Shown: in pieces, positions 1-64,000 of the stretch
How the letters are laid out: every line of letters begins with the position of its first letter
Position numbering within the stretch: position 1 is the first letter of the stretch
Assembly: GCF_029714945.1 (NCBI RefSeq)
Contig: NZ_CP121634.1
Coordinates: 1,075,001 to 1,139,000, forward strand
Source of the DNA: Bradyrhizobium sp. CIAT3101
Lineage (GTDB): Bacteria; Pseudomonadota; Alphaproteobacteria; Rhizobiales; Xanthobacteraceae
Direction of reading: 5' to 3'
Length of the DNA stretch: 64,000 nt
Notes under the pieces: generated by a model
Seen by the model: the letters and a program-made list of their open reading frames with translations, nothing else
Database searches by the model: none
What the model was told of the DNA's origin: nothing
Program-made: the position numbers and the translations under genes

Positions 1-441
1 GCCGTAGACATTGTGCTCCTTCAACAGGTCGTTGACGAGATCCTGTCCGCCGCCCCACAGCAACCACGAGATCTGCTGGCGCGTGTTCAGCCCGAACGGA
101 AGCGCCGTTGCAAACGTGAAGGCGGGATTCTTGCCCCAATAATAATAGAGCGCGGTATTGCCGATCTCGACGGTGCCGTTGGAGACGGCATCCAGCACCT
201 GCAAGCCCGGAACGATTTCGCCTGCAGCGAAGGGCTGGATCTGGAATTTGTTGTCGGTGATGTCGGCGACCTTCTTGCAGAAATATTCGCAGCCGCCATA
301 GAGCGTATCGAGCGCCTTCGGCCAGCTCGTGGCGTAACGCCACCTGACTTCGGGCGAGGACTGTGCGATCGCGGGCGCGGCGACCGCTGTGCTCGCAGCC
401 AGGCCGACGCCCGTGACTTTCAGGAATTCACGACGTTGCAT
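1..441 (-). CDS. TRAP transporter solute-binding protein (DctP/TakP type), C-terminus off window
   Basis: Periplasmic binding protein of a tripartite ATP-independent transporter, which would capture a carboxylate-like substrate. The 147 visible codons start at the ATG complementary to 439-441 and run off the left edge. The N-terminus begins MQRREFLK, followed by a hydrophobic stretch ending in APAIAQ, consistent with a Tat or Sec signal of about 27 residues. The mature part has WRYATSWPK and later FAAGEIVPG and VEIGNTALYYYWGKNP, typical of the DctP family that binds 2-oxo acids. The membrane subunits are not in the window. The family call is firm; the substrate is not known. Confidence 0.85.
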   Translation of the reverse strand, partial: MQRREFLKVTGVGLAASTAVAAPAIAQSSPEVRWRYATSWPKALDTLYGGCEYFCKKVADITDNKFQIQPFAAGEIVPGLQVLDAVSNGTVEIGNTALYYYWGKNPAFTFATALPFGLNTRQQISWLLWGGGQDLVNDLLKEHNVYG

Positions 442-732
442 GCGTACCCTCCGTGATGCCGATGCTTCGACCAGGGAACGATCTTGTTGTCGTTTTTTCT
501 TCGCCGAGCCCGACGTTGTTTGTTTGAGACTTGTGAGCGCTTCCGAAATGGCCCCTCTGGGGCTCTTGTTGTTGGAATTCCGATCATTGCGGTTCCCGAG
601 GCGAGGATGACCGGCCGCCCGGCGATAATCAAGCCTCATGCCTCGCTCGCATCTGCGAACACGGGCCTGACGCAAGTCGCAGCCTGGAGCGTCTGCTACG
701 CGAATAGGCAATAACAAAAGGGGAGAACGAGC

Positions 733-1833
733 ATGGCGGGCAAGAAAGTCGTGGTCGCCGGCGCAACGGGTCTCGTCGGCAACGCCGCCTTGCGACACTT
801 CGGCACAGCCGAGCCTTGCGAGGTCGTTGCCTTGTCGCGGCGTAAGCCGCGCGATCTCTACGGTGCGCGCCACGTGCCCGTCGATCTGACCAGTGAAGCC
901 GACTGCAGGCATGCCGCGGCCGAGCTGCAAGGCGCCACCCATCTCGTCTATGCCGCGCTTTACGAGGCGCCGCAGCTCGTCGACGGCTGGCGCGATCCGG
1001 AGCAGATCCGGACCAATGATCTGATGCTGCGCAATCTGATGGGCGCGCTCGAACCGGTCGCGCCTGATCTCAGGCACGTTGCCCTGTTGCAGGGCACCAA
1101 GGCCTATGGCGTCCACGTCCGTCCCCTGACGGTGCCGGCCCGCGAAGGCCGCTCGGAAATGTACGAGCAGCCGAATTTCTATTGGGCGCAGGAAAACTTT
1201 CTGCGCGAACTCCAAATGGGCAAGGCTCAAAAGGCGAAGGCCTGGCACTGGAGCATCTTGCGCCCCGTCCTGATCGTCGGCCTCGCCATGGGCGGCGCCA
1301 TGGATCTGATCCCGCCGCTCGGCGTCTACGCCGCGATGCTGCGCGAGCAGGGCAAGCCACTCGATTTCCCCGGCGGCGCCGCGCGGGTGTCGCAGGCCGT
1401 TGACGTCGATCTCCTCGCACGCGCGATCGCATGGTCCGGCGAGGCGAGGTCGGCGCGGAACGAAGCCTTCAACGTCACCAATGGCGACGTCTTCACCTGG
1501 GAGAACATCTGGCCCGCGGTCGCCGACGCGCTGGAGATGAAACCCGGCGAGCCGGTGCCGCTGTCGCTGGCGAAGGAGTTTCCGAATTGGGTCGCGCCGT
1601 GGGACGCGCTCAGGCGCCAGCACAATCTTGTGTCGCCAAGCCTTGCCGAATTCGTCGGCCTCTCGTTCCAGTACGCCGACTACAGCCTGCGCTACGGCCA
1701 GACCGCGTCAGGCCCGCCTTCGATCGTCTCGACCGTCAAGATCAACCGCGCCGGCTTCACCGAGATGATGGATACGGAAGACATGTTCCGGAAGTGGTTC
1801 AGGCAGGCGAAGCAGGAGCGGCTGTTGCCGTGA
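733..1833 (+). CDS. NAD(P)-dependent short-chain reductase, PRISE type
   Basis: A 366-residue Rossmann-fold reductase. The N-terminal motif GATGLVG (about residues 10-16) binds NAD(P). GTKAYG (about 120) and NFYWAQENFL (about 148) match the catalytic Lys and Tyr positions of the progesterone 5-beta-reductase / iridoid synthase (PRISE) family, which reduces enones; the bacterial substrate here is unknown. The start is supported by an aaaaggggag ribosome site. It stands alone on the plus strand, with a double-glycine peptide downstream. A fragment of a second copy lies at 2221-2313. Confidence 0.85.
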   Translation: MAGKKVVVAGATGLVGNAALRHFGTAEPCEVVALSRRKPRDLYGARHVPVDLTSEADCRHAAAELQGATHLVYAALYEAPQLVDGWRDPEQIRTNDLMLRNLMGALEPVAPDLRHVALLQGTKAYGVHVRPLTVPAREGRSEMYEQPNFYWAQENFLRELQMGKAQKAKAWHWSILRPVLIVGLAMGGAMDLIPPLGVYAAMLREQGKPLDFPGGAARVSQAVDVDLLARAIAWSGEARSARNEAFNVTNGDVFTWENIWPAVADALEMKPGEPVPLSLAKEFPNWVAPWDALRRQHNLVSPSLAEFVGLSFQYADYSLRYGQTASGPPSIVSTVKINRAGFTEMMDTEDMFRKWFRQAKQERLLP

Positions 1834-2007
1834 GTGACGTTCGAGCGATTGCCGCGAAGGTGGCGCGCTCTCTCCTCCCACGCGCTTATGGGCGGGCGCC
1901 CCCCAAATCAGACACTTTGTGATGGCCGTCACATACAGATGAGAGCGGTGATGCGAAATGTGGTCGCATCGGTGTCGGACAATCGCGCCAACTCAAGGAG
2001 ACGTGTG

Positions 2008-2196
2008 ATGACTGATGCAATCAATATGAGGGATCAGATCAATGCGCAGAGCGACGTTCTTGGCGAGCGCGAGCTCGACTGCGTGAGCGGCGGGATCAAG
2101 GGCGCACTCGAGGCCGTGTGCAGAAACGACAGAGCACAAAGCGACCAGGCCCAAATGTTCCAACAGATCCTGCAGCAATTGACCCAAGGGCAGTGA
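2008..2196 (+). CDS. Small peptide with double-glycine leader (bacteriocin-like)
   Basis: A 62-residue peptide with an excellent ribosome site (aaggag, 7 nt upstream of the ATG). An acidic leader ends in RELDCVSGG (about residues 21-29), the double-glycine type processed by peptidase-containing ABC exporters. The remaining 33 residues contain one Cys and are Gln-rich toward the end (QILQQLTQGQ). Such peptides serve as bacteriocins or signals in other bacteria; that role here is inference. No exporter, immunity protein or maturase is visible nearby, so any export machinery would be encoded elsewhere. Longer in-frame starts upstream lack a ribosome site. Confidence 0.65.
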   Translation: MTDAINMRDQINAQSDVLGERELDCVSGGIKGALEAVCRNDRAQSDQAQMFQQILQQLTQGQ

Positions 2197-2220
2197 GCCC
2201 ACCGGGGGCAGGCCGAATTG

Positions 2221-2313
2221 GCGCGTAGCGAAGCCTTCAACATCACCAATCGCGATGTCGGCCTTACCGATTTCGTCGGCCTCTCATTCTTGTTGCGCTG
2301 CAGAATCGGCTGA
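2221..2313 (+). pseudogene. Remnant of a second PRISE-type reductase gene
   Basis: An open 30-codon stretch reads ARSEAFNITNRDV and then TDFVGLSF. These match two separate segments of the reductase at 733-1833 (ARNEAFNVTNGDV and AEFVGLSF), joined with the roughly 50 residues between them deleted. It is therefore a decayed partial duplicate rather than a gene. Confidence 0.7.
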
Positions 2314-2391
2314 TGCCGCTGCCGGCCTGCGCTGCTCGGGCTGCCCGGGGCCCAAATTGAAAAAATCCAATGCCCGGGGCATGCTCGGCCC

Positions 2392-4056
2392 ATGATTTCA
2401 ATTTTGATCCTTGTGGCGGCCATCGCCGCGATTGCCCTGATGGAACGGAGCGTTGAGCATCTGCCGTTTGCGGTCGCAGCGCTTCTCCTCAACGCTGCGC
2501 TGCTGCTGGTGATTCTTGCCGATCTCGAGCGCGCGGTCCTGCTGTCCGGCATGCTGGCGGTGGCGATCGCCGGCATCTCAATCGTCAAATTCAATCACAG
2601 CGCGCTCAAGCTGACCGTTTCCGATCTGCCGCTGGCGTTTGCCGGCACAGTCCCGTTCTTCGTGCTGCAATATCCGCGCATGATGCTGGGTGTTCTGGCG
2701 GGAAGCGCGCTGTTCGCCTTTGCTGCGAGCGCGGTTCTGCTCTATGCGGCTGGATCTCCCGTGTCGATCGCGTTTCGAATTCTCTTGTTCGCCTTGGCGC
2801 TGGTTGGCTTTGCAATGGCTTCCGTGTCGAAGGGCGCCACCCTTTTGCGGCAGACGCTGACGCAGGGGCGGTGCTTCTACGCGACCTTCATGGCCTCGCT
2901 GGTTGATCCCGCTTGCTGGCGACAGTTCGGCGGGTTGGCTCTGAGCGATATCGCCAACGAACCGCTGCCATTGAGGGAGGCCACGCCCGCGCGCTCGGCC
3001 TGTTCTCCCGACATCATCGTCATCCAGCACGAGTCTGTGTTCGACCCGCGCATTTTCGGGTTGCCAGTCGAGCCGGCCGTCGAAGCCTTCCTGTCTCCGC
3101 CAGATGGCGAGTTTGGGCGCCTGAACGTCGACATCTTTGGTGGAGGTTCGTGGCAATCCGAATTCAGCCTGCTCACCGGTCTTTCAAGTGCGAGCTTCGG
3201 CTCGAGCGCCTACTATCTCTTCAAGAAGGGCGCCGGCCGGTTTCACAGCAGCCTGCCGCGTTCGTTGGCGTCGCTCGGCTACAAGACGACGCTCATATCC
3301 AGCTGTCGCCGCGGGTTTCTCAGTTACGACAAATTCTACGGCTCGATCGGTATCGACGAGCGCATCTTCGTCGACGAGCTTCCGCCGCCGTTCGATGCCG
3401 GGCGCTTCGAGGCGACAAATTCCGATGCGATGTTCCTGGATGCGGTCATCGATGCGCATGCCAGGGGGATCGCCAGCGACCCGACACCGAGATTTCTCTA
3501 TGCGCTGACCAACTTCAATCACGGTCCGCATGATCGGCAGCTCGTGCCATCAGGTCAATTCGAGAGGGAGCGCGCCTTTGCCATGGCGAGCCTCCCCGAT
3601 GCCGGATACGTCGAGTACTACACGCGACTGGCGGAGACCGCGTCTGCCTGGCAAACGCTCAGAGCGAAGCTCGCAAGCAGTTTCCCTGAACGGCCTGTTC
3701 TCATCGTGCATTACGGGGATCATCAACCCGTGTTGACGAAGCAGATCGATCGACATCTGAAACGACCGTGTGACGGGCGGCGCCCGTTTGGCACGTTCTA
3801 TGCGATAGAAGCCCTGAACATCCCCCATTTCAGCCCCGGAAGGGGCGCCGACCTCGACATCGCCTTTCTCGGAACTGTCGCCTTGCAACGGGCGGGTATT
3901 GCGCTCGACCCGATATTCGCCACGCGCGCGAGCCTGCTTGATGATTGCAGGGAAGCCTATTTCGCGTCGTCTTCCGAACGGAAACGTCGCTTCCATCGCA
4001 CGCTGGTGGATCTCGGCCTGATCGACCTGATGCCAAACGCCAGGCAGGCGCGCTAG
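2392..4056 (+). CDS. Membrane-anchored sulfatase / LTA-synthase-like phosphotransferase
   Basis: A 554-residue protein with about five hydrophobic N-terminal segments (residues 1-150) followed by an alkaline-phosphatase-superfamily domain facing the periplasm. DIIVIQHES (about 204) supplies a metal-binding segment. FGGGSWQSEFSLLTG (about 250) is the nucleophile loop; in LtaS/OpgB relatives this usually reads GGGT, so Ser appears to replace the catalytic Thr. HYGDHQP (about 445) supplies further metal ligands. Relatives transfer phosphoglycerol or phosphoethanolamine to envelope glycans; the substrate here is unknown. A fragment matching its last 20 or so codons recurs at 7617-7697. Confidence 0.75.
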   Translation: MISILILVAAIAAIALMERSVEHLPFAVAALLLNAALLLVILADLERAVLLSGMLAVAIAGISIVKFNHSALKLTVSDLPLAFAGTVPFFVLQYPRMMLGVLAGSALFAFAASAVLLYAAGSPVSIAFRILLFALALVGFAMASVSKGATLLRQTLTQGRCFYATFMASLVDPACWRQFGGLALSDIANEPLPLREATPARSACSPDIIVIQHESVFDPRIFGLPVEPAVEAFLSPPDGEFGRLNVDIFGGGSWQSEFSLLTGLSSASFGSSAYYLFKKGAGRFHSSLPRSLASLGYKTTLISSCRRGFLSYDKFYGSIGIDERIFVDELPPPFDAGRFEATNSDAMFLDAVIDAHARGIASDPTPRFLYALTNFNHGPHDRQLVPSGQFERERAFAMASLPDAGYVEYYTRLAETASAWQTLRAKLASSFPERPVLIVHYGDHQPVLTKQIDRHLKRPCDGRRPFGTFYAIEALNIPHFSPGRGADLDIAFLGTVALQRAGIALDPIFATRASLLDDCREAYFASSSERKRRFHRTLVDLGLIDLMPNARQAR

Positions 4057-4302
4057 CTCGGAGCACCCGCCGCGACGTGGCACGGGGGCTTCTGGTCATA
4101 GCCGATCGGCGTCGTTGCACCTCGTCCGAGGAGGTCCGTTCATTGCGCGGAGCAGACCCGATCTGCTCAACCTGAATCCTTCGCAGTTCGACCCCTAGCC
4201 CACGTGAACAATCCCTATCAATCATCGCCTCAGCGCCCTGACCCAGTCCGATCAAAGCTGCTATGGTTCAGAAACTGGGCGCGACAAGTTCTCGGTGGTC
4301 AT

Positions 4303-5274
4303 ATGCAGCGGCGTCAGTTTATAGGGCTGATTGGCGGGGCAGCGGCCTGGTCGCTTGCTTCGCACGCGCAGGAACGAGGTCGTATCTACCGTCTCGGCAT
4401 AATGACAGCATCGCTGAAAAAGGGTGAGCCGCCCATCGTAGCATTCTTCGACGAGCTTCAGATGTCCGGTTTTATCGAAGGAAAAAATCTGAAGGTTGAT
4501 GGTGGCGCTTATGGTCCGCGAAACGAACAGCTTCCAGAAATCGTTGCAGCGATAGCCAAATCTCCTCCCGACGTGATTTGGTGTTCCACAGAGGCCCAGA
4601 TGCGCGTAACGCATGCAGCAGTCCGCGATGTTCCAATTGTCGGCCTCACCACTGACATGGTTGCGACCGGGCTGGTAAAGTCGCTCGCAAGTCCCGGCGG
4701 CAACATCACTGGCATCAGCCTTCTCTCGCCTGAACTCGACAGCAAGCGGCAGGATATTCTCATTGACGCGGTGCCCGGGGCCCGCCGGATGGCAGCCCTG
4801 GCAGACGGGAACGCCACCACCCCGTCGCAACTCGACTCACTTCGAGATGCAACCAGCGCCCGTGGCATTGAGCTGGTCATCTTCACGGTGCGCATGACCG
4901 AGGACATCCTGACGGTGATGAACGAAATCAAAACGTCCAACGTTGCAGCGATTAACGTGTTGGGATCGCCTCTGCTGTTTGCCAATCGCCGCCTTATTAT
5001 CGAACGGTCCGCCGTTTTACGGCTACCGACCATCTTCGAGTGGCCTGAAATGGCGGAGGAGGGAGGCTTAATAGGATATGGCGCTCGCGCTTCCAGCATC
5101 TTCCGTCAAGGAGCACGGATGGTTGTCAAAGTTCTTCGTGGCGTCAAACCAGCTGACATTCCGGTCGAACAGCCGACCAATTTCGAGCTAGTAATCAATC
5201 TCAAGACGGCACAAGCAATTGGCCACGAAGTTCCGGCCGCGTTGGTCCTTCGTGCTGATCAGGTCATCGAATGA
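4303..5274 (+). CDS. ABC transporter substrate-binding protein (ABC_sub_bind family)
   Basis: A 323-residue periplasmic binding protein of the TrpX-like family, very abundant in Bradyrhizobium. The start MQRRQFIGLIGGAAAW with the signal end SHAQ is characteristic, so I prefer 4303 over the in-frame start at 4204. The mature domain has the usual YRLGIMT start, a FFDELQMSGFIEGKN segment and the C-terminal motif YGARASSIFRQGA. No permease or ATPase is adjacent, which is common for this family. The ligand is unknown. Confidence 0.85.
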   Translation: MQRRQFIGLIGGAAAWSLASHAQERGRIYRLGIMTASLKKGEPPIVAFFDELQMSGFIEGKNLKVDGGAYGPRNEQLPEIVAAIAKSPPDVIWCSTEAQMRVTHAAVRDVPIVGLTTDMVATGLVKSLASPGGNITGISLLSPELDSKRQDILIDAVPGARRMAALADGNATTPSQLDSLRDATSARGIELVIFTVRMTEDILTVMNEIKTSNVAAINVLGSPLLFANRRLIIERSAVLRLPTIFEWPEMAEEGGLIGYGARASSIFRQGARMVVKVLRGVKPADIPVEQPTNFELVINLKTAQAIGHEVPAALVLRADQVIE

Positions 5275-5445
5275 GAAGTGCGACTTCCGTTGTTGGACCC
5301 GAAGCTGACTATCTGTTTCAACGCCCTGACGTCGGCTTTCGAGGCACGAACGGACCCATGGACGAATATCGCCGCGACGCCCCGTCGCGATCCGGAAATA
5401 GCATGGGGCCCGCAATCCGCGAGCCCCGTCGTGCGCTCGGCAATG

Positions 5446-7242
5446 TCAGGCCTTGTGATGGACAGTCTGCAGGCCGTAGACCGGCGTCGGGATGCCTTCT
5501 TGGCGCGCCTTCAGCTGCAGGGCAAGGAATTGCGAGTAATGGCGCGACTGATGCAGGTTGCCGCCGTGGAACCACAGGCCTTCCTGCTGTGTCGGCTTCC
5601 ACATGTTACGCTGCTCACCTTCCCATGGGCCGGGGTCCTTCGTCGTATTCGAGCCGAGGCCCCAGACTTTGCCAACCTTGTCGGCCGTCTCTGGACTCAC
5701 GAGATCGGCGACGAAGCCGTTCATCGAACTATAGCCGGTGGCATAGACGATCACGTCCGCCGGCAATTCCTTGCCACTGTCGAGCCTGACGCCGTTGGGC
5801 GTGATTTCCTCCACCTGTCCCGCGAACAGTTTGATCTTGCCGTCGATGATGAGCTGTGAGGCGCCGACGTCGATGTAATAGCCCGAACCGCGGCGCAGAT
5901 ACTTCATGAACAGCCCGGATTCGTCGTCACCGAAGTCGAGCCTGAAGCCGGCCTTTTCCAGCCCGGCATAGAAAGCGGCGTCATCCTGGCGGATCTTGTC
6001 GTAGACCGGCTTCTGAAACTGATTCAAGATCCGGTAGGGCAGTGAAGCGAAGATCAGATCGGCCTTTGCCGTGGTCATTCCGCCGCGGACGGCACGTTCG
6101 GAATAGAGATCACCGAGGGTCGCCATCAGCGAGTCCGAGCGCACAATGTGAGTGGTCGAGCGCTGGACCATCGTGACGTCGACGCCGGCCTCGTACAACG
6201 CGGCGCAGATGTCGTGGGCCGAATTGTTCGAGCCGATCACCACCACCTTCTTGCCTTTGTAGCCGCCGGAGCCGGGATGGCGCGAGGAATGGTGCTGCTC
6301 GCCTTTGAACGCTTCCATGCCTTTGATCTTCGGCATGTTTGGCTTGGCCGACATGCCGGTCGCGAACACAAGCTGCTTGGGCCGCAGAGTGATCTCCTTG
6401 CCGTCGCGTTCGACGATGACGGTCCATTCCTTCTTGGCGTCGTCCCAACTGGCGCGTTTGGCCGTGGTGTTCGTCCAGTAGTTCAGCTCCATGACCTTGG
6501 TGTACATTTCCAGCCAGTCGCCGATCTTGTCCTTGGGCGAGAACACGGGCCAGTTCTTCGGGAAATCGATGTAGGGCAAGTGATCGTACCAGACGGGGTC
6601 GTGCAGGCAGAGCGACTTGTAGCGGTTGCGCCAGGAGTCGCCGGCGCGTGCGTTCTTTTCGACGATGATCGAGGGTACACCGAGCTGGCGCAGCCGCGCC
6701 CCGAGCGCAATGCCGCCCTGTCCGCCGCCAATGACAAGCACGTAGGGCTGGGTCTTGAATCCGAGTTCTTCAACCTCCTCGTCGCGCAGCTCCTTCCAAC
6801 TCTTGGAGCCGGGATTGACGCCGTGCCTGGCGCCAAGCGGCCGGGTGAAGCCCGCCTTTTCCTCATGGCCCTTGAGTTCGACGATCGTGGTCAAAAGCGT
6901 CCAGATCTGGCCGTTCTGCAAGCGCAGGAGTCCATATCCACGCGCGACCTCGGTCTCGAATGAGATCCAGGACTCCGTCACGCCGTCAGCCTCGGTCGGC
7001 GTTTCACCTTCGGCGATTTTCCAGTTGCGTGGCTTCACATGCGCGAGGCAATGCGCGAGCATGTCGCGAACCTGATCGCGGCCTTCCATGGTCTTGATGT
7101 TCCAGGTGAAGGCAACGAGGTCGCGCCAGTAGCATTCCGGCGCGAACATTCCGACGGCGGCGTCGAGATCGCCCGCCGCAAGCGCGGCATCAAACTTGTC
7201 GAGGAAAGCCTGGACGCGCGCGCTTAGGGTGGTGTCGAGCAT
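5446..7242 (-). CDS. Flavin-containing monooxygenase with N-terminal NTF2/SnoaL-like domain
   Basis: A 598-residue fusion. Residues 1 to about 130 form an NTF2-like fold (FAPECYWRDLVAFTW). The rest is an FAD/NAD(P)H monooxygenase with the FAD motif GGGQGG (about 167), an FxGxxxHSS-type motif (FKGEQHHSS) and a second dinucleotide motif GSNNSAHD (about 345). Homologues hydroxylate ketones or heteroatoms; the substrate is unknown. The start at 7242 has a gggagga ribosome site 7 nt upstream, better than the in-frame ATG at 7269. It is transcribed toward the ABC solute-binding gene with no operon partner. Confidence 0.85.
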   Translation of the reverse strand: MLDTTLSARVQAFLDKFDAALAAGDLDAAVGMFAPECYWRDLVAFTWNIKTMEGRDQVRDMLAHCLAHVKPRNWKIAEGETPTEADGVTESWISFETEVARGYGLLRLQNGQIWTLLTTIVELKGHEEKAGFTRPLGARHGVNPGSKSWKELRDEEVEELGFKTQPYVLVIGGGQGGIALGARLRQLGVPSIIVEKNARAGDSWRNRYKSLCLHDPVWYDHLPYIDFPKNWPVFSPKDKIGDWLEMYTKVMELNYWTNTTAKRASWDDAKKEWTVIVERDGKEITLRPKQLVFATGMSAKPNMPKIKGMEAFKGEQHHSSRHPGSGGYKGKKVVVIGSNNSAHDICAALYEAGVDVTMVQRSTTHIVRSDSLMATLGDLYSERAVRGGMTTAKADLIFASLPYRILNQFQKPVYDKIRQDDAAFYAGLEKAGFRLDFGDDESGLFMKYLRRGSGYYIDVGASQLIIDGKIKLFAGQVEEITPNGVRLDSGKELPADVIVYATGYSSMNGFVADLVSPETADKVGKVWGLGSNTTKDPGPWEGEQRNMWKPTQQEGLWFHGGNLHQSRHYSQFLALQLKARQEGIPTPVYGLQTVHHKA

Positions 7243-7616
7243 TACGTCCTCCCAAATGTCGTTTTGCAATTTTTCTGCGCAGGCAACGTAAGCTTATCCC
7301 AACCATCGCGGGAATCCAGACTTGCACGGCAGGGTTCCCGGCCGGGCTTCAGCGCCTCTCGGCTCTCACCTGCAACAACGCCGCTTTGCCCATCGACGAG
7401 GTGGGGCTGCCGAGCGTTCTATTTGCTGCGCTGCATGCGTCTGGAGGTGGCCCTCAACGGACCTGCTGCCATGTCCGGTTCGAGTCCGCAAAGCACCGGG
7501 CGCAATCGCATGTGAGGCGCGCACTCAGTTCGTTCCAATAGGCCATATCCGATTGCGCTGGCAAAGCATCGGTAAGCGGACATAGCTGAAGCGACGTCAT
7601 GATGCATCCACGCTCA
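7243..7616. other. Intergenic region without a recognisable gene
   Basis: Several short open frames overlap on both strands here, but none has a ribosome site or recognisable family sequence. The region lies just upstream of the fossil 3-prime end at 7617-7697. Confidence 0.5.
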
Positions 7617-7697
7617 TTCCGCCTTCGGGAACGCCGCTTCCATCGCACGCTCGTGGATCTGGGCTTGATAGACCTGATGCCCAGACGAGCTCGCTAG
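7617..7697 (+). pseudogene. Fossil 3-prime end of a second sulfatase-like gene
   Basis: The frame reads ERRFHRTLVDLGLIDLMP and then a stop after RRAR. It is nearly identical to the C-terminus of the protein at 2392-4056 (KRRFHRTLVDLGLIDLMP, ending NARQAR). Nucleotide similarity continues past the stop into the ccgcgacgtg sequence. Nothing of the rest of the gene is visible upstream. Confidence 0.75.
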
Positions 7698-7769
7698 CCC
7701 GATGCGCTCTGCCGCGACGTGAGCTAATGAACGTGGGCGATCGGGACCGCGCTGACTTGCCTAGTGAAG

Positions 7770-7794
7770 GGAACTCAGGCTTCTTAAGGGCGTT
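7770..7794 (+). promoter_or_regulatory. EcfG-type promoter GGAAC-N16-CGTT
   Basis: GGAAC at 7770-7774 and CGTT at 7791-7794 are separated by exactly 16 nt, the published consensus of the alphaproteobacterial general stress sigma factor. Transcription would start near 7801, about 105 nt before the receiver-domain gene. The sigma factor itself is encoded at 34337-34885. Confidence 0.7.
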
Positions 7795-7906
7795 TCAGTG
7801 AATCTCTCTTGTGAGGATTGGTAAATCTCGGGCGGTTCATTTGATGACCGGCTCTATTAGGGGCACCAACGTTTTCTTTCGATACCATTTCAAGTGAGGA
7901 TTGCCT

Positions 7907-8311
7907 GTGACTGCGCGTCGCATTCTGATCGTCGAGGACGAAATGATGATTGCGATGATGATCGAGGATTTTCTGGCGGACCTTGGATGGGACGTCGTGG
8001 GAGTGGCCAGCACGCTGGATCGGGCGCTCGCAATGGCCCGGGATGCCGCCATCGATGCTGCCTTGCTCGATGTGAATCTGAATGGCCAGGACACCTATCC
8101 CGCGGCTGACATTCTAAGCGAGCGTCAAATTCCATTCGTGTTTGCGACAGGCTACGGCGCACAGGGCATTGCCGATCGTTTTCGGCACGTGCCGGCGCTG
8201 ACGAAACCCTACCAGCTTGACGAACTGGATGGTGCACTGCACCGGGCGATGGCGCCTACAAGCGGTCTCGACGGCCCATCGCCGGGCAAAGCGGACTCGC
8301 CCGGCGGCTAA
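7907..8311 (+). CDS. Single-domain response regulator
   Basis: A receiver domain of about 134 residues with no output domain. Visible are the acidic pair in IVEDE, the phospho-acceptor Asp in LLDVNLNG (about 55), Thr in FATGY and Lys in LTKPY. I place the start at the GTG with gagga 6 nt upstream; a TTG two codons earlier is possible. It converges on the HWE kinase gene (14 nt between stops) and has its own EcfG-type promoter. It may be the phosphate sink or partner of that kinase, which is an inference from position. Confidence 0.85.
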   Translation: MTARRILIVEDEMMIAMMIEDFLADLGWDVVGVASTLDRALAMARDAAIDAALLDVNLNGQDTYPAADILSERQIPFVFATGYGAQGIADRFRHVPALTKPYQLDELDGALHRAMAPTSGLDGPSPGKADSPGG

Positions 8312-8325
8312 ATCGTCCTGCAGGC

Positions 8326-11300
8326 TCACGTACTTTTTAGACCCGCGCTCCAACTCTTCGGCAGTTGCACGTCGATCGTGCAGATCACCCCGCCCGCGGT
8401 GAACTCTCGCCGCACCGTCGCGTTCGGAATTGCTCTTTCAATCAGCTCGCTTCCGAAACCCTTCGTCTTCGGCTCCGCCGTCTTCGGGCCGCCGCGTTCC
8501 CGCCACACCACGTTAAGAACCGGCTGGCCATTTTGAGTCTGCAAGCGCCAATCCATGTCCACGGTGCCGGTCCGCTGCGAGAACGAGCCGTATTTTGCAG
8601 CGTTGGTCGCCAGCTCGTGGAACACCAGCCCAAACGGCGTTGCCAGGTCGGCGGGCAGGAACACCGGCTCGCCCGCAAGCCTGACGCGGCCGGGATCGCC
8701 GCTGACGTGAGCCTCCAATTGCTTGCGCACCAGCGTCGCGAGATCGGCGCCCTTCCATTCGGACTCTACCAGCAACGAATGGGCCGCGGCGAGCGCGGCG
8801 AGGCGGCCATCCAGGCGGTCGGTGAATTCCTCGTAGGACTTGCTGAAGCGCCGTGTCTGGTGCGCGATAGACTGCACGACCGTCAGCGTATTCTTGACGC
8901 GGTGGGTGAGTTCGCGGAGCAACAACGACTGCTGCGTTTCCCAGGCCTTGCGCTCGCTCACATCCCGCGTGCTCTCGAGCGCAAGCTGTTGTCCTCCGAC
9001 CGTCTCGAGGATGATGCGGCTCTCGACTGTCAATTCCCGGCCGTCCTTGGTCCTGTGCTTTAATTCGCCGCTCCAGCTGCCTTCCTCATGCAACTTGACT
9101 CGCAGATCGGCAAATGAGCTTCCAGGCACGATCGTGCCCAGCAACTGGTTCTTCTTCTTGCCTACCGCTTCATCGCGGCTGTAACCGTAGAGCTGCTCGC
9201 TGCCCCGGTTCCACTCCAAAATCGTGCCGCTGAACTCCCAGATGAAGATCGGATCGCGCGCAAGCTCCACCAGCTGTGTTTGCTGACGGATCCTGAGTTC
9301 GCTCGCCCTGAGCGCTTCTTCCGTGTGCCGCCGTTCCGTCATGTCGACAAAGGTGAGAACGACGCCGTCGATCTTGTCATCGACGGTGCGGTAGGGTCGC
9401 AAGCGAACATCGAACCAGCGATCGTCGCGGCTGCGGATTTCGTGGCTGATGGGCGTGAGGTTGGCGAGCACCTTGCGGGCGTCGCCAATCAAACCGTCAT
9501 ATTCCAGCCGGTGGGCGAAATCCGAGATCGGGCGTCCCTCGTCGCTCGGCGTGATGCTGAACAGCTCGGTGACCTGTTGCGTGAATCGCTTGATACGCAG
9601 GCTGGAATCAAGGAACAGCGTCCCGAAATCGGTCGCCGCCATCAGGTTCTGAAGGTCGCTGTGAGCGCGCGAGACTGCTTCCAGCTTCAGCTTGAGTTCG
9701 CTGTTGACGGTCTGCAGTTCTTCATTGATCGACTGCAGCTCTTCCTTGCTGGTTTCTAGCTCCTCGGAGGTCGAGCGGTATTCCTCGTTGATCGATTGCA
9801 GTTCCTCGTTGGCTGCGCGCAATTCCTCATTGGCGCTCTCGGATTCTTCGCGAGTCGTTCGCAGTCGAATTTGGGTCTGCTGCAACTCTTCACGCAGCCG
9901 GTTGATGATTTCGTTACCCTGGTCATTCTCGACCCACTGACCTTCGGGAAGCTGTTCGACCGCGCCACCTTCGATAAACAGCACGACGACCCGGGCTTCG
10001 CCGATCTCACCATGGTTGTCGGTGGGCTTGACGTGCATCAGCACCCGATGCGCTGCGCCATTGAAACGAACCGGAATGGGCATGCTAAGCCGGGGTTGCG
10101 AGCTTTCGAAGGCCCTGTGCAGGGCCGACCGTAGTTCGAACCGCAGTTCGGGCCGGACCAGATCGACGACATTGCCGCTGAGGGGGCCGCCGGAGGGCTG
10201 CAGGAAGCGTCCGGCATTTTCGGACATGTGCAGAACGCGATGCGACTGGTCGACCAGGATGCTGGGCGGCGCAAGTGTTTCGAGCGCCTGGCGGTGCGCG
10301 GCAGCCTCGCTCAGAAGCGCGCTGGTGCTGGGCGGTCTCATCGGTTGTGCGGCATGCTCGTGCATGACGGCTACGCCGCCGAGCAGGCGCGGCAGCAGAC
10401 GCAACTCGCCCGGCGCCGCCGAGGATTGGTAGATGCGCGCCTTGCGGTCGAACGTACGGAACTGCCCGTCCGGATTATCGGCGCTTTCCGATGTGCCGAG
10501 CATCAGGAAGCCGTCGGGGTTGAGCGCATAGTGAAACGTGTTGCACGCCATCTCCTGAAGGTCGCGATCCAGATAGATCAGCAGGTTACGGCAGGCGATG
10601 AGATCGAGTCGCGAGAACGGCGGATCCTTGAGCAGGCTGTGGCTCGCGAACAGCACGAGGTCGCGCAATTCCTGGCGAACGCGATAATGATCTCCCTCCT
10701 TCAAGAAAAAGCGCCGCAAGCGTTCTTCGCTGAGGTCGGCTTCGATGGCCGCGGGGTACTGGCCCTCTCGCGCCATTGCGAGCGCCTTGGTGTCGATGTC
10801 CGAGCCGAACACCTGGATCGTCGGCCGGATATCCTGTCGGGAGGCCTGCTCCAGCAGCAGCATCGCGACCGAATAGACTTCCTCACCGGTGGCACAGCCG
10901 GGCACCCAGACGCGGACCGTGCGATCGGAAAATTTACCATGAAACAGTTGCGGTATGACCTGCAGTTCGAGTGTCTGGAACGCTTCCTTGTCCCGGAAGA
11001 ATGAGGTCACTGAAATCAGGAGGTCGCCGAGCAGCGCCTGTGCCTCGTCGGGATTGTCGCGAAGCACGTCGTAATAAGCGTTTGGGCTGTCCGACCTCGT
11101 CACCTGCATGCGCCGCGCAATCCGGCGCAGGATTGTTGCCCGCTTGTATTTGGAGAAATCATGCCCGGTCCGGACCCGGACATGCGCGAGGATGCGCCGC
11201 AGCAGGTCAGGGTTCAACCCGCGCAGGCCCGACAGACCGCCGTTGCTTTTCTCGCGTACCAGTTCGATCAACCGCTGCGCGATCTCGCGTACCGGCAGGA

Positions 11301-11859
11301 TGAAGTCCGCGATGCCGGTTGCGATGGCGGCGCGTGGCATCGAGGGAAATTCCGCTTCGGCGGGATCCTGCACCAGAATGATGCCGCCGGACTCCTTGAC
11401 GGCTTTGACGCCGACCGCGCCGTCGGAGCCGGCGCCGGTCAGGATTACGGCGCAACCGTCGCCGTGCTGTTCTGCCAGCGAGCGGAAGAACAGGTCGATC
11501 GGCGAGCGCTTGCCGCGGGGCTCGTCGAATTCCGCGGTGGCGATCTCGTCGTCGGTGATGTGCAGACGGCGGTCGGGCGGAATGACGTAGACATGATCAG
11601 GTTGCAGTGGCACGGGATTGCCGACCTGCAGCACGGGCATCCGGGTGCGCGCGGCCAGGATATTCGACATCTCGCTGCGCATGTCCGGATCGAGATGCAC
11701 GACCACGACGTAGGCCGCGCCGGTTTTTTCAGGCAGCGCAGCGAATAGCTGCTGCAGCGCGCGGACACCGCCGGCAGAGGCGCCGATGCCGACCACGATG
11801 GTTTTGGGGCGGCCGGGCTCCGTTTCCTCGTTGCGCTCTTGGTCGCCGGCTTCAGCCAT
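8326..11859 (-). CDS. CheB-CheR-PAS-PAS-HWE hybrid sensor histidine kinase
   Basis: A 1177-residue cytoplasmic signalling protein. Domains in order: CheB-like methylesterase (GIGASAGG, VVHLDPD, GAGSDGAVG supply the Ser-His-Asp triad); CheR-like methyltransferase (about 215-480, with GCATGEEVYS binding SAM); a long coiled coil rich in NEELQSINEE repeats (about 660-740); two PAS domains; and an HWE/HisKA_2 kinase (ELTHRVKNTLTVVQSIAH carries the phospho-His; HELATNAAKYG is the N box). HWE kinases feed PhyR in alphaproteobacteria, so a role upstream of PhyR is plausible but inferred. A perfect EcfG-type promoter precedes it. Confidence 0.9.
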   Translation of the reverse strand: MAEAGDQERNEETEPGRPKTIVVGIGASAGGVRALQQLFAALPEKTGAAYVVVVHLDPDMRSEMSNILAARTRMPVLQVGNPVPLQPDHVYVIPPDRRLHITDDEIATAEFDEPRGKRSPIDLFFRSLAEQHGDGCAVILTGAGSDGAVGVKAVKESGGIILVQDPAEAEFPSMPRAAIATGIADFILPVREIAQRLIELVREKSNGGLSGLRGLNPDLLRRILAHVRVRTGHDFSKYKRATILRRIARRMQVTRSDSPNAYYDVLRDNPDEAQALLGDLLISVTSFFRDKEAFQTLELQVIPQLFHGKFSDRTVRVWVPGCATGEEVYSVAMLLLEQASRQDIRPTIQVFGSDIDTKALAMAREGQYPAAIEADLSEERLRRFFLKEGDHYRVRQELRDLVLFASHSLLKDPPFSRLDLIACRNLLIYLDRDLQEMACNTFHYALNPDGFLMLGTSESADNPDGQFRTFDRKARIYQSSAAPGELRLLPRLLGGVAVMHEHAAQPMRPPSTSALLSEAAAHRQALETLAPPSILVDQSHRVLHMSENAGRFLQPSGGPLSGNVVDLVRPELRFELRSALHRAFESSQPRLSMPIPVRFNGAAHRVLMHVKPTDNHGEIGEARVVVLFIEGGAVEQLPEGQWVENDQGNEIINRLREELQQTQIRLRTTREESESANEELRAANEELQSINEEYRSTSEELETSKEELQSINEELQTVNSELKLKLEAVSRAHSDLQNLMAATDFGTLFLDSSLRIKRFTQQVTELFSITPSDEGRPISDFAHRLEYDGLIGDARKVLANLTPISHEIRSRDDRWFDVRLRPYRTVDDKIDGVVLTFVDMTERRHTEEALRASELRIRQQTQLVELARDPIFIWEFSGTILEWNRGSEQLYGYSRDEAVGKKKNQLLGTIVPGSSFADLRVKLHEEGSWSGELKHRTKDGRELTVESRIILETVGGQQLALESTRDVSERKAWETQQSLLLRELTHRVKNTLTVVQSIAHQTRRFSKSYEEFTDRLDGRLAALAAAHSLLVESEWKGADLATLVRKQLEAHVSGDPGRVRLAGEPVFLPADLATPFGLVFHELATNAAKYGSFSQRTGTVDMDWRLQTQNGQPVLNVVWRERGGPKTAEPKTKGFGSELIERAIPNATVRREFTAGGVICTIDVQLPKSWSAGLKST

Positions 11860-11972
11860 TGCGCAGGCTCACTTTCTTATCGGTCGCGTATTCGGTCATG
11901 GACAGCATTTGGCTCAATTATCGGGATTTCGGCAAGGAAATACAGCGACATGCCAAATTCGGAACGAATGGC

Positions 11973-11997
11973 GGTCCGGGGGGTTCCCCTACGGAAG
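11973..11997 (-). promoter_or_regulatory. EcfG-type promoter GGAAC-N16-CGTT before the HWE kinase
   Basis: On the minus strand GGAAC (11997-11993) and CGTT (11976-11973) are exactly 16 nt apart. The predicted start lies about 107 nt upstream of the kinase ATG. The same segment read on the plus strand gives GGAAC-N16-GGTT (11971-11995), so it could also serve the CheB gene at 12014. Confidence 0.7.
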
Positions 11998-12013
11998 CCG
12001 GGAGGCACGTGCG

Positions 12014-13036
12014 ATGACTAATCGGGATATTCTGGCCATCGGGACCTCCGCCGGCGGCTTCGACGCATTGCGCTTCCTCGCTCGCGAGTTCTCGCCGGAT
12101 TTTCCCGCCGCCGTGGTGGTGACCATTCACCTGTCGAACCAGTTCCGTTCGGAGCTCGACGCGATCCTGACCCAAGCGGGTCCGCTGCCGGCCAGTTTTG
12201 CAGCCGATGGCGAGAAGCTGAAGAGAAGTCACATTTATATTGCGCCAACCGAGCGCCATCTCATCGTGGAGAACGGGAAGTTGCGGTTGGGATCGGGGCC
12301 GCGCGAAAACAACGCCCGGCCGGCGCTCGATCCGCTGTTTCGGTCAGCCGCCCTGTGCTGCGGCCCGCGGAGCGTTGGCGCTGTCCTCACCGGGACGCTA
12401 GGAGACGGCGCTGCTGGCCTGCAGGCGCTGAAGCAGTCCGGCGGCGTTACTGTGGTGCAAGACCCAAGCGATGCGGCTTTTTCGGAGATGCCGGCCACGG
12501 CGCTGCTGCGTTCGCAACCCGACCATGTCGTGAGCCTCGCAGGGATGCCAGCGCTGTTCGAAAAACTGGCGCGGCAGCCGGCAGGTGAAACGAGGCCGGT
12601 TGCAAGCAGCCTCGAATATGAAGTCAACGTCGCAAGCGGTGGACGCGGCAGCATGAATGAAATGGATCGCATCGGAAACCGGTCGGTACTCGCCTGTCCG
12701 GACTGTCACGGCATCATGTGGGAAATCAACCAGGGCGAACTCGTGCGGTACCGATGCCATGTCGGCCATGCCTATACGGCCGAAATCATGAGCGTCGCGC
12801 TCGACGAGAATTTGAAGCGGGCGTTCGGCAGCGCGTTGCGGGCGCTTGCCGAACGCACGGCCCTTGCCAGAAAGCTGGAGGCGCAGGCGAGCGCGAGCGG
12901 CCAGACCAGGATTGCCGAGTCGTGGGCGGCCAAGGCGGTCGAGTTCGAAGCGGAAGCCAGGGTGATCCACGATTCGATCCGTCGCACCGAGGAGATCGCC
13001 GCGCGTTTCACAGATGGGGAGGGAACTTCATATTGA
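12014..13036 (+). CDS. CheB-type protein-glutamate methylesterase with C-terminal Cys motif
   Basis: A 340-residue CheB catalytic domain without an N-terminal receiver: GTSAGGFDAL, VTIHLSNQ and TGTLGDGAAG supply the Ser-His-Asp triad. The C-terminal third has a possible metal-binding motif CPDCHG followed by CHVGHAYT, then a helical tail. Ribosome site ggagg lies 8 nt before the ATG. It is divergent from the CheB-CheR kinase gene. Such orphan CheB proteins are found with non-chemotactic stress signalling; its target is unknown. Confidence 0.85.
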   Translation: MTNRDILAIGTSAGGFDALRFLAREFSPDFPAAVVVTIHLSNQFRSELDAILTQAGPLPASFAADGEKLKRSHIYIAPTERHLIVENGKLRLGSGPRENNARPALDPLFRSAALCCGPRSVGAVLTGTLGDGAAGLQALKQSGGVTVVQDPSDAAFSEMPATALLRSQPDHVVSLAGMPALFEKLARQPAGETRPVASSLEYEVNVASGGRGSMNEMDRIGNRSVLACPDCHGIMWEINQGELVRYRCHVGHAYTAEIMSVALDENLKRAFGSALRALAERTALARKLEAQASASGQTRIAESWAAKAVEFEAEARVIHDSIRRTEEIAARFTDGEGTSY

Positions 13037-13181
13037 TGGAACCCTCGGCAACTAGGGCGGTACGATTGGGACCGCAGGCCTGTCGCATTTTTGATGGCGC
13101 AGACCCCCGCTCCGACATTTTGCTAGTGTCCATCCGGCCGCTCTGGAGGTTACAATCGGGCACAGGACGGGATAGACGGCC

Positions 13182-13679
13182 GTGCTTTTCAAGCTTAATG
13201 CGCATATCCTGAAATGCCTCGAGCGTGCCTCCGATGCGGAGCAGCGCGCTCTGCAGTCGACTGATCCCGCGACCCGTTCAGACCATGAAAAGCTGGCGCA
13301 GAGCTGGCGGCACCTGGCGCGCAGCTTTCAGTTCGTCGAAAGCCTTGAACGCTTCTTGTCCGAAACGGACCGCATCAAGCAAGGCGTTCTTCCTCCCGAA
13401 TTGCTGGCTGGCGTAGAGGAACAGCCGGCGGCTCCCGAAAGCAAGCCGATCGTCCGGCGCCATCGGGTCAGGCATGAGATTTCCTTCAAGGACCGCCTTC
13501 TCAAAACCGCGCAAAAGGCGCGCGAGGAGGCAGCGACGCTACCTGCAGGGCCCGCGCGCGAACATTTGTTGCAAAAGGCCAGACAGAGCGAAACTGCAGC
13601 AGGTATTGATGATTGGATTTCGTCGCCGGGTTCGCAGGCGCCGGCCATTCTCGACTTCCTGAGGAAGCCCAAATGTTGA
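13182..13679 (+). CDS. Hypothetical helical protein, paralogue of the 13823-14035 product
   Basis: A 165-residue, charged, mainly helical protein starting at GTG. The N-terminus (CLERASDAEQRALQSTDP, then HEKLAQSWRHLARSF) resembles a common Bradyrhizobium family of unknown function. The C-terminal part, GPAREHLLQKARQSETA followed by DDW, aligns with the small convergent protein at 13823-14035. No function can be assigned. It sits within the stress-signalling group. Confidence 0.65.
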   Translation: MLFKLNAHILKCLERASDAEQRALQSTDPATRSDHEKLAQSWRHLARSFQFVESLERFLSETDRIKQGVLPPELLAGVEEQPAAPESKPIVRRHRVRHEISFKDRLLKTAQKAREEAATLPAGPAREHLLQKARQSETAAGIDDWISSPGSQAPAILDFLRKPKC

Positions 13680-13706
13680 TCCTAGCGGTTGCAACGCCGG
13701 GCGGCG

Positions 13707-13817
13707 TTACATCGTCATGGTCAGAATGATATAGACGAGGCTGCCGGCCAATACGGCGCACCAAGCGACAGAGGCGGCGAAGAGCAAAGTCTCGCGGGTT
13801 GCTCGCAACTGGGCCAT
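13707..13817 (-). CDS. Tiny single-pass membrane protein
   Basis: A 36-residue open frame starting MAQLRATRETLLF with one hydrophobic helix (about residues 11-33) and ending TMTM. Its ATG lies 5 nt after the stop of the upstream gene on the same strand, which suggests translational coupling and is the main reason to call it. The ribosome site is weak. Function unknown. Confidence 0.45.
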   Translation of the reverse strand: MAQLRATRETLLFAASVAWCAVLAGSLVYIILTMTM

Positions 13818-13822
13818 AGGCG

Positions 13823-14035
13823 TCAACTTTGTGGCGATTTGGGCAATTGCAGTCCCGGCGGCTTCAACCATTCGCTTATCTGCACGCCTGTTTCAGCCTG
13901 CCGGGCTTTGCGGATTACAGAATCCCGCACGGCTCCGGGTCGAAGCAATTTTGCTTTGGCGTGCAAGCGCTGGGCTTCTTTGGACAATCGTTTTTCGAGG
14001 GATTCAGTCTGCTTGATGCGTTTACGCTTGGTCAT
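13823..14035 (-). CDS. Hypothetical small basic protein
   Basis: A 70-residue protein starting MTKRKRIKQTES, with a ggagg ribosome site about 7 nt upstream; a longer in-frame extension to 14134 lacks one. The C-terminal half (GAVRDSVIRKARQAETG, ISEWLKPPG) matches the end of the protein at 13182-13679, so the two are paralogues facing each other. A near-consensus EcfG promoter precedes it. Function unknown. Confidence 0.6.
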   Translation of the reverse strand: MTKRKRIKQTESLEKRLSKEAQRLHAKAKLLRPGAVRDSVIRKARQAETGVQISEWLKPPGLQLPKSPQS

Positions 14036-14061
14036 CGTGCCGCCTCCCGATTGCGGCCGAC

Positions 14062-14086
14062 AACCGAGCGCCTGACCGGGCGTTCC
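14062..14086 (-). promoter_or_regulatory. Probable EcfG-type promoter (GGAAC-N16-GGTT)
   Basis: Minus-strand GGAAC (14086-14082) and GGTT (14065-14062) are separated by 16 nt, one base off the consensus. The distance to the ATG at 14035 is short and plausible. A second GGAAC follows upstream without a matching -10. Confidence 0.45.
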
Positions 14087-14397
14087 TAAGGTTCCTATTT
14101 TCCGCCGCCCGCTCCCCTGAGAAGGCGTTTCCAAATCGGCTTGGCTTAGCTAGCCCACCGCGCTCTGTCGCGACAGAGATCGCCCCCGCACGCCGTTTGC
14201 CGCACAACTTCATGGGATTGTTGGCGTCTCTGTTTAGGGCCTCTTCGTGCCCTAGCGCTTCCTCAGATCAGCGAACTCTTGCCTGAGTACATCCAGGGCG
14301 GTTCTGACCTTGGGCAGATCCGCCATGGAGCCGCGTTCAATGCTCGTAGCAGAAAGTGATTTGCGAAGTTATTCTTGTTGGGTCGTGGGAGCACGCA

Positions 14398-14901
14398 ATG
14401 TCCAAAGCAATTGCCGTCCTGGGCTCCGCTCTGTTCTTCGTCGTTGCGCCGTTGGTGCTGGCAGGCTTCGTTCCCTGGTGGGTCACGCAGTGGGAGTTTC
14501 GGCCAGCTTTTCTCGGCGTCGGTCTAACCCGTATCCTCGGCAGTATGTTGATCCTCGTCGGCGTGCCCGGACTTGTGGATTCATTCTCCCGTTTTGCGCT
14601 GCAGGGGCTGGGGACGCCCGCCCCGATCGCGCCGACACAAAAGCTGGTAGTGACTGGCCTTTATCGCTACGTGCGAAATCCGATCTACATCGCGGTCGTC
14701 GCAGTCATTTTTGGTCAGGCCCTTTTGTTTGGTGACTGGCGTCTCCTCTGGTACGGCGCGCTACTCTGGCTCTTTTTCCATGGCTTTGTGGTGATGTACG
14801 AAGAACCGACGCTCAAGCAAACATTCGGCGCGGAGTACGAGAGCTTTCGGACTAGTGTGCCGCGCTGGATTCCGCGGTTGACGCCATGGCGAGCCGCATA
14901 A
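14398..14901 (+). CDS. Isoprenylcysteine carboxyl methyltransferase-like membrane protein
   Basis: A 167-residue integral membrane protein with about four hydrophobic segments. The conserved C-terminal block LYRYVRNPIYIAVVAV followed by YEEPTLKQTFGAEYESF is the SAM-binding signature of the ICMT/PEMT-like family (phospholipid or small-molecule methyltransferases in bacteria). I chose MSKAIAV as start because of the ggga site just upstream; 14356 is an alternative. The substrate is unknown. No clear operon partner. Confidence 0.75.
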   Translation: MSKAIAVLGSALFFVVAPLVLAGFVPWWVTQWEFRPAFLGVGLTRILGSMLILVGVPGLVDSFSRFALQGLGTPAPIAPTQKLVVTGLYRYVRNPIYIAVVAVIFGQALLFGDWRLLWYGALLWLFFHGFVVMYEEPTLKQTFGAEYESFRTSVPRWIPRLTPWRAA

Positions 14902-14920
14902 AGGAATCGCTGCAAGGTCG

Positions 14921-16228
14921 CTATCTCGCGAACGCGGCCTCCATCGCCTTCCTGGTCCTGATCGTCTCGTTGTTCGCATCGAACTCGACATCGCTCCAGC
15001 GCACGATCTCGCCGTGCGCGACGTCGTGCTTCAACTTGAGGCGATGCGCGAGGCCGATCGGCAGGGCGCCGGCCTTGAGGCTCGCGTCCGCCGGCACCAG
15101 CTTGCCCCACACGGTGTAGCCGCCTTCGCCGTCCAGCATCTCGCCGGCGCGCAAATTGCGCTTGGCAACCGATGCGACGTCGCCGCGGAAGCCGTAAGGC
15201 TGCCCGGTCGGTTCGCCCCGCAGTGCCGCCGACAGCACCGAGATGTTCAGCTCGAGCCCGATCAGGTGATAGGGCTTGTACATCGCGGCGAAACGTCCGC
15301 TCGCATCGGTCTTCAGGCCGTATTGCTTGAAGCAATCCGCGGCATAGTCGTTCGGCGCCTCCAGCACGACATAGACGCCCCAGCGCAGATCGCGAAACAC
15401 CGGCCGGCCGTCGCGCTCGAGCGACGAGACGACTTCGACGACGCCCGACCGCTCCAGCACGCCGCCCTTGTCGCTGGGCCGCATGATGTGCGGGAGATCG
15501 TCGACGCCGCAGGGCGGAAACAGCAGGCCGCCCTTGGGCACGTCGAGCCCGCAGGCGTTCGCGATCGCGGCCATCTCGATCGCCGACTTGGTGCCGTCGA
15601 GGAAGGAGTTGAACATTTGCGGATTCATGCCGGCCGACTGCGCTTCGCCGGCGGTCAGACCATAGTGCTGCCAGACGCCATCCGGCGTCACGTCGTGGTA
15701 GGCCGGCAGATATTTTGTGCCCTTGCCGGCGGCGACGACGCGGAAGCCGGTGGCGCGAGCCCAGTCGACCATTTCGGCGGTCAGCGCCGGCTGGTCGCCA
15801 TAGGCGAGCGAATAGACCACGCCTGCCTTGCGCGCTTCCTCGGCGAGCAGGGGGCCGGCCAGCACGTCGGCTTCGACATTCACCATCACGACATGCTTGC
15901 CCGCCGCGATCGCGGCGCGCGCGTGCTTGATGCCGACGGCGGGATTGCCGGTCGCCTCCACCACCACATCCATCGCACCGCCGGCGATGGCGCGTGCGCC
16001 GTCATCGGTGAACACGGTGGCGGCGATCCGCTCGGCGCTCCAGCCGACGGTGCGGCAGGCCTCGCGTGCGCGGTCGCGGTCGATGTCGACGATAACAGGC
16101 ACTTCCAGGCCGGGCGTGTGTGGGACCTGCGCCAGAAACATCGAGCCGAATTTACCGGCGCCGATCAGCGCGACACGAACAGGCATTCCGGCGGACGCGC
16201 GGGCCTGGAGGATGCGGAAGAGGTTCAT
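14921..16228 (-). CDS. NAD-dependent dehydrogenase with C-terminal SAF domain (homoserine-dehydrogenase-like)
   Basis: A 435-residue protein. The N-terminal Rossmann domain has RVALIGAGKFGSMF (about 18) and the EATGNP segment of Gfo/Idh/MocA-like dehydrogenases. The C-terminal third (VASVAKRNLRAGEMLDGEG) is a SAF domain, as in the DRL family that oxidises sugar-acid-like substrates. It is followed on the same strand by a repeat, a phytanoyl-CoA-dioxygenase-like gene and a GntR regulator, suggesting one catabolic unit controlled by that regulator. Substrate not known. Confidence 0.75.
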   Translation of the reverse strand: MNLFRILQARASAGMPVRVALIGAGKFGSMFLAQVPHTPGLEVPVIVDIDRDRAREACRTVGWSAERIAATVFTDDGARAIAGGAMDVVVEATGNPAVGIKHARAAIAAGKHVVMVNVEADVLAGPLLAEEARKAGVVYSLAYGDQPALTAEMVDWARATGFRVVAAGKGTKYLPAYHDVTPDGVWQHYGLTAGEAQSAGMNPQMFNSFLDGTKSAIEMAAIANACGLDVPKGGLLFPPCGVDDLPHIMRPSDKGGVLERSGVVEVVSSLERDGRPVFRDLRWGVYVVLEAPNDYAADCFKQYGLKTDASGRFAAMYKPYHLIGLELNISVLSAALRGEPTGQPYGFRGDVASVAKRNLRAGEMLDGEGGYTVWGKLVPADASLKAGALPIGLAHRLKLKHDVAHGEIVRWSDVEFDANNETIRTRKAMEAAFAR

Positions 16229-16270
16229 GGGAATTCCGATGTTCAGCGTTGCTGATGCAGCTGCGCTCAG

Positions 16271-16397
16271 TTCACCTCTCCCCGGAGGGGAGAGGTCGGT
16301 TTGTGCAGCAAACCGGGTGAGGGGCCGCAGCTCCGACGAGAGGCCTTAACCCCTCACCCGGCGCTTCGCGCCGACCTCTCCCAAAGGGAGAGGTGAA
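16271..16397. repeat. Intergenic palindromic repeat (TTCACCTCTCCC family)
   Basis: Terminal inverted repeats TTCACCTCTCCC and GGGAGAGGTGAA enclose further complementary blocks (CCGGGTGAGGGG / CCCCTCACCCGG). The structure is related to the element at 26646-26782. It lies between two same-strand genes. Confidence 0.8.
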
Positions 16398-16417
16398 TCT
16401 CGCCCGTGGCTCCGACC

Positions 16418-17218
16418 TTACTCCGCCGCCTGCCGCGGTGCCCGCGCCAGCCGCACCAGCGCGTCGTCATCCACCGTCTTGATCGGCGTGAAATCGCGAT
16501 GCGCGATGTAGTCCGCCCGCGTCGGGGTGCGGATGTAGTTCGAGACCGCGTTCAAGGTCAGGTACACGATCTTGCGCGGATAGGGCGTGATGTTGCCGCT
16601 CGAGCCGTGCACGAGATTGCCGTGGAACATCAGCATGCCGCCGGGCTTGCCGGTCGGCGCCACGATGCCGCCCTGCTTGACCAGCCGCGTCACCGTGTCT
16701 TCGTCCAGAGTCCACAACGGATACGACGTGGTGGAGAGATCATGCGAGGCCTGCAGATCGCCGGCATTCTGGCTGCGTGGCACCAGCATCAAGGGGCCGT
16801 TGATCGGCATCACCTCGTCGAGGAAGATCGCGATGTTCATCGCGCGCGGCTCCGGCATGCCGTCGTCGCGCTTCCAGGTGCCGTAATCCTGGTGCCATTG
16901 CCAGACGTCGCCGGTGAAGGCCGATTTCGCGTTGATCTTGAACTGGTGCATGTAAACCGGCTCGCCGAACACCTGCTCGACCGGATCGATCATGCGCGGA
17001 TGCGCGCCCAGAACGCCGAAAGCTTCGTTGTAGAGATGCGCGGCAAAGGCGGTCCGTGGTGCGCCGCTCTTCTCGCGCCAGACCTCCGGCCGGTTGGCGT
17101 CGTAAATGCCGACCGCTTCGCGCGCGAGAAGGTCGACCTCTTCCTGGTTGAACAGCTCGGGCAGGAACAGCCAACCCTCGCGGTGGAAGAACTCCAATTG
17201 CTCCTGAGACAGTTTCAT
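16418..17218 (-). CDS. Phytanoyl-CoA dioxygenase (PhyH) family Fe(II)/2-oxoglutarate oxygenase
   Basis: A 266-residue cytoplasmic oxygenase. WQWHQDYGTW carries the His-x-Asp iron ligands, the distal His is in GNLVHGSSGN, and PYPRKIVYLTLNAV contains the likely 2-oxoglutarate-binding Arg. Start at 17218 with aaggagg upstream. Relatives hydroxylate small molecules (ectoine, phytanoyl-CoA); the substrate here is unknown. It lies between the SAF-domain dehydrogenase and the GntR regulator, all on the minus strand. Confidence 0.85.
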   Translation of the reverse strand: MKLSQEQLEFFHREGWLFLPELFNQEEVDLLAREAVGIYDANRPEVWREKSGAPRTAFAAHLYNEAFGVLGAHPRMIDPVEQVFGEPVYMHQFKINAKSAFTGDVWQWHQDYGTWKRDDGMPEPRAMNIAIFLDEVMPINGPLMLVPRSQNAGDLQASHDLSTTSYPLWTLDEDTVTRLVKQGGIVAPTGKPGGMLMFHGNLVHGSSGNITPYPRKIVYLTLNAVSNYIRTPTRADYIAHRDFTPIKTVDDDALVRLARAPRQAAE

Positions 17219-17257
17219 GGGTCGTCCTCCTTGGTCTTGATTATTTGTTCTCTCTTC

Positions 17258-17342
17258 GTCATGGCCGGGCTTGACCCGGCCATCCACGTCTTTGCTCCAC
17301 GCTCGAAGAACGTGGATGCCCGGCACAAGGCCGGGCGTGACG
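17258..17342. repeat. Intergenic palindromic repeat (GTCATGGCCGGGC family)
   Basis: Nested inverted repeats: GTCATGGCCGGGCTTG pairs imperfectly with CAAGGCCGGGCGTGAC, and inside it CCGGCCATCCACG pairs with CGTGGATGCCCGG. This is a common Bradyrhizobium intergenic element. Confidence 0.75.
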
Positions 17343-17352
17343 GTGTGCGTCG

Positions 17353-18030
17353 CTACGCCGCTACCTCGTCCGTCGCCTTCAATCTCTCCTCGGTCATCCG
17401 CCCGGCCGTCTGCGCATGCGCCAGCGCCGCGCGTTCGGCCGCCTTCGCGTCACCTGCGAGAATGTGCTTGGCGATATCGGCATGCTCGGCCCAGGCGCTG
17501 CCGCGATAATCGAGCTCGGAGAGCACGGTCGCCATCGAGCGGCGCATATGCGGCCATTGCGGCGTGATCGTCTCCTCGATCACCGGATTGCCGGCGAGCT
17601 GGTAGATGGCGCGATGAAATTCGACGTCGAGCGCGATCAACTCGGCGAGCACAGTCTTGCGATCGATGCGGCGTCCCGCGGCGAGCGCTGTCTCGAGCCG
17701 CGCGCGCCCGGCTGCATCGGTTGCGGCACGCTGGGCGGCAAGTCGGGCGGCGAGCGCGTCGATGGCGCCGCGCACTTCGTAGAGCTGGCGGATGCGGGCG
17801 GGATCGAGCTGGGTGACTTCAAAGCCGCGCTTGCCGCTTTCGGCGACGAGACCCTGACGGTGCAACAGATGCAGCGCATGCGACACCGGCTGGCGCGAGA
17901 CGCCGAGCTTGTCGGCGAGCTCGTTCTGCCGGATGCGCTGGCCGGGCTGCAGCGTGCGATCGGAGATCGCCTCCAGGATCCGGGCATAGACCTGATCGAT
18001 CAGGTTCGGGAGCGGGTCGAGAGGGATCAC
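17353..18030 (-). CDS. GntR/FCD family transcriptional regulator
   Basis: A 225-residue regulator from the GTG at 18030. The N-terminal winged helix has LQPGQRIRQNELADKLGVSR and VSHALHLLHRQGLV; an FCD ligand-binding domain follows (IRQLYEVRGAIDALAARLA; later VEFHRAIYQLAGN, His ligand). The open frame extends upstream to 18099, but that would translate straight through the 20-bp palindrome at 18050-18069, so the downstream GTG with ggag 8 nt away is preferred. It probably represses itself and the adjacent dioxygenase and dehydrogenase genes. Confidence 0.85.
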   Translation of the reverse strand: MIPLDPLPNLIDQVYARILEAISDRTLQPGQRIRQNELADKLGVSRQPVSHALHLLHRQGLVAESGKRGFEVTQLDPARIRQLYEVRGAIDALAARLAAQRAATDAAGRARLETALAAGRRIDRKTVLAELIALDVEFHRAIYQLAGNPVIEETITPQWPHMRRSMATVLSELDYRGSAWAEHADIAKHILAGDAKAAERAALAHAQTAGRMTEERLKATDEVAA

Positions 18031-18049
18031 GCCGGCGGCTCCGAAAAGG

Positions 18050-18069
18050 GAATACGGAATTCCGTATTC
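18050..18069. promoter_or_regulatory. Perfect 20-bp palindrome, likely GntR operator
   Basis: GAATACGGAATTCCGTATTC is exactly self-complementary and lies 20 nt upstream of the proposed regulator start. A dimeric GntR protein would bind such a site. Confidence 0.7.
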
Positions 18070-18206
18070 GAAGCTACGGCTCCGTGCCGGGGACGTCAAG
18101 CGCTACCTGAATACCGTCGCGGTGCAACGATTCGAGCCAGCTAAGCTATTGATATTGCTTGGGCCGGCTACTGTGCATGGGGTTGTTTTCGCGACAATGA
18201 CCCGCT

Positions 18207-19076
18207 TCAGCCCTCCAGCACCTCGACGTCCAGCGCCGCCACCTGCTCCGCATCGGCCATGGCGTCGATCACGGCGATGCGGTCGCCGCTGAAGGTGATG
18301 CGCAGCGCGATGCGCAATTGTCCGCCGAGGATGACGGCAACACCCATCTCGCCATCGACCAGCGCCGTGCGTGCCGCCTGGGCGCGACCCTTGTAGAGCT
18401 GCGCGACCGCATCCGCGCCGCGGATCTCCGGCAGCGTGCCGAGCCGTACCGCGGCGTCGTCGGCGCGGAACACGACGTCGGGATCGAGCACCGCCAGCAG
18501 CCCCTCGAAATTGCCCTCGCGAGACGCCTTGAGGAACGCATCGACGATCGCGCGCTGGCGCGACAGATCCGCTTCCGGCACCGGCGCGCCCTGCACGCGC
18601 CGCCGCGCGCGGCTCGCCAGTTGCCGCGAGGCATCGACCGTGCGGCCGACGATCGGCGCGATCTCCTCGAAGGGGACTGCGAACATGTCGTGCAGCACGA
18701 AGGCGAGCCGCTCCGCCGGCTGCAAGGTCTCGAGCACGATCAGCAGCGCCGCCCCGACGGAATCGGCCATCTCCGCCTCGCGCTCCCGCGTCTCGTCGAC
18801 CGGCTCGGGCACGTGCGGGCCCATCGGGTCTTCCTTGCGCGATTTCCGCGCGCGCAGCATGTCGAGGCAGATCCGCGCGACCACGGTGGTCAGCCAGCCC
18901 CGCAGGTTCGCCACGTCGGACGTGTCGCTCCGGCTCAGCCGCAGCCAGGCCTCCTGCACGGCATCGTCGACCTCGCCGCTCGCGCCCAGCATCCGGTAGG
19001 CGACAGCGCGTAAGTGGTCCCGGTTGGCCTCGAACTGCCGGCTCAGAAAATTCTCTTCGAAGTTTTCTTGGGTCAT
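18207..19076 (-). CDS. ECF41-type RNA polymerase sigma factor with SnoaL-like C-terminal domain
   Basis: A 289-residue sigma factor: region 2 (YRMLGASGEVDDAVQEAWLR), a linker with GPHVPEPVDE, region 4 (AFVLHDMFAVPFEEIAPIVG), then a SnoaL/NTF2-like domain of about 120 residues (AIVDAFLKASREGNFEGL) that modulates activity in this family. ECF41 factors have no separate anti-sigma and sit beside a carboxymuconolactone decarboxylase, oxidoreductase or epimerase gene; here the divergent neighbour at 19173 is the decarboxylase type. The intergenic region contains matching promoters on both strands. Confidence 0.9.
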   Translation of the reverse strand: MTQENFEENFLSRQFEANRDHLRAVAYRMLGASGEVDDAVQEAWLRLSRSDTSDVANLRGWLTTVVARICLDMLRARKSRKEDPMGPHVPEPVDETREREAEMADSVGAALLIVLETLQPAERLAFVLHDMFAVPFEEIAPIVGRTVDASRQLASRARRRVQGAPVPEADLSRQRAIVDAFLKASREGNFEGLLAVLDPDVVFRADDAAVRLGTLPEIRGADAVAQLYKGRAQAARTALVDGEMGVAVILGGQLRIALRITFSGDRIAVIDAMADAEQVAALDVEVLEG

Positions 19077-19077
19077 C

Positions 19078-19104
19078 GGTCACATTCCCTCGTCGCGATC
19101 CGTC
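19078..19104 (+). promoter_or_regulatory. ECF41-type promoter for the AhpD-like gene
   Basis: GGTCACA (19078-19084), 16 nt, CGTC (19101-19104): one base off the published ECF41 consensus TGTCACA-N16-CGTC. It reads toward the gene at 19173. Confidence 0.75.
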
Positions 19105-19112
19105 ATGCCCAT

Positions 19113-19139
19113 GACGAAGCCAATCCGGCCGATGTGACC
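19113..19139 (-). promoter_or_regulatory. ECF41-type promoter for the sigma factor (autoregulation)
   Basis: Minus-strand GGTCACA (19139-19133), 16 nt, CGTC (19116-19113). It is the exact mirror of the plus-strand promoter about a centre at 19108.5, with -10 elements forming CGTCATG-CC-CATGACG. Confidence 0.75.
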
Positions 19140-19172
19140 GGAACCTTCGAAATCCGATAGATGGAGACGCAA

Positions 19173-19631
19173 ATGATGCACGCCCGCATGAATCACCCGG
19201 TGATGGTCCTGCCCGAGGCCATGAACCACCTTCAAGCCCTCGCCAGCCTGACCAAGCAGGGCCTGCCGGAAAAGCTCCTGGAACTGGTGCACCTGCGCGC
19301 CAGCCAGATCAACGGCTGCAGCGTCTGTGTCGACATGCATCCGAAAATCGCCCGCAAGCTGGGCGAGACCGACGAGCGCCTGTTCGCCGTCTCCGCCTGG
19401 CGGGAGGCGCCTTATTTCACCGACGCCGAGCGCGCCGCGCTGGCGCTGACCGAAGCCGTCACGCGCGTTGCCGATCGCGAAGACCCGGTGCCGGATGCAA
19501 TCTGGAACCAGGCCGCCAAGCACTTCGACGAGCGCGAACTCGCAACCCTGATCCTCTCGATCGCGACGATCAACGTCTGGAACCGGCTTAACGCGACGAT
19601 CAAGATGCCGGTCGGCGTGTGGAAGGTGTGA
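19173..19631 (+). CDS. Carboxymuconolactone decarboxylase / AhpD-like protein
   Basis: A 152-residue all-helical protein with the CxxC and His motif GCSVCVDMHPKIARKLGE (about 49-66), typical of AhpD-like proteins with thiol-disulfide activity. Start at the ATG with ggag 6 nt upstream; an ATG 12 nt earlier lacks a ribosome site. It is the usual partner of an ECF41 sigma factor and has a matching promoter, so it is very probably the main target of that sigma factor. Its physiological reaction is unknown. Confidence 0.85.
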   Translation: MMHARMNHPVMVLPEAMNHLQALASLTKQGLPEKLLELVHLRASQINGCSVCVDMHPKIARKLGETDERLFAVSAWREAPYFTDAERAALALTEAVTRVADREDPVPDAIWNQAAKHFDERELATLILSIATINVWNRLNATIKMPVGVWKV

Positions 19632-19641
19632 GACCTTCTTT

Positions 19642-19667
19642 CTCTCTCCCCGTCAGCGGGGAGAGAG
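19642..19667. terminator. Hairpin between convergent genes
   Basis: A perfect 10-bp stem, CTCTCTCCCC / GGGGAGAGAG, with a 6-nt loop. It lies immediately between the convergent AhpD-like and hydrolase genes and probably ends transcription in both directions, although there is no clear T-run. Confidence 0.6.
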
Positions 19668-20480
19668 CTACTCCGCCAAAAACCTGCTCACGACCTCGCT
19701 GTACTCCAGCGGCGCCTGTTCGAACATCCAGTGGCCGGCGTTCGGGATCACCGCCGTCTTGCTGCCCGCAATGTGCCCGGCGAGCACGCGCCACATCACC
19801 GACAGGCTGCCGGTGGTGGCGCCGCCGCCGATCAGCAGCGTCGGCGTCTTGATCGCCTGCGCATCCGCCAGCGTATAGGGCCTACGCTGCTCGTTGATCT
19901 GGCCGAGGAAGGTCAGGGTGTTGTCGCGCAGCTGTTGCTTGGCTGCCGCCGGCACGCGCCGCCACGAGCCGTCGCCCTCGATGCCCTCGTAGAAATTCTG
20001 CAGCGCGCCCTCGATGTCGCCGGCGCGGATCATCTCGACCGAGCGTATCGTCTTCGCGGCGAGCGGCGGATGCGCCGGCGTGCCTTCGGGCACCGGCAGG
20101 CTGGCGTCGAGATCGCCGCCGGGCTCGGCCAGCACCAGTTTCCGCAGCAGATCAGGCCGAGCCTGTGCGACGCGAAACGCGATGTGGCCCCCACGCGAAT
20201 GGCCCATGAGATCGACCGGGCCGGGCTTGATCTGCTCGATGAAAGCGATCGTGTCGGCGACGTGCTGCGCCATCTTATAGTCGTCGCCGACGGCGTCCCA
20301 ATGCTCGGGAAAGAAGTGCCGCAGGCTGACCGAGATCACCCGATGGTTCTTTGACAGCGGGCCGAGCACTGAATACCAGGTGCGGAAATCCCCGAGCGTG
20401 CCGTGCACGCAGACGAGCGGATGGCCCTGTCCGACTTCGAGATAGGCCATGTCATAACCGTTGACGCGAAAGCTCTGCAT
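19668..20480 (-). CDS. Alpha/beta hydrolase (tandem copy 2)
   Basis: A 270-residue alpha/beta hydrolase. CVHGTLGDFRTW forms the oxyanion region, GHSRGGHIAF contains the nucleophile Ser (about 97), and PNAGHWMFEQAP supplies the catalytic His near the C-terminus. It is a clear paralogue of the gene directly upstream (20483-21301), sharing LRHFFPE, AQHV, GPVDLMGHSRGGH and RPDLLR. Its ATG is 2 nt after that gene's stop, so the pair is translationally coupled. Substrate unknown. Confidence 0.85.
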   Translation of the reverse strand: MQSFRVNGYDMAYLEVGQGHPLVCVHGTLGDFRTWYSVLGPLSKNHRVISVSLRHFFPEHWDAVGDDYKMAQHVADTIAFIEQIKPGPVDLMGHSRGGHIAFRVAQARPDLLRKLVLAEPGGDLDASLPVPEGTPAHPPLAAKTIRSVEMIRAGDIEGALQNFYEGIEGDGSWRRVPAAAKQQLRDNTLTFLGQINEQRRPYTLADAQAIKTPTLLIGGGATTGSLSVMWRVLAGHIAGSKTAVIPNAGHWMFEQAPLEYSEVVSRFLAE

Positions 20481-20482
20481 GA

Positions 20483-21301
20483 TCAACTCGCCAGAAAATC
20501 CAGGACCACTTCGGAGTATTTTTGCGGCGCCTGCTCGAACATCGGATGCGTCGCGTTCGGGATGATCGCCGTCTTGGAGTACGGCACGTGAGCGGCGAGC
20601 GCATGCAGCACCTTCGGCAGCAGGCCCTTGGTCCGTGCGCCCAGGATGAACAGCGTCGGCATCTTGATTGCTTCCGCGTCGGCCTTCGAGAACGGCGGGC
20701 GGTTGTCGCGGACCTGGCCGATCAGGGTCGCGGCGTTGTCGCGAAGGTTCTGCTTCACCATCGCCGGCAGCCGCGGCCAGGTGCCGGCGCCTTCCAGCGT
20801 GTCGACGAAGACGGCAAGGCCACCATCGACATCGCCGTCCCTGATCTTCTCGGCCGAGGCCGTGAATCGTGCCAGCAACGGCGAGGGGCCGCCGGCATAC
20901 TCAGGATCAAGACTCGCATCGAGCTCGCCGCCGGGCTCGGCCAGCACCAGCCGTCGCAGCAGATCCGGCCGCTGCTGCGCCGCGCGGAAGCAGATGTGGC
21001 CGCCGCGGGAATGGCCCATCAGATCGACCGGGCCGAGGTCGAGCTTCTCGATGAAGGCGATGACGTCGCTGACATGCTGCGCGATCGAATAGGTATCGCC
21101 GACGCCGTCCCATTTTTCCGGGAAGAAATGCCGGAGGCTCGGAACGATCATCCGGTGCCGCTGCGTCAGCGGCCCGAGCACGCAGCCCCAGACGCGGAAG
21201 TCGGAGAGCGAGCCGTGCACGCAGACCAATGGCGGCCTGTCTCTATCCTCGCCCACGTCGAGATAGGGCATGTCGTATCCGTTGACGTGGAGGCTTTGCA
21301 T
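20483..21301 (-). CDS. Alpha/beta hydrolase (tandem copy 1)
   Basis: A 272-residue hydrolase with CVHGSLSDFRVW, nucleophile motif GHSRGGHICF and catalytic His in PNATHPMFEQAP. Start placed at MQSLHVNGYDM, which aligns with the start of the paralogue; the longer TTG-initiated frame to 21382 has no homology. First gene of a two-gene unit. Both copies keep the catalytic residues, so both are probably active, perhaps on different esters. Confidence 0.85.
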   Translation of the reverse strand: MQSLHVNGYDMPYLDVGEDRDRPPLVCVHGSLSDFRVWGCVLGPLTQRHRMIVPSLRHFFPEKWDGVGDTYSIAQHVSDVIAFIEKLDLGPVDLMGHSRGGHICFRAAQQRPDLLRRLVLAEPGGELDASLDPEYAGGPSPLLARFTASAEKIRDGDVDGGLAVFVDTLEGAGTWPRLPAMVKQNLRDNAATLIGQVRDNRPPFSKADAEAIKMPTLFILGARTKGLLPKVLHALAAHVPYSKTAIIPNATHPMFEQAPQKYSEVVLDFLAS

Positions 21302-21457
21302 TCTTGGCTCTCGGAAGTCTTGGCTCGCGGAAAGGGGCGTGGAACTCCTGTGCAAGATTCCCGGAAACCGGGTGGATCGCAACTATTTCCAAGCCTAGAT
21401 TTAGGCCGAGATGACAATGGGGGCATGCGAGAAGGACGCGAGCTCAGGAACCTAGCC

Positions 21458-22000
21458 ATGACCGACCAGCATTTTGCCCTGTTCGACACCAAGATCGGCC
21501 TCTGCGCCATCGCGTGGGGCCCGCGTGGCATCAACGGCACCCAGCTGCCGATGGGCGGCGAGCAGAAGATCCGCACCCGCATCGCTCAGCGCCACGCTGA
21601 TGCCACCGAAGCCGAACCGACCCCTGAGGTGCAGCAGGTGATCGACCGCATCGTCAAGCTGCTCGCCGGCGGGCACGACGACCTCACCGATATCCCGCTC
21701 GATCTCGACGGCGTGCCCGACTTCAACCGCGGCGTCTATGAGATCGCCCGCGCCATCCCGCCCGGCAAGACCATGACCTATGGCGACATCGCCAAGCGCC
21801 TCGGTGGCGTTCAGCTCTCGCGCGATGTCGGCCAGGCGCTTGGGCACAACCCGTGCCCGATCGTCGTGCCCTGCCACCGCGTGCTCGCGGCCGGCAACAA
21901 GCCCGGCGGCTTCTCGGCGAATGGCGGCGTGGTGACCAAGCTGAAGATGCTGGAAATCGAAGGCGCGCTGGTGAACCACACGCCGAGCTTGTTTGATTGA
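21458..22000 (+). CDS. ogt: Methylated-DNA--protein-cysteine methyltransferase
   Basis: A 180-residue suicide DNA-repair protein that removes alkyl groups from O6-alkylguanine. The active-site motif is VVPCHRVLAAG (Cys about 137), preceded by the DNA-binding helix (AIPPGKTMTYGDIAKRLG) and Asn-containing ALGHNPCPI. Start at MTDQHFALF with cagga upstream; an in-frame ATG at 21425 is possible. The N-terminal domain is short, as in Ogt-type enzymes without an Ada domain. Alone on the plus strand. Confidence 0.9.
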   Translation: MTDQHFALFDTKIGLCAIAWGPRGINGTQLPMGGEQKIRTRIAQRHADATEAEPTPEVQQVIDRIVKLLAGGHDDLTDIPLDLDGVPDFNRGVYEIARAIPPGKTMTYGDIAKRLGGVQLSRDVGQALGHNPCPIVVPCHRVLAAGNKPGGFSANGGVVTKLKMLEIEGALVNHTPSLFD

Positions 22001-22019
22001 GGGAGCTTGCCCCGGCGTC

Positions 22020-22110
22020 GTAGGGTGGGCAAAGCGAGGCGTGCCCACCATCTCTCTACAACAATGCAGGAAGACGTGGGCACGGCGCTTTGCGCCTTTG
22101 CCCACCCTAC
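22020..22110. repeat. Palindromic repeat GTAGGGTGGGC family, copy 1
   Basis: Starts GTAGGGTGGGCAAAGCG and ends CGCCTTTGCCCACCCTAC, with an inner pair GCGTGCCCACC / GGTGGGCACGGC-like. Near-identical to 33444-33532 and related to 29548-29627. It can fold into one long hairpin between convergent genes. Confidence 0.85.
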
Positions 22111-22121
22111 GAGACCGTCCG

Positions 22122-23666
22122 CTAAATCTTCGCCGCGGTCTTCAGCCAATACCGGTCGCGCAGATGCCGCTTCACCAGCTTTCCCGTGGGCGTGCGCGGT
22201 AGTTCGGCTTCGAAGTCGATTGAGCGCGGGCATTTGATCGCCGACAGACGCGTCTTGCAGTAGGCGATCAGGTCCGCCTCGAGCGCCTTGCCGGCACGCT
22301 TCATGTCGTGTGGCTGCACCACCGCCTTGACCTCTTCGCCCATCTCCTCGTTCGGCACGCCGAACACCGCGACGTCGGCGATCTCCGGATGGGTGATCAG
22401 CACGTCCTCGGTCTCCTGCGGGTAGATATTCACCCCGCCCGAGATGATCATGTAGGACTTGCGGTCGGTGAGGAAGAGAAAGCCGTCCGTGTCGAGATAG
22501 CCGACGTCGCCGAGCGTCGACCAACCCTTGGCGTTGTAGGCCTTCTTCGTCTTTTCGGGATCGTTGTGATAGGTGAACGCCGGTGCATCGGCGAAATAGA
22601 CCGTGCCGATCTCGCCAACCGGCTGCTCCTCGTCGTTCTCGTCCAGAATCTTGATTTTGCCGACCACGGCGCGGCCGACGCTGCCGCGATGGTCCAGCCA
22701 TTGCTGCGAGTTGCAGACGGTGACGCCGTTGCCTTCCGAGCCCGCGTAATACTCGATCAGGATCGGTCCCCACCACTCGATCATCTTGGCCTTGACGTCG
22801 ACCGGGCAGGGCGCGGCGGCGTGGATCGCGCCTTTCAATGTCGAGACGTTGTACTTGGTGCGGACCTCATCCGGCAGCTTGAGCATGCGCACGAACATGG
22901 TCGGCACGAGCTGCGATTGCGTGACCTCGTACTTCTCGACCAGCTTCAGAAAGTCCTCGGCGTCAAAATGCTCCATGATGATCGAGGTGCCGCCGAGCAC
23001 GATCGCCATCATGTTGAAGCGCAGCGGGGCCGCATGATAGAGCGGCGCCGGCGAGAGATAAGTACTTTCGGCATTCATGCCGCACATGTCGGCGCAGAGC
23101 ACGCGCAGGAAGGCGTTCGGTACATCGATGGGGTTGCCCTCGAACGCCTTCTTGATGCCCTTCGGCCGGCCGGTGGTGCCTGAGGAATACAGCATGTCGT
23201 AGCCGGCGACTTGGTCCGCGATCGGCGTTGTCGGCTGCGCGGCTGCTTCCTTGTCGTAGGAGCGGAAGCCGGGCAGGGGCTCATCCACCATGTAGAAGAT
23301 CGGCTCGCCGGCGGCGCCCTTGACCAGGTCCTTGATCTGGTCGGCGCATTTCGGCGTGGTGATCACGACTTTGGCGCCGCAATCGCCGATGATGTAGTCG
23401 ATCTCGTCCTGCTTCAGGTAGCGGCTGATCGCGGTGTAATAGAGCCCGCTGCGTTGCGCCGCCCAGCAGATCTCCATGAAGGCGAGGCGGTTTTCCATCA
23501 GCAGCGCGATGTGGTCGCCGGCCTTCAGGCCGAGCGAGCGGAACAGATTTGCGCCCTGGTTCGAGAGCTCGTCGAGCTCGCGATAGGTGATCGCCTTGCC
23601 GGTCCCGGCCATCTGATAGGCGATCTTGTCGGGTGTGGTGCGAGCGTAGATGGAGGGGTGAGTCAT
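22122..23666 (-). CDS. Acyl-CoA synthetase (AMP-forming ligase)
   Basis: A 514-residue adenylate-forming enzyme that activates a carboxylic acid as its CoA thioester. MLYSSGTTGRPKGIKKAFEG is the phosphate-binding loop (about 155), EYYAGSEGNG the adenine motif, GDVGYLDTDGFLFLTDRKS and ISGGVNIYPQE the hinge, and RTPTGKLVKR the catalytic Lys near the C-terminus. Start at MTHPSIYAR; the longer frame to 23735 is translated repeat sequence. It faces away from the TetR-led genes but belongs with thiolase in the same catabolic cluster. Exact acid unknown. Confidence 0.85.
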   Translation of the reverse strand: MTHPSIYARTTPDKIAYQMAGTGKAITYRELDELSNQGANLFRSLGLKAGDHIALLMENRLAFMEICWAAQRSGLYYTAISRYLKQDEIDYIIGDCGAKVVITTPKCADQIKDLVKGAAGEPIFYMVDEPLPGFRSYDKEAAAQPTTPIADQVAGYDMLYSSGTTGRPKGIKKAFEGNPIDVPNAFLRVLCADMCGMNAESTYLSPAPLYHAAPLRFNMMAIVLGGTSIIMEHFDAEDFLKLVEKYEVTQSQLVPTMFVRMLKLPDEVRTKYNVSTLKGAIHAAAPCPVDVKAKMIEWWGPILIEYYAGSEGNGVTVCNSQQWLDHRGSVGRAVVGKIKILDENDEEQPVGEIGTVYFADAPAFTYHNDPEKTKKAYNAKGWSTLGDVGYLDTDGFLFLTDRKSYMIISGGVNIYPQETEDVLITHPEIADVAVFGVPNEEMGEEVKAVVQPHDMKRAGKALEADLIAYCKTRLSAIKCPRSIDFEAELPRTPTGKLVKRHLRDRYWLKTAAKI

Positions 23667-23694
23667 GAAAGTTGGTCTCACAACAACAAAAGGT

Positions 23695-23816
23695 GTCATC
23701 CCGGCGAAAGCCGGGATCCATAACCACCGAACCAAATCGTTGAAACGCTATGCCGCCCCAGCCCGCCCTGACCACAAACATTTGTGGTTATGGGTCCCGG
23801 CGTTCGCCGGGACGAC
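23695..23816. repeat. Two short GC-rich hairpins of a palindromic repeat
   Basis: CCCGGC-GAAA-GCCGGG near 23699-23716 and TCCCGGCG / CGCCGGGA near 23793-23811 are inverted repeats typical of Bradyrhizobium intergenic elements. They lie between the ligase and thiolase genes. Confidence 0.7.
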
Positions 23817-23841
23817 ACCGTTTGTTTGATGACGTCTCGGC

Positions 23842-25014
23842 TTACAGCCGCTCGACGATCGTCACGTTGGCCATGCCGCCGCCTTCGCACATGGTCTGCA
23901 GGCCGTAGCGCTTGCCGCGCTGGTGCAGGGCGTGGACCAGCGTCGTCATCAGCTTGGTGCCGGAGCCGCCAAGGGGATGGCCGAGCGCGATGGCGCCGCC
24001 GTTGACGTTAAGACGTGCCGGATCAGCGCCGGTGGTCTTCAGCCAGCCGGTCGGCACCGAAGCAAAAGCCTCGTTGACCTCGAACAGGTCGATGTCGTCG
24101 ACCTTCATGCCGGCCTTCTCCAGCGCCTTCTTGGTGGCGTGCAGGGGAGCGTCGAGCATGATGACGGGATCGCCGCCTGTCATGGTCATGTGATGGATGC
24201 GCGCGAGCGGTGTGAGACCGAGCTGCTTGAGGCCGCGCTCGTTCACGACCATCACGCCGGACGCGCCGTCGCAGATCTGGCTGGCGCTCGCCGCAGTCAG
24301 CTTGCCGTTCTCGGCGATCAGCTTGACGCCCTTGATGCCATCGAGCGTGGCGTCGAAGCGGATGCCCTCGTCGATATGATGCGTGTCCTTACTGCCGTCC
24401 GCGCGGGTGATCTCGAGCGGCACGATCTCCGTCTTGAAGTGACCGGCCTGCGTCGCCGCGATCGCGCGCTGATGGCTGTTGTAGGAATATTCGTCGAGAT
24501 CATCCTTCGACAGGCCGTACTTCTCGGCCATCATCTCGGCGCCGGTGAATTGGCTGAACACGATGTTCGGGTACTTCGCCTCGATGCCCGGGCTCTTGTA
24601 GTGACCAAAGCCATTCTTGGCGGCGAGCTGCGAGGACAGGCCCATCGGCACGCGCGTCATCGATTCCACGCCGGCCGCGATCACCACGTCCATCGTGCCG
24701 GACATCACGGCCTGTGCCGCGAAGTGCAGCGCCTGCTGCGAGGAACCGCACTGGCGGTCGATCGAGGTGCCCGGCACGCTCTCCGGCAGCTTCGAGGCCA
24801 TGATCGCGTTGCGTGCGACGTTGTTGGACTGCTCACCGACCTGCATCACGCAGCCCATGATCACGTCCTCGACCAGCGCCGGATCGATCTTGGTGCGATC
24901 GACCAGCTCGTCCAGCACTTTTGCGGAGAGATCAGCCGGATGCCAGCCGGCGAGGCGGCCCCCCTTGCGCCCGCCCGCGGTACGCGCAGCGGCGACGATA
25001 TAAGCCTCGGCCAT
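23842..25014 (-). CDS. Acetyl-CoA acyltransferase (thiolase)
   Basis: A 390-residue thiolase catalysing the last step of beta-oxidation (3-oxoacyl-CoA cleavage with CoA). All catalytic residues are visible: DRQCGSSQQAL (nucleophile Cys about 92), FEVNEAFASVP, GGAIALGHPLGGSG (His) and MCEGGGMAN (second Cys). Full family length. Divergent from the TetR regulator across 149 nt containing an operator-like palindrome, so it is probably regulated by it. Confidence 0.92.
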   Translation of the reverse strand: MAEAYIVAAARTAGGRKGGRLAGWHPADLSAKVLDELVDRTKIDPALVEDVIMGCVMQVGEQSNNVARNAIMASKLPESVPGTSIDRQCGSSQQALHFAAQAVMSGTMDVVIAAGVESMTRVPMGLSSQLAAKNGFGHYKSPGIEAKYPNIVFSQFTGAEMMAEKYGLSKDDLDEYSYNSHQRAIAATQAGHFKTEIVPLEITRADGSKDTHHIDEGIRFDATLDGIKGVKLIAENGKLTAASASQICDGASGVMVVNERGLKQLGLTPLARIHHMTMTGGDPVIMLDAPLHATKKALEKAGMKVDDIDLFEVNEAFASVPTGWLKTTGADPARLNVNGGAIALGHPLGGSGTKLMTTLVHALHQRGKRYGLQTMCEGGGMANVTIVERL

Positions 25015-25076
25015 TTCGGTCTCTCCCTGGATTGTTCTGAACTGGGTTGTCGGGGTTTTAAGGGGCGGAATATCGT

Positions 25077-25096
25077 TTAGTCAATCGATCAATTAA
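25077..25096. promoter_or_regulatory. Imperfect AT-rich palindrome, possible TetR operator
   Basis: TTAGTCAATCGATCAATTAA has a symmetric core ATCGAT and TTA/TAA ends in the otherwise GC-rich gap between thiolase and the TetR regulator. Divergent placement fits control of both genes. Confidence 0.45.
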
Positions 25097-25163
25097 CTCT
25101 TGTGGGGAGGCGCTGCTTGGGTTTATCTGCGGCCCGCTCCAGCGCCGAGAACAAGGGATCTCC

Positions 25164-25823
25164 GTGACTACCAGCGTACCGAACAGGCTTCCGAGCGGGA
25201 AGAATTCCACGGCAGAGAAATTGCTGGTGGCCGCGAGCGAGCTGATGATCGAACGCTCATCGATCGAGATCTCGCTCTCGGACATCGCCCAGAAGTCCGG
25301 CGCCAACGCCGCGCTGGTCAAATATCATTTCGGCAATAAGGACGGGCTGCTGCTGGCGCTGCTCGCGCGCGATGCCGCGACCGAGATGTCGAACCTCGAA
25401 TATCTGCTGGCGCAGCCGATCAATTCGACCGCGAAGCTGAAGCTGCACATCGCCGGCATCATCCGCGCCTATCACCGGTTCCCCTACATGAACCGGCTGA
25501 TCCACTATCTGCTGCACGAGAGCGTCGCGGGCTCTGCTGACGAAGTCTCAAAGTTCTTCGTTGCGCCGCTGCTCGACTTTCATCGTCGCCTGCTTGCCGA
25601 AGGCGTCAGCCGGGGCGAGTTCCGGCAAACCGATCCGGTGCTGTTCTACACCAGCCTGATCGGCGCCTGCGATCACCTGTTCTTCGGCCGGCACGCGATG
25701 TCTCGCGCGACCGGCGTCGGTCCGGTCACCGATGACGTTTGCCGGCAATACATCAAGCACATGGAAACGCTGATCTGCGGCGGCATCCTCACGCAAGCCG
25801 AGGAAGCTGCCGCGGCCGGATAA
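25164..25823 (+). CDS. TetR family transcriptional regulator
   Basis: A 219-residue regulator starting at GTG with aaggga upstream. The helix-turn-helix is SLSDIAQKSGANAALVKYHFGNKDGLL (shown in part: IAQKSGANAALVKYHF, about 41-57). The C-terminal ligand domain is helical. It heads the plus-strand CoA-catabolic genes and is divergent from the thiolase gene, so it likely represses the cluster until an acyl- or aryl-CoA is present, by analogy with FadR/LiuR-like TetR proteins. Confidence 0.85.
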   Translation: MTTSVPNRLPSGKNSTAEKLLVAASELMIERSSIEISLSDIAQKSGANAALVKYHFGNKDGLLLALLARDAATEMSNLEYLLAQPINSTAKLKLHIAGIIRAYHRFPYMNRLIHYLLHESVAGSADEVSKFFVAPLLDFHRRLLAEGVSRGEFRQTDPVLFYTSLIGACDHLFFGRHAMSRATGVGPVTDDVCRQYIKHMETLICGGILTQAEEAAAAG

Positions 25824-25878
25824 TCCGGCCGAGACGTTCAAGTCTAGAGAAGAAACGCCCAAGGAAAGGTAGCCTGTC

Positions 25879-26637
25879 ATGGAATTGAAAGACGTAGCCG
25901 TTCTCATCACTGGTGGTGGTTCGGGTCTTGGTGAAGCGACTGCGCGCGCCATGGCCGCCAAGGGCGCCAAGATCGGCGTGATCGATCAAAACAAGGACAA
26001 TGCCGAGAAGGTCGCCGCCGAAGTGAAGGGCGTCGCGCTCCATGCCGACGTCACCAGCGAAGAGCAGATCAAGGCGGCGATCGCCAAGGCGGAAGCCGCG
26101 CATGGCGTTGCCCGCGTGCTGATGAACTGCGCCGGCATCGGTGGCTCGCAGCGTATTGTCGGCCGCGACGGCGTCTATCCGCTGGAAAAGTTCGCGCGCA
26201 TCATCAACGTCAACCTGATCGGCACGTTCAACTGCCTGCGTCTGTTCGCCGAGCGTCTCGTCACGATCGAGCCGATCGGTGAGGAGCGCGGCGTCATCAT
26301 CAACACTGCATCGGTCGCTGCTTACGAAGGCCAGATCGGCCAGATCGCCTACTCGGCGTCGAAGGGCGGCGTCGTCGGTTTGACTTTGCCTGCCGCACGC
26401 GACCTCGCGAGCCAGAAAATCCGCGTCAACACCATTGCGCCTGGCCTGTTCTTCACGCCGCTGCTGATGGGCCTCAACGAGGAAGCGCGCAAGAGCCTGG
26501 GCGCCCAGGTGCCGCATCCCTCGCGTCTCGGCGATGCCAAGGAATACGGCGCGCTCGCCGTGCACATGGTCGAGAACCCGATGCTCAACGGCGAGACCAT
26601 CCGTCTCGATGGTGCCATTCGCATGGCTCCGCGGTAG
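25879..26637 (+). CDS. 3-hydroxyacyl-CoA dehydrogenase (SDR, HSD17B10-like)
   Basis: A 252-residue short-chain dehydrogenase: ITGGGSGLGEATA (NAD site), NCAGIGG, Ser in INTASVAAYEG, and YSASKGG with catalytic Tyr/Lys. The motif set and length match type II 3-hydroxyacyl-CoA dehydrogenases. Within the cluster it would oxidise the hydroxyacyl-CoA made by the following enoyl-CoA hydratase before thiolysis. Located 55 nt after the TetR gene on the same strand. Confidence 0.88.
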   Translation: MELKDVAVLITGGGSGLGEATARAMAAKGAKIGVIDQNKDNAEKVAAEVKGVALHADVTSEEQIKAAIAKAEAAHGVARVLMNCAGIGGSQRIVGRDGVYPLEKFARIINVNLIGTFNCLRLFAERLVTIEPIGEERGVIINTASVAAYEGQIGQIAYSASKGGVVGLTLPAARDLASQKIRVNTIAPGLFFTPLLMGLNEEARKSLGAQVPHPSRLGDAKEYGALAVHMVENPMLNGETIRLDGAIRMAPR

Positions 26638-26645
26638 GGCACTTC

Positions 26646-26782
26646 TTCCCTTCTCCCCCTGTGGGAGAAGGTGGCGCGAAGCGCCGGATGAGGGGTTTGC
26701 GTCCGCGGAGACAGACCCCTCACCCAAGCGAATTTTGGGCTCACAGCGACTTGCCCTCTCCCACAAGGGGAGAGGGCGCAGC
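26646..26782. repeat. Intergenic palindromic repeat (CTCTCCC family)
   Basis: CCTTCTCCCCCTGTGGGAGAAGG at the left and CCCTCTCCCACAAGGGGAGAGGG at the right are each hairpins, and GATGAGGGGT pairs with ACCCCTCACCC between them. Related to 16271-16397. It interrupts the catabolic operon. Confidence 0.75.
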
Positions 26783-26819
26783 AATTGGCACCGCAATCAG
26801 CGGTACGCAGGAGCGCCCC

Positions 26820-27626
26820 ATGTCCCAACCGCTGCTGATCGAGCACGATGACGGCGTCGACCGGGTGACGCTCAATCGTCCGGAGAGCCTCAACGCGCTC
26901 GATCCCGCGCTGATTGACGCGCTCAACGTCTATTTCCAGAGCCTGCAGCGCAATCGCGACACGCGCGTCGTCGTGCTGCGCGGCGCCGGCAAGAATTTTT
27001 GTGCTGGGCTCGACCTCAAGGCCGCGATGGCGCGCAGGGCCGGGCAGCAGGAGCCGCCCGGTGTGACCGAGTCGCTCGACTCGCAACGCCGCATCGCCGA
27101 CATCGTGATGCTGATGCGGCGCTGCCCGCAGCCCATCCTCTCTCTGGTGCAGGGCGCCGCGGCCGGCGGCGGGTTTGCGCTGGCGCTGGCCTCCGACATC
27201 CGCATCGCGACCAAATCGGCGCGGATGAATTGCGCCTTCATCAAGCTTGGCCTTGGCGGCTGCGATATCGGCACCAGCTACTTTCTGCCGCGCCTCGTCG
27301 GCGTCTCCGTCGCCTCCGAGCTGATCCTGACCGGGCGCTTCATCGGCGCCGAGCGCGCGCTTGCAGTCGGGCTTGTCTCCGAGGTCGTGGACGAGGACAA
27401 GCTCGATGCGGCGGCCGAGCCTTATGTCGATGCAATGATGACGGCCTCGCCCGTTGGGCTGCGCCTGTCAAAGGAATGTCTCAACATGAGCGTCGATGCC
27501 GGATCGCTGGAAGCGGCGATTGCGATGGAGGACCGCAACCAGGTCCTGTGCAGCCGCTCCGAGGAATTTTCGGAAGGCATCAGGGCCTTCCTTGAGAAGC
27601 GAAAGCCTGTCTATATCAAGCGCTGA
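26820..27626 (+). CDS. Enoyl-CoA hydratase / isomerase (crotonase family)
   Basis: A 268-residue crotonase with LNRPESLNALDPAL, the oxyanion-hole motif GAGKNFCAGLDLK (about 58-70) and VQGAAAGGGFALALASDIR. IKLGLGGCDIGTSYFLPRL is the second active-site segment. Start at ATG 26820 with aggag upstream. In context it probably hydrates an enoyl-CoA produced by the acyl-CoA dehydrogenases. The precise substrate cannot be read from sequence. Confidence 0.88.
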   Translation: MSQPLLIEHDDGVDRVTLNRPESLNALDPALIDALNVYFQSLQRNRDTRVVVLRGAGKNFCAGLDLKAAMARRAGQQEPPGVTESLDSQRRIADIVMLMRRCPQPILSLVQGAAAGGGFALALASDIRIATKSARMNCAFIKLGLGGCDIGTSYFLPRLVGVSVASELILTGRFIGAERALAVGLVSEVVDEDKLDAAAEPYVDAMMTASPVGLRLSKECLNMSVDAGSLEAAIAMEDRNQVLCSRSEEFSEGIRAFLEKRKPVYIKR

Positions 27627-27670
27627 AACAACGAAGATCCGCAAAGGACAATAATTCCGGGAGACGCAAA

Positions 27671-29542
27671 ATGAGTGGAAGCGCGGCGGCGGTAATGGCG
27701 AAGCCCGCCTTTCGCAAGGTCGAGTGGCTCGCGCGCGACATCGATGTCGAGCGGCGCACTGACGGCACGGTGGTGCTGAAGTCGCGCATTCCGCTGCAGG
27801 CCTACGAAAAGCATCTTCCGGCCTCGCTGGCGAAATGGGCCAGGGAAGCGCCCGAGCGCATCTGGCTCGCGCAACGCGGCGGTCCGAACCGCGAATGGCG
27901 CAAGGTGTCCTATGGTGAAGCCAAGCGTACCGTCGACGCGCTGACGCAGGCGCTGCTTAATCTCGATCTCGATGGCCGCCCGGTCACGATCCTCTCCGGC
28001 AATTCGATCGAGCATGCGCTGATGACGCAGGCCGCGATGCAGGCGCGCGTCCCGGCAGCGCCGGTGTCGCCGGCCTACTCGCTGATGAGCCATGATCACG
28101 TCAAGCTGAAGTACCTGTTCGATCTGATCAAGCCGGCCGTGGTGATGGTGCAGGACGGCCCGACCTTCGAGAAGGCACTGAAGGCGCTCGACCTCTCGGG
28201 CGTCACCGTTGTTCACGTCGCGCGGCCCTGCGAGGGCGTGAAGAGTGTCAGCTTTGCCGAACTCGCGGCGACGCCCGTGACCGCAGACGTCGAGGCCTCG
28301 ATCGCGAAGATCACGCCTGACACGGTCGGCAAGCTGCTGTTCACGTCAGGTTCGACCGGCATGCCTAAGGCCGTCATCAACACGCAAGAGATGATGTGCG
28401 CCAATGCGGCGATGATGATGCAGGTGCGGCCGCGCACGCCGGGCGGCCCGCTCGCCACGGTGCTCGACTGGATGCCCTGGAATCACACCATGGGCGGCAA
28501 TGCCGCGTTCCATCCGGTGCTGGTCGACGGCGGCACGCTCTATATCGACGATGGCCGGCCGATGCCGGGCCAGCTTGAAGAAACCATCAGGAACCTGCGC
28601 GAGATCTCGCCGACCTATTACGCCAACGTGCCTGCCGGTTATGCCGCGCTCGCCGCGGCGATGGAGAAGGACGATGCGCTGTGCCGTTCCTTCTTCAAGA
28701 ATCTCTCGATCATGGCCTATGGCGGCGCGCGGTTGCCTGATGATCTCTACGACCGCATGCAGGCTCTCGCCGTGAAGACCACCGGCGAACGCATCGTGTT
28801 CTATACCGGCTGGGGTTCGACCGAGACCGCGCCGACCTCGACGGGCACCTATTGGGATACCGAGCGCGTTGGCCTGATCGGCCTGCCGTTCCCCGGCGTC
28901 GAATTGAAGATGGTGCCGTGCGGCTCGAAATACGAGCTGCGCCTGCGCGGCGTCAACGTCACGCCCGGCTACTTCGGTCAGCCGGACCTGACCAAGAAGA
29001 TGTTCGACGAAGAGGGTTTTTATTGCATCGGCGATGCCGGCATTTTCGTTGACGATGCAGATCCGGTGAAAGGCATCATCTTCGCGGGGCGCGTCGTCGA
29101 AGACTTCAAGCTGACCACCGGCACCTTCGTTCACGTCGGCTCGCTCCGGACCGATGCGATCGCGGCTGCGACGCCGGTCGTGCATGACGCGCTCGTGGCC
29201 GGGCAGGATCAGTGCTCGATCGGTCTGCTGGCCTGGCCCAATCTGCATGCGTGCCGCCAGCTCGTTGGCAATCCTGATCTCAGCTTCGAGGACGCGGTGA
29301 AGCACCCCGAGGTGATCGCCTGCTTCAAGCGCGGGCTCGAGGCGCACAACAGGGAATGTGAAGGCGCCAGCAGTCGCATCATCGCGCGCGCCATGCTGAT
29401 GGCCGAGCCGCCCTCGATCGACGGCAACGAGCTCACCGACAAGGGCTACATCAACCAGCGCGCAGGCCTCGAGCGCCGCGCGGTGCTGGTGGAGCGGCTT
29501 TATGCCGACAAGCCGGACCAGGACGTGATCGTGCTGAGATGA
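27671..29542 (+). CDS. Feruloyl-CoA synthase-like aryl-CoA ligase
   Basis: A 623-residue AMP-dependent ligase: LLFTSGSTGMPKAVINTQ (phosphate loop, about 220), WMPWNHTMGGN, FYTGWGSTETAPTS (adenine motif), GDAGIFVDDADPVKGI and the C-terminal DGNELTDKGYINQR with catalytic Lys. Length and motifs are those of feruloyl-CoA synthases, which start phenylpropanoid degradation by making hydroxycinnamoyl-CoA. With the dehydrogenases, hydratase, SDR and thiolase it suggests beta-oxidative shortening of an aryl or branched side chain. Confidence 0.82.
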   Translation: MSGSAAAVMAKPAFRKVEWLARDIDVERRTDGTVVLKSRIPLQAYEKHLPASLAKWAREAPERIWLAQRGGPNREWRKVSYGEAKRTVDALTQALLNLDLDGRPVTILSGNSIEHALMTQAAMQARVPAAPVSPAYSLMSHDHVKLKYLFDLIKPAVVMVQDGPTFEKALKALDLSGVTVVHVARPCEGVKSVSFAELAATPVTADVEASIAKITPDTVGKLLFTSGSTGMPKAVINTQEMMCANAAMMMQVRPRTPGGPLATVLDWMPWNHTMGGNAAFHPVLVDGGTLYIDDGRPMPGQLEETIRNLREISPTYYANVPAGYAALAAAMEKDDALCRSFFKNLSIMAYGGARLPDDLYDRMQALAVKTTGERIVFYTGWGSTETAPTSTGTYWDTERVGLIGLPFPGVELKMVPCGSKYELRLRGVNVTPGYFGQPDLTKKMFDEEGFYCIGDAGIFVDDADPVKGIIFAGRVVEDFKLTTGTFVHVGSLRTDAIAAATPVVHDALVAGQDQCSIGLLAWPNLHACRQLVGNPDLSFEDAVKHPEVIACFKRGLEAHNRECEGASSRIIARAMLMAEPPSIDGNELTDKGYINQRAGLERRAVLVERLYADKPDQDVIVLR

Positions 29543-29547
29543 AGATC

Positions 29548-29627
29548 GTAGGATGGGTAGAGCGCAGCGAAACCCATCGCCTCTCGTCAGATAATTGATG
29601 GGTATCGCTTCGCTCCACCCATCCTAC
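29548..29627. repeat. Palindromic repeat GTAGGATGGGT family (variant copy)
   Basis: Begins GTAGGATGGGTAGAGCG and ends CGCTCCACCCATCCTAC, forming a long hairpin. Same architecture as 22020-22110 and 33444-33532 but diverged in sequence. Confidence 0.8.
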
Positions 29628-29654
29628 AGAACAGCAATAGCAGGGTAGCCCGCC

Positions 29655-30782
29655 ATGAACTTCGATTTCTCCGACGACCAGAAGCAGCTCCGCGACCAGG
29701 CGCGCAAATTCCTCGCCGAGAAATGTTCGCCGAAGGCGGTGCGCGTCGTGCTCGACGGTAAGGCGCCCTACGACAAGGAGCTCTGGAAGGGTCTCGCCGA
29801 GATGGGCTTTCTGGGAGTCGCGATCCCCGAGGAATTCGGCGGCGCCGGTGCTGGTCATCTCGAGCTCTGCGTGATCGCCGAGGAGATGGGCCGGGCTAAC
29901 GCGCCGGTGCCGTTCTCTTCGACCGTGTATCTCGCGGCCGAAGCGCTGCTGATCGCCGGAAGCGACGCGCAGAAGAAGAAGTGGCTCCCCGCGATCGCCT
30001 CGGGCGAGGCGATCGGCACGCTGGCTCTGTTCGAGGGCAAGGGCAATCCGGCGCCGAAGAACGTCAAGCTCGCGGCTGCGAACGGCGTGCTCAACGGCGT
30101 CAAGAAGCCGGTGGCGGATGGTGCAATCGCCGACTTCGCGGTGGTTGCGGCGCGCACGGGCTCGAGCGGGCGCGATGGCGACATCTCGCTGTTCCTGGTC
30201 GATCTCAAGGCGGGTGGTGTCGAGGTGAAGAGCCTCACCAATCTGGATCCGACTCGCGGTCAGGCCGAGATCACCTTCAAGGACTGCAAGGCCGAGCCGC
30301 TTGGGGCCGCCGGCGACGGCTGGAGCATCTTGACCCAGGTGCTCGACCGCGCTGCGGTGCTTTGCGCCTTCGAGCAGGTCGGTGGCTCCGACCGCACGCT
30401 GGAGATGGGCCGCGACTATGCGCTCGACCGTATTGCGTTCGGTCGCCAGATCGGCTCGTTCCAGGCGGTCAAGCACATGCTCGCCGACATGTATGTGTCG
30501 GCGACGCTGGCGCGCTCCAATAGCTATTACGGCGCATGGGCGCTCTCGACCAACGCGGCTGAGCTGCCCGAAGCCGCCGCTGCTGCGCGCATCAGCGCGA
30601 CGCAGGCGTTCCAGCACTGCGCCAAGAACAACATCCAGGTCCATGGCGGCATGGGTTTCACCTGGGAGTTCGACTGCCACATGTACTACCGCCGCGCCAA
30701 CGCCATGGCGCTCGGCCTCGGCAGCCTGTCCTACTGGGAAGACCAGCTGATCGACCGCATGCGCAAGAAGAACGCGGCGTAA
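29655..30782 (+). CDS. Acyl-CoA dehydrogenase
   Basis: A 375-residue FAD-dependent acyl-CoA dehydrogenase (first step of beta-oxidation): FLGVAIPEEFGGAGAGHLELC near the N-terminus, EGKGNPAPKNV and the C-terminal NNIQVHGGMGFTWEFDCHMYYRR. It is of a different subgroup from the two that follow; CaiA-like proteins of this size often pair with a second dehydrogenase to form a heteromer, so pairing with 30798-32039 is plausible. 15 nt separate the two genes. Confidence 0.88.
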   Translation: MNFDFSDDQKQLRDQARKFLAEKCSPKAVRVVLDGKAPYDKELWKGLAEMGFLGVAIPEEFGGAGAGHLELCVIAEEMGRANAPVPFSSTVYLAAEALLIAGSDAQKKKWLPAIASGEAIGTLALFEGKGNPAPKNVKLAAANGVLNGVKKPVADGAIADFAVVAARTGSSGRDGDISLFLVDLKAGGVEVKSLTNLDPTRGQAEITFKDCKAEPLGAAGDGWSILTQVLDRAAVLCAFEQVGGSDRTLEMGRDYALDRIAFGRQIGSFQAVKHMLADMYVSATLARSNSYYGAWALSTNAAELPEAAAAARISATQAFQHCAKNNIQVHGGMGFTWEFDCHMYYRRANAMALGLGSLSYWEDQLIDRMRKKNAA

Positions 30783-30797
30783 GCGAAGGGCACGAAT

Positions 30798-32039
30798 ATG
30801 AACTTCGACGACACCCCGCAGGAAGCCGAATTCCGCAGCCTGGCGCGCGCCTGGATCGGTGCCAACGCGCCCAAGCAGTACGAGGACGAGTTGCGAAAGT
30901 CTTCGCTCGGCCGCACCGTGCTCAGGAACGCCAACATTCTCGAGGTCGCAAAAGCCTGGCAGAAGAAGAAGGCGGATGCTGGCTGGGCCTGCCTGCACTG
31001 GCCGAAGGAGTATGGCGGGCGCGGCTCGTCGCCGATCGAGCGCGTGATCTGGTCGCAGGAAGAGGGGCCGTTCGGCCAACTCTCCCGCATGTTCATCATC
31101 GGCCACGGCATGTGCGGGCCGACCATGATGGCGTTCGCGCGCGAGGAGCATAAGCGCACCTATCTGCCGCCGCTCGCGTCCGGCGAAAAGATCTGGTGCC
31201 AGCTGTTCTCCGAACCCGCCGGTGGCTCGGATGTTGCGGGCTTGCGCACACGTGCGGAAAAGGACGGCGGCGACTGGGTGATCAACGGCCAGAAGATCTG
31301 GACCTCGGGCGCGCACTATTCCGACTACGGCATTCTCTTGACCCGCACCGATCCGACCGTGCCCAAGCACAAGGGCCTCACCATGTTCTTCCTGGACATG
31401 AAGAGCCCCGGTGTCGAGGTACGGCCGATCAAGCAGGCCAGTGGCGCTTCCGATTTCAACGAGGTCTATTTCACCAATGTCCGGATTCCCGATCACCAGC
31501 GCCTCGGCGAGGTCGGTGACGGCTGGAACGTGTCGCTGACCACGCTGATGAACGAGCGCAGCGCGATCGGTGCGGCCGTCTCGACCGGCTTTCCGGAGCT
31601 GTTCGAATATTGCTCCAGCCTGATGCTGGACGACGGTCCGGCGATCGAGGATCGCGCGGTCCGTTCGAAGCTGGCCAATTGGGCGGTGAAGGCAAGCGGG
31701 CTGAAATACACCAGCATGCGGGCGATCTCCGCGCTGTCGAAGGGCGAGCGGCCAGGACCGGAGAATTCCATCGGCAAGCTGGTGGCGGGCTCGATGATCC
31801 AGGACGTCGCGACCTACGCGCTGGATTTGCAGGGCGCGAGCGGCGTGGTCAGCGGCGAGGATGCCGAGCTCGCAGGCCGTTTCCAGGCGATGCTGCTGCG
31901 CGCGCCCGGCACGCGCGTCGAAGGCGGCACCGACGAGATCATGCGCAACATCATCGCGGAGCGGGTCTTGGGCCTGCCCGGCGATATCCGTGTCGACAAG
32001 GACGTGCCGTTCAACAAGATCCCGACCAAGGGAAGATGA
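30798..32039 (+). CDS. Acyl-CoA dehydrogenase (tandem paralogue A)
   Basis: A 413-residue dehydrogenase starting MNFDDTPQEAEFRSLAR. WCQLFSEPAGGSDVAGLRTRA is the FAD/substrate region, VINGQKIWTSGAHYSDYG the central motif, and RVEGGTDEIMRNIIAERVLGLPGD the C-terminal active-site segment (parts shown). It is highly similar along its full length to the next gene at 32178-33422, down to the last residues (NKIPTKGR), indicating a recent tandem duplication. Confidence 0.9.
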   Translation: MNFDDTPQEAEFRSLARAWIGANAPKQYEDELRKSSLGRTVLRNANILEVAKAWQKKKADAGWACLHWPKEYGGRGSSPIERVIWSQEEGPFGQLSRMFIIGHGMCGPTMMAFAREEHKRTYLPPLASGEKIWCQLFSEPAGGSDVAGLRTRAEKDGGDWVINGQKIWTSGAHYSDYGILLTRTDPTVPKHKGLTMFFLDMKSPGVEVRPIKQASGASDFNEVYFTNVRIPDHQRLGEVGDGWNVSLTTLMNERSAIGAAVSTGFPELFEYCSSLMLDDGPAIEDRAVRSKLANWAVKASGLKYTSMRAISALSKGERPGPENSIGKLVAGSMIQDVATYALDLQGASGVVSGEDAELAGRFQAMLLRAPGTRVEGGTDEIMRNIIAERVLGLPGDIRVDKDVPFNKIPTKGR

Positions 32040-32044
32040 GTTCG

Positions 32045-32158
32045 TGTCCCGGACGCGATGCAGCACGTAGTGCTGCTTCGCAGAGCCGGGACCCAGAAAG
32101 CCGAAATGGGCCCCGGCTCTGCAGCGCACCGCTTCGCGCTGCGCAGCGTCCGGGGCGA
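32045..32158. repeat. Intergenic palindromic repeat between duplicated genes
   Basis: GTCCCGGACGCGATGCAGCA pairs with the right end GCGCAGCGTCCGGGGC, and an inner GAGCCGGGACCC pairs with GGGCCCCGGCTC. The element separates the two duplicated dehydrogenase genes. Confidence 0.75.
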
Positions 32159-32177
32159 GAGAGAGGAGAGTTCGGAG

Positions 32178-33422
32178 ATGAATTTCGACGACACCCCGCA
32201 GGAAGCCGCGTTCCGCGAGACCGCACGCCAATGGGTCGCCGCCAACGCGCCGAAGGAGTTCGAGCAGGAGCTGTCAAAATCCTCGCTCGGCCGCATCAGG
32301 CTTGCCAAGCACGACATGGTCGAGGTCGGCAAGGCCTGGCAGAAGAAGAAGGCGGAGGGCGGCTGGGCCTGCCTGCACTGGCCGAAGGAATATGGCGGTC
32401 GCGGCGCCACGCCGATCGAGCGCGTGATCTGGCAGCAGGAGGAGGGCGTCTACGGCAAGCTGACGCAGCCGTTCCAGATCGGCGAGGGCATGTGCGGCCC
32501 GACCGTGATGGCCTGGGGCAGCGAGGATGCCAAGCGTCGTTATCTGCCGAAGCTCGCCGCGGGCGAGGAGATCTGGTGCCAACTGTTCTCCGAACCGTCG
32601 GCCGGCTCCGACGTCGCGGGCCTGCGCACGCGGGCGGAGAAGAAGGGCGACAATTGGGTCGTCAATGGCCAGAAGATCTGGACCTCGGGCGCGCATTATT
32701 CCGACTTCGGTCTCCTGATCGCGCGCACCGATCCGAATGTGCCCAAGCATAATGGCCTCACCATGTTCTTCCTGGACATGAAGAGCCCGGGCGTCGAGGT
32801 GCGGCCGATCAAGCAGGCCAACGGCATGCCGGAGTTCAACGAGGTCTATTTCACCGATGTCGTGATCCCTGACAGCCAGCGGCTCGGCGCGGTCGGCGAG
32901 GGCTGGAGCGTGTCGCTGACCACGCTGATGAACGAGCGCATGTCGATCGGGGCGCGTCTTGCGACCGGCGTGCCCGAACTATTTGAGTTCTGTTCGAACC
33001 TGATGCTGGAGGAAGGGCTCGCCATCGACGATCCCGCCGTGCGTTCGAAGCTCGCGAGCTGGGCGGTGAAGTCGAGCGGGCTGAAATACACGAGCTACCG
33101 CGCGATCTCGGCGCTGTCGAAAGGCGAGCGGCCGGGACCGGAGAACTCCATCGGAAAGCTGGTGTCGGGCATGATGCTGCAGGATATCGCGACCTACGCG
33201 ATGGACCTCCAGGGCGCGGCCGGTGTTCTTACAGGGAGCGACGAGGAGACGGTGCACGGCCAGTTCCAGCAGATGCTGCTGTCCTCGCCCTCGATGCGCA
33301 TCGCCGGCGGCACCGACGAGATCCTGCGCAACATCATCGCCGAGCGGGTTCTGGGGCTGCCCGGCGACATCCGCGTCGACAAGGACGTGCCGTATAACAA
33401 GATCCCGACCAAGGGGCGGTGA
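32178..33422 (+). CDS. Acyl-CoA dehydrogenase (tandem paralogue B)
   Basis: A 414-residue dehydrogenase starting MNFDDTPQEAAFRETAR, with WCQLFSEPSAGSDVAGLRTRA and IAGGTDEILRNIIAERV. The start is fixed by similarity to the preceding paralogue; upstream codons belong to the repeat. Both copies keep all recognisable active-site segments. Substitutions cluster outside these, so different chain or ring specificities are possible. Confidence 0.9.
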   Translation: MNFDDTPQEAAFRETARQWVAANAPKEFEQELSKSSLGRIRLAKHDMVEVGKAWQKKKAEGGWACLHWPKEYGGRGATPIERVIWQQEEGVYGKLTQPFQIGEGMCGPTVMAWGSEDAKRRYLPKLAAGEEIWCQLFSEPSAGSDVAGLRTRAEKKGDNWVVNGQKIWTSGAHYSDFGLLIARTDPNVPKHNGLTMFFLDMKSPGVEVRPIKQANGMPEFNEVYFTDVVIPDSQRLGAVGEGWSVSLTTLMNERMSIGARLATGVPELFEFCSNLMLEEGLAIDDPAVRSKLASWAVKSSGLKYTSYRAISALSKGERPGPENSIGKLVSGMMLQDIATYAMDLQGAAGVLTGSDEETVHGQFQQMLLSSPSMRIAGGTDEILRNIIAERVLGLPGDIRVDKDVPYNKIPTKGR

Positions 33423-33443
33423 TCTCGCCTCCCGCGGTATCTC

Positions 33444-33532
33444 GTAGGGTGGGCAAAGCGAAGCGTGCCCACCATGTCTCAAGATCGGAGAAAGTTGGTG
33501 GGCACGGCGCTACGCGCCTTTGCCCACCCTAC
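33444..33532. repeat. Palindromic repeat GTAGGGTGGGC family, copy 2
   Basis: GTAGGGTGGGCAAAGCG at the left and CGCCTTTGCCCACCCTAC at the right, almost the same as 22020-22110; the loop differs. Confidence 0.85.
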
Positions 33533-33545
33533 AAGAGAAGAATTC

Positions 33546-34247
33546 ATGGACGCAAAAGTGAGCCAGACCCAAGACCGCATCGGCGTGCTCGAAGAGCTCC
33601 TCAACGAGCGCTATTCCGTTCGCGCGTTTCTCCCCAAGGACGTCGACCGCGCCACCATCGAGCATGTGCTGACGACGGCGCAACGCACCGCGTCCTGGTG
33701 CAATAGTCAGCCCTGGCAGGTCATCATCGCCAGCGGCGAGGCCAAGGAGCGCTTCCGCCAACTGATCTACAAGGAGGCGTCAGGCGGGCTCGGCGACGAT
33801 TACGACTTCACCCCGCCGCGCGAATATGTCGGCGTCTATCTCGAACGCCGCCGCGAGAGCGGCTTTCAGCTCTACAACACGCTCGGCATCCCGCGCGGCG
33901 ACAGAAGCGGCTACGCCAAGCAGGCGCTGGAGAATTACAATTTCTTCGGCGCGCCGCACGTCGCGATCATTCACACCAATGAGCCGCTCGGCATCTACGG
34001 CGCGATCGATTGCGGGGCCTATGTGTCGAATTTCATGCTCGCAGCACAAGCGCTCGGGCTCGGCACGATTCCGCAGGCGGCACTTGCGCGCCATTCGGGC
34101 CTGATCCGCCGCCACTTCAACCTGCCCGACGACCGTCGCGTCGTCTGCGGCATCTCGTTCGGTTATGCCGACAACGCGCACAAGGTCAACAGCTACCGCA
34201 CCTCGCGCGCAACCGTCGCCGACACCGTGACGTTCGTCGAGAAGTAA
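33546..34247 (+). CDS. Nitroreductase family protein
   Basis: A 233-residue FMN-dependent oxidoreductase: RYSVRAFLPKDVDRATIEHV, ASWCNSQPWQVII (FMN site, about 53-65) and the C-terminal GLGTIPQAALA and VVCGISFGYAD. Start at the ATG after an agaag site and the repeat. Last gene of the catabolic cluster; it may reduce an aromatic or enone intermediate, but this is inference. Confidence 0.85.
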   Translation: MDAKVSQTQDRIGVLEELLNERYSVRAFLPKDVDRATIEHVLTTAQRTASWCNSQPWQVIIASGEAKERFRQLIYKEASGGLGDDYDFTPPREYVGVYLERRRESGFQLYNTLGIPRGDRSGYAKQALENYNFFGAPHVAIIHTNEPLGIYGAIDCGAYVSNFMLAAQALGLGTIPQAALARHSGLIRRHFNLPDDRRVVCGISFGYADNAHKVNSYRTSRATVADTVTFVEK

Positions 34248-34336
34248 TCGGGCGGAAATACCCTGCTCACACGCATGCGAAGACGGCCGCGCAAGACGGC
34301 CGCCTTCACCGTTGTCGCCTGAGGTCGATTGACGCG

Positions 34337-34885
34337 CTACCCGCCGCTGCCGCCGATCACGGCGCGCACGGTCTCGTCGGGTCCGAAGTCCTCGGCGCCG
34401 TCGACATAGAGCAGCGCAGCGAGCTTCGAGCGTGCGCGGTTGACGCGGCTCTTGATGGTGCCGACCGCACAGCCGCAGATCGAGGCCGCATCCTCATAGG
34501 AGAAGCCGGAGGCACCGACCAGAATCAGCGCTTCGCGCTGGTCCTGCGGAAGCTTCTCGAGCGCGCCGCGGAACTCCTCGAACTCGAGATGGGCGTTCTG
34601 CGAGGGCTGCGTCTTCAGCGTCTTGGCATAGTTGCCCTCAGCGTCCTCAACCTCGCGCCGCCGCTTGCGATAGTCGGAGCGGAACAGGTTGCGCAGGATC
34701 GTGAACAGCCATGCCGGCAGGTTGGAGCCGGGCTGGAACGAGTCGATGTTGGCAAGTGCACGCAACAGCGTTTCTTGCACCAGATCGTCGGCGCGGTCGG
34801 CATTGCCGCTGAGCGAGATCGCGAACGCGCGAAGGCTCGGCACGGCCGCGAGGATGTCGTCACGCAGGGAGTTCGTGAGAGGCAT
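34337..34885 (-). CDS. ecfG: General stress sigma factor EcfG
   Basis: A 182-residue ECF sigma factor: region 2 NADRADDLVQETLLRALANI and WLFTILRNLFRSDYRKRRRE; region 4 LPQDQREALILVGASGFSYEDAA and CGCAVGTIKSRVNRARSKL. The neighbourhood (nepR immediately upstream, phyR divergent) identifies it as EcfG (RpoE4/SigT class), which directs the general stress response. Its ATG overlaps the nepR stop (TAATG), implying translational coupling with its anti-sigma factor. Confidence 0.92.
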   Translation of the reverse strand: MPLTNSLRDDILAAVPSLRAFAISLSGNADRADDLVQETLLRALANIDSFQPGSNLPAWLFTILRNLFRSDYRKRRREVEDAEGNYAKTLKTQPSQNAHLEFEEFRGALEKLPQDQREALILVGASGFSYEDAASICGCAVGTIKSRVNRARSKLAALLYVDGAEDFGPDETVRAVIGGSGG

Positions 34886-35115
34886 TAATCCCTCCCATTG
34901 TTGTCGTTGGAGCCCCCAGCCCCATTCTCGTTCTGGGATCCTCCCGGCGCATCAAGCTTTTTGATGAGCTCCGCGAACCGGTCCGGAACCCCTTGCCGCA
35001 CGACGTCGTCGTACATGGCGCGCAGTTGATGGCCGATCCGGGATTGGATCTCCGGAGTTAGGCCTCCCTTGCCGGGGGTCGTGCTTTTGCTGGCTTGAGA
35101 CTTGAGATCTTTCAT
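34885..35115 (-). CDS. nepR: Anti-sigma factor NepR
   Basis: A 76-residue protein with the NepR core IQSRIGHQLRAMYDDVVRQGVPDRFAELIKKLD (shown in two parts: IQSRIGHQLRAMYDDV and PDRFAELIKKLD), which binds EcfG until phosphorylated PhyR displaces it. The N- and C-terminal extensions are polar and disordered. Start at MKDLKSQ; a GTG four codons earlier, nearer a gggga site, is an alternative. Confidence 0.9.
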   Translation of the reverse strand: MKDLKSQASKSTTPGKGGLTPEIQSRIGHQLRAMYDDVVRQGVPDRFAELIKKLDAPGGSQNENGAGGSNDNNGRD

Positions 35116-35231
35116 GACCTGTTCCACGTTTCCCCGAGTTAAGTGACTGCAAAATCGAGAAGTTTTCTCAACCGGGAGCCGTTCCCTGGATGAGTTCAAT
35201 TCCAGGTTCGGCAAAAAGTTCCCAAGCCGTG

Positions 35232-35256
35232 GGAACTTTTCTTATCCTGAAGCGTA
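35232..35256 (+). promoter_or_regulatory. Probable EcfG-type promoter for phyR
   Basis: GGAAC (35232-35236), 16 nt, CGTA (35253-35256), one base off the consensus. It forms half of an inverted repeat GTTCCC-N7-GGGAAC whose other half points toward nepR-ecfG, though that side has no good -10. Confidence 0.55.
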
Positions 35257-35335
35257 ATCAGCCCCAGTAGGGGAACCCGGGCCTCCCCTCGCAGTTCCCT
35301 ATTTTTAAGGTTGGCCCGAAATGAATGGAGTGGGG

Positions 35336-36142
35336 ATGTCCCGTTCGCAGCTTGTTGCTGAGCACTTGCCCTTGTTGCGCCGGTATGCGCGCGCCCTGAC
35401 GGGCAGCCAAGCCTCCGGTGACGCCTATGTCGCAGCCATGTTGGAAGCCATGCTGGGTGATCCGTCGGTGCTCGACGAGAGCCACGGGCCGCGCGCCGGC
35501 CTGTTCCGGCTGTTCACCCAGATCTGGAATTCGGTCTCGGTCAATGACGACGCCGAGGTGGCGACGCTGCCGATGCCGCCGGAGCGGCGGCTGTCCAACA
35601 TCACGCCGTTGCCGCGGCAGGCGTTTCTGCTGCTCTCGCTCGAGGGATTTTCGGAAGAGGAAGTCGCCTTTGTTCTCGCGACCGACGTCGCCGAGACGCG
35701 CCGGCTGGCTGATGCCGCCGGCCGCGAGATGGCGGCCGAGATTGCGACCGACGTCCTGATCATCGAGGACGAGACCTTCATCGCCATGGACCTCGAAAGC
35801 CTGGTGAAGAATCTCGGCCACAACGTCGTCGGCGTCGCGCGCACCCACGCCGATGCGGTAGCGCTGGCCAAGAACAAGCGGCCGGGCCTCATCCTCGCCG
35901 ACATCCAGCTCGCCGACGGCTCGTCGGGCCTGGATGCCGTCAACGAATTGCTCCGCACCTTCGAGGTGCCGGTGGTGTTCATCACCGCCTATCCGGAGCG
36001 CTTCCTCACCGGCGAGCGTCCGGAGCCGGCGTTCCTGATCTCAAAGCCGTTCCAGCCCGCGATGGTGTCGGCGGTGGCGAGCCAGGCGCTGTTCTTCCAG
36101 CGCAACTCGCGCAATCGCGCGCCGAAGGCGCCGGCGGCCTGA
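35336..36142 (+). CDS. phyR: Response regulator PhyR (sigma-like + receiver)
   Basis: A 268-residue anti-anti-sigma regulator. The N-terminal half mimics an ECF sigma factor (AEHLPLLRRYARALTGSQ; LPRQAFLLLSLEGFSEEEVAFVL). The C-terminal receiver has DVLIIEDETFIAMDLE, phospho-acceptor Asp in ILADIQLADG, FITAYPE and ISKPF. When phosphorylated it sequesters NepR and frees EcfG. Start at MSRSQLV; an ATG 15 nt upstream is also possible. Divergent from nepR-ecfG. Confidence 0.93.
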   Translation: MSRSQLVAEHLPLLRRYARALTGSQASGDAYVAAMLEAMLGDPSVLDESHGPRAGLFRLFTQIWNSVSVNDDAEVATLPMPPERRLSNITPLPRQAFLLLSLEGFSEEEVAFVLATDVAETRRLADAAGREMAAEIATDVLIIEDETFIAMDLESLVKNLGHNVVGVARTHADAVALAKNKRPGLILADIQLADGSSGLDAVNELLRTFEVPVVFITAYPERFLTGERPEPAFLISKPFQPAMVSAVASQALFFQRNSRNRAPKAPAA

Positions 36143-36164
36143 TAAGATTCGCATCGAATGAGCA

Positions 36165-36193
36165 AACGGCGCGTCTTATGGCGCGCCGTTTTT
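36165..36193. terminator. Rho-independent terminator after phyR
   Basis: A perfect 9-bp stem AACGGCGCG / CGCGCCGTT with an 8-nt loop, followed by a T-run; A residues on the other side make it potentially bidirectional, also ending 36216-37070 readthrough. Confidence 0.85.
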
Positions 36194-36215
36194 GCATTTG
36201 GGGCTTTGCTCCGAC

Positions 36216-37070
36216 TCAGCAGCTGCGGCAAATGCTGTGAAGCATCGAATTCAGCTTGGTATCGCTCGGCCCGGGCGATTTCGCATTCAGCTTAGCCTGG
36301 TCCGCGATCCAGGATTGGAGCAATTTTTCTCGCTCCGGCGACAGCCCGGGGTTTAGCTGGGTCCCATCGAAAGCCATGAGGACGGTGACACTCAGCAGAT
36401 CATCCTTTGCCACCTCGGGTGGCTTCGGGAACGGCGCGGATCGCTCGACCATGGCGAGGGCTGCGGCATCCAGCGGTGCGGAGCCGGTGCTTTCCACCAA
36501 AGCGTTCGAGATTAGTTTGCCGGAACGGTCGACCACGAATGTTACGCCAGCATTGGCCTTTTGTCCGACCGCCTCCGGAGGAAACGCCCTGTTGTGCCAG
36601 ACATGGTCGGTAACTGCCTTGCGCCAAGCGACCGTCGGATCGGATTCCGTGAGATTGGGGGCCGGCTTGTTCACCAGGAGCGCGAACGGCGGCACGTGAA
36701 ATTGCCGACCGGCGAAGTTAATCGGCACGGTGAACGAGAACGACTCGTCCCCTAATTCCGAAGGCGGGACCGGGAAAGGTTCGGCGCGAGCGATAATCAT
36801 GAGTGCTGCATCGTCGAGCGCCTGCGAGCCAGTGCTCTCAGTCAGCGCCCGCGAGATCAATTTGCCGGACCGGTCGAAGGTGAATGCGACCTTGGCATGG
36901 CCGGTTTGCCCTAGTCCGTTAGCTGGAAAATATTTGTTGCTGGCGATATGTGCCGCGATCCTTGCTCGCCAGGCTCTGACGTTCTCGGTCGGCGTGTCAG
37001 TCTGCGCAAGCGCAGGAAAAGCCAACAGCAATCCGAGGAGTGCAGCTGACAAATGTACTTTGATCTGCAT
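36216..37070 (-). CDS. Secreted protein with two TonB_C-like domains and C-terminal HSICRSC
   Basis: A 284-residue exported protein: signal peptide (about 1-22, ending PALAQ), then two tandem TonB C-terminal-like domains, each with FDRSGKLISRALTESTGSQ or VDRSGKLISNALVESTGSA followed by ALDDAAL or PLDAAAL and PFP.PP. The very end is HSICRSC. It has no transmembrane anchor or Pro-rich linker of true TonB. The same domain and ending recur in the next gene. Function unknown; envelope location inferred. Confidence 0.75.
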   Translation of the reverse strand: MQIKVHLSAALLGLLLAFPALAQTDTPTENVRAWRARIAAHIASNKYFPANGLGQTGHAKVAFTFDRSGKLISRALTESTGSQALDDAALMIIARAEPFPVPPSELGDESFSFTVPINFAGRQFHVPPFALLVNKPAPNLTESDPTVAWRKAVTDHVWHNRAFPPEAVGQKANAGVTFVVDRSGKLISNALVESTGSAPLDAAALAMVERSAPFPKPPEVAKDDLLSVTVLMAFDGTQLNPGLSPEREKLLQSWIADQAKLNAKSPGPSDTKLNSMLHSICRSC

Positions 37071-37105
37071 GGGGAGGGGGCTTTGTATGCAATGGCAGGG
37101 AGGAT

Positions 37106-37537
37106 TCAGCAGCCGCGGCAGATGCTATGTACATTTGCGCCTGCATCAGGCCGCCCTTGGTCTGGGGTCGATGGAGCCGCCTTCCGGTCCGACAAGAGTG
37201 GGACTTTCGACCCTCGCGGGGTAAAGGTGACAGGCACGGTGAAATTCAGGATATCGCCTTCCATCTCGGACGGAGGCTTTGGGAACGGCGCGGCCTTCCT
37301 CAGCATCGCCAGAGCCGCGTCATCGAAATCTTTAGAGCCGGAGCTCTCCGCCAAGGTCGCGGAAATGACCTTGCCCGTGCGATCGATCGCGACGGCAACC
37401 TTTACCGTGTGGCTCTGACGAGGTCCCTCCTGCTGAGCTTGTCGAGAATTTGAGCTGGTCTGCCGCGCAGATACCAGCGGCGACGGGATCAACAGCAATC
37501 CGAAAAACGCAGCCAGCAAAGGGAATCTCATCTGCAT
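37106..37537 (-). CDS. Secreted single TonB_C-like domain protein ending HSICRGC
   Basis: A 143-residue protein with a signal peptide (MQMRFPLLAAFFGLLL, ending SAR) and one TonB_C-like domain (IDRTGKVISATLAESSGSK, FDDAALAMLRKAAPFPKPP). It ends VHSICRGC, like the neighbour. Start at 37537 chosen because the signal peptide begins there. With the gene at 36216-37070 it forms a small tandem family, 35 nt apart on the same strand. Confidence 0.72.
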   Translation of the reverse strand: MQMRFPLLAAFFGLLLIPSPLVSARQTSSNSRQAQQEGPRQSHTVKVAVAIDRTGKVISATLAESSGSKDFDDAALAMLRKAAPFPKPPSEMEGDILNFTVPVTFTPRGSKVPLLSDRKAAPSTPDQGRPDAGANVHSICRGC

Positions 37538-37717
37538 CGGTGCAGATACTAATCGCGTTACGGTTGATTGCAAGCCATGGCGCTCGTATTGCGTTCTCGT
37601 CATTGTGGGCTATTCGAGCTATCGCGAAACATCACCGCTTGACGGCAATCTTCTTGCCCCCTTGGTATCTCGCCGCGATGACACCCATCGCCGCTTCAAG
37701 CCACCGGAGACGTGCCC

Positions 37718-38317
37718 ATGGACCAGCAACTGCTCGACCGCCTCGCCATCCGCGACCTCGTCGAGAACTGGGCGGTGTGGCGCGACGCTGGCGACTGGGA
37801 GCGGTTTGCCACCGTCTGGCATGAAGAGGGCTGGATGTCGGCGACCTGGTTTCAGGGGCCGGCGCGGGATTTCATGCGCGTCAGCCAGGAGGGTTTTGCC
37901 AAGGGCGTGCGCATCCTGCATTTCCTCGGCGGCACCAGCATCGACCTTGCGGGCGAGCGGGCCATTACGCAAACCAAGATGACGATCTCGCAGCGGGCTC
38001 TGGTCCACGACGTGCTGTGCGACGTCGTCTGCACCGGGCGGTTCTACGATTTCCTGGAGAACCGGCAAGGCAAGTGGGGCATCGTCCGCCGCCAGCCGAT
38101 CTACGAAAAGGATCGGATCGACCCCGTCGATCCTGCCGCGATGCTTCGCCTCGACCAGCAGGCGCTCGCCGCGCTGCCCGAAGGCTACCGTCACCTCGCC
38201 TACATGCAGGAGTTGATTGGCTACAAGGTCAAGCGCGACATGCCCGGCCTGATCGGCCCCGAGGTCGAGAAGCTCTATGGCGAGGGGCGGGACTGGCTTG
38301 CGGGGAAGGCCAAATAG
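37718..38317 (+). CDS. NTF2/SnoaL-like protein
   Basis: A 199-residue protein with an N-terminal SnoaL-like fold (LAIRDLVENWAVWRDAGDWERFATVWHEEG, in part: IRDLVENWAVWRDAGDW). Such domains act as small-molecule isomerases, dehydratases or binding modules. Ribosome site ggag about 9 nt upstream of ATG 37718; a GTG two codons earlier is possible. It stands alone; the integrase of the accessory island begins about 220 nt downstream. Confidence 0.7.
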   Translation: MDQQLLDRLAIRDLVENWAVWRDAGDWERFATVWHEEGWMSATWFQGPARDFMRVSQEGFAKGVRILHFLGGTSIDLAGERAITQTKMTISQRALVHDVLCDVVCTGRFYDFLENRQGKWGIVRRQPIYEKDRIDPVDPAAMLRLDQQALAALPEGYRHLAYMQELIGYKVKRDMPGLIGPEVEKLYGEGRDWLAGKAK

Positions 38318-38363
38318 ACTGCGGGCAAGCGAACGCGAGAAAAAAGTAAGGCGCGACTGGCAT

Positions 38364-38379
38364 CACCACGTTCGTGGTG
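38364..38379. promoter_or_regulatory. Perfect inverted repeat at the island boundary
   Basis: CACCACG-TT-CGTGGTG lies between the last core gene and the integrase, upstream of a TATAAT box (38439-38444). It could be a terminator, operator or part of an attachment site; the sequence does not decide. Confidence 0.4.
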
Positions 38380-38534
38380 GAATTTCGTGCTTGTCCTCGA
38401 TCGTTCGCGGAAGGCTTCTAACTCGCTGTAAGATATGATATAATCGTGCCACTGAAAATCCGCAGCTGTTCACGGATGTTCGCCGCAATCCGCTGCAAAC
38501 CGTGTTCAATGGTGGGGCGGATAGTGGGGCGGAG

Positions 38535-39800
38535 ATGGCCAAAAGACAGTTGCACAAGCTCTCGGCTCGGGAAGCGGAGACCATCGCTGAGCCTGGGCGT
38601 CACAGTGACGGCGGTGGGCTTTACCTCGCGATTGAGACGGGTGCGCACGCGCGGCGCCAATGGATTTTCCTGTATCGCGTGCGTGGCACCAGCAAGCGCA
38701 GAGAAATGGGGCTGGGTCCCGCCAAGAGCAAAGGCAAAGACGGGATCTCGCTCGCTGACGCCCGGCTGAAGGCTGCGGATGCGCGGAAGAGATTGGCCGA
38801 GGGCAAGGACCTAGCGGCGGACCGGCGCGCTGAAATAGTGGCAGCCACGAAGTTCGGAGAATTCGCGGACGACTTTCTGGCATCGATCAAGGCCGGCTTC
38901 AAAGGCAAGAATACGCTCGCCGACTGGACGCGCGACCTGAAGGTGCGATGCAAACCCATTCGAGGCATGGACCTTGCCAACATCACCGTGAACGACGTGT
39001 TGGGGATTCTGTCGCCCATCTGGATGACGATCAATCGCACGGCCCGGGAAACGCGAAGCCGGATTGAGCGCGTGCTCGATGCCGCAGAGGCGAAGGGACT
39101 TCGGTTCGGGAAGAACCCCGCGATGTGGAAGACCTTGAAGCCGCTCTTGCCGAAGTCGAAACGGTCGAAGCGCCATCATAAGGCCGCGCCCTACAAGGAC
39201 ATCCCCGGCGTTGTCCAGGCGCTTCAGGCCAAGCACGAAGCCGCGGACACGACCGTCAACCTCGCCGCTGAATACATCATCTTGACGGCGGTGCGAACCG
39301 GCGAGGCTCTCTTGATGCGCGTCCGCGAGGTGAACTTCGCAGAGCGGCTTTGGACCATCCCGGCGGACCGGATGAAGACAGAAGATCATCCAGAAGGCAA
39401 AGATTTCGAAGTGCCACTCTGCGACCGCGCAATTGAGATCTTGAAAGCGGTCATCCCGAAGGGGGCCGCGCGCGACGCCTACGTGTTCGCCGGCCAATGG
39501 TCAAACGACCATACGAAGCCGCTCGGCATGAACGCCGTGCTCCACGCACTGAAGAGTGTCTATCCGGCGATGACGACGCACGGGTGCCGATCAAGCTTCC
39601 GCGATTGGGCAGGTGACGAAACGCGTTTCGAGCGCGAAATTGCGGAAATGGCCTTGGCCCACAAGGTTGGCGATGAAACGGAACAAGCCTATCGGCGTGG
39701 CAATGCGTTGAAGAAGCGACGACAGTTGATGGACGCTTGGGGTCGATACGTTGCGAGCGGCTCCAATGTGATCCGACTTCCGCGTCGGGAATCCGCATAG
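38535..39800 (+). CDS. P4-type tyrosine recombinase (integrase)
   Basis: A 421-residue integrase: N-terminal DUF4102-type arm-binding domain (SDGGGLYLAIE, WIFLYRVRGTSKRREMGLG), then the catalytic domain with Arg in AVRTGEALLMRV, HGCRSSFRDW, His in LAHKVGDE and nucleophile Tyr in EQAYRRGN. Start at MAKRQLHK; a GTG at 38502 extends the frame. It marks the left end of the accessory region. No tRNA gene is visible beside it. The last codons (VIRLPRRES) and about 75 nt beyond recur at 44416-44527. Confidence 0.9.
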   Translation: MAKRQLHKLSAREAETIAEPGRHSDGGGLYLAIETGAHARRQWIFLYRVRGTSKRREMGLGPAKSKGKDGISLADARLKAADARKRLAEGKDLAADRRAEIVAATKFGEFADDFLASIKAGFKGKNTLADWTRDLKVRCKPIRGMDLANITVNDVLGILSPIWMTINRTARETRSRIERVLDAAEAKGLRFGKNPAMWKTLKPLLPKSKRSKRHHKAAPYKDIPGVVQALQAKHEAADTTVNLAAEYIILTAVRTGEALLMRVREVNFAERLWTIPADRMKTEDHPEGKDFEVPLCDRAIEILKAVIPKGAARDAYVFAGQWSNDHTKPLGMNAVLHALKSVYPAMTTHGCRSSFRDWAGDETRFEREIAEMALAHKVGDETEQAYRRGNALKKRRQLMDAWGRYVASGSNVIRLPRRESA

Positions 39801-39876
39801 CCCTACGAGCGAATGCCAAACAGCCGCCGGTTTCGCCCTTGGCTCCGGCGTCGCAGCCTTCATTCGCTTTGAGAAC
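39768..39876 (+). repeat. Direct repeat 1: integrase 3-prime end and flank
   Basis: Matches 44416-44527: the first 23 nt agree at all but one position (gtgatccgacttcc-cgtcggga), then after a diverged middle the segment around ggcttcgccc and the trailing gaac agree again. Direct orientation. Could be an attachment repeat or the footprint of a second integrase gene. Confidence 0.55.
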
Positions 39877-39939
39877 GATGGAGCGCTCGCACGAAGCCGG
39901 TGGCAACGCGCGGCTCTCTCGAACAAGGGGAGGGACTCT

Positions 39940-40122
39940 ATCGGACTTGCAACCGCTCTCCGTCTCGGCGTACTCAGCCACCAACGTCCACGGCCCGCCG
40001 TTGTGGTAGCTCGTGACCGCTTCGCGCTGGGCATCGATCCCATGGCCGCTACGACCCTGCTTGTTGGTCGAGACCCGCAGGTAGGAGATGAATTTCCCTG
40101 TGCCACGGCCGAAAGCCGTCAT
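39940..40122 (-). pseudogene. Serine recombinase (resolvase) N-terminal fragment
   Basis: About 60 codons from MTAFGRGTGKFISYLRVSTNK through GIDAQREAVTSY to LVAEYAETESG carry the N-terminal catalytic block of resolvases (Tyr-x-Arg-Val-Ser). The rest of the catalytic and DNA-binding parts are missing; the open frame then runs into the reverse complement of the integrase end. Decayed mobile-element gene. Confidence 0.7.
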
Positions 40123-40271
40123 GTGTACATCGCTCAACATCTGGAATCGTGGGAATTCGGAATTGCATAGGTGCTTGCTTCTTTAGGCGATCGGGTATCC
40201 TGCCAACATAACGATTCGTTTCCGCAGTGAGGCCACAGCGGCAGGCGCATCCACGCGAAAAGAAATGACCA

Positions 40272-41348
40272 ATGACCCCGAACTTCGATGCGATGAACGA
40301 GACAGACGTGCGCGAAATCATCGTGCGTCCGCTTTTGCACCGACTGGGCTACGCACATGGAACGGTTGCTAATATCCGTACCGAAGTCCCGCTACGCTAC
40401 GACAGGGCTTTCCTGGGACGGAAGCAGCCGAAGAAAGACCCTCCCTTGGCTGGTCGAGCAGACTACATCTGCGATGCGACGTCCTACGGGCGCTGGACTG
40501 TGGAAGTTAAAGCGCCTTCGCACTCGCTCACTCAAGATGATGTTGAGCAGGCTCACACCTACTGTGCTCACCCAGAGATTAGTGCGGCATACTTCCTACT
40601 GACTAACGGGAGGGAGTTTAGGCTATACGCTACAGCGCAATTGACACAGCCCTATTTGACTTGGACGTTCGAAGAAACGGAACAGAAAATAATGAACCTC
40701 TTCAACGTCGTGGGTCACGACGCTATACGAAGGCTGACCGAGATAAACCGCCCCGACGTCAATAAGCCTCTCGGGTTTGGCCTTCCCTCCGAAGTAAAGA
40801 TTGTTGGCGGGGAGGTATTGTACGGCGAGCACTACTCCGACCATCCTCTGTTTCAAACGAACGTGTTGAAGGGGTTAGTGGGAGGAGTTACGGGCGGTCA
40901 CGTCAAGCGGAACGAAGATGGACGGCTTCTGGCTTCAGTGAGCGTAAGGAGCCCCTATCAGCAGCTTGCGGCCTTGAACAAGCTCGCGGGGCTTGAGGAT
41001 TTCAATTTCTTTTGTGCGGACGAATTTATTTCCAGAAACGCCGAAGGACCTACGATCTTGCAGAACGTGGTGAACGGCGAACTTCCACCGGGTCAGAAAG
41101 CCCAGTTGCTGCCTGGACTGCCGCCGATTCCTGTCCCCGGATTTAAGTTCACCGTATCAACCTATGCGACCGGCTATGTAGACGGGGCCACATTTGTTGG
41201 GGTGCTCGCATTCGACTACAGATACCAACTCGTGCGCGGTTTCTCTTCGGGCAATCCAGCTCTTGATGCACCAATTGCCGCAACTCCGGCGACGGCGCGA
41301 GTAGAAGGAGAGGGGACGTTCAAGGTGCTCCTGAATTTGCCCGCGTAA
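40272..41348 (+). CDS. HsdR N-terminal-like (PD-(D/E)XK) protein
   Basis: A 358-residue protein whose first half resembles the type I restriction enzyme R protein N-terminal domain: RADYICDATSYGRWTVEVKAP gives the D...ExK nuclease motif (about 64-82), followed by AHPEISAAYFLLTNGREFRLY. There is no helicase domain and no hsdM or hsdS nearby, so this is not a type I system. The C-terminal half is not recognised. Lower GC than the core region. A solo defence nuclease is plausible. Confidence 0.7.
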   Translation: MTPNFDAMNETDVREIIVRPLLHRLGYAHGTVANIRTEVPLRYDRAFLGRKQPKKDPPLAGRADYICDATSYGRWTVEVKAPSHSLTQDDVEQAHTYCAHPEISAAYFLLTNGREFRLYATAQLTQPYLTWTFEETEQKIMNLFNVVGHDAIRRLTEINRPDVNKPLGFGLPSEVKIVGGEVLYGEHYSDHPLFQTNVLKGLVGGVTGGHVKRNEDGRLLASVSVRSPYQQLAALNKLAGLEDFNFFCADEFISRNAEGPTILQNVVNGELPPGQKAQLLPGLPPIPVPGFKFTVSTYATGYVDGATFVGVLAFDYRYQLVRGFSSGNPALDAPIAATPATARVEGEGTFKVLLNLPA

Positions 41349-41410
41349 AAGGCCGGGAAAGAAAGGTTAATTCACGCCAACGAGTGGACGGCCTAAGAGA
41401 CGGAGGCACG

Positions 41411-41860
41411 ATGGAAGACCTTGAACGCTATCTCAATGAAATCGTTGAGCCGACAGTGAACGATTTTCGCTCAAAGCCCTCAAGTGTGAGGACCGGCTTC
41501 CTGACCTGCGTAGCAATAGATCATTCTGTCGACTATTTGGCGTTCCCTGGAGACCGTGCCCTGTGGGATGGAAAGGACCATCGCGATAAGCGTGCGGCCC
41601 TTCGAAGGCAGTTTAGGGAAGAAAACGAGCAATTTCGATTGGCAAGTGAGGCTGCCAACGCATTCAAGCACGTGAAAACCACCAGCAAAAGGGGCCTCGA
41701 AGCAGCCGAGGTGTATGAGCGACCTCCCGCATTGGCAGGCAGGATGATGGCAGGCCTTTCGATGGCCGGAGACAGTACGGGAGCCGTCGTCGTAGATGGT
41801 CACAACCTTCTCCAAGTCGTCACCGAGGCTCTGCGCTTTCTGCGCACGAAGACGTGTTAG
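41411..41860 (+). CDS. Hypothetical protein next to the HsdR_N-like gene
   Basis: A 149-residue protein starting MEDLERYLNEIVEPTV with ggagg upstream. Contains TCVAIDHSVDYLAFPGD and ASEAANAFKHVKTTSKRG, a helical pattern resembling uncharacterised proteins in which a His-containing helix recurs. No family assigned. Follows the HsdR_N-like gene on the same strand by 62 nt and may act with it. Confidence 0.6.
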   Translation: MEDLERYLNEIVEPTVNDFRSKPSSVRTGFLTCVAIDHSVDYLAFPGDRALWDGKDHRDKRAALRRQFREENEQFRLASEAANAFKHVKTTSKRGLEAAEVYERPPALAGRMMAGLSMAGDSTGAVVVDGHNLLQVVTEALRFLRTKTC

Positions 41861-42500
41861 ACAGCGGAAGGGACGGCCACGCTTGGCGGCGCGCCGCGGC
41901 CATGCGACCACCCGGTTCAGGGACACTTGCCCTCAAGCCCTGTTGCCCGACGGCATTTTCTCTGAGGATCGCAACGGCCGTCGGGGCCAGCCTGACCGCA
42001 GTGAATGCACCGCTTCGACCGGCCAACCGTCTCGCTGCCGCCTCCAAGCCTGATTATCTGCATGGTCGATCCGTCGAGATCTTCCGATTGTTCAAGAACG
42101 GTCTCGCCGGCAGGCCGCGCCTCAAGGTCGAGCGCGTGCTCGGCCATCCGCCTGCGTATCGGTGTGGTGCAGGGCGGCATCGGCGAGAAGGTGATCGCGT
42201 CGGAGCCTATCGGACGACGGTCGCCAGGTCGGAGTACGGCGGCGTGCCCTTCAGCTTCGTCGCGGATGACGTGGTCTATCAGGCACCATCGGCCGCGATT
42301 GCCGATTCCTACATCTTCTATGTCGGCTTAGACCCGCAGGCGCTGAGATCCGCGAAGGCGACGCCGAAGAAGAAATAGTGGACGACACCAGCCCAATATT
42401 CCGTTGTCATGCCTGGGCTTACCCGGGGACCGGTACTCCACGGCTCGGTTCGACCGCCGCCGTCGCTAGAATATTGGATCGCCGGGTCCCGGCCCGGCGT
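41861..42500. other. Region with degraded reading frames and a repeat fragment
   Basis: Several frames are partly open. The plus-frame ending at 42378 finishes GGVPFSFVADDVVYQAPSA and a Lys tail, which looks protein-like, but its upstream part does not, suggesting a decayed gene. 42400-42510 contains a piece of the GTCATGCC-type palindromic repeat. Confidence 0.35.
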
Positions 42501-42518
42501 GATGGCATTACGTTCGGA

Positions 42519-42606
42519 AATGATATGTTTGCAGATCATCTTTGGCTGGAAAGATCTGCATACGCTTCTTCTTGACGATACGAATTTGATCTGTATACAT
42601 ATCATT
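42519..42606. promoter_or_regulatory. HipB operator region: inverted sites
   Basis: AATGATATGTTTGCAGATC at 42519-42537 is the near reverse complement (17 of 19) of GATCTGTATACATATCATT at 42588-42606. A further partial site, GATCTGCATAC, lies at 42553. AT-rich and directly upstream of hipB, as expected for cooperative autorepression by HipB. Confidence 0.65.
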
Positions 42607-42634
42607 TTGGCTAAACATGATCCGAGAGCATATC

Positions 42635-42952
42635 ATGCCTTCCGTCGCCCCCGACCCCCTTCTCAAGGAACTCGGTCTGCGCTTTCGAAAAGCGCGCAAG
42701 GCTGCTGGCTTGTCCCAAGAGCAAATCGCCCTTCGGGCGAATATCAGCAGACCCCGCTATCGCGACATTGAAACGGGCGCCGCCGCCGCCCGCGCAACGA
42801 CCCTCGTCAACGTTGCTCGGGCCCTTGGCATGGAAATGATGTTGATCCCGCAGGCAATGGTGCCCGCCATACAGTCGATGCTGCAGCCAGCCAATGCCGA
42901 CGATGATCGTCCCGCCTTCACGTCAGACGTCGAAGAGGAGGAAGGATCATGA
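42635..42952 (+). CDS. hipB: HipB-like antitoxin, XRE-type helix-turn-helix
   Basis: A 105-residue DNA-binding protein: RFRKARKAAGLSQEQIALRANISRPRYRDIETG holds the helix-turn-helix (core: LSQEQIALRANISRPRYRDI). The acidic tail (DVEEEEGS) may contact HipA. Start at MPSVAPD with gagag upstream; an in-frame ATG 18 nt earlier has none. It overlaps hipA by 4 nt (ATGA). Confidence 0.85.
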   Translation: MPSVAPDPLLKELGLRFRKARKAAGLSQEQIALRANISRPRYRDIETGAAAARATTLVNVARALGMEMMLIPQAMVPAIQSMLQPANADDDRPAFTSDVEEEEGS

Positions 42953-44193
42953 ATCGGGCTGTCCTCGCGGCTGAACGGATCCAATCCCTCGATATTTCAT
43001 TGGACGGTCTTGCAGTCGGCACGCTCGTCCGAACGCCGGGTGACTACAACGCGTTCAATCTTTTACCCGCTTATCGGAGCTTGAGTGACCCGCCAATCTT
43101 CAGCCTGTCGCTTCGCTCAGCGGATGGCGGCCTCCGCCGGGATCCCAAACCTATACGCGGCGCGCTGCCGCCATTCTTTGCGAACCTGCTGCCCGAAGAG
43201 AAACTCCGCGAAGCGATGGAAAAACACCACGCGACGTCAGTAAGACCCGGAAATGACTTCGATCTGTTGGCTGCGCTGGGTACCAACCTACCAGGAGCGG
43301 TGCGCGCCCTACCAAGTGATGGCATCCCCGTTCCAGCCGGTCCCGAGGCCGAGGGTAAGAAGAAGGCGCGTTTCTCGCTCGCCGGCGTCCAAATGAAGCT
43401 TTCCGTTATAAAAAATTCCGGAAAGGAGGGGGGCATCACACTCGCCGTCGACGACGAACAAGGGCAGTACATCGCGAAATTTCCCTCCCTCACACACATC
43501 GGGCTCTCGGAAAACGAATTCGCAATCCTGGCCTTGGCGGAAGCCCTCGGGATGGAAGTGCCGGACCGCGAACTCGTCGACAAGTCGGAGTTCGCTGGCA
43601 TTCCGGAAGAATTCAACACCACGTCCACAGGCAAGGTGCTGCTTGTCCGCCGCTTCGACCGCGGCGCTGACGGTGCGCGTGTGCATATGGAAGACTTTGC
43701 GCAAGTCTTCGGCCGCTATCCCTCCGAGAAATACACGGGTGCAGCGTATCACAATATCGCCGCAGCGTTGACCAGCGGCGTCTCCTTCGATTCAGCAATT
43801 GATTTTGTTCGACGCCTCGCGCTCACCGCGATTACCGGAAACGGCGATATGCATCTCAAGAATTGGTCGCTGCTCTATCTCGGTGATGGCCGAACCCCAA
43901 CGCTATCGCCCGTCTACGACGTACTTTCAACAATTCCCTACATCCCGAAAGACGGACTAGCCCTGAGCCTCGCAGGCGAAAAGTCGTTCAAGGCGCTAAC
44001 TCCAGAGCGCTGGCGCAATTTCGCAAACCGCAGCCGTCTTCCGGAGGGGGCCGTTATAACAGCCGTGGCCGAGACTGCGGCGGCCGTGCGAGACAAGTGG
44101 TTGGTTCTTCCAGAACGCGACGTCGTGCCTAAGCAGGTCCTCACCCGGATCGACGCCCATATCGACGAAATGGCAAACGTTCTCAACCCGTAG
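42949..44193 (+). CDS. hipA: HipA-like serine/threonine kinase toxin
   Basis: A 414-residue HipA-family kinase: N-terminal HipA_N domain (LPPFFANLLPEEKLRE), RFSLAGVQMKLSV (ATP-binding loop), GQYIAKFPS, then the catalytic loop AITGNGDMHLKNWSLLY (Asp about 300) and metal-binding PVYDVLSTIPY. HipA phosphorylates targets such as glutamyl-tRNA synthetase in E. coli, stalling growth; the target here is unknown. Complete length and both catalytic motifs, so probably active. Confidence 0.9.
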   Translation: MNRAVLAAERIQSLDISLDGLAVGTLVRTPGDYNAFNLLPAYRSLSDPPIFSLSLRSADGGLRRDPKPIRGALPPFFANLLPEEKLREAMEKHHATSVRPGNDFDLLAALGTNLPGAVRALPSDGIPVPAGPEAEGKKKARFSLAGVQMKLSVIKNSGKEGGITLAVDDEQGQYIAKFPSLTHIGLSENEFAILALAEALGMEVPDRELVDKSEFAGIPEEFNTTSTGKVLLVRRFDRGADGARVHMEDFAQVFGRYPSEKYTGAAYHNIAAALTSGVSFDSAIDFVRRLALTAITGNGDMHLKNWSLLYLGDGRTPTLSPVYDVLSTIPYIPKDGLALSLAGEKSFKALTPERWRNFANRSRLPEGAVITAVAETAAAVRDKWLVLPERDVVPKQVLTRIDAHIDEMANVLNP

Positions 44194-44415
44194 ATCCCAA
44201 GCCACAGAATCAGAAATATGAACTTATGAATCCAGAGTGATTGGCGGACTTACGCTTTGATCCGCATGTTCGGCCGCGAATCCGGACCTCGCGTGAAGTC
44301 CGAAAAAGGGCGAGGAGCGCACTCAGGATGACCACGCGACACGGCATCGGTGGCTTCGACGGAGCATGAGATGACGAGCGACAGTCGGTCGCTAATCGTT
44401 ATTGGCTTCACCTAC

Positions 44416-44527
44416 GTGATCCGACTTCCCCGTCGGGAGACGGTAGAGATATCGCCGAAGTTTGCGTGCCGAGCCACTGGCTTCGCCCTTTGGATACCGC
44501 GTCGCGCCCTTAATTCAACTTGCGAAC
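44416..44527 (+). repeat. Direct repeat 2: degraded integrase tail
   Basis: Encodes YVIRLPRRET in a frame without an integrase upstream and matches 39768-39876. With that copy it brackets the resolvase relic, HsdR_N-like and hipBA genes (about 4.5 kb). Confidence 0.55.
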
Positions 44528-45071
44528 GAACTGCCATGGCAAATCTCGGATGACTGATCGAGAAGTCGGGTAAGCTCAGGGAATTGGCGCGCAATGTCCA
44601 GCATTCAGACCCAAGGTTAGGCTGCCTGAAAAACGCAGCAGCTCAAGCATCAGTCCTATAGTCCTATGCGTCTTCTTCGCCGCAAGGCGGCGAGCGGCGT
44701 CGCGATCGTGCGGGAAAAATGCGTTTACTCATAGTAACAGCAGGAATAGTGCACTCGATTCAAATAGTAATCTATGGTTGGCCGGCAAGCGGCGACGGCA
44801 GCGAGTGCTGCTCTCACTCTGTGATGTAATCGAGAGCGTTGCATGCCCAATCACGACCTTATCTCGGGAAGTCTCCTGGCACTGACTGCGGCTGGCGTTG
44901 CGCTGCTTGCTCTAGCCTGCTCGCCTTTGCCTTGATCTAAAGCCAACATACTGACTGCCTTTCACGCTGCAGGAAATGGTTGGCGCTCGGCCATGCAGCC
45001 GAGCCCAAGGACACAGGCAGATCATCTGGAACTGCAAGAGATGTTCGATGGTCCCTCGTGAGTCGGTTGCA
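44528..45071. other. AT-richer intergenic region with one tiny open frame
   Basis: The only coding candidate is a 30-codon frame at 44843-44935 starting MPNHDLISGSLLALTAAG and ending ALACSPLP, hydrophobic with a lipobox-like LALAC; ribosome site weak. It could be a small lipoprotein but evidence is thin. Nothing else is recognised. Confidence 0.35.
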
Positions 45072-45350
45072 ATGAAGAGATACTATTTTGATATCCGCGA
45101 CGGCAGCCAATTCATCCGTGACGATGAAGGTCTAGAGCTGCCGGACATCGAGTCTGCGCGGCAGGAGGCGACCGCTGCGCTTTCGGAGATAGCCCGCGAA
45201 TGGGCCAGAGGCAGGCCGCAACATCGAATGGCAGTTGAAGTTCGCGATGATCGTGGCCCAATCTTGGCGACAAGCTTTAGCTTCGTGATCGAACAGCGCG
45301 ACACGATAGCCCTCGAGTGGAATCAAAATGCCATTTCGGACGCCGATTGA
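45072..45350 (+). CDS. DUF6894-like small protein
   Basis: A 92-residue protein beginning MKRYYFDIRDGSQFIRDDEG with LPDIESARQEA and VEVRDDRGPIL, the pattern of a family very common in Bradyrhizobium and Methylobacterium (DUF6894). Start chosen to match the conserved beginning. Function unknown. Confidence 0.75.
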   Translation: MKRYYFDIRDGSQFIRDDEGLELPDIESARQEATAALSEIAREWARGRPQHRMAVEVRDDRGPILATSFSFVIEQRDTIALEWNQNAISDAD

Positions 45351-45359
45351 CAGCCGAAT

Positions 45360-45480
45360 TCGCGGATCTACAAGCGCGCTCGTGCACGCCGGTCGTCCAC
45401 GCGCGGGCGCCGCACGACTTTGGGAAATATAGCTCAATGCGCTTGTGCTGAGCCATGGTGAGCCAGAATTTATCAGACAT
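45360..45480 (-). pseudogene. IS5-family transposase N-terminal remnant
   Basis: MSDKFWLTMAQHKRIELYFPK resembles the start of IS5-type transposases. The following codons would read RVDDRR in a different frame, so a frameshift is present, and no catalytic domain follows. A strong ribosome site aaggagg precedes the ATG. Confidence 0.65.
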
Positions 45481-45798
45481 CGGCAGGTCCTCCTTCCGCA
45501 CCTGAATCACGATGCGACATGAGATGGAATCCTGCCCTGCCAAAGCGGCTGTGCGGATAAGGCAGCCATCATGGCAATGCCGCGAGCTTGACTTCGCCTG
45601 AGGATTCGCCGAGATATTGGCCATGGTTGAGAAGGACATTCATATTGTCGCCCGGTTGGCCGGCATCCCCAAGGCGGGGTGCCGGGATGTCGACCACGCA
45701 AACTGAACACGCGGATCGCCAACCCTGGCCTCGCCCTCGCGGACGAGGTCTTTCCGCTTGGAAACGTGCCTCGTCCTCCCTTCAAGGAGGAGATGAAC

Positions 45799-46539
45799 AT
45801 GGCACAAAACATCTACGACAATCCTGATTTCTTCGCTTGTTACAGTCAATTGTCCCGACAGGTGCACGGGCTGGACGGCGCACCGGAATGGCCGGCAATC
45901 CGGGCCATGCTGCCCGAACTGCCCGGCAAACGCGTTGCCGATCTGGGCTGCGGCTTCGGCTGGGCTTCGCGCTGGATGAGAATCCAGGGGGCGGCCTCGG
46001 TGCTCGGAGTCGATCTTTCGCAGAACATGATCGCTCGCGCCAAGGCCGATACCTCGGACCTGGCCATCGAATACAAGATCGCAGACCTCGAGACGATCGA
46101 ACTGGCCAAGGCGGCCTTCAACCTCGTCTACAGCTCCCTGACATCTCATTACATTCGAGATTTCGGGCGCTTTGCGCGCATGATCCAAAACGCGCTGGTT
46201 CTCGGAGGAGATCTGATCTTCACGATCGAGCATCCGATCTTCATGGCGGCAGCGCATCCGCATTGGGTTGCCGATGAAGACGGTCGCATGACCTGGCCGG
46301 TCAATGGCTATTCGGTCGAGGGCGAACGCCGGACGGATTGGTTCGCCAAAGGTGTGGTGAAGTACCACCGGACTCTCGGCACGACGCTCAACACGTTGAT
46401 CGGTGTGGGCTTCGAGTTGCGCCGGGTCGAGGAATTCGCCCCGGTGCGCGAACAGATCGAGCAGTTGCCCGAACTGGCCGAAGAGCTGGAGCGGCCAATG
46501 ATGCTCCTGGTCTCGGCGCGAAAGGTAGACGCGCGTTAA
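45799..46539 (+). CDS. Class I SAM-dependent methyltransferase
   Basis: A 246-residue methyltransferase: RVADLGCGFGWASRWM (SAM motif I, about 45-60), LGVDLSQNMIARAK (motif II), IADLETIEL and VYSSLTSHYIRD. Ribosome site aaggagg 8 nt before the ATG. C-terminal RVEEFAPVREQIEQLPELAEELERP is typical of a Bradyrhizobium subgroup. Substrate unknown; neighbours (transposase relic, avidin) give no clue. Confidence 0.85.
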   Translation: MAQNIYDNPDFFACYSQLSRQVHGLDGAPEWPAIRAMLPELPGKRVADLGCGFGWASRWMRIQGAASVLGVDLSQNMIARAKADTSDLAIEYKIADLETIELAKAAFNLVYSSLTSHYIRDFGRFARMIQNALVLGGDLIFTIEHPIFMAAAHPHWVADEDGRMTWPVNGYSVEGERRTDWFAKGVVKYHRTLGTTLNTLIGVGFELRRVEEFAPVREQIEQLPELAEELERPMMLLVSARKVDAR

Positions 46540-46789
46540 GAGTCGCACTCCGATGCCACATGATTCGGGCGGCTCGCGATTGACTACCACCTCAAGATCG
46601 CTGGCCGCTATGGACGAGCAGCGGTCATCTGACGCTTTCACTCGGTTTATGGGGCCTGACCCTAGCTTCGCAGAATGGCTAGGCCGACCGGCCTTGCACC
46701 ATCGGCTGCTGCCGGGGGCGATGCGTCGACTGGCGCTGCGGCGTTGCGGCGCCACAGGCAGCATGGGAAGCTTACTTGCGTGAGGCTTC

Positions 46790-47118
46790 TCAGTCGTTTT
46801 GTCGAGCGCTCGCTCCTGAGTGGCCGGTAAGGCCGCCTGCTCCAGCGAAGCAAGAAAGTCCCGGCCCCCCTCCGTTATGATCCATTGCCCGGATTCTCGC
46901 GCTACCGGCTTCTGTCCGAAAATATCGAGATCCGGCGCCCGATCTGCCAATCGCTTCATACGAGCCGTCCACTCCGGACCGCTGGTGTAGAACACCGCCA
47001 GGTAATCCTTCAGGACAGCGAGACTGCCTCGGCCCTCCGGTTGGCCGGCGAGAATCTTTAGTATCGAGAGCTGAAAACTCACATCCGCCAACCAAAGGCA
47101 CCAACACGAACGCCGCAC
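46790..47118 (-). CDS. Hypothetical winged-helix-like protein, 3-prime end unclear
   Basis: GTG start at 47118. ADVSFQLSILKILAGQPEGR, then EWTARMKRLADRAPDLDIFG and WIITEGGRDFLASLEQAALP form a domain seen in many uncharacterised Bradyrhizobium proteins and resembling a winged helix. The frame stays open through 45640 across the antisense of the methyltransferase gene, which is unlikely to be translated protein, so a frameshift or lost stop near 46790 is suspected. Confidence 0.5.
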
Positions 47119-47425
47119 ATGCTAACGGCACCTGCTTGAACCCGCGCTTGGCTTCAAAAAGACTCTGAAAAGGAATGCTAATGCACGGATCGTCCCGCAA
47201 TTTGGATGCAAGCTTAGACTGTCCTTTCGGATCTGGGAGGGGCCTTTTGATGCTACTCCAGGGCCGTTCCGGCAGGGTCTTCGGGCTGTCAAACACCGAG
47301 CTTGACTGATCCTGGACAGCCCAGAGCTTTGCAAGCAGAGCTTACATGGCTCAACGAGAGCCACGCCAAAACTTGCGCGAGCGAGTTTCCAATCTAAAGT
47401 CGCGACGTTGCAAGAAGATTGAAAA

Positions 47426-47818
47426 CTACCATATCCGCGTAAATGTATCGGCGCCCTTCAACTTGCTAGGCTTACCGTTCTTATCAACGTAGAGCAGCGT
47501 CCATGACGTCGGCATTTGAGACCCGTTAATTTTTCCAATCCAACGGGTGAAAGAATTGCACTGGGCAAAAGTAACAACAAAATACAAGCCGGTTCGACGA
47601 ACGGCGCCCGATGCAGGATAAGGAATGCCCTGGCACGCAAACCCTTGAGCATGGTTCGTGAAAGTCCCTTGTAGTGCCCCGCCATTGGCGGACCAAACAA
47701 ACAGTTCCGAACCCCGTTCGTTTTTCCAGTATGACGGAGCAGGAAGCCCCTGCGCCATGGCCTCGCCGGAAAGAAAGAAGAATTGGGCGAGCAGCAAAAG
47801 TGACAGAATTCTCTTCAT
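47426..47818 (-). CDS. Avidin-family biotin-binding protein (bradavidin-like)
   Basis: A 130-residue exported protein: signal peptide MKRILSLLLLAQFFF...AMAQ (cleavage after about residue 22), then an avidin beta-barrel. SYWKNERGSEL matches the streptavidin Asn23/Ser27 region; ALQGTFTN the Tyr43 strand (Phe here); NSFTRW the Ser88/Thr90/Trp92 segment; PTSWTLL Trp108; and GADTFTRI Asp128. The usual Trp120 position has no Trp. Two Cys (FACQG, FAQC) could form a disulfide. Bradavidins from Bradyrhizobium bind biotin with high affinity; purpose unproven. Ribosome site gggg upstream. Confidence 0.85.
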   Translation of the reverse strand: MKRILSLLLLAQFFFLSGEAMAQGLPAPSYWKNERGSELFVWSANGGALQGTFTNHAQGFACQGIPYPASGAVRRTGLYFVVTFAQCNSFTRWIGKINGSQMPTSWTLLYVDKNGKPSKLKGADTFTRIW

Positions 47819-48335
47819 ATCAAAGCCCCAACAGCGTTCGCTTAAATCAGCAACTTAGATCATGTACCTTGGTACATCTCCAGGTTACTTTCGCTGCACT
47901 TTTCTCGCTTTCGGCAGCGAAATAAAGCGCAGATGCGTGGGATCGCGCTGGATCGCGCTGGATCGCGCCAAGGGCGGAGAGCGTCGAGCCCGGTTAGCGC
48001 CCGTGTCCCCGCATCGGCTCGCCTAGGCGGCCGAGCGCCGACCCGAGTAAGCGGATGTTCAGTGGCCACCTACCGGATGCGGAGTCGATCTGCGAGTCTG
48101 CTATTTGCTCGCACTGCGCGCCGGTGCGCTGGATTTTCACGGAAGAGCGACCATTTTTGACGGATTTCCCCACAGTGCCCGTGCGAATCTATTTCACATG
48201 GTCGTGCGTTGTCGGAACGCTTCAGGCCATGAACCGGTCGTCGCCCCGGATTGGGTGAGGGCGTGACATCGGGCCAAGTGCAAGCGAGCAACAGTGGCAC
48301 TTTCTTGGATTGTTCCGACAGCGATCTTGCCTTGA
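47819..48335. other. Intergenic region with a short tandem repeat
   Basis: No gene recognised. Nearly three copies of the 10-mer gatcgcgctg occur at 47941-47968. Short frames on both strands lack ribosome sites. Confidence 0.5.
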
Positions 48336-48825
48336 ATGGCGCCGAATTTGCCTAAGTTAGCAACACAATCCGGAAATGGCTCTACTGAGAGTCAGGAGAT
48401 GGTGCGGCGATTCGCGTGTGAGATTAGATCGATTAATGTATGTCTCGAAGATATTCGCCATTTCTGGGGCAGTGCACTCGGAATTACCGGGCCACAATTG
48501 ATGATCTTGATGGCTCTGACTGACTGGACAGGGACAAAGGCGTTCCGGGCAGCGCGATTGCGAAATTGCTGACGGCTGACCCGTCGTTCATAACGATACA
48601 ATCGAAACTGCTGGAAAAAAAGGATTCCTGCGGCGCAAATCTAGCGCTCAGGATGCACGTGTCATGCAGTTGTTCTTAACGGTTAAGGCCCGCAAGCATC
48701 TCGCGAACATCGCTGCACAACAGGAAGAATTCGATCAGTTTTTGTTCGGCGATCTGGGTGTCCAGGAACTGACCAGATCGGCTGGCGGGCTTACTGCACT
48801 CAGACCATCGACTAGAGAGAGCTCG
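48336..48825 (+). pseudogene. MarR family regulator, frameshifted and interrupted by IS256
   Basis: The 5-prime frame starts MAPNLPKLATQ and has CLEDIRHFWGSALGITGPQLM. After a shift near 48535 a second frame continues with the recognition region VPGSAIAKLLTADPSF and SKLLEKK. A second break in the A-run at 48615-48621 (seven A where eight restore the frame) leads to GFLRRKSSAQDARVMQLFLT and a helical tail. IS256 is inserted at the last codons: joining 48825 to 50257 restores the ending HETRV and a stop at 50272-50274. Dead gene. Confidence 0.8.
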
Positions 48826-50248
48826 GATCGTGTCCCGTTGCGTGGTGTAGCTGGCGGCGGGAGACCGCGTTCGCCGGCAAGAGCCGGGCAGGTCAGCTGG
48901 CGATCGCCGGAAGGCTGACAGTGGGATCATCGCTCAACGGCGCGATGGTTTCCAGCGTCATATAGCGGGCGCGCTGGACGGCCCATTCATCATTTTGCTC
49001 GAGCAGGATCGCGCCGATGAGGCGGACGATGGCGTCTTCATTGGGGAAGATGCCGACGACCTCGGTGCGGCGCTTGATCTCGCCGTTGAGGCGCTCGATC
49101 GGGTTGGTCGAGTGCAGCTTGGTCCGGTGTTGCGGCGGGAACGTCATATAGGCGAGCACATCGGTCTCGGCCTCGTCGAGGAAACCGGCAAGCTTGGGAA
49201 GCTTGGGGCGAAGCTGGTCGGCGACCTTCCGCCACTGTACTTGTGCGGCCTCGGCATCGTCCTGGGCGAATGCCGTGGCAATGAAGGCGGAGACGACGCG
49301 GCGGCCGCTCTTGCCGGCATGGGCCAATGCATTGCGCATGAAGTGCACGCGGCAGCGTTGCCAGCTGGCATTGAGCACCTTGGTCACGGTGGCCTTGATG
49401 CCCTCATGGGCATCGGAGACGACCAGCTTGACGCCGCGCAGGCCCCGGCGGGCGAGTTTGCGCAGGAACGCGGTCCAGAACGTCTCGGCCTCGGACGGGC
49501 CGATATCCATGCCGAGCACCTCGCGCCGGCCATCGCTGTTGACGCCGACCGCGATGATCACCGCGACCGAGACGATGCGCCCGTTCTGGCGCACCTTCAC
49601 GTAGGTGGCATCGATCCACAGATACGGCCAGTCGCCCTCGATCGGACGGGCGAGAAAGGCCTTCACCTTGTCGTCGATCTCCGCGCAGAGCCGGCTTACC
49701 TGGCTCTTGGAGATGCCGCTCATCCCCATCGCCTGCACCAGATCGTCGACCGAGCGGGTCGAAACGCCTTGCACATAGGCTTCCTGAACCACGGCAGTGA
49801 GCGCCTTCTCGGCCATCCGGCGTGGCTCCAGGAAGCCCGGGAAATAGGAGCCTTTGCGCAGCTTGGGGATGCGCAGCTCGACTGTGCCGGCCCGGGTCTC
49901 CCAGGTCCGGTCGCGGTAGCCGTTGCGCTGGGCCAGACGCTCGGGGTTCTTCTCGCCGTAGGCTGCACCGGTTTGGCCTTCGACTTCCAGCTCCATCAGC
50001 CGCTGGGCGGCAAAGCCGATCATCTCGCGCAAGAGATCGGCATCAGGGGTCTTCTCCACGAGCGTGCGCAGGTTCATCATATCGTCGGTCATCGGTGGTT
50101 CCTCGGTTGCGTTGGCGTGTCGCAACCCGATCCTACCGGAGAACTGCCGGTGACCACCGTAAAGCCGCCCGCCCGCTACGGCGCTAGTTGAGGCGCGCGT
50201 CCGGGCGGCTTTGCTCTACCGAGCTACACCACCACCGGGGGCACGACC
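48826..50248 (-). mobile_element. IS256-family insertion sequence, intact ends
   Basis: A 1423-bp element. Its 27-nt ends are inverted repeats agreeing at 20 positions (GATCGTGTCCC... inward to GTGGTGTAGCT on the left; GGTCGTGCCCC... inward to GTGGTGTAGCT on the right, reverse complement). It is flanked by an 8-bp direct duplication AGAGCTCG at 48818-48825 and 50249-50256. Encodes one transposase. Confidence 0.88.
48893..50092 (-). CDS. IS256 family transposase
   Basis: A 399-residue mutator-type DDE transposase: [15 protein letters not shown] (first Asp), [14 protein letters not shown] (second Asp), [13 protein letters not shown] (family signature) and [19 protein letters not shown] with the catalytic Glu. 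Start at MTDDMM with gagga 6 nt upstream. Full length, no frameshift, so it is probably active. Confidence 0.93.
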
Positions 50249-50274
50249 AGAGCTCGCATGAGACTAGAGTTTGA

Positions 50275-51067
50275 GCTCTTGGGACGAAAACGTGTAGATC
50301 CTCGGAAATGGCGAGGAGATCTGCGCATCTTGACGCGGTAGGGACATGACGCGATGGTAAGCGCTTGTTCTCAGGCCGCGGCTTTGAGCGCTTAAGTGCA
50401 TTAGGTTCACGGCGCTAGCTGGTCAATCGGTTTTGGCCGTTGAGGATCTCGTTAGGATGTGGGTGAGATTTCCCTCGGGCCCATAAAAGTTGGGCTCAAA
50501 CGACGCTCCACTATCGACGCCATGCTCTTTCATGAGTCCGTCCAATATCCCAACGAAGATCGTCATTCATTGCCTGCCTCCGGCGATGCTTTGGTTCACC
50601 ACTCCTCTCGTACCCGATGTTCGTCGCTGTGCCACTTTTGAGTTTTAGTGAGTGTTCCTTCGCTTACCCTGGTATTTAATCGCGGTGACGTAAGCGCTGT
50701 CTGCAGCCGCGACCTGGCCTGCAATCAGCCGCCACTTCCTTCCTCGGACCGCTGCCGCCAATCTGGTTACAGCTGAGCCGATAAAACTGATAGAACGCTG
50801 CGGCCGAAAGGCCGGCGGCCGGCGGCGGCGGATCATCGAGCGATTTCTGGCGATGCTCCTGATCGTAGTCAGGGGCATCGTGGCCTGGTGGCGGCTGTCG
50901 CGGCGGCCGTGACGTAATCGGCTAGGGAAAATGCTTCTAGGCGGGAGGACCTCGCCTGAAAAAATTTTGGGCAGACGACGAATTTTCAGATGAAGAAGAC
51001 GAAGCCATTCGCCACCGAAGCCGTATGGCGCGGCCGAGCACAAGACCTGGTACTTCTCTGAAAAAGA
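50275..51067. other. Region without a supported gene
   Basis: Short frames on both strands have no ribosome site and no recognisable sequence. The 196-codon minus frame around 50645-51235 is rich in Arg and looks non-genic. Confidence 0.45.
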
Positions 51068-51267
51068 CACTTCGGCACGGCAATCGACTATCACAAGGCA
51101 GTTCGCGGCGCATTGGAGCTGGTTCCGAAGGAGAGGCACGAACCGTCTTGGAGCAGGACTACCAACGCATGGTCGAAGACAGCCTTCTGCTCGATGAGGC
51201 CGAACTCTTCGATCATTTGATGCAACGCCGCACAAGTATCGAGAAGCGAGCGAACCAGGTCACCTGA
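51068..51267 (+). pseudogene. Fragment resembling an AbiEii-type nucleotidyltransferase C-terminus
   Basis: Two frames joined by one shift near 51145 read HFGTAIDYHKAVRGALELVP and then VLEQDYQRMVEDSLLLDEAE, FDHLMQRRTSIEKRANQ. The pattern resembles the C-terminal helices of AbiEii-like toxin proteins, but the nucleotidyltransferase domain is absent and the match is from memory only. Confidence 0.3.
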
Positions 51268-51520
51268 TGTGGAGGCGCAGGCGGACAACATCCTGACGTG
51301 TACGTTTCAGCCCGAGCAGAGCGGCTTCCTTCTCGGGATCAATAGCTGAGATCCGGTGTTCCCGCGCCCCAAGCAACTCCTAAGGTTGGATGCCGTTCGA
51401 AGCCGGCTTCGGTGCGCGAACTAGAATTTAAGTGCAATCACTCACGATATGGGCAGTGCTGCGCGTTACCTGCAGACTTTACGTCAGGCACAGATGCGCG
51501 AGTCGCCCAGACCAGAACGC

Positions 51521-53730
51521 TCACTCGTCAATGTCGCGGAAAAGGGAAGAGAGAGCTGCATGCTGAGGAGTTGAGGAACTCGTCGGCGCTGTCGTTGACG
51601 GACTCGGCTGATAATCGTCATACATGTCGCCGAGTGCGCGGCTTATCCCGTCCGACGCAGCGCGGAGAACGCCGCTATAATCCCCTCTACAAGACAATGC
51701 GCTTACGAAGATTTTCAATGCGGACTCAAAGAGATCAAAATATTCGTCAGGCGGGGTATCGGCGTCCCACTCTCCTCGTAAGCGGCGTATTTGATCATCA
51801 ACGCTTTGAAAGAGCTCCGTCTCGATCCGGTCCATGAGAGCCTCGCGCTCATCCTCTGTGAAAAGCGCACCCAGTCGAGGCTCTTGGAGAAGACTTGCGT
51901 CCGCATATTCAATTGCGGCGTTCTCCAAAGCGCTTTTGAGTTTCTGAAGATGCTCGGAGGGAAGCAAGCCCTGATCGTGCAGTTTGATTGCAAGATCGGC
52001 GTCAGTGTCATCCTTAATTGGCACGTGATAGTGGCGAAGTCGATCCAGGACATCTGGACGTTTTTCAAGCATCAGCAGTGAAAAGCTCTTGTTTGAGCGG
52101 TAGGAGAGAAAGCTTGCAATTTGGTAATCCTCGAGCGAGGAGAGACGTTTCGCCAGAAGGTCATGCAAGCTGTCGGGCACGATCACCGGGGCGCCTGCGA
52201 CGACACATCCCGCACAAACGACTTCCCTTGCAATTGAATCAGGCTTTGCCCCTCTTAGGTAGATGTCCACGAGCTCAGCGTTTTGAGCAACATAATGGGC
52301 GAATGCATCGCCGACCGTCGGATGCTTGTACGTCCAAAATTGTCCATGATCGTCGGCGGACAGCAGAAGCAGGCTGCCATTCAGTGCGACGAGCTGCTCA
52401 CGCACAGAACCGATCGTCACGCCGAATGCTGTCGCTGCCGGCGCAATGTCCTTCTCGGAGACAGGCGATCTCACCTGATCGCCATTCATGAATACCACCG
52501 CAATGGCAGCTCGACAGTCAGTGGATAAGTTGGTGATCTTCTCCAACAAGAATTGTTCGGGCTCCGCAAAGAACTTCAGCAACGAGTCTCTCGATGTATT
52601 CATGGACCCCGCAAAGAAGCTCGACCCCAGCCGGCGCGCTGTCTCGGGCAGAAAATCTTTCCGCTCGGCTATCTCTGGCAAGGCAGGCTTGATCTGTGCG
52701 CGGAAAGTCGGCGACTGATCGCCAAGCTTGACATGATTGTAAAGGATTTGAGCCTTTTCCTGCGTGGATAGCTCATGCACGTTGATGACGACCTGACTCT
52801 TGCTCAAGATCGGCAGCGCCTGAAACTTCAAGTCGCTTCTTGCTGCTTGCCAGATATAGTCTCTGGAGGTCATCAAGAATCTCGCGCCCGAGGCGACTGC
52901 CGCTTGCATGAGCGGGAATACTTGGTTCCAGGCTTCGGACGTCTGCCGCTGATACTGGGTGTTCCCCACGCATCATCAATCCAGAAGAATTGTCGACCGC
53001 CTGGAGCCAGGCGCTCTTGAAGCTCTTGGGGCGAAGTAACCTTGACAGTGGCGCACTGCCAGATGTCAGCAGCACCAATTCCCAAACTTGCTCCGATTGT
53101 GGACTTGCCAGCGGCAGGCGCCCCCAGCAGGAGCACCAGGTTATGCGCACTGATGGCTCGCACGCTCTTGCGATGTGCTTCCGTGACGACCAAGCGTTGG
53201 AGATCGTTACCCATGGCCGACAGGATCAACTGCGCCTGCGCGTAGGCGCGCTCATCGAGGAATTCGTTGAGATCGCCCAGACCGTACAGCCGCGGAGCCA
53301 TCATCCGCAGCCGCGGAGACGACCGGACCTGCCTTACAATCCAATCATAGCCAAACACGCGGCAGCGTCCCACCCCTTGCTTCTCGAAGGCTTCCTTGAT
53401 CTTTAGTTCGCTTGCGCCTGATACGGAATGATTTGTCAGGATGATGTAGTCGGCTGCCAATCGCCGCTTCGCAAGCCTTCTTGCCTTCTCCAGCTCATCA
53501 CCGAGAATACTCATCGTCAGATTCGAGGGCTTCGACGTGAATTTACACTGGATCGTTGACGCACCTGCAGCCGGATCGTCCCCGTCCCATCGACCAATAA
53601 ACGCGCCATCGCGACCGGCGTCATTGCCAGGCAGAAAATTCTGGACAGGACGACGCAGGCATTCCTCGGCAAGCGCAATGCAAAGATCTTGAAAAGCCTT
53701 CCAGCCGAGAAGATGCAGAGGATACGTCAT
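51521..53730 (-). pseudogene. Nuclease-STAND NTPase (defence type), single frameshift
   Basis: Two frames make one protein of about 735 residues. The N-terminus has a restriction-endonuclease-like domain (GNDAGRDGAF, TIQCKFTSKP: D...QxK). A STAND-type NTPase follows: Walker A LLGAPAAGKSTIGAS and Walker B FFWIDDAWG. Then the frame breaks at 52964-52967, where a run of four C (plus strand) needs a fifth to join NTQYQRQTSEAW. The long helical C-terminus (SLSSLEDYQIASFLSYRS region and beyond) would be the sensor. Similar architectures act as anti-phage NLR-like proteins. It could be an assembly error. Confidence 0.75.
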
Positions 53731-54254
53731 CGCTAACTAATCCACTTTAACCTGCCGTTACGGATTCCGTTTGGTCCAAGTTCGCATGAAGTTGGCAACA
53801 AGCCGACGACGAAAAGCACTTCTCAGAGCTGCGAAACGAGACCGGACCGAGAGGTCAGGTCTCGCTACGCAACACTCACCGGGGGACGTATCCCCGGCGT
53901 CGTCACTGGCCGATCTGAGCCATGCCCAAATCGTCAAAAGCCGAAGTCAAGTTGTCCCGGAAGGGACCGGAAGTGGGAGCACACATGCTCTAACTTGCCG
54001 AAACGCCAACGCAAGTAGGCATTGACGTAAACAGACTTTGGCTGGCCGCCATGATTTGCCATGGCCGCCTCCCTTTCTGCTTGAGCGGGTTACAGCCCGC
54101 CAGCTCGGACTCGCGGAACGCCGAGTCCCCGGTTCAGGAGCCCGGCCGATAGGCCGGTCGCAGGGGATTGCTGGTGACGAACTCGGATTTTATCCGATTC
54201 GCGCTTAGTTCGCGCCACACGCCGAAAGCGTCGTGTGACAGTGATCTAGCGTCA
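53731..54254. other. Intergenic region with three adjacent hairpins
   Basis: No gene recognised. At 54085-54157 three hairpins follow each other: GCGGG/CCCGC, GGACTCG/CGAGTCC (7-bp perfect) and CCGGCC-GATA-GGCCGG. They may be a structured RNA or terminators for flanking minus-strand genes. Confidence 0.45.
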
Positions 54255-55526
54255 CTATGCCTCGGCTCCAGGGCCGTCCAGCAATGGCGTGTCGAGGCTC
54301 TCTATTTCAGGCATGGCTTTCCCAGCGATGCCTTGCAAATCTCCATACATTCCGATCGTGGACTCAATCACGCTCGTTAATTGACTTTCGCGCTTTGCCC
54401 AAACGCGTGTCATAAACTTGCGTTCTTTATCCAGATCCTCGCGCATGTCATTGAAGCGTTCAACGATAGCCTCTAGACGTTGCCGGAATCTCTTTCCGGT
54501 TAGATACTGATAAACTTCCTCAGCCTTGCTCAGCTGGCCCTGCTGCATGGTACGCGCGCTGTTGACGGCTACAAGGGACTGCCGGAGGGCTACCGCCACC
54601 GGGACCGCGCAGCGCGGATGAGCTATCCAAATGCCGTCCACCAAATCGAAGTTTTCGATGTCCTTTGGAAGGGCGTTCGAGATGACCAACGCAACATCGG
54701 CGCCGCAGCGTCTTTGATCACCCCGTAACTTGGGCAGCCAACCGTCGGACCAGTTCTTGGTGCGTTTTGATTCCCACAAGATCACGCCCGCAGCCACCCC
54801 GATGGCGCCGTTAACACGCTGGATAACATCGGCGCCGAGTTCGCCCTTCGCCACTGGCTCAATTACGTCCGTCGGAAAGCGCGCCCTGAGTACGTCTTCC
54901 AGTTCAAGCTCCAGGACCTCCCCCTGAGCCTGCTGTGAGGTCTGCTCGGCCTTTCGCTTCAATTCCTCGATTGTGCGGGTCATGCCGGCGATCTGTTGAT
55001 CTTTTTCTGAAACCTTGAGCTTTAGCTCGTCCTCGGCCTCCTGCTTGGCCTTCGTCCTCACGCCGGCAAGCTCCTCTTGGACCTTCTTCTGAACGGTCAG
55101 ATCAAGCTCTCTCCGGGCGTCCTCAATTTCGCGCTGTTTGCGCAGGAGCTCTGCCTGGTCCTTTTGGGCCGCGGCGAGCTTCTCGTTATTTTTCGCCAAC
55201 AGCTCTTTCAGCTCAGTCGTTTCCCTGTCCTTGTTCTCGAGCTCCAGGGCGGCCGCCTCGCGAGCCTTCTTGGCTTCGTTGGCTGCGATTTGCGACCGTT
55301 CACCTTTCAACTTGGTGGCGACCAACTCGTCGATCTGCTCCCGCGCTCTCGCAACCTCAGCCTGCTGTGTCCGAACTTCTTCGGATCTCCTTGCAAATTC
55401 GGCTTCTTTGGCTGCTAGCTGGCTCTGAAATTGTTTCTGGGCCTGCTCCAGCAATGGCGCCGCGAGCGATTCGGTCAGCTTTATCTCGCCGCTGCATTTT
55501 GGGCAGGTGATAGTTGGCTCGATCAT
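54255..55526 (-). CDS. DUF2130 family coiled-coil protein with nuclease-like core
   Basis: A 423-residue protein: N-terminal zinc-ribbon half CPKCSGEI, a long charged coiled coil (about 30-210, many EELA/KKAR heptads), then ILWESKRTKNWSDGWLPKLRGDQ, whose E-S-K resembles a PD-(D/E)XK-type active site, and a second helical part. DUF2130 proteins occur in many bacteria, function unproven. Last gene of a three-gene unit with KTSC and OLD genes. Confidence 0.8.
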   Translation of the reverse strand: MIEPTITCPKCSGEIKLTESLAAPLLEQAQKQFQSQLAAKEAEFARRSEEVRTQQAEVARAREQIDELVATKLKGERSQIAANEAKKAREAAALELENKDRETTELKELLAKNNEKLAAAQKDQAELLRKQREIEDARRELDLTVQKKVQEELAGVRTKAKQEAEDELKLKVSEKDQQIAGMTRTIEELKRKAEQTSQQAQGEVLELELEDVLRARFPTDVIEPVAKGELGADVIQRVNGAIGVAAGVILWESKRTKNWSDGWLPKLRGDQRRCGADVALVISNALPKDIENFDLVDGIWIAHPRCAVPVAVALRQSLVAVNSARTMQQGQLSKAEEVYQYLTGKRFRQRLEAIVERFNDMREDLDKERKFMTRVWAKRESQLTSVIESTIGMYGDLQGIAGKAMPEIESLDTPLLDGPGAEA

Positions 55527-55555
55527 AGTACCGTCCGTTCTTCGCTGCAGCTCCT

Positions 55556-55771
55556 CTATCTGACTCGCTTGAATTGGAAACCGGCATCCTTGATAAATGT
55601 GTTCAAGTAGCTACCCACCGAGGTGGCCGCTTTGAGGCCTTTGAACAGCGCCTCGGGTACAGCAAAGTAGTGATACTCACTGCCATTGCGGAATTGTACG
55701 CCCAAGACTCTTGTTTCCTCATCGTATCCAACTGCGCTCACAGTGCTGGATCGCACTTCCACGTAGTCCAT
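55556..55771 (-). CDS. KTSC domain protein
   Basis: A 71-residue protein: DYVEVRSSTVSAVGYDEETR, VQFRNGSEYHYFAVPEALF and SVGSYLNTFIKDAGFQFKRV are the conserved blocks of the KTSC domain (here SVGSYLN at the usual K-T-S-C end). Such domains are found alone or fused to nucleases and toxins; some bind nucleic acid. It lies 16 nt after the OLD nuclease stop and 29 nt before the DUF2130 start. Confidence 0.78.
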   Translation of the reverse strand: MDYVEVRSSTVSAVGYDEETRVLGVQFRNGSEYHYFAVPEALFKGLKAATSVGSYLNTFIKDAGFQFKRVR

Positions 55772-55787
55772 TGTTGCCCCCAATGTC

Positions 55788-57713
55788 TCAAGTCAACGCC
55801 AGGATCGCTGCACAAAGGCTATCAAGCGTCGGCATCTTTGCGCCTTTCTCTCTCAGGATCGCCAAATGATCCCCAATGTGGACGGTGTTCTTGACAAAGC
55901 TGCCGGACGGATTGCCCAATCCCTTGGTGGCCGCTGAATAGGAACTCTCCCAAAGCGCGGCTCCTGCCTCTTGCTTGAGGATCGAGCCGAGATTCTCCGG
56001 CCATATCGCATAGCTGCTGGTCCACACCGGATTGTCGGGGAAAGGCGTGGCAACATCACCGCCCAGCAGGGCTAGAATTTTCAGGTTATCAAGTTTGTGA
56101 AGATTGCGGCGTCCCGGATTTTGTTCGTTGCCATCGGAATCAAAGACGACGAAGGTCGGAATGCCCAGTTCCTTTGCTATGAGCAGCGGCTCAATGAGCG
56201 AACTCTTTCCATTCGCTGCAACAATGTTGCAGCCTGATTTGCGATAGTCGTCCCAGAGAGACAAGTATGTCATCCACGCGGTGATGTAAGCCGTGTCTTC
56301 CAAACCCTCGACCAGCACCAGCTTCTGGGTGAAAAACATCTCGTTGAGGTGTGGCTGCAGAGCTTGATGGAGCTGCGCACGCTCTGCCTCAATCGGCGTC
56401 ACCTTCTCTCCGGAGATCTCAGATAGCCTCTCGACGACTTTTTCGCAGGTCGTCCAGCGTATGCTGGACTCCCTTTTTGTCTCATCCCTTCGAACCAGAC
56501 GCACATGTTCAAAATGCCTTCCGGATACAAAGTACGGACTGTGGGTTGAAACCAGGATCTGCGCATTTCCCTCGCTCAACCTTTTGAAAACAGAGGCCAA
56601 ATGACGTGCTTGCGGGGGATGTTGATAGAGCTCCGGCTCCTCGCATCCCAGAATCAGCCGAGGCTGCGACGTCTCGTTCGTCGCGGCGAGCTCTTGAAGG
56701 AGAGCCAGCAGATAGGATCGCTGAAGGCCGTGCCCAAATCTGGCGAGGTCACCTGAAAACGTTCCCTCGCTCGCGAATAGCCGCGCCGCAGGATCGGCTA
56801 TCTGCACAGACTTGACCGGATCCTCGGTCCATTCCAGCCGCGCAACCGCCTCTGGGTGGGCCCATTCGCCGAGCTTAGCGGTCAGCGCTTGGGAGAGGTC
56901 GTCTAACGCGGCTTGCTGCTTCTGGATGATTGTCTTGTAAGCATCGAGGGTGGTGTCTCTAAGTGAGGCGATCTCTCCATCAAAATTCACCTTTGAACGA
57001 ACTGTCCGGGCGAGCAGCTTGCCCAGGGCCGTGTTGCGCCCTTCGACGTTCTCCTTGGTCGCATCTTTGACCGCGGGCACGTAGACCCATTGGATATAGC
57101 GGGACAGACGATCGCCGCCCTTGCTGAAGCCGTAGAATTGATCTTCGCTATCAATCAGAACGCATCGTTCCGGGTGGTCTTCCTCGTATGATCGAAGAGC
57201 TTGGCGATTGGCTTCTTTGCTGCCTTTTTTGGGAAGACCGAATTCGGGGTGAGTCTCTCGTATCTCCTCATAGATCCCCGCCAATTCACCCGCAGGAGCT
57301 CCGTCGTTGAATCTTCGGAAGAACTCGCTGAACTCCTTCATTGCGCTGCGTTTGGCGAACTGGCGAACCGTAGCCCTGCGCGTCGTTTCGCTGAATTCCG
57401 CAACCGCTGACACGACCAGGATACCTGACCGGTAGTATTCGGCGAAATCTGCTTGCGCCTCAGGCTCAAGATCGTGAAAAGTCAATGTAATCTCGATCGG
57501 CTCTTTTACGTTGCCGTTGTGGAAATCCTCAACGTCAAGCTCGATGAGATTTGTCGGAGCTTCCTCCGTCTGACGAAAAAAGATGTTCAGCGCGCAGAGA
57601 ACGGTAGATTTACCTGCGCCGTTCGGGCCCACGAAAGCTGTGTAGTCATCCAGGTCGACCACGGTATTTTTGAACGAACGGAAATTCTTAATAGCAATCG
57701 ACTTGATCTTCAA
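55788..57713 (-). CDS. OLD family ATPase-TOPRIM nuclease
   Basis: A 641-residue protein. ABC-type ATPase: Walker A FVGPNGAGKSTVL (about 27-39), signature-like GHGLQRSYLLALLQE, Walker B LILGCEEPELYQHPPQ, switch VSTHSPYF. TOPRIM: VLVEGLEDTAYI and FVVFDSDGNEQN. This is the class 1 OLD architecture; with no UvrD-like helicase beside it, it is not Gabija. OLD proteins nick DNA and restrict phage. Start at TTG 57713 (ggtggggg site 5 nt upstream) so that the protein begins [M]KIKSIAIKNFRSF, as in relatives. Confidence 0.88.
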   Translation of the reverse strand: MKIKSIAIKNFRSFKNTVVDLDDYTAFVGPNGAGKSTVLCALNIFFRQTEEAPTNLIELDVEDFHNGNVKEPIEITLTFHDLEPEAQADFAEYYRSGILVVSAVAEFSETTRRATVRQFAKRSAMKEFSEFFRRFNDGAPAGELAGIYEEIRETHPEFGLPKKGSKEANRQALRSYEEDHPERCVLIDSEDQFYGFSKGGDRLSRYIQWVYVPAVKDATKENVEGRNTALGKLLARTVRSKVNFDGEIASLRDTTLDAYKTIIQKQQAALDDLSQALTAKLGEWAHPEAVARLEWTEDPVKSVQIADPAARLFASEGTFSGDLARFGHGLQRSYLLALLQELAATNETSQPRLILGCEEPELYQHPPQARHLASVFKRLSEGNAQILVSTHSPYFVSGRHFEHVRLVRRDETKRESSIRWTTCEKVVERLSEISGEKVTPIEAERAQLHQALQPHLNEMFFTQKLVLVEGLEDTAYITAWMTYLSLWDDYRKSGCNIVAANGKSSLIEPLLIAKELGIPTFVVFDSDGNEQNPGRRNLHKLDNLKILALLGGDVATPFPDNPVWTSSYAIWPENLGSILKQEAGAALWESSYSAATKGLGNPSGSFVKNTVHIGDHLAILREKGAKMPTLDSLCAAILALT

Positions 57714-58471
57714 AGACGCCCCCACCAAATGCAGTCAAAAGTAGTACAGCCCGTCAGACCTTTCGGATAATGCCCGTAAGCTACCGCGGACAATTTCAAG
57801 GTCGCAGTAGCAGCTGGGGCGTTGACCCGGCGGCCGTCAGACATGGCCGCAAAGCGTTTCGTCTCCGCGTCCAACGCGGATGGATCGCTGCTCGTTTGTT
57901 TGTGAGCTTACCCTGATGTCGCGCAGCATTTCACCAAGTTGCCTGCTGCTGTGTCTGATGGACATTGCACAGTTTTGATTTGACGCAGCTTTTGCGCATC
58001 GCCTCTGTTTGAGATGACCGTTGACCTTGGACCGTTTGTTTGCTGGACCTACTGGCTGTTTGAAACGCTCGCGACGAGCCGAAAAGAAATCCCGAGCCTG
58101 GCAAGAACGATCGGCGGAGTGAAGAGTTTTGTCGACTCTATCGCGCCATCCAGAAATCATCCACAAGATGAATCAACAATTAACCAAATGAGGCTAGGAT
58201 TTTGCTGTGGGGCGCTTCAGCCGAATCACGTTTTGTGGTCATGCTAGGCACGGGTACGACGGAGAGAGACTTGGGCAAGAAAGCGCAAAACGGCTCTCAA
58301 TCCAAGGAGCCGAAACACGCATTGCGTACCGCAAGCTCAAGCCGCGGCGAAAGCAAGAAGTCGATGCGGACAGCCACGAGGCCGCGCATTGATTCGACGT
58401 TATATTTCATCGAAAGAGAAAGCGACGATCTGCCGCTAAGTCATTTTGAGAAGTTTGACATAACTTGACGC
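57714..58471. other. Intergenic region separating two defence-type operons
   Basis: Several short frames exist on both strands without ribosome sites or family features. It presumably contains the promoter of the OLD operon, which reads leftward. Confidence 0.5.
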
Positions 58472-60070
58472 TCAGGGAGCGGCCTGCAGCTGCTCGATGG
58501 CACGAGCGCGGCTTTCGAATGAGCCGGAGATGGTGCTCGCGCCCTTTGAGAGGCGTTGATTGAGCAGCTTTAGTTTCCTGATTTCTTGACGAAGTTCATC
58601 ATAGCGCATTCCCTTTCGAAGCAATCTTGCTTTTACCTCGCGCGCGTTGAAGAGCCCGTAAAGATCGGAACCGCCCCTTTTTTCGATGCGCTGTATGGCC
58701 TCGGCCGCGAGAGCGATTCCCTTGTCCAGATCGGTCGAGTGGCGCCACTCCCGCTTGGCGCGCAAGATGAGCGCGTTGATCAGGCCGCTTTCGCTATGAC
58801 CGCGCTCGTGCTCGACTTCAGCTTCCACCAAAAGACGCTGCACTTCCCCATCATCGAACTGATCTCGATCAAGCAGGCAAGAAGCATGCATGTTGAGTAT
58901 GTTGCCCCGGCCAGTGGGGTCAATCATCTTCGCAAAAATGGGCTCGACAAGTTGTAGCAACTTGACGACAGCCTCATTGTCGCTATCGGGTTGCTCGCTG
59001 AGAATTTTGGCTTTTTTGAAGACTGCATTGGCGTACTGATACAGAAGTTCATACTGAGAGTAATATTCAATGCAGATGTCGATGGTCTCGCTGGCGCGAT
59101 CGAAATCACCGATTAGTCGGTATAGATCGGCGGAGATCTCCGCCAGCTTGATCTCGCCCGCGCGGTTCTTTGAGTCCTGCTCCTTCAACAGATCGCGCGC
59201 TCTTTCCAGCGCCTTCTCGCAGAGCCGATACTCGTCCTTGTGGAGATACGCCCTGGCCTGGTATCGTATCGCAAGCCCTTGCCAGTCGAGCAACCTGGCT
59301 TTGCTCGCGATTTTTTCCAGTTGCTTGGCGACGCTCAACACTTCTTCGATATCGCGTTTCTTCAACAGTGCCTGTAGCAACTCCTCACTAAGAAGAAGAT
59401 GCAATGGCTCTGTCGACCGCGGGTCGAGGACCGCGGTAATCCTCTTTGTCCGGTCCGCCGGCGCTGTTCGCCAAGGATTGATTGTGCAACGCAACGCTTC
59501 GTGAACCAAGCTGTCGTTTTTGGTTGCAAACAAGGCATCTTGCTTGAAATCGTCGAACGCGCGGATGAGGCGGCGTAGCGTGGCTCGAAGCTCAGGCTGT
59601 AGCGCTGCGCGGATATACGCGGTCGTATACCGGGTCATCGCCCAGGGGGGGGTCAAAAAATACTCTAGGTAGGTTATTTCGGCTTCATATTTTCCCTTCA
59701 GTGCCGGCTTGGTCATCGAGGCGTGATCGCGAAAGGCTGAAAGGACGAGCTCAAAATCCCGTAACTGCTCCGAGGGAGCAAACTGGCTTGCGAAGATATA
59801 TCGTAAGACCTTGCGGATTGGCTCTGCGATAGAAAGTTCGCGATCTTTCTCGTAGCTCTGAAAAAAGGCCTCGATGTTGCTTTCGCGCAGGTTATGTCTC
59901 TCGCACAATTGTTGGTAGGTCTCTTGCAAAAAGAACCTTGGGAATCCAAGGACTGATAAGGGCGCCAGTTCCTCACCGGCGTGACTGGTCAGCAACTGCA
60001 AGAGGACGCTGTCGAGCGTTCCGATGTACGCCTTGGTCTTAAATCTAGCAAAGGGTGCTTCACTACTCAT
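58472..60070 (-). CDS. Helical-repeat (TPR-like) protein, fourth gene of bL17 operon
   Basis: A 532-residue soluble protein from MSSEAPFARF. Residues about 230-420 show TPR-like helix pairs (EVLSVAKQLEKIASKARLLD, AIRYQARAYLHKDEYRLCE, ISADLYRLIGDFDRASETI, YQYANAVFKKAKILSEQ). The first 200 residues are helical and unrecognised. Its ATG overlaps the ATPase stop by 8 nt, with gagg upstream. A sensor or scaffold role is likely. No named family. Confidence 0.72.
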   Translation of the reverse strand: MSSEAPFARFKTKAYIGTLDSVLLQLLTSHAGEELAPLSVLGFPRFFLQETYQQLCERHNLRESNIEAFFQSYEKDRELSIAEPIRKVLRYIFASQFAPSEQLRDFELVLSAFRDHASMTKPALKGKYEAEITYLEYFLTPPWAMTRYTTAYIRAALQPELRATLRRLIRAFDDFKQDALFATKNDSLVHEALRCTINPWRTAPADRTKRITAVLDPRSTEPLHLLLSEELLQALLKKRDIEEVLSVAKQLEKIASKARLLDWQGLAIRYQARAYLHKDEYRLCEKALERARDLLKEQDSKNRAGEIKLAEISADLYRLIGDFDRASETIDICIEYYSQYELLYQYANAVFKKAKILSEQPDSDNEAVVKLLQLVEPIFAKMIDPTGRGNILNMHASCLLDRDQFDDGEVQRLLVEAEVEHERGHSESGLINALILRAKREWRHSTDLDKGIALAAEAIQRIEKRGGSDLYGLFNAREVKARLLRKGMRYDELRQEIRKLKLLNQRLSKGASTISGSFESRARAIEQLQAAP

Positions 60071-60896
60071 TGCGGGGGACCTCATTGGCCACCTGAACTC
60101 GAAGCCGTCTTGGAGGAAGCAATATCTTTATGGCAGCCGCCATACGCATCGGGTCGGTGGAGTAGTCCTCTAAGGCTCTCTCCACAATGCTCTCGATATT
60201 CTCATCGATCTTTCGCCCGTGTTCGCGCAACCAATCAAATAGCTCTTCGCGATCGGTTATCGGACCGAGGGAATACTCGCAGCAAACGCGTTTGGTGTGA
60301 TAGTCGATATTCTCGCTGGCGAAGCTCTGGCAGAAAAATGCAATCTTGGCAGAAGGGATGAGCTTCGGAAGCTTCAGAAGGTGCTTGTATGTCCACGTCC
60401 GGATGATGGGATCGCACTTTTCGTAGTTATCGACGATCAAAACGAATGGTCGCTGCCCAAAATAGGTCGCCAGATCTCGTGCAAATGCGTCAAAAAGATC
60501 AGAGTAATGCAGCCAAAGATTATCTTCTGTCTGGGCTCTACTGATTGCGTCGATCTGGACATGCTGCGAGTTATTTACTTGCACGCCCTGCACAAAGCTT
60601 AGAGAGACCGATGCCGGCGTCCGGCAGGCCTGCAGGTTGGTCTGAAATGCATGCCCGACACCCAAATCGTTAAGAATCGTGTAGATGATGTCTGGTGGCT
60701 TCTCGAGACTATTGAGCTGAACGAAGGCAGACATGTGGCTGTCTTTGATCTGCTCGTATAGCCACTCGCAGAGCATCGACTTGCCGTAGTCTTTGGGGGC
60801 GCTGATGACACAAAGTCTCAGACCGTCATTGACCAGAAATGCCCGTAGCCTTTCACGCCCTTGCTTGTGGTTGACCAGCGGCGAGGGCTTTGTCAT
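60063..60896 (-). CDS. P-loop ATPase (AAA/STAND-like), third gene of bL17 operon
   Basis: A 277-residue NTPase: Walker A variant SAPKDYGKSMLCEWL (about 33-47), Walker B RPFVLIVDNYEKCD (about 148-161), then IAFFCQSFA (sensor-like) and a C-terminal winged-helix-like segment (LFDWLREHGRKIDENIESIVERAL in part). It resembles compact STAND/AAA ATPases lacking repeats; the repeats are on the next gene, which overlaps it by 8 nt. Overlap with the upstream membrane gene is 4 nt (ATGA). Confidence 0.78.
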   Translation of the reverse strand: MTKPSPLVNHKQGRERLRAFLVNDGLRLCVISAPKDYGKSMLCEWLYEQIKDSHMSAFVQLNSLEKPPDIIYTILNDLGVGHAFQTNLQACRTPASVSLSFVQGVQVNNSQHVQIDAISRAQTEDNLWLHYSDLFDAFARDLATYFGQRPFVLIVDNYEKCDPIIRTWTYKHLLKLPKLIPSAKIAFFCQSFASENIDYHTKRVCCEYSLGPITDREELFDWLREHGRKIDENIESIVERALEDYSTDPMRMAAAIKILLPPRRLRVQVANEVPRNE

Positions 60897-61189
60897 TTCG
60901 CGGACGAGGTAATCTTGACGTTTTTGCTGGCGTGATCGATCGATACATCTTCGATGCTGGTCCCCTTGCCGGCCGCCCCGACTTCGATGTCCGTGCCAGC
61001 GGCTTTGATTCGCCGAACTGTTGAGACATCCGCAGGGCTGTGCGTTTCAACGGATGCGCCGCCCAGCGGCGACCAGTTGATGCGCTTGAGTCTCGATCTC
61101 AACAAGATGACTGCGACAACGGCAAAAATTGCCAGTGCGGCGATAAGGATTGTCGTGTCAGATAGTTTTGCTGCAATCGTTTCCATCAT
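60893..61189 (-). CDS. Single-pass membrane protein, second gene of bL17 operon
   Basis: A 98-residue protein: one transmembrane segment (LIAALAIFAVVAVILL, about 15-31), a basic stop-transfer (RSRLKRI), and a polar tail with short beta-type repeats (TDIEVGAAGKG, SIEDVSIDHASKNVKI). The basic residues suggest the tail is cytoplasmic, where it could contact the ATPase. Its ATG is 1 nt after the bL17 stop. No named family. Confidence 0.7.
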   Translation of the reverse strand: MMETIAAKLSDTTILIAALAIFAVVAVILLRSRLKRINWSPLGGASVETHSPADVSTVRRIKAAGTDIEVGAAGKGTSIEDVSIDHASKNVKITSSAK

Positions 61190-61190
61190 T

Positions 61191-61637
61191 TTAGCCCTTC
61201 ACATCGTCTGGATCGTCTTCCTTGGTCCCGTAGCGGTATTGGCCCGGCGCCTTATAGGCGGCAGCTCCCTTTGCGGTCGCGTCTCGATCGACAAACTCGA
61301 TGACAGCCATAGGAGCGCTGTCGCCATATCGAAAGCCAGCTCGGATGATGCGCAGATAGCCGCCTGGACGTTGGGCGTATCGTGGCCCGATGTCTTCGAA
61401 CAGCTTCTTGAGGACGTCTTTGCGAGTGAGAACAGCAGCCACTTGCCGCCGGTTGTGCAAACTGTCCTCTTTGCCCTTGGTAATTAGTTTTTCTACGATA
61501 GGCCGAAGTTCTTTGGCCTTCGGTATCGTGGTCAAAATCTGCTCGTGAAGCAACAGATTGGATGCGAGATTGCGGAACAGAGATCGCCTGTGGGCGGATG
61601 TCCGGCCCAATTTGCGATGCCCATTTCCATGTCTCAT
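61191..61637 (-). CDS. rplQ-like: Ribosomal protein bL17 paralogue, outside the rpoA operon
   Basis: A 148-residue protein with the full bL17 core: [54 protein letters not shown] and VIEFVDRD. A 30-residue C-terminal extension ([22 protein letters not shown] in part) is unlike the standard protein. Normally rplQ lies beside rpoA in a ribosomal operon, which is not here. It is the first gene of an operon with a membrane protein, an ATPase and a repeat protein. Some substitutions ([16 protein letters not shown]) resemble non-alphaproteobacterial bL17. Confidence 0.82.
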
Positions 61638-62946
61638 TTGGCCGTCCGAGCCGAGCTTGGTGAAAAGAAATGAAAAGAAATCTATTGACTCGTGTTGGTT
61701 CAACGGAACCGCAATGTCAAGTGGCAAGTTCCACATATAAACGCTGGAATAGCAACGGGATCAACCGGGAGGGCGCAGCTGGGCCGAGGGCGCTTCAACG
61801 CGCACAGCTGGAAATTCGAACCTCGCGCAGCTCCACTGCGTTGACGCTGCCACCGCGACTGTCCGGCATGCCGAAGTCGACGTATTGATGCATTTATCAT
61901 GGTCGTTACATGTTGCGAGCATTATATGAAACATGCCATGCAGCATTTCAACGGATCCGGCCGGTCTCACGCGCGACTCCGAACTCTTTTGCCTCGTCGT
62001 GCATTCTTTCTGCAGCGATCATTTTTCTCATCAAGGATCGTTTGATCGCCAGGGGGGGATTCCATCAGTATCTATCCGTCAATCGGAAATTGGAGCGCGG
62101 GCTGCCAATCTCACTACTGGATCGGGGTAACCAGATAGATTGGGTGCTGGGCTTTACCTCTCTCAGGTCGCGGCGAACCGCGCCAGTGATTAACGCGCGC
62201 GGCAACAGGCGCATACCGAACGGTACAGGAGAGAATGTGGGTTCTGGGGATGCCTTTGGGATGCGGTCAAAGGTCTTTGGCAGGCCTTCAAAAGTAGGTT
62301 TTGATCTAATAAACGAAATGCACGAACAGCGGTGGGCCACAATAGCTCGCTCGCTCATTAACGAGACAATGCGGCCAAGTGCCTTCACAACGATCAGAGG
62401 GAAGAAACCTTAAGCGTAGCGACGCCATGCTGCGCAACTAGTTGAGGGACTGGATCAGGTCACCGAGCTTGGCTCGACAACGATAAGGCAATGCGGCTAG
62501 ATGTCCTCGAGTATTGGAGCCCATCGATCGATTGGAGCCGCGTTGTTCAGGGTGATATCTCCGATCCGGTACGGCGGAATTTCAAGAATTTGGTGACTCT
62601 CTGCCATTGTTGCGGGCATTGGCGAGAGAGGCATCGATCTTTACGGCTCACTGCTTCACCGAGACCGCTCTACACTCCCGAAATCCGTTATATGCGAAAG
62701 AAACGGCTGGACGAATGGAAGCGCCTATCACTAAAGCCGAGGGCAACATACATCGTTCCGCGCATCTTGTGGATGAAAGGGGCGCTGAGATGCCCTACCT
62801 CATCAAGCCAGCGGTTCAAGGAGTGTGGCGTTCGATGCTTTTGATCCGGCTGAACTTAGCGACGCTGATCCCGACACCATTGGACGCCGGTGGCTTGACC
62901 GAGCTGGCTACTCGGACGCACAGCCTCATTGAGGATGACGAAGGTT
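61638..62946. other. Region with decayed frames, possible HNH-type relic
   Basis: No intact gene recognised. A plus frame near 62570-62745 reads RNFKNLVTLCHCCGHWRERH and later RLDEWKRLSLKP, which faintly recalls the FxNLixLCxxHH...LxxWK end of HNH-like or effector-associated proteins. Other frames (61910-62413) are open but show no family features. The promoter of the bL17 operon must lie at the left end. Confidence 0.35.
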
Positions 62947-63340
62947 ATGAAGAGGAACGTCGATCTGATCCGGAGAATCATGCAGTCCCTCGAGCAGAGT
63001 CCGCGCCTGAATGGTCGGAGCGTCTATTCAGTCACGGCGAGTCAACTGCTTAATCTTCCGGATCACAGCGACGATGAACTTGCATATCACCTCATGCTGG
63101 TCCATCGATGAGGGATGGCTAGATGGCGAGTGCAACCGGACGTCAGGCGCGTTCGTCATTAAGCGGTTGACGGCGGAGGGGCTCGATTTCATCGATTCGA
63201 CCAAAGATCCGGAGCTGTGGGATCGCGCCAAGTCGACTGCCAAAGCCGCCAGTGGGGAGACGTTACGGTTTGTCTGGGAAGCAGCTAAGGGGCTAATCCG
63301 AGCGGAGTTGTCTCGGAGAGTTGGATCCTTTTTGCCGTAA
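62947..63340 (+). pseudogene. DUF2513-like protein with one frameshift
   Basis: MKRNVDLIRRIMQSLEQSP followed by SDDELAYHLMLV is continued in another frame by DEGWLDGECNRTSGAFVIKR and LTAEGLDFIDSTKDPELWDR. One extra C near 63102 causes the break. DUF2513 proteins are small phage- or island-associated winged-helix proteins of unknown role. Confidence 0.7.
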
Positions 63341-63527
63341 GATGTTACTCACCAACGCGGTCTCGCGCGCGTCTCGAGGACCAGGAGCAGTAGCCCGCAG
63401 CGACCGCCGCGCGGTCGTTTTCGGACGTGGTGCCAACTGATAGCGGTACGACGCCCCCACCTCGTTTAGGTGGACGGGATGAGCGAGACTCGCGCGTGGA
63501 TTTAACAACGCGAGGGACGCTCATTCC

Positions 63528-63950
63528 ATGCATCAAGACAGACATCAAGACAGGCTTGATGCCGCCTCCTATCAGCGGATCGAGGTGATCACGGGGGAGA
63601 GGCGACGGCGCGGTTGGAGCGATGCGGAGAAGGCGCGGATCGTGGCCGAGAGCGGCGATCCGGAGACGAGCATTTCCGAGGTGGCTCGACGCAACGGGGT
63701 CAACCGGGGACTGCTCAGTGTGTGGCGGCGCCAGGCGCGGCTCGCGTCGAGCGAAGCGCCGCAGTTCGTGCAAGTCAGGCTCGACGCCGCCGTCGAGGCG
63801 CAGCCGAACGCGATCGATAAGGCGCGTGTTCTGGTGAGTCCGGCCGAGCGGATCGAGGTGATGATCGCGGGCGCGACGGTGCGCGTGCCCGTCGGCGTCG
63901 ACGCCGCGACGCTGGAGCGCGTGCTGGCGGCGGTGAGGTCGACGCGATGA
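63528..63950 (+). CDS. tnpA: IS66 family accessory protein TnpA
   Basis: A 140-residue protein with the helix-turn-helix of IS66 TnpA: RRRGWSDAEKARIVAES, SISEVARRNGVNRGLLSVWRRQ. The C-terminus (RIEVMIAGATVRVPVGVD) is also typical. Its TGA overlaps the ATG of the next gene. Start of an IS66 element that continues past the window. Confidence 0.9.
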   Translation: MHQDRHQDRLDAASYQRIEVITGERRRRGWSDAEKARIVAESGDPETSISEVARRNGVNRGLLSVWRRQARLASSEAPQFVQVRLDAAVEAQPNAIDKARVLVSPAERIEVMIAGATVRVPVGVDAATLERVLAAVRSTR

Positions 63951-64000
63951 TCTCGTTCGGTCCAATGGTCCGTGTGTTCGTCGCGACGCAGCCGATTGAC
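63947..64000 (+). CDS. tnpB: IS66 family TnpB, truncated by window end
   Basis: Eighteen codons, MISFGPMVRVFVATQPID, match the conserved start of the IS66 TnpB accessory protein. The ATG overlaps the tnpA stop (ATGA). The rest, and the TnpC transposase, lie beyond the window. Confidence 0.85.
   Translation, partial: MISFGPMVRVFVATQPID

Follow-up and report, generated by a model that had tools for sequence, protein, structure and literature searches.

Why does a second gene for the ribosomal protein bL17 stand at the head of a small operon among defence-type genes? The initial annotation of this stretch of DNA, here called the window (64,000 nucleotides, G000:C1:1075001-1139000, from a one-contig genome of 9.37 Mb with Bradyrhizobium as relatives), had described four genes on one strand, encoding a bL17, a membrane protein, an ATPase and a helical-repeat protein. 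All four were found where they had been placed. ORF5, a small gene absent from that description, was added as the fifth member of what is treated below as a cassette. The second bL17 is referred to as bL17p. The features are as follows, in positions of the window.

58155..61753, no strand: whole cassette, a 3.6-kb block common with G390 (Bradyrhizobium sp. CCGUVB4N), 86% identical
61638..61753, minus: conserved leader of bL17p, from the alignment with G390
61191..61637, minus: bL17p, the alternative bL17, 148 aa, with a tail of its own (PF01196, TIGR00059)
60893..61186 (or 61189), minus: single-pass membrane protein, 97 aa (hydropathy)
60063..60896, minus: STAND-like P-loop NTPase, 277 aa (AAA_22)
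58472..60070, minus: TPR protein, 532 aa (TPR_12 below cut-off; AlphaFold2 model)
58241..58468, plus: ORF5, convergent small gene, 75 aa, upstream GTG start possible (dN/dS against G390)

The junctions could be reproduced in part. The membrane protein and ATPase genes overlap by 4 nt and the ATPase and TPR genes by 8 nt, as described. The 1-nt gap between bL17p and the membrane protein gene holds solely with the first of two ATGs; because only the second ATG is kept in G390, this gap becomes 4 nt. The stop codons of ORF5 and the TPR gene are separated by 3 bp.

The same genes in the same order were found in G390, which is listed as the same species. A blastn comparison of the surroundings of both copies, 90 kb in G000 and 60 kb in G390, gave 58155-61753 (86.2% identity) as the sole match longer than 150 bp. 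The G390 cassette is located at 1.29 Mb, and the counterpart of the left flank of the window island (36000-38369), at 98% identity, lies at 8.535 Mb in that genome. The difference between backbone (98%) and cassette (86%) suggests that the two copies were acquired separately. Since G390 carries the same 3.6 kb elsewhere in its chromosome, bL17 belongs to the unit, and its inclusion in the operon thus held: it moves within the common block as an integral member and is no stray neighbour. Homology to the G390 backbone breaks off at 38369, a short way ahead of a P4-type integrase gene (38502), and picks up again about 40 kb further on (78481, in the continued window; the island reaches to about G000:C1:1153480). 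The resumed sequence lies in a different part of the G390 chromosome, so that the island has a rearranged far side.

Per-gene dN/dS values between the window and G390 are 0.04-0.18, and the common block starts 116 bp upstream of the bL17p start codon; the gene set is therefore more than a product of chance. That a rearranged island merely brought a bL17 gene next to a three-gene operon unrelated to it is highly improbable. Islands do shuffle genes and no adjacency in unrelated taxa was found, but order and junctions are repeated at an unrelated position in G390 at 86% DNA identity, and all three proteins that were searched (ATPase, TPR protein and bL17) appear to lie together on one further contig. 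We conclude that bL17p very probably belongs to a mobile cassette as a genuine member under selection. The TPR gene of G390 is interrupted in frame (L005:10192-11792; ORFs of 207 and 311 aa compared to 532 aa in the window), and the system is accordingly not kept intact everywhere.

The ATPase was detected in 2 of 265 genomes of the genus and in 1 of 198 genomes of a family sample, namely the window itself. A profile search of an order sample returned 2 of 397, the window and one remote LAL/MalT-type protein (E = 7.7e-6). A second bL17 occurred in the same two of the 265 genus genomes; two weaker bL17 matches in the draft G326 (720 contigs, best E = 1.1e-34) were taken as fragments. The protein database yielded four ATPase relatives among 349 candidates and five TPR proteins, including that of the window, among 8000 scored. 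P0001 is the ATPase of G390 and is also recorded on a contig of 9,769,664 bp, so at least one more genome carries the ATPase. P0002 (ATPase, 57% identical), P0006 (TPR protein, 64%) and P0010 (bL17, 91%) are each recorded on a contig of 23,158 bp, from which we infer that they share one contig and form a divergent third locus. P0003 and P0007 belong to Bradyrhizobium genosp. A (contig of 8,387,507 bp); a reading that bL17p is absent there was dropped, as the contig record seems to be that of the cluster representative. P0011 and P0012 stand for two cluster members each. On two further contigs with bL17p (1,790 and 67,040 bp) the ATPase was not found in the protein database search, and bL17p may also occur without it. 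Recurrent co-location with bL17 in unrelated taxa, which the initial annotation had named as support for a system, was not found: the set comprises two of 265 genus genomes and one presumed metagenomic contig. Homologues of the downstream genes do adjoin bL17 in G390, and none of the searches linked the cassette to a named defence family.

The bL17p protein is a full-length member of its family. It matched PF01196 at 1.1e-38 and the TIGR00059 equivalog with 151.5 bits (cut-off 70.05). The host rplQ is located 2.7 Mb away (G000:C1:3844095-3844472) and its product is 63% identical to bL17p. GC3 is 0.60 for bL17p and 0.60-0.64 over the cassette genes, compared to 0.89 for host rplQ. The tree including the host copy, which had been proposed initially, was built from 66 distinct rows (77 of 151 rows given; midpoint root, few columns). 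In this tree bL17p forms one side of a 100/100 branch, a clade of its own apart from host rplQ. A recent duplication of host rplQ was ruled out by the same branch, which places the Bradyrhizobium copies elsewhere. With a dN/dS of 0.043 over 148 codons, bL17p is under the strongest purifying selection in the cassette. Its body is identical at 109 of 117 positions between the window and P0010, whereas over the same step to the third locus the ATPase falls to 57% and the TPR protein to 64% identity.

Near-invariant positions were defined by at least 90% conservation in 146 canonical rows (29 from Bradyrhizobium and the 117 best database hits, chosen for similarity to the query). On this measure bL17p retains 68 of 78 near-invariant positions and 22 of 24 K/R positions. 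As judged from its sequence, the basic body is of the rRNA-binding type and looks fully ribosome-compatible. Positions 22, 26, 29, 38, 54, 58 and 99 are altered in every bL17p that covers them; non-conservative among these are A to R at 22, L to K at 54, and G to D or N at 58. Residues 1-126 of the query match residues 1-126 of the commonest bL17 chain in the PDB, presumably that of E. coli, and on this basis the two numberings were taken as equal. A study of trigger factor on E. coli ribosomes reports bL17 to lie at the tunnel vestibule, with helix 54-61 as a contact (PMC12752688). The core of the bL17p tail (residues 131-145) is highly conserved, with 15, 15, 15, 14 and 14 of 15 residues identical across five bL17p proteins, and its motif GxYRYGTK was found in none of the 146 canonical rows. 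A DNA pattern derived from the tail gave no match in viral contigs. bL17p itself matched 23 phage records (best among the 20 matches listed, 55.5% identical) and 64 plasmid records (best among the 30 listed, 61.3%). Among the listed rows, four from phages and several from plasmids carry an rplQ annotation or are apparently chromosome-sized records, and from these annotations and lengths we read the listed matches as probable canonical copies.

These properties bear on the idea of a protective replacement, in which the exit region or canonical bL17 comes under attack from the system's own output or from that of a competitor. The carrier would then survive with bL17p as a resistant substitute, much as duplicated target genes act in some antibiotic producers. 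The apparent ribosome compatibility of bL17p, its rank as the most constrained gene and its changed rim residues 54 and 58 would fit, and the first position in the operon would suit an immunity that is made first. However, no toxin or biosynthetic gene was found in the cassette with Pfam, NCBIfam and PADLOC, and simple resistance leaves the tail unique to bL17p unexplained. We consider this explanation unlikely.

The leader of bL17p was compared between two sequences, the window and G390. It contains a dyad, GGAAC...GTTCC at 61705-61732, with TTGACA within the dyad. A longer in-frame ORF starting at 61736 was ruled out because indels of 3 nt and 1 nt separate the two genomes. No Rfam match was obtained in 58000-62000 and no sigma-70 promoter-like site was seen in the leader. 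In principle, bL17p could gauge ribosome assembly by binding to its own leader whenever 23S rRNA runs short, in the way that many ribosomal proteins control their operons, and a change in ribosome synthesis would thereby release or silence the cassette. Its first place in the operon, the conserved leader with the dyad and the basic, rRNA-binding type of body agree with such a role. It is nevertheless distinctly improbable, given that the leader has no Rfam match and that, to our knowledge, bL17 is not an autoregulator.

The ATPase matched AAA_22 slightly above threshold (2.6e-6, 28.2 bits, cut-off 27). In the five aligned ATPases, the Walker A motif APxxxGK(S/T) is present throughout (A33-P34-x3-G38-K39, then S or T) and D156-N157 of the putative Walker B is invariant. 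A profile match to a LAL/MalT-type protein spans residues 14-105 only. The AlphaFold2 model was poor (pLDDT 48), and Foldseek with this model gave no match at 1e-3, the best being CED-4 at 0.013, a hit to which no weight was given. At residues of about 97-125, between the P-loop half and Walker B, there is an insert in which hydrophobic residues alternate (VQGVQVNNSQHVQIDA type); it is present in all five homologues and was left unmodelled by AlphaFold2. The TPR protein matched Pfam TPR_12 below the cut-off, and its AlphaFold2 model reached a mean pLDDT of 84.9. Residues 21-96 form helices and two short strands that fit a winged helix, in a part that the structural comparison barely covered. 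The remainder is a MalT-like TPR superhelix with superstructure-forming repeats.

Similarity thus links the ATPase to STAND NTPases of the MalT/LAL type and the TPR protein to a MalT-like superhelix, and the pair looks like a STAND switch that is split over two genes. Since the two modules lie in overlapping genes and not in one polypeptide, in the window as in G390, we say that the pair would work like a STAND switch and do not call it a classical member. What had been termed an ATPase switch is hereby refined to what looks like a MalT/LAL-type STAND NTPase with its winged-helix/TPR half as a separate gene. STAND conflict systems of bacteria are treated in the literature (PMC10907252). The ATPase had no match in phages or plasmids, the TPR protein none in plasmids and the TPR profile none in viral contigs. 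A phage or plasmid origin of the cassette was rejected, the ATPase, the TPR protein and ORF5 being without matches in the sets searched.

MalT-type proteins are metabolic regulators, and the three matches to MalT would also suit an ordinary regulatory or stress module, a LAL/MalT-type ligand sensor lacking a DNA-binding domain, with a spare bL17 that hitch-hikes. We give this possibility little weight, because the cassette is rare (2 of 265 genomes), mobile and among defence-type genes at both places, and because a passenger bL17p would decay, yet its dN/dS is 0.043.

The membrane protein has its best 19-residue hydropathy mean (2.96) at residues 11-29 of the 97-aa form. Following the positive-inside rule, the 57-residue tail is predicted to be cytoplasmic. 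No Pfam or PADLOC match was found for this protein; a genus search gave 3 matches in 249, one of them weak (E = 0.008, with stops inside) and taken as chance. An amyloid-type signalling motif common to the membrane tail and the ATPase insert, which seemed alike by eye, was discarded after a shuffling test: 108 of 2000 and 57 of 2000 shuffled tails of the two membrane proteins reached the summed motif score. Among ten single motif pairs, one stayed below 2% (34 of 2000), and the others gave 264 to 1451 of 2000.

ORF5 is open in the window and in G390, with 60 of 75 residues identical and a dN/dS of 0.159. The five other frames over it have dN/dS values of 0.27-1.98 and stops in at least one of the two genomes. 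A genus search for ORF5 at E = 0.01 gave 5 of 257, of which the window and G390 were convincing; the three further matches (E = 0.006-0.009), with stops inside, were taken as chance. ORF5 had no match in Pfam, PADLOC, PHROGs or NCBIfam, and none in plasmids.

Defence-type genes surround the cassette in both genomes, as had been noted for the window, and the two neighbourhoods differ. The window has a phage-type integrase (38502), HSDR_N, HipA, nSTAND3, DUF2130, KTSC and an OLD-type nuclease. G390 has a CAP12-type TIR, an SMC-like ATPase, a HamC2-like DUF3223, transposases, a reverse transcriptase and Trypsin_2 with Endonuclease_NS. The OLD gene reported next door is real (55788-57728); it is not part of the block common to G390. 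As evidence for a defence function this context is circumstantial. Several neighbours were recorded in their own right. On the minus strand of the window, 54255-57728 holds an OLD-type nuclease (AAA_15 and OLD-like TOPRIM), a KTSC protein and a DUF2130 protein in a row, and a DUF2130-like stretch of 67 residues (73%) recurs at L009:975-1175. The nSTAND3 protein, related to PADLOC PDC-S73 (51521-53730, minus), is encoded by two ORFs that overlap (52873-53730 and 51521-52969), as though the gene had been interrupted in frame. A HipA-like kinase gene lies at 42949-44193 (plus) in the same island. Beside the second cassette, G390 encodes the HamC2-like DUF3223 protein (L005:4892-5638) and a trypsin-like peptidase joined to a non-specific endonuclease domain (L005:14068-16173).

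Taken together, the cassette is probably a STAND-type conflict system. The ATPase and the TPR protein would form one switch of the MalT/LAL kind, one gene supplying the NTPase and the other the winged helix with the TPR sensor. This switch may be anchored by the small membrane protein, which may instead be a membrane-damaging output. bL17p would take its place at the exit-tunnel rim of some ribosomes, or stay free as a mimic of that surface, and the switch could recognise it by its tail and changed rim residues. Once the ribosome is attacked or stripped at the exit rim by an invader, or bL17p changes its state, the TPR sensor would let the NTPase assemble, and the membrane protein would then stop growth. 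As a whole, a mobile conflict cassette, most likely directed against phages, in which a split STAND switch watches bL17p and acts through the membrane protein, is a tentative but plausible reading. The best single idea for bL17p, a bait or marker placed on the ribosome, is possible though rather doubtful. Somewhat unlikely is the fullest version, a ribosome-guarding innate immunity in which a mobile STAND switch brings its own tagged ribosomal protein as sentinel or decoy at the nascent-chain exit and, upon attack, has its membrane partner kill or arrest the cell.

The gene set, found in a few soil bacteria, suggests that a defence system may use a part of the ribosome as its bait or marker. 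Should this be so, one of the core proteins of the ribosome would have a dedicated place in a mobile, immune-type cassette, and one could ask directly which phage functions hit the exit region of the ribosome and how cells sense them. On a more modest reading, a bL17 that moves horizontally, looks compatible with the ribosome and has its own conserved tail offers a natural starting point for work on specialised ribosomes, and a STAND switch split over two genes, together with its membrane partner, is compact enough for reconstitution.

As first proposed, the cassette received no system name from PADLOC, Pfam, NCBIfam or PHROGs. PADLOC 2.0.0 on the five genes and their relatives gave best E values at chance level (0.018 for bL17, 0.025 for the ATPase to Csx3), and Pfam, NCBIfam and PADLOC recognised no effector domain in the cassette genes. 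A literature search, which covered few subscription papers, turned up no description of bL17 within a STAND or defence operon. Compared to MalT of E. coli and LAL-type STAND NTPases, the cassette has its NTPase and TPR sensor in separate genes and lacks a visible LuxR-type DNA-binding domain, and its operon adds a membrane protein and bL17. Bacterial STAND conflict systems include Avs, bNACHT and the effector-associated-domain STAND systems. Like these, the cassette combines a STAND-like NTPase and a repeat sensor with a membrane or effector partner in a defence island; unlike these systems, it is split, counts a ribosomal protein as a member and has no PADLOC match better than E = 0.018. The guard/decoy logic is known for plant NLRs, whereas the guarded bait here would be a ribosomal protein. 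bL17p resembles canonical bL17/rplQ in its TIGR00059 score far over the cut-off and in 68 of 78 near-invariant positions, and differs in being 63% identical to the host copy, in its separate clade and own tail and in not lying beside rpoA. Ribosomal paralogues for zinc limitation are known for bL31, bL33, bL36, bS18 and uS14; we know of no such paralogue of bL17. Like them, bL17p could stand in as a subunit for its housekeeping counterpart; unlike them, it shares its operon with a STAND switch.
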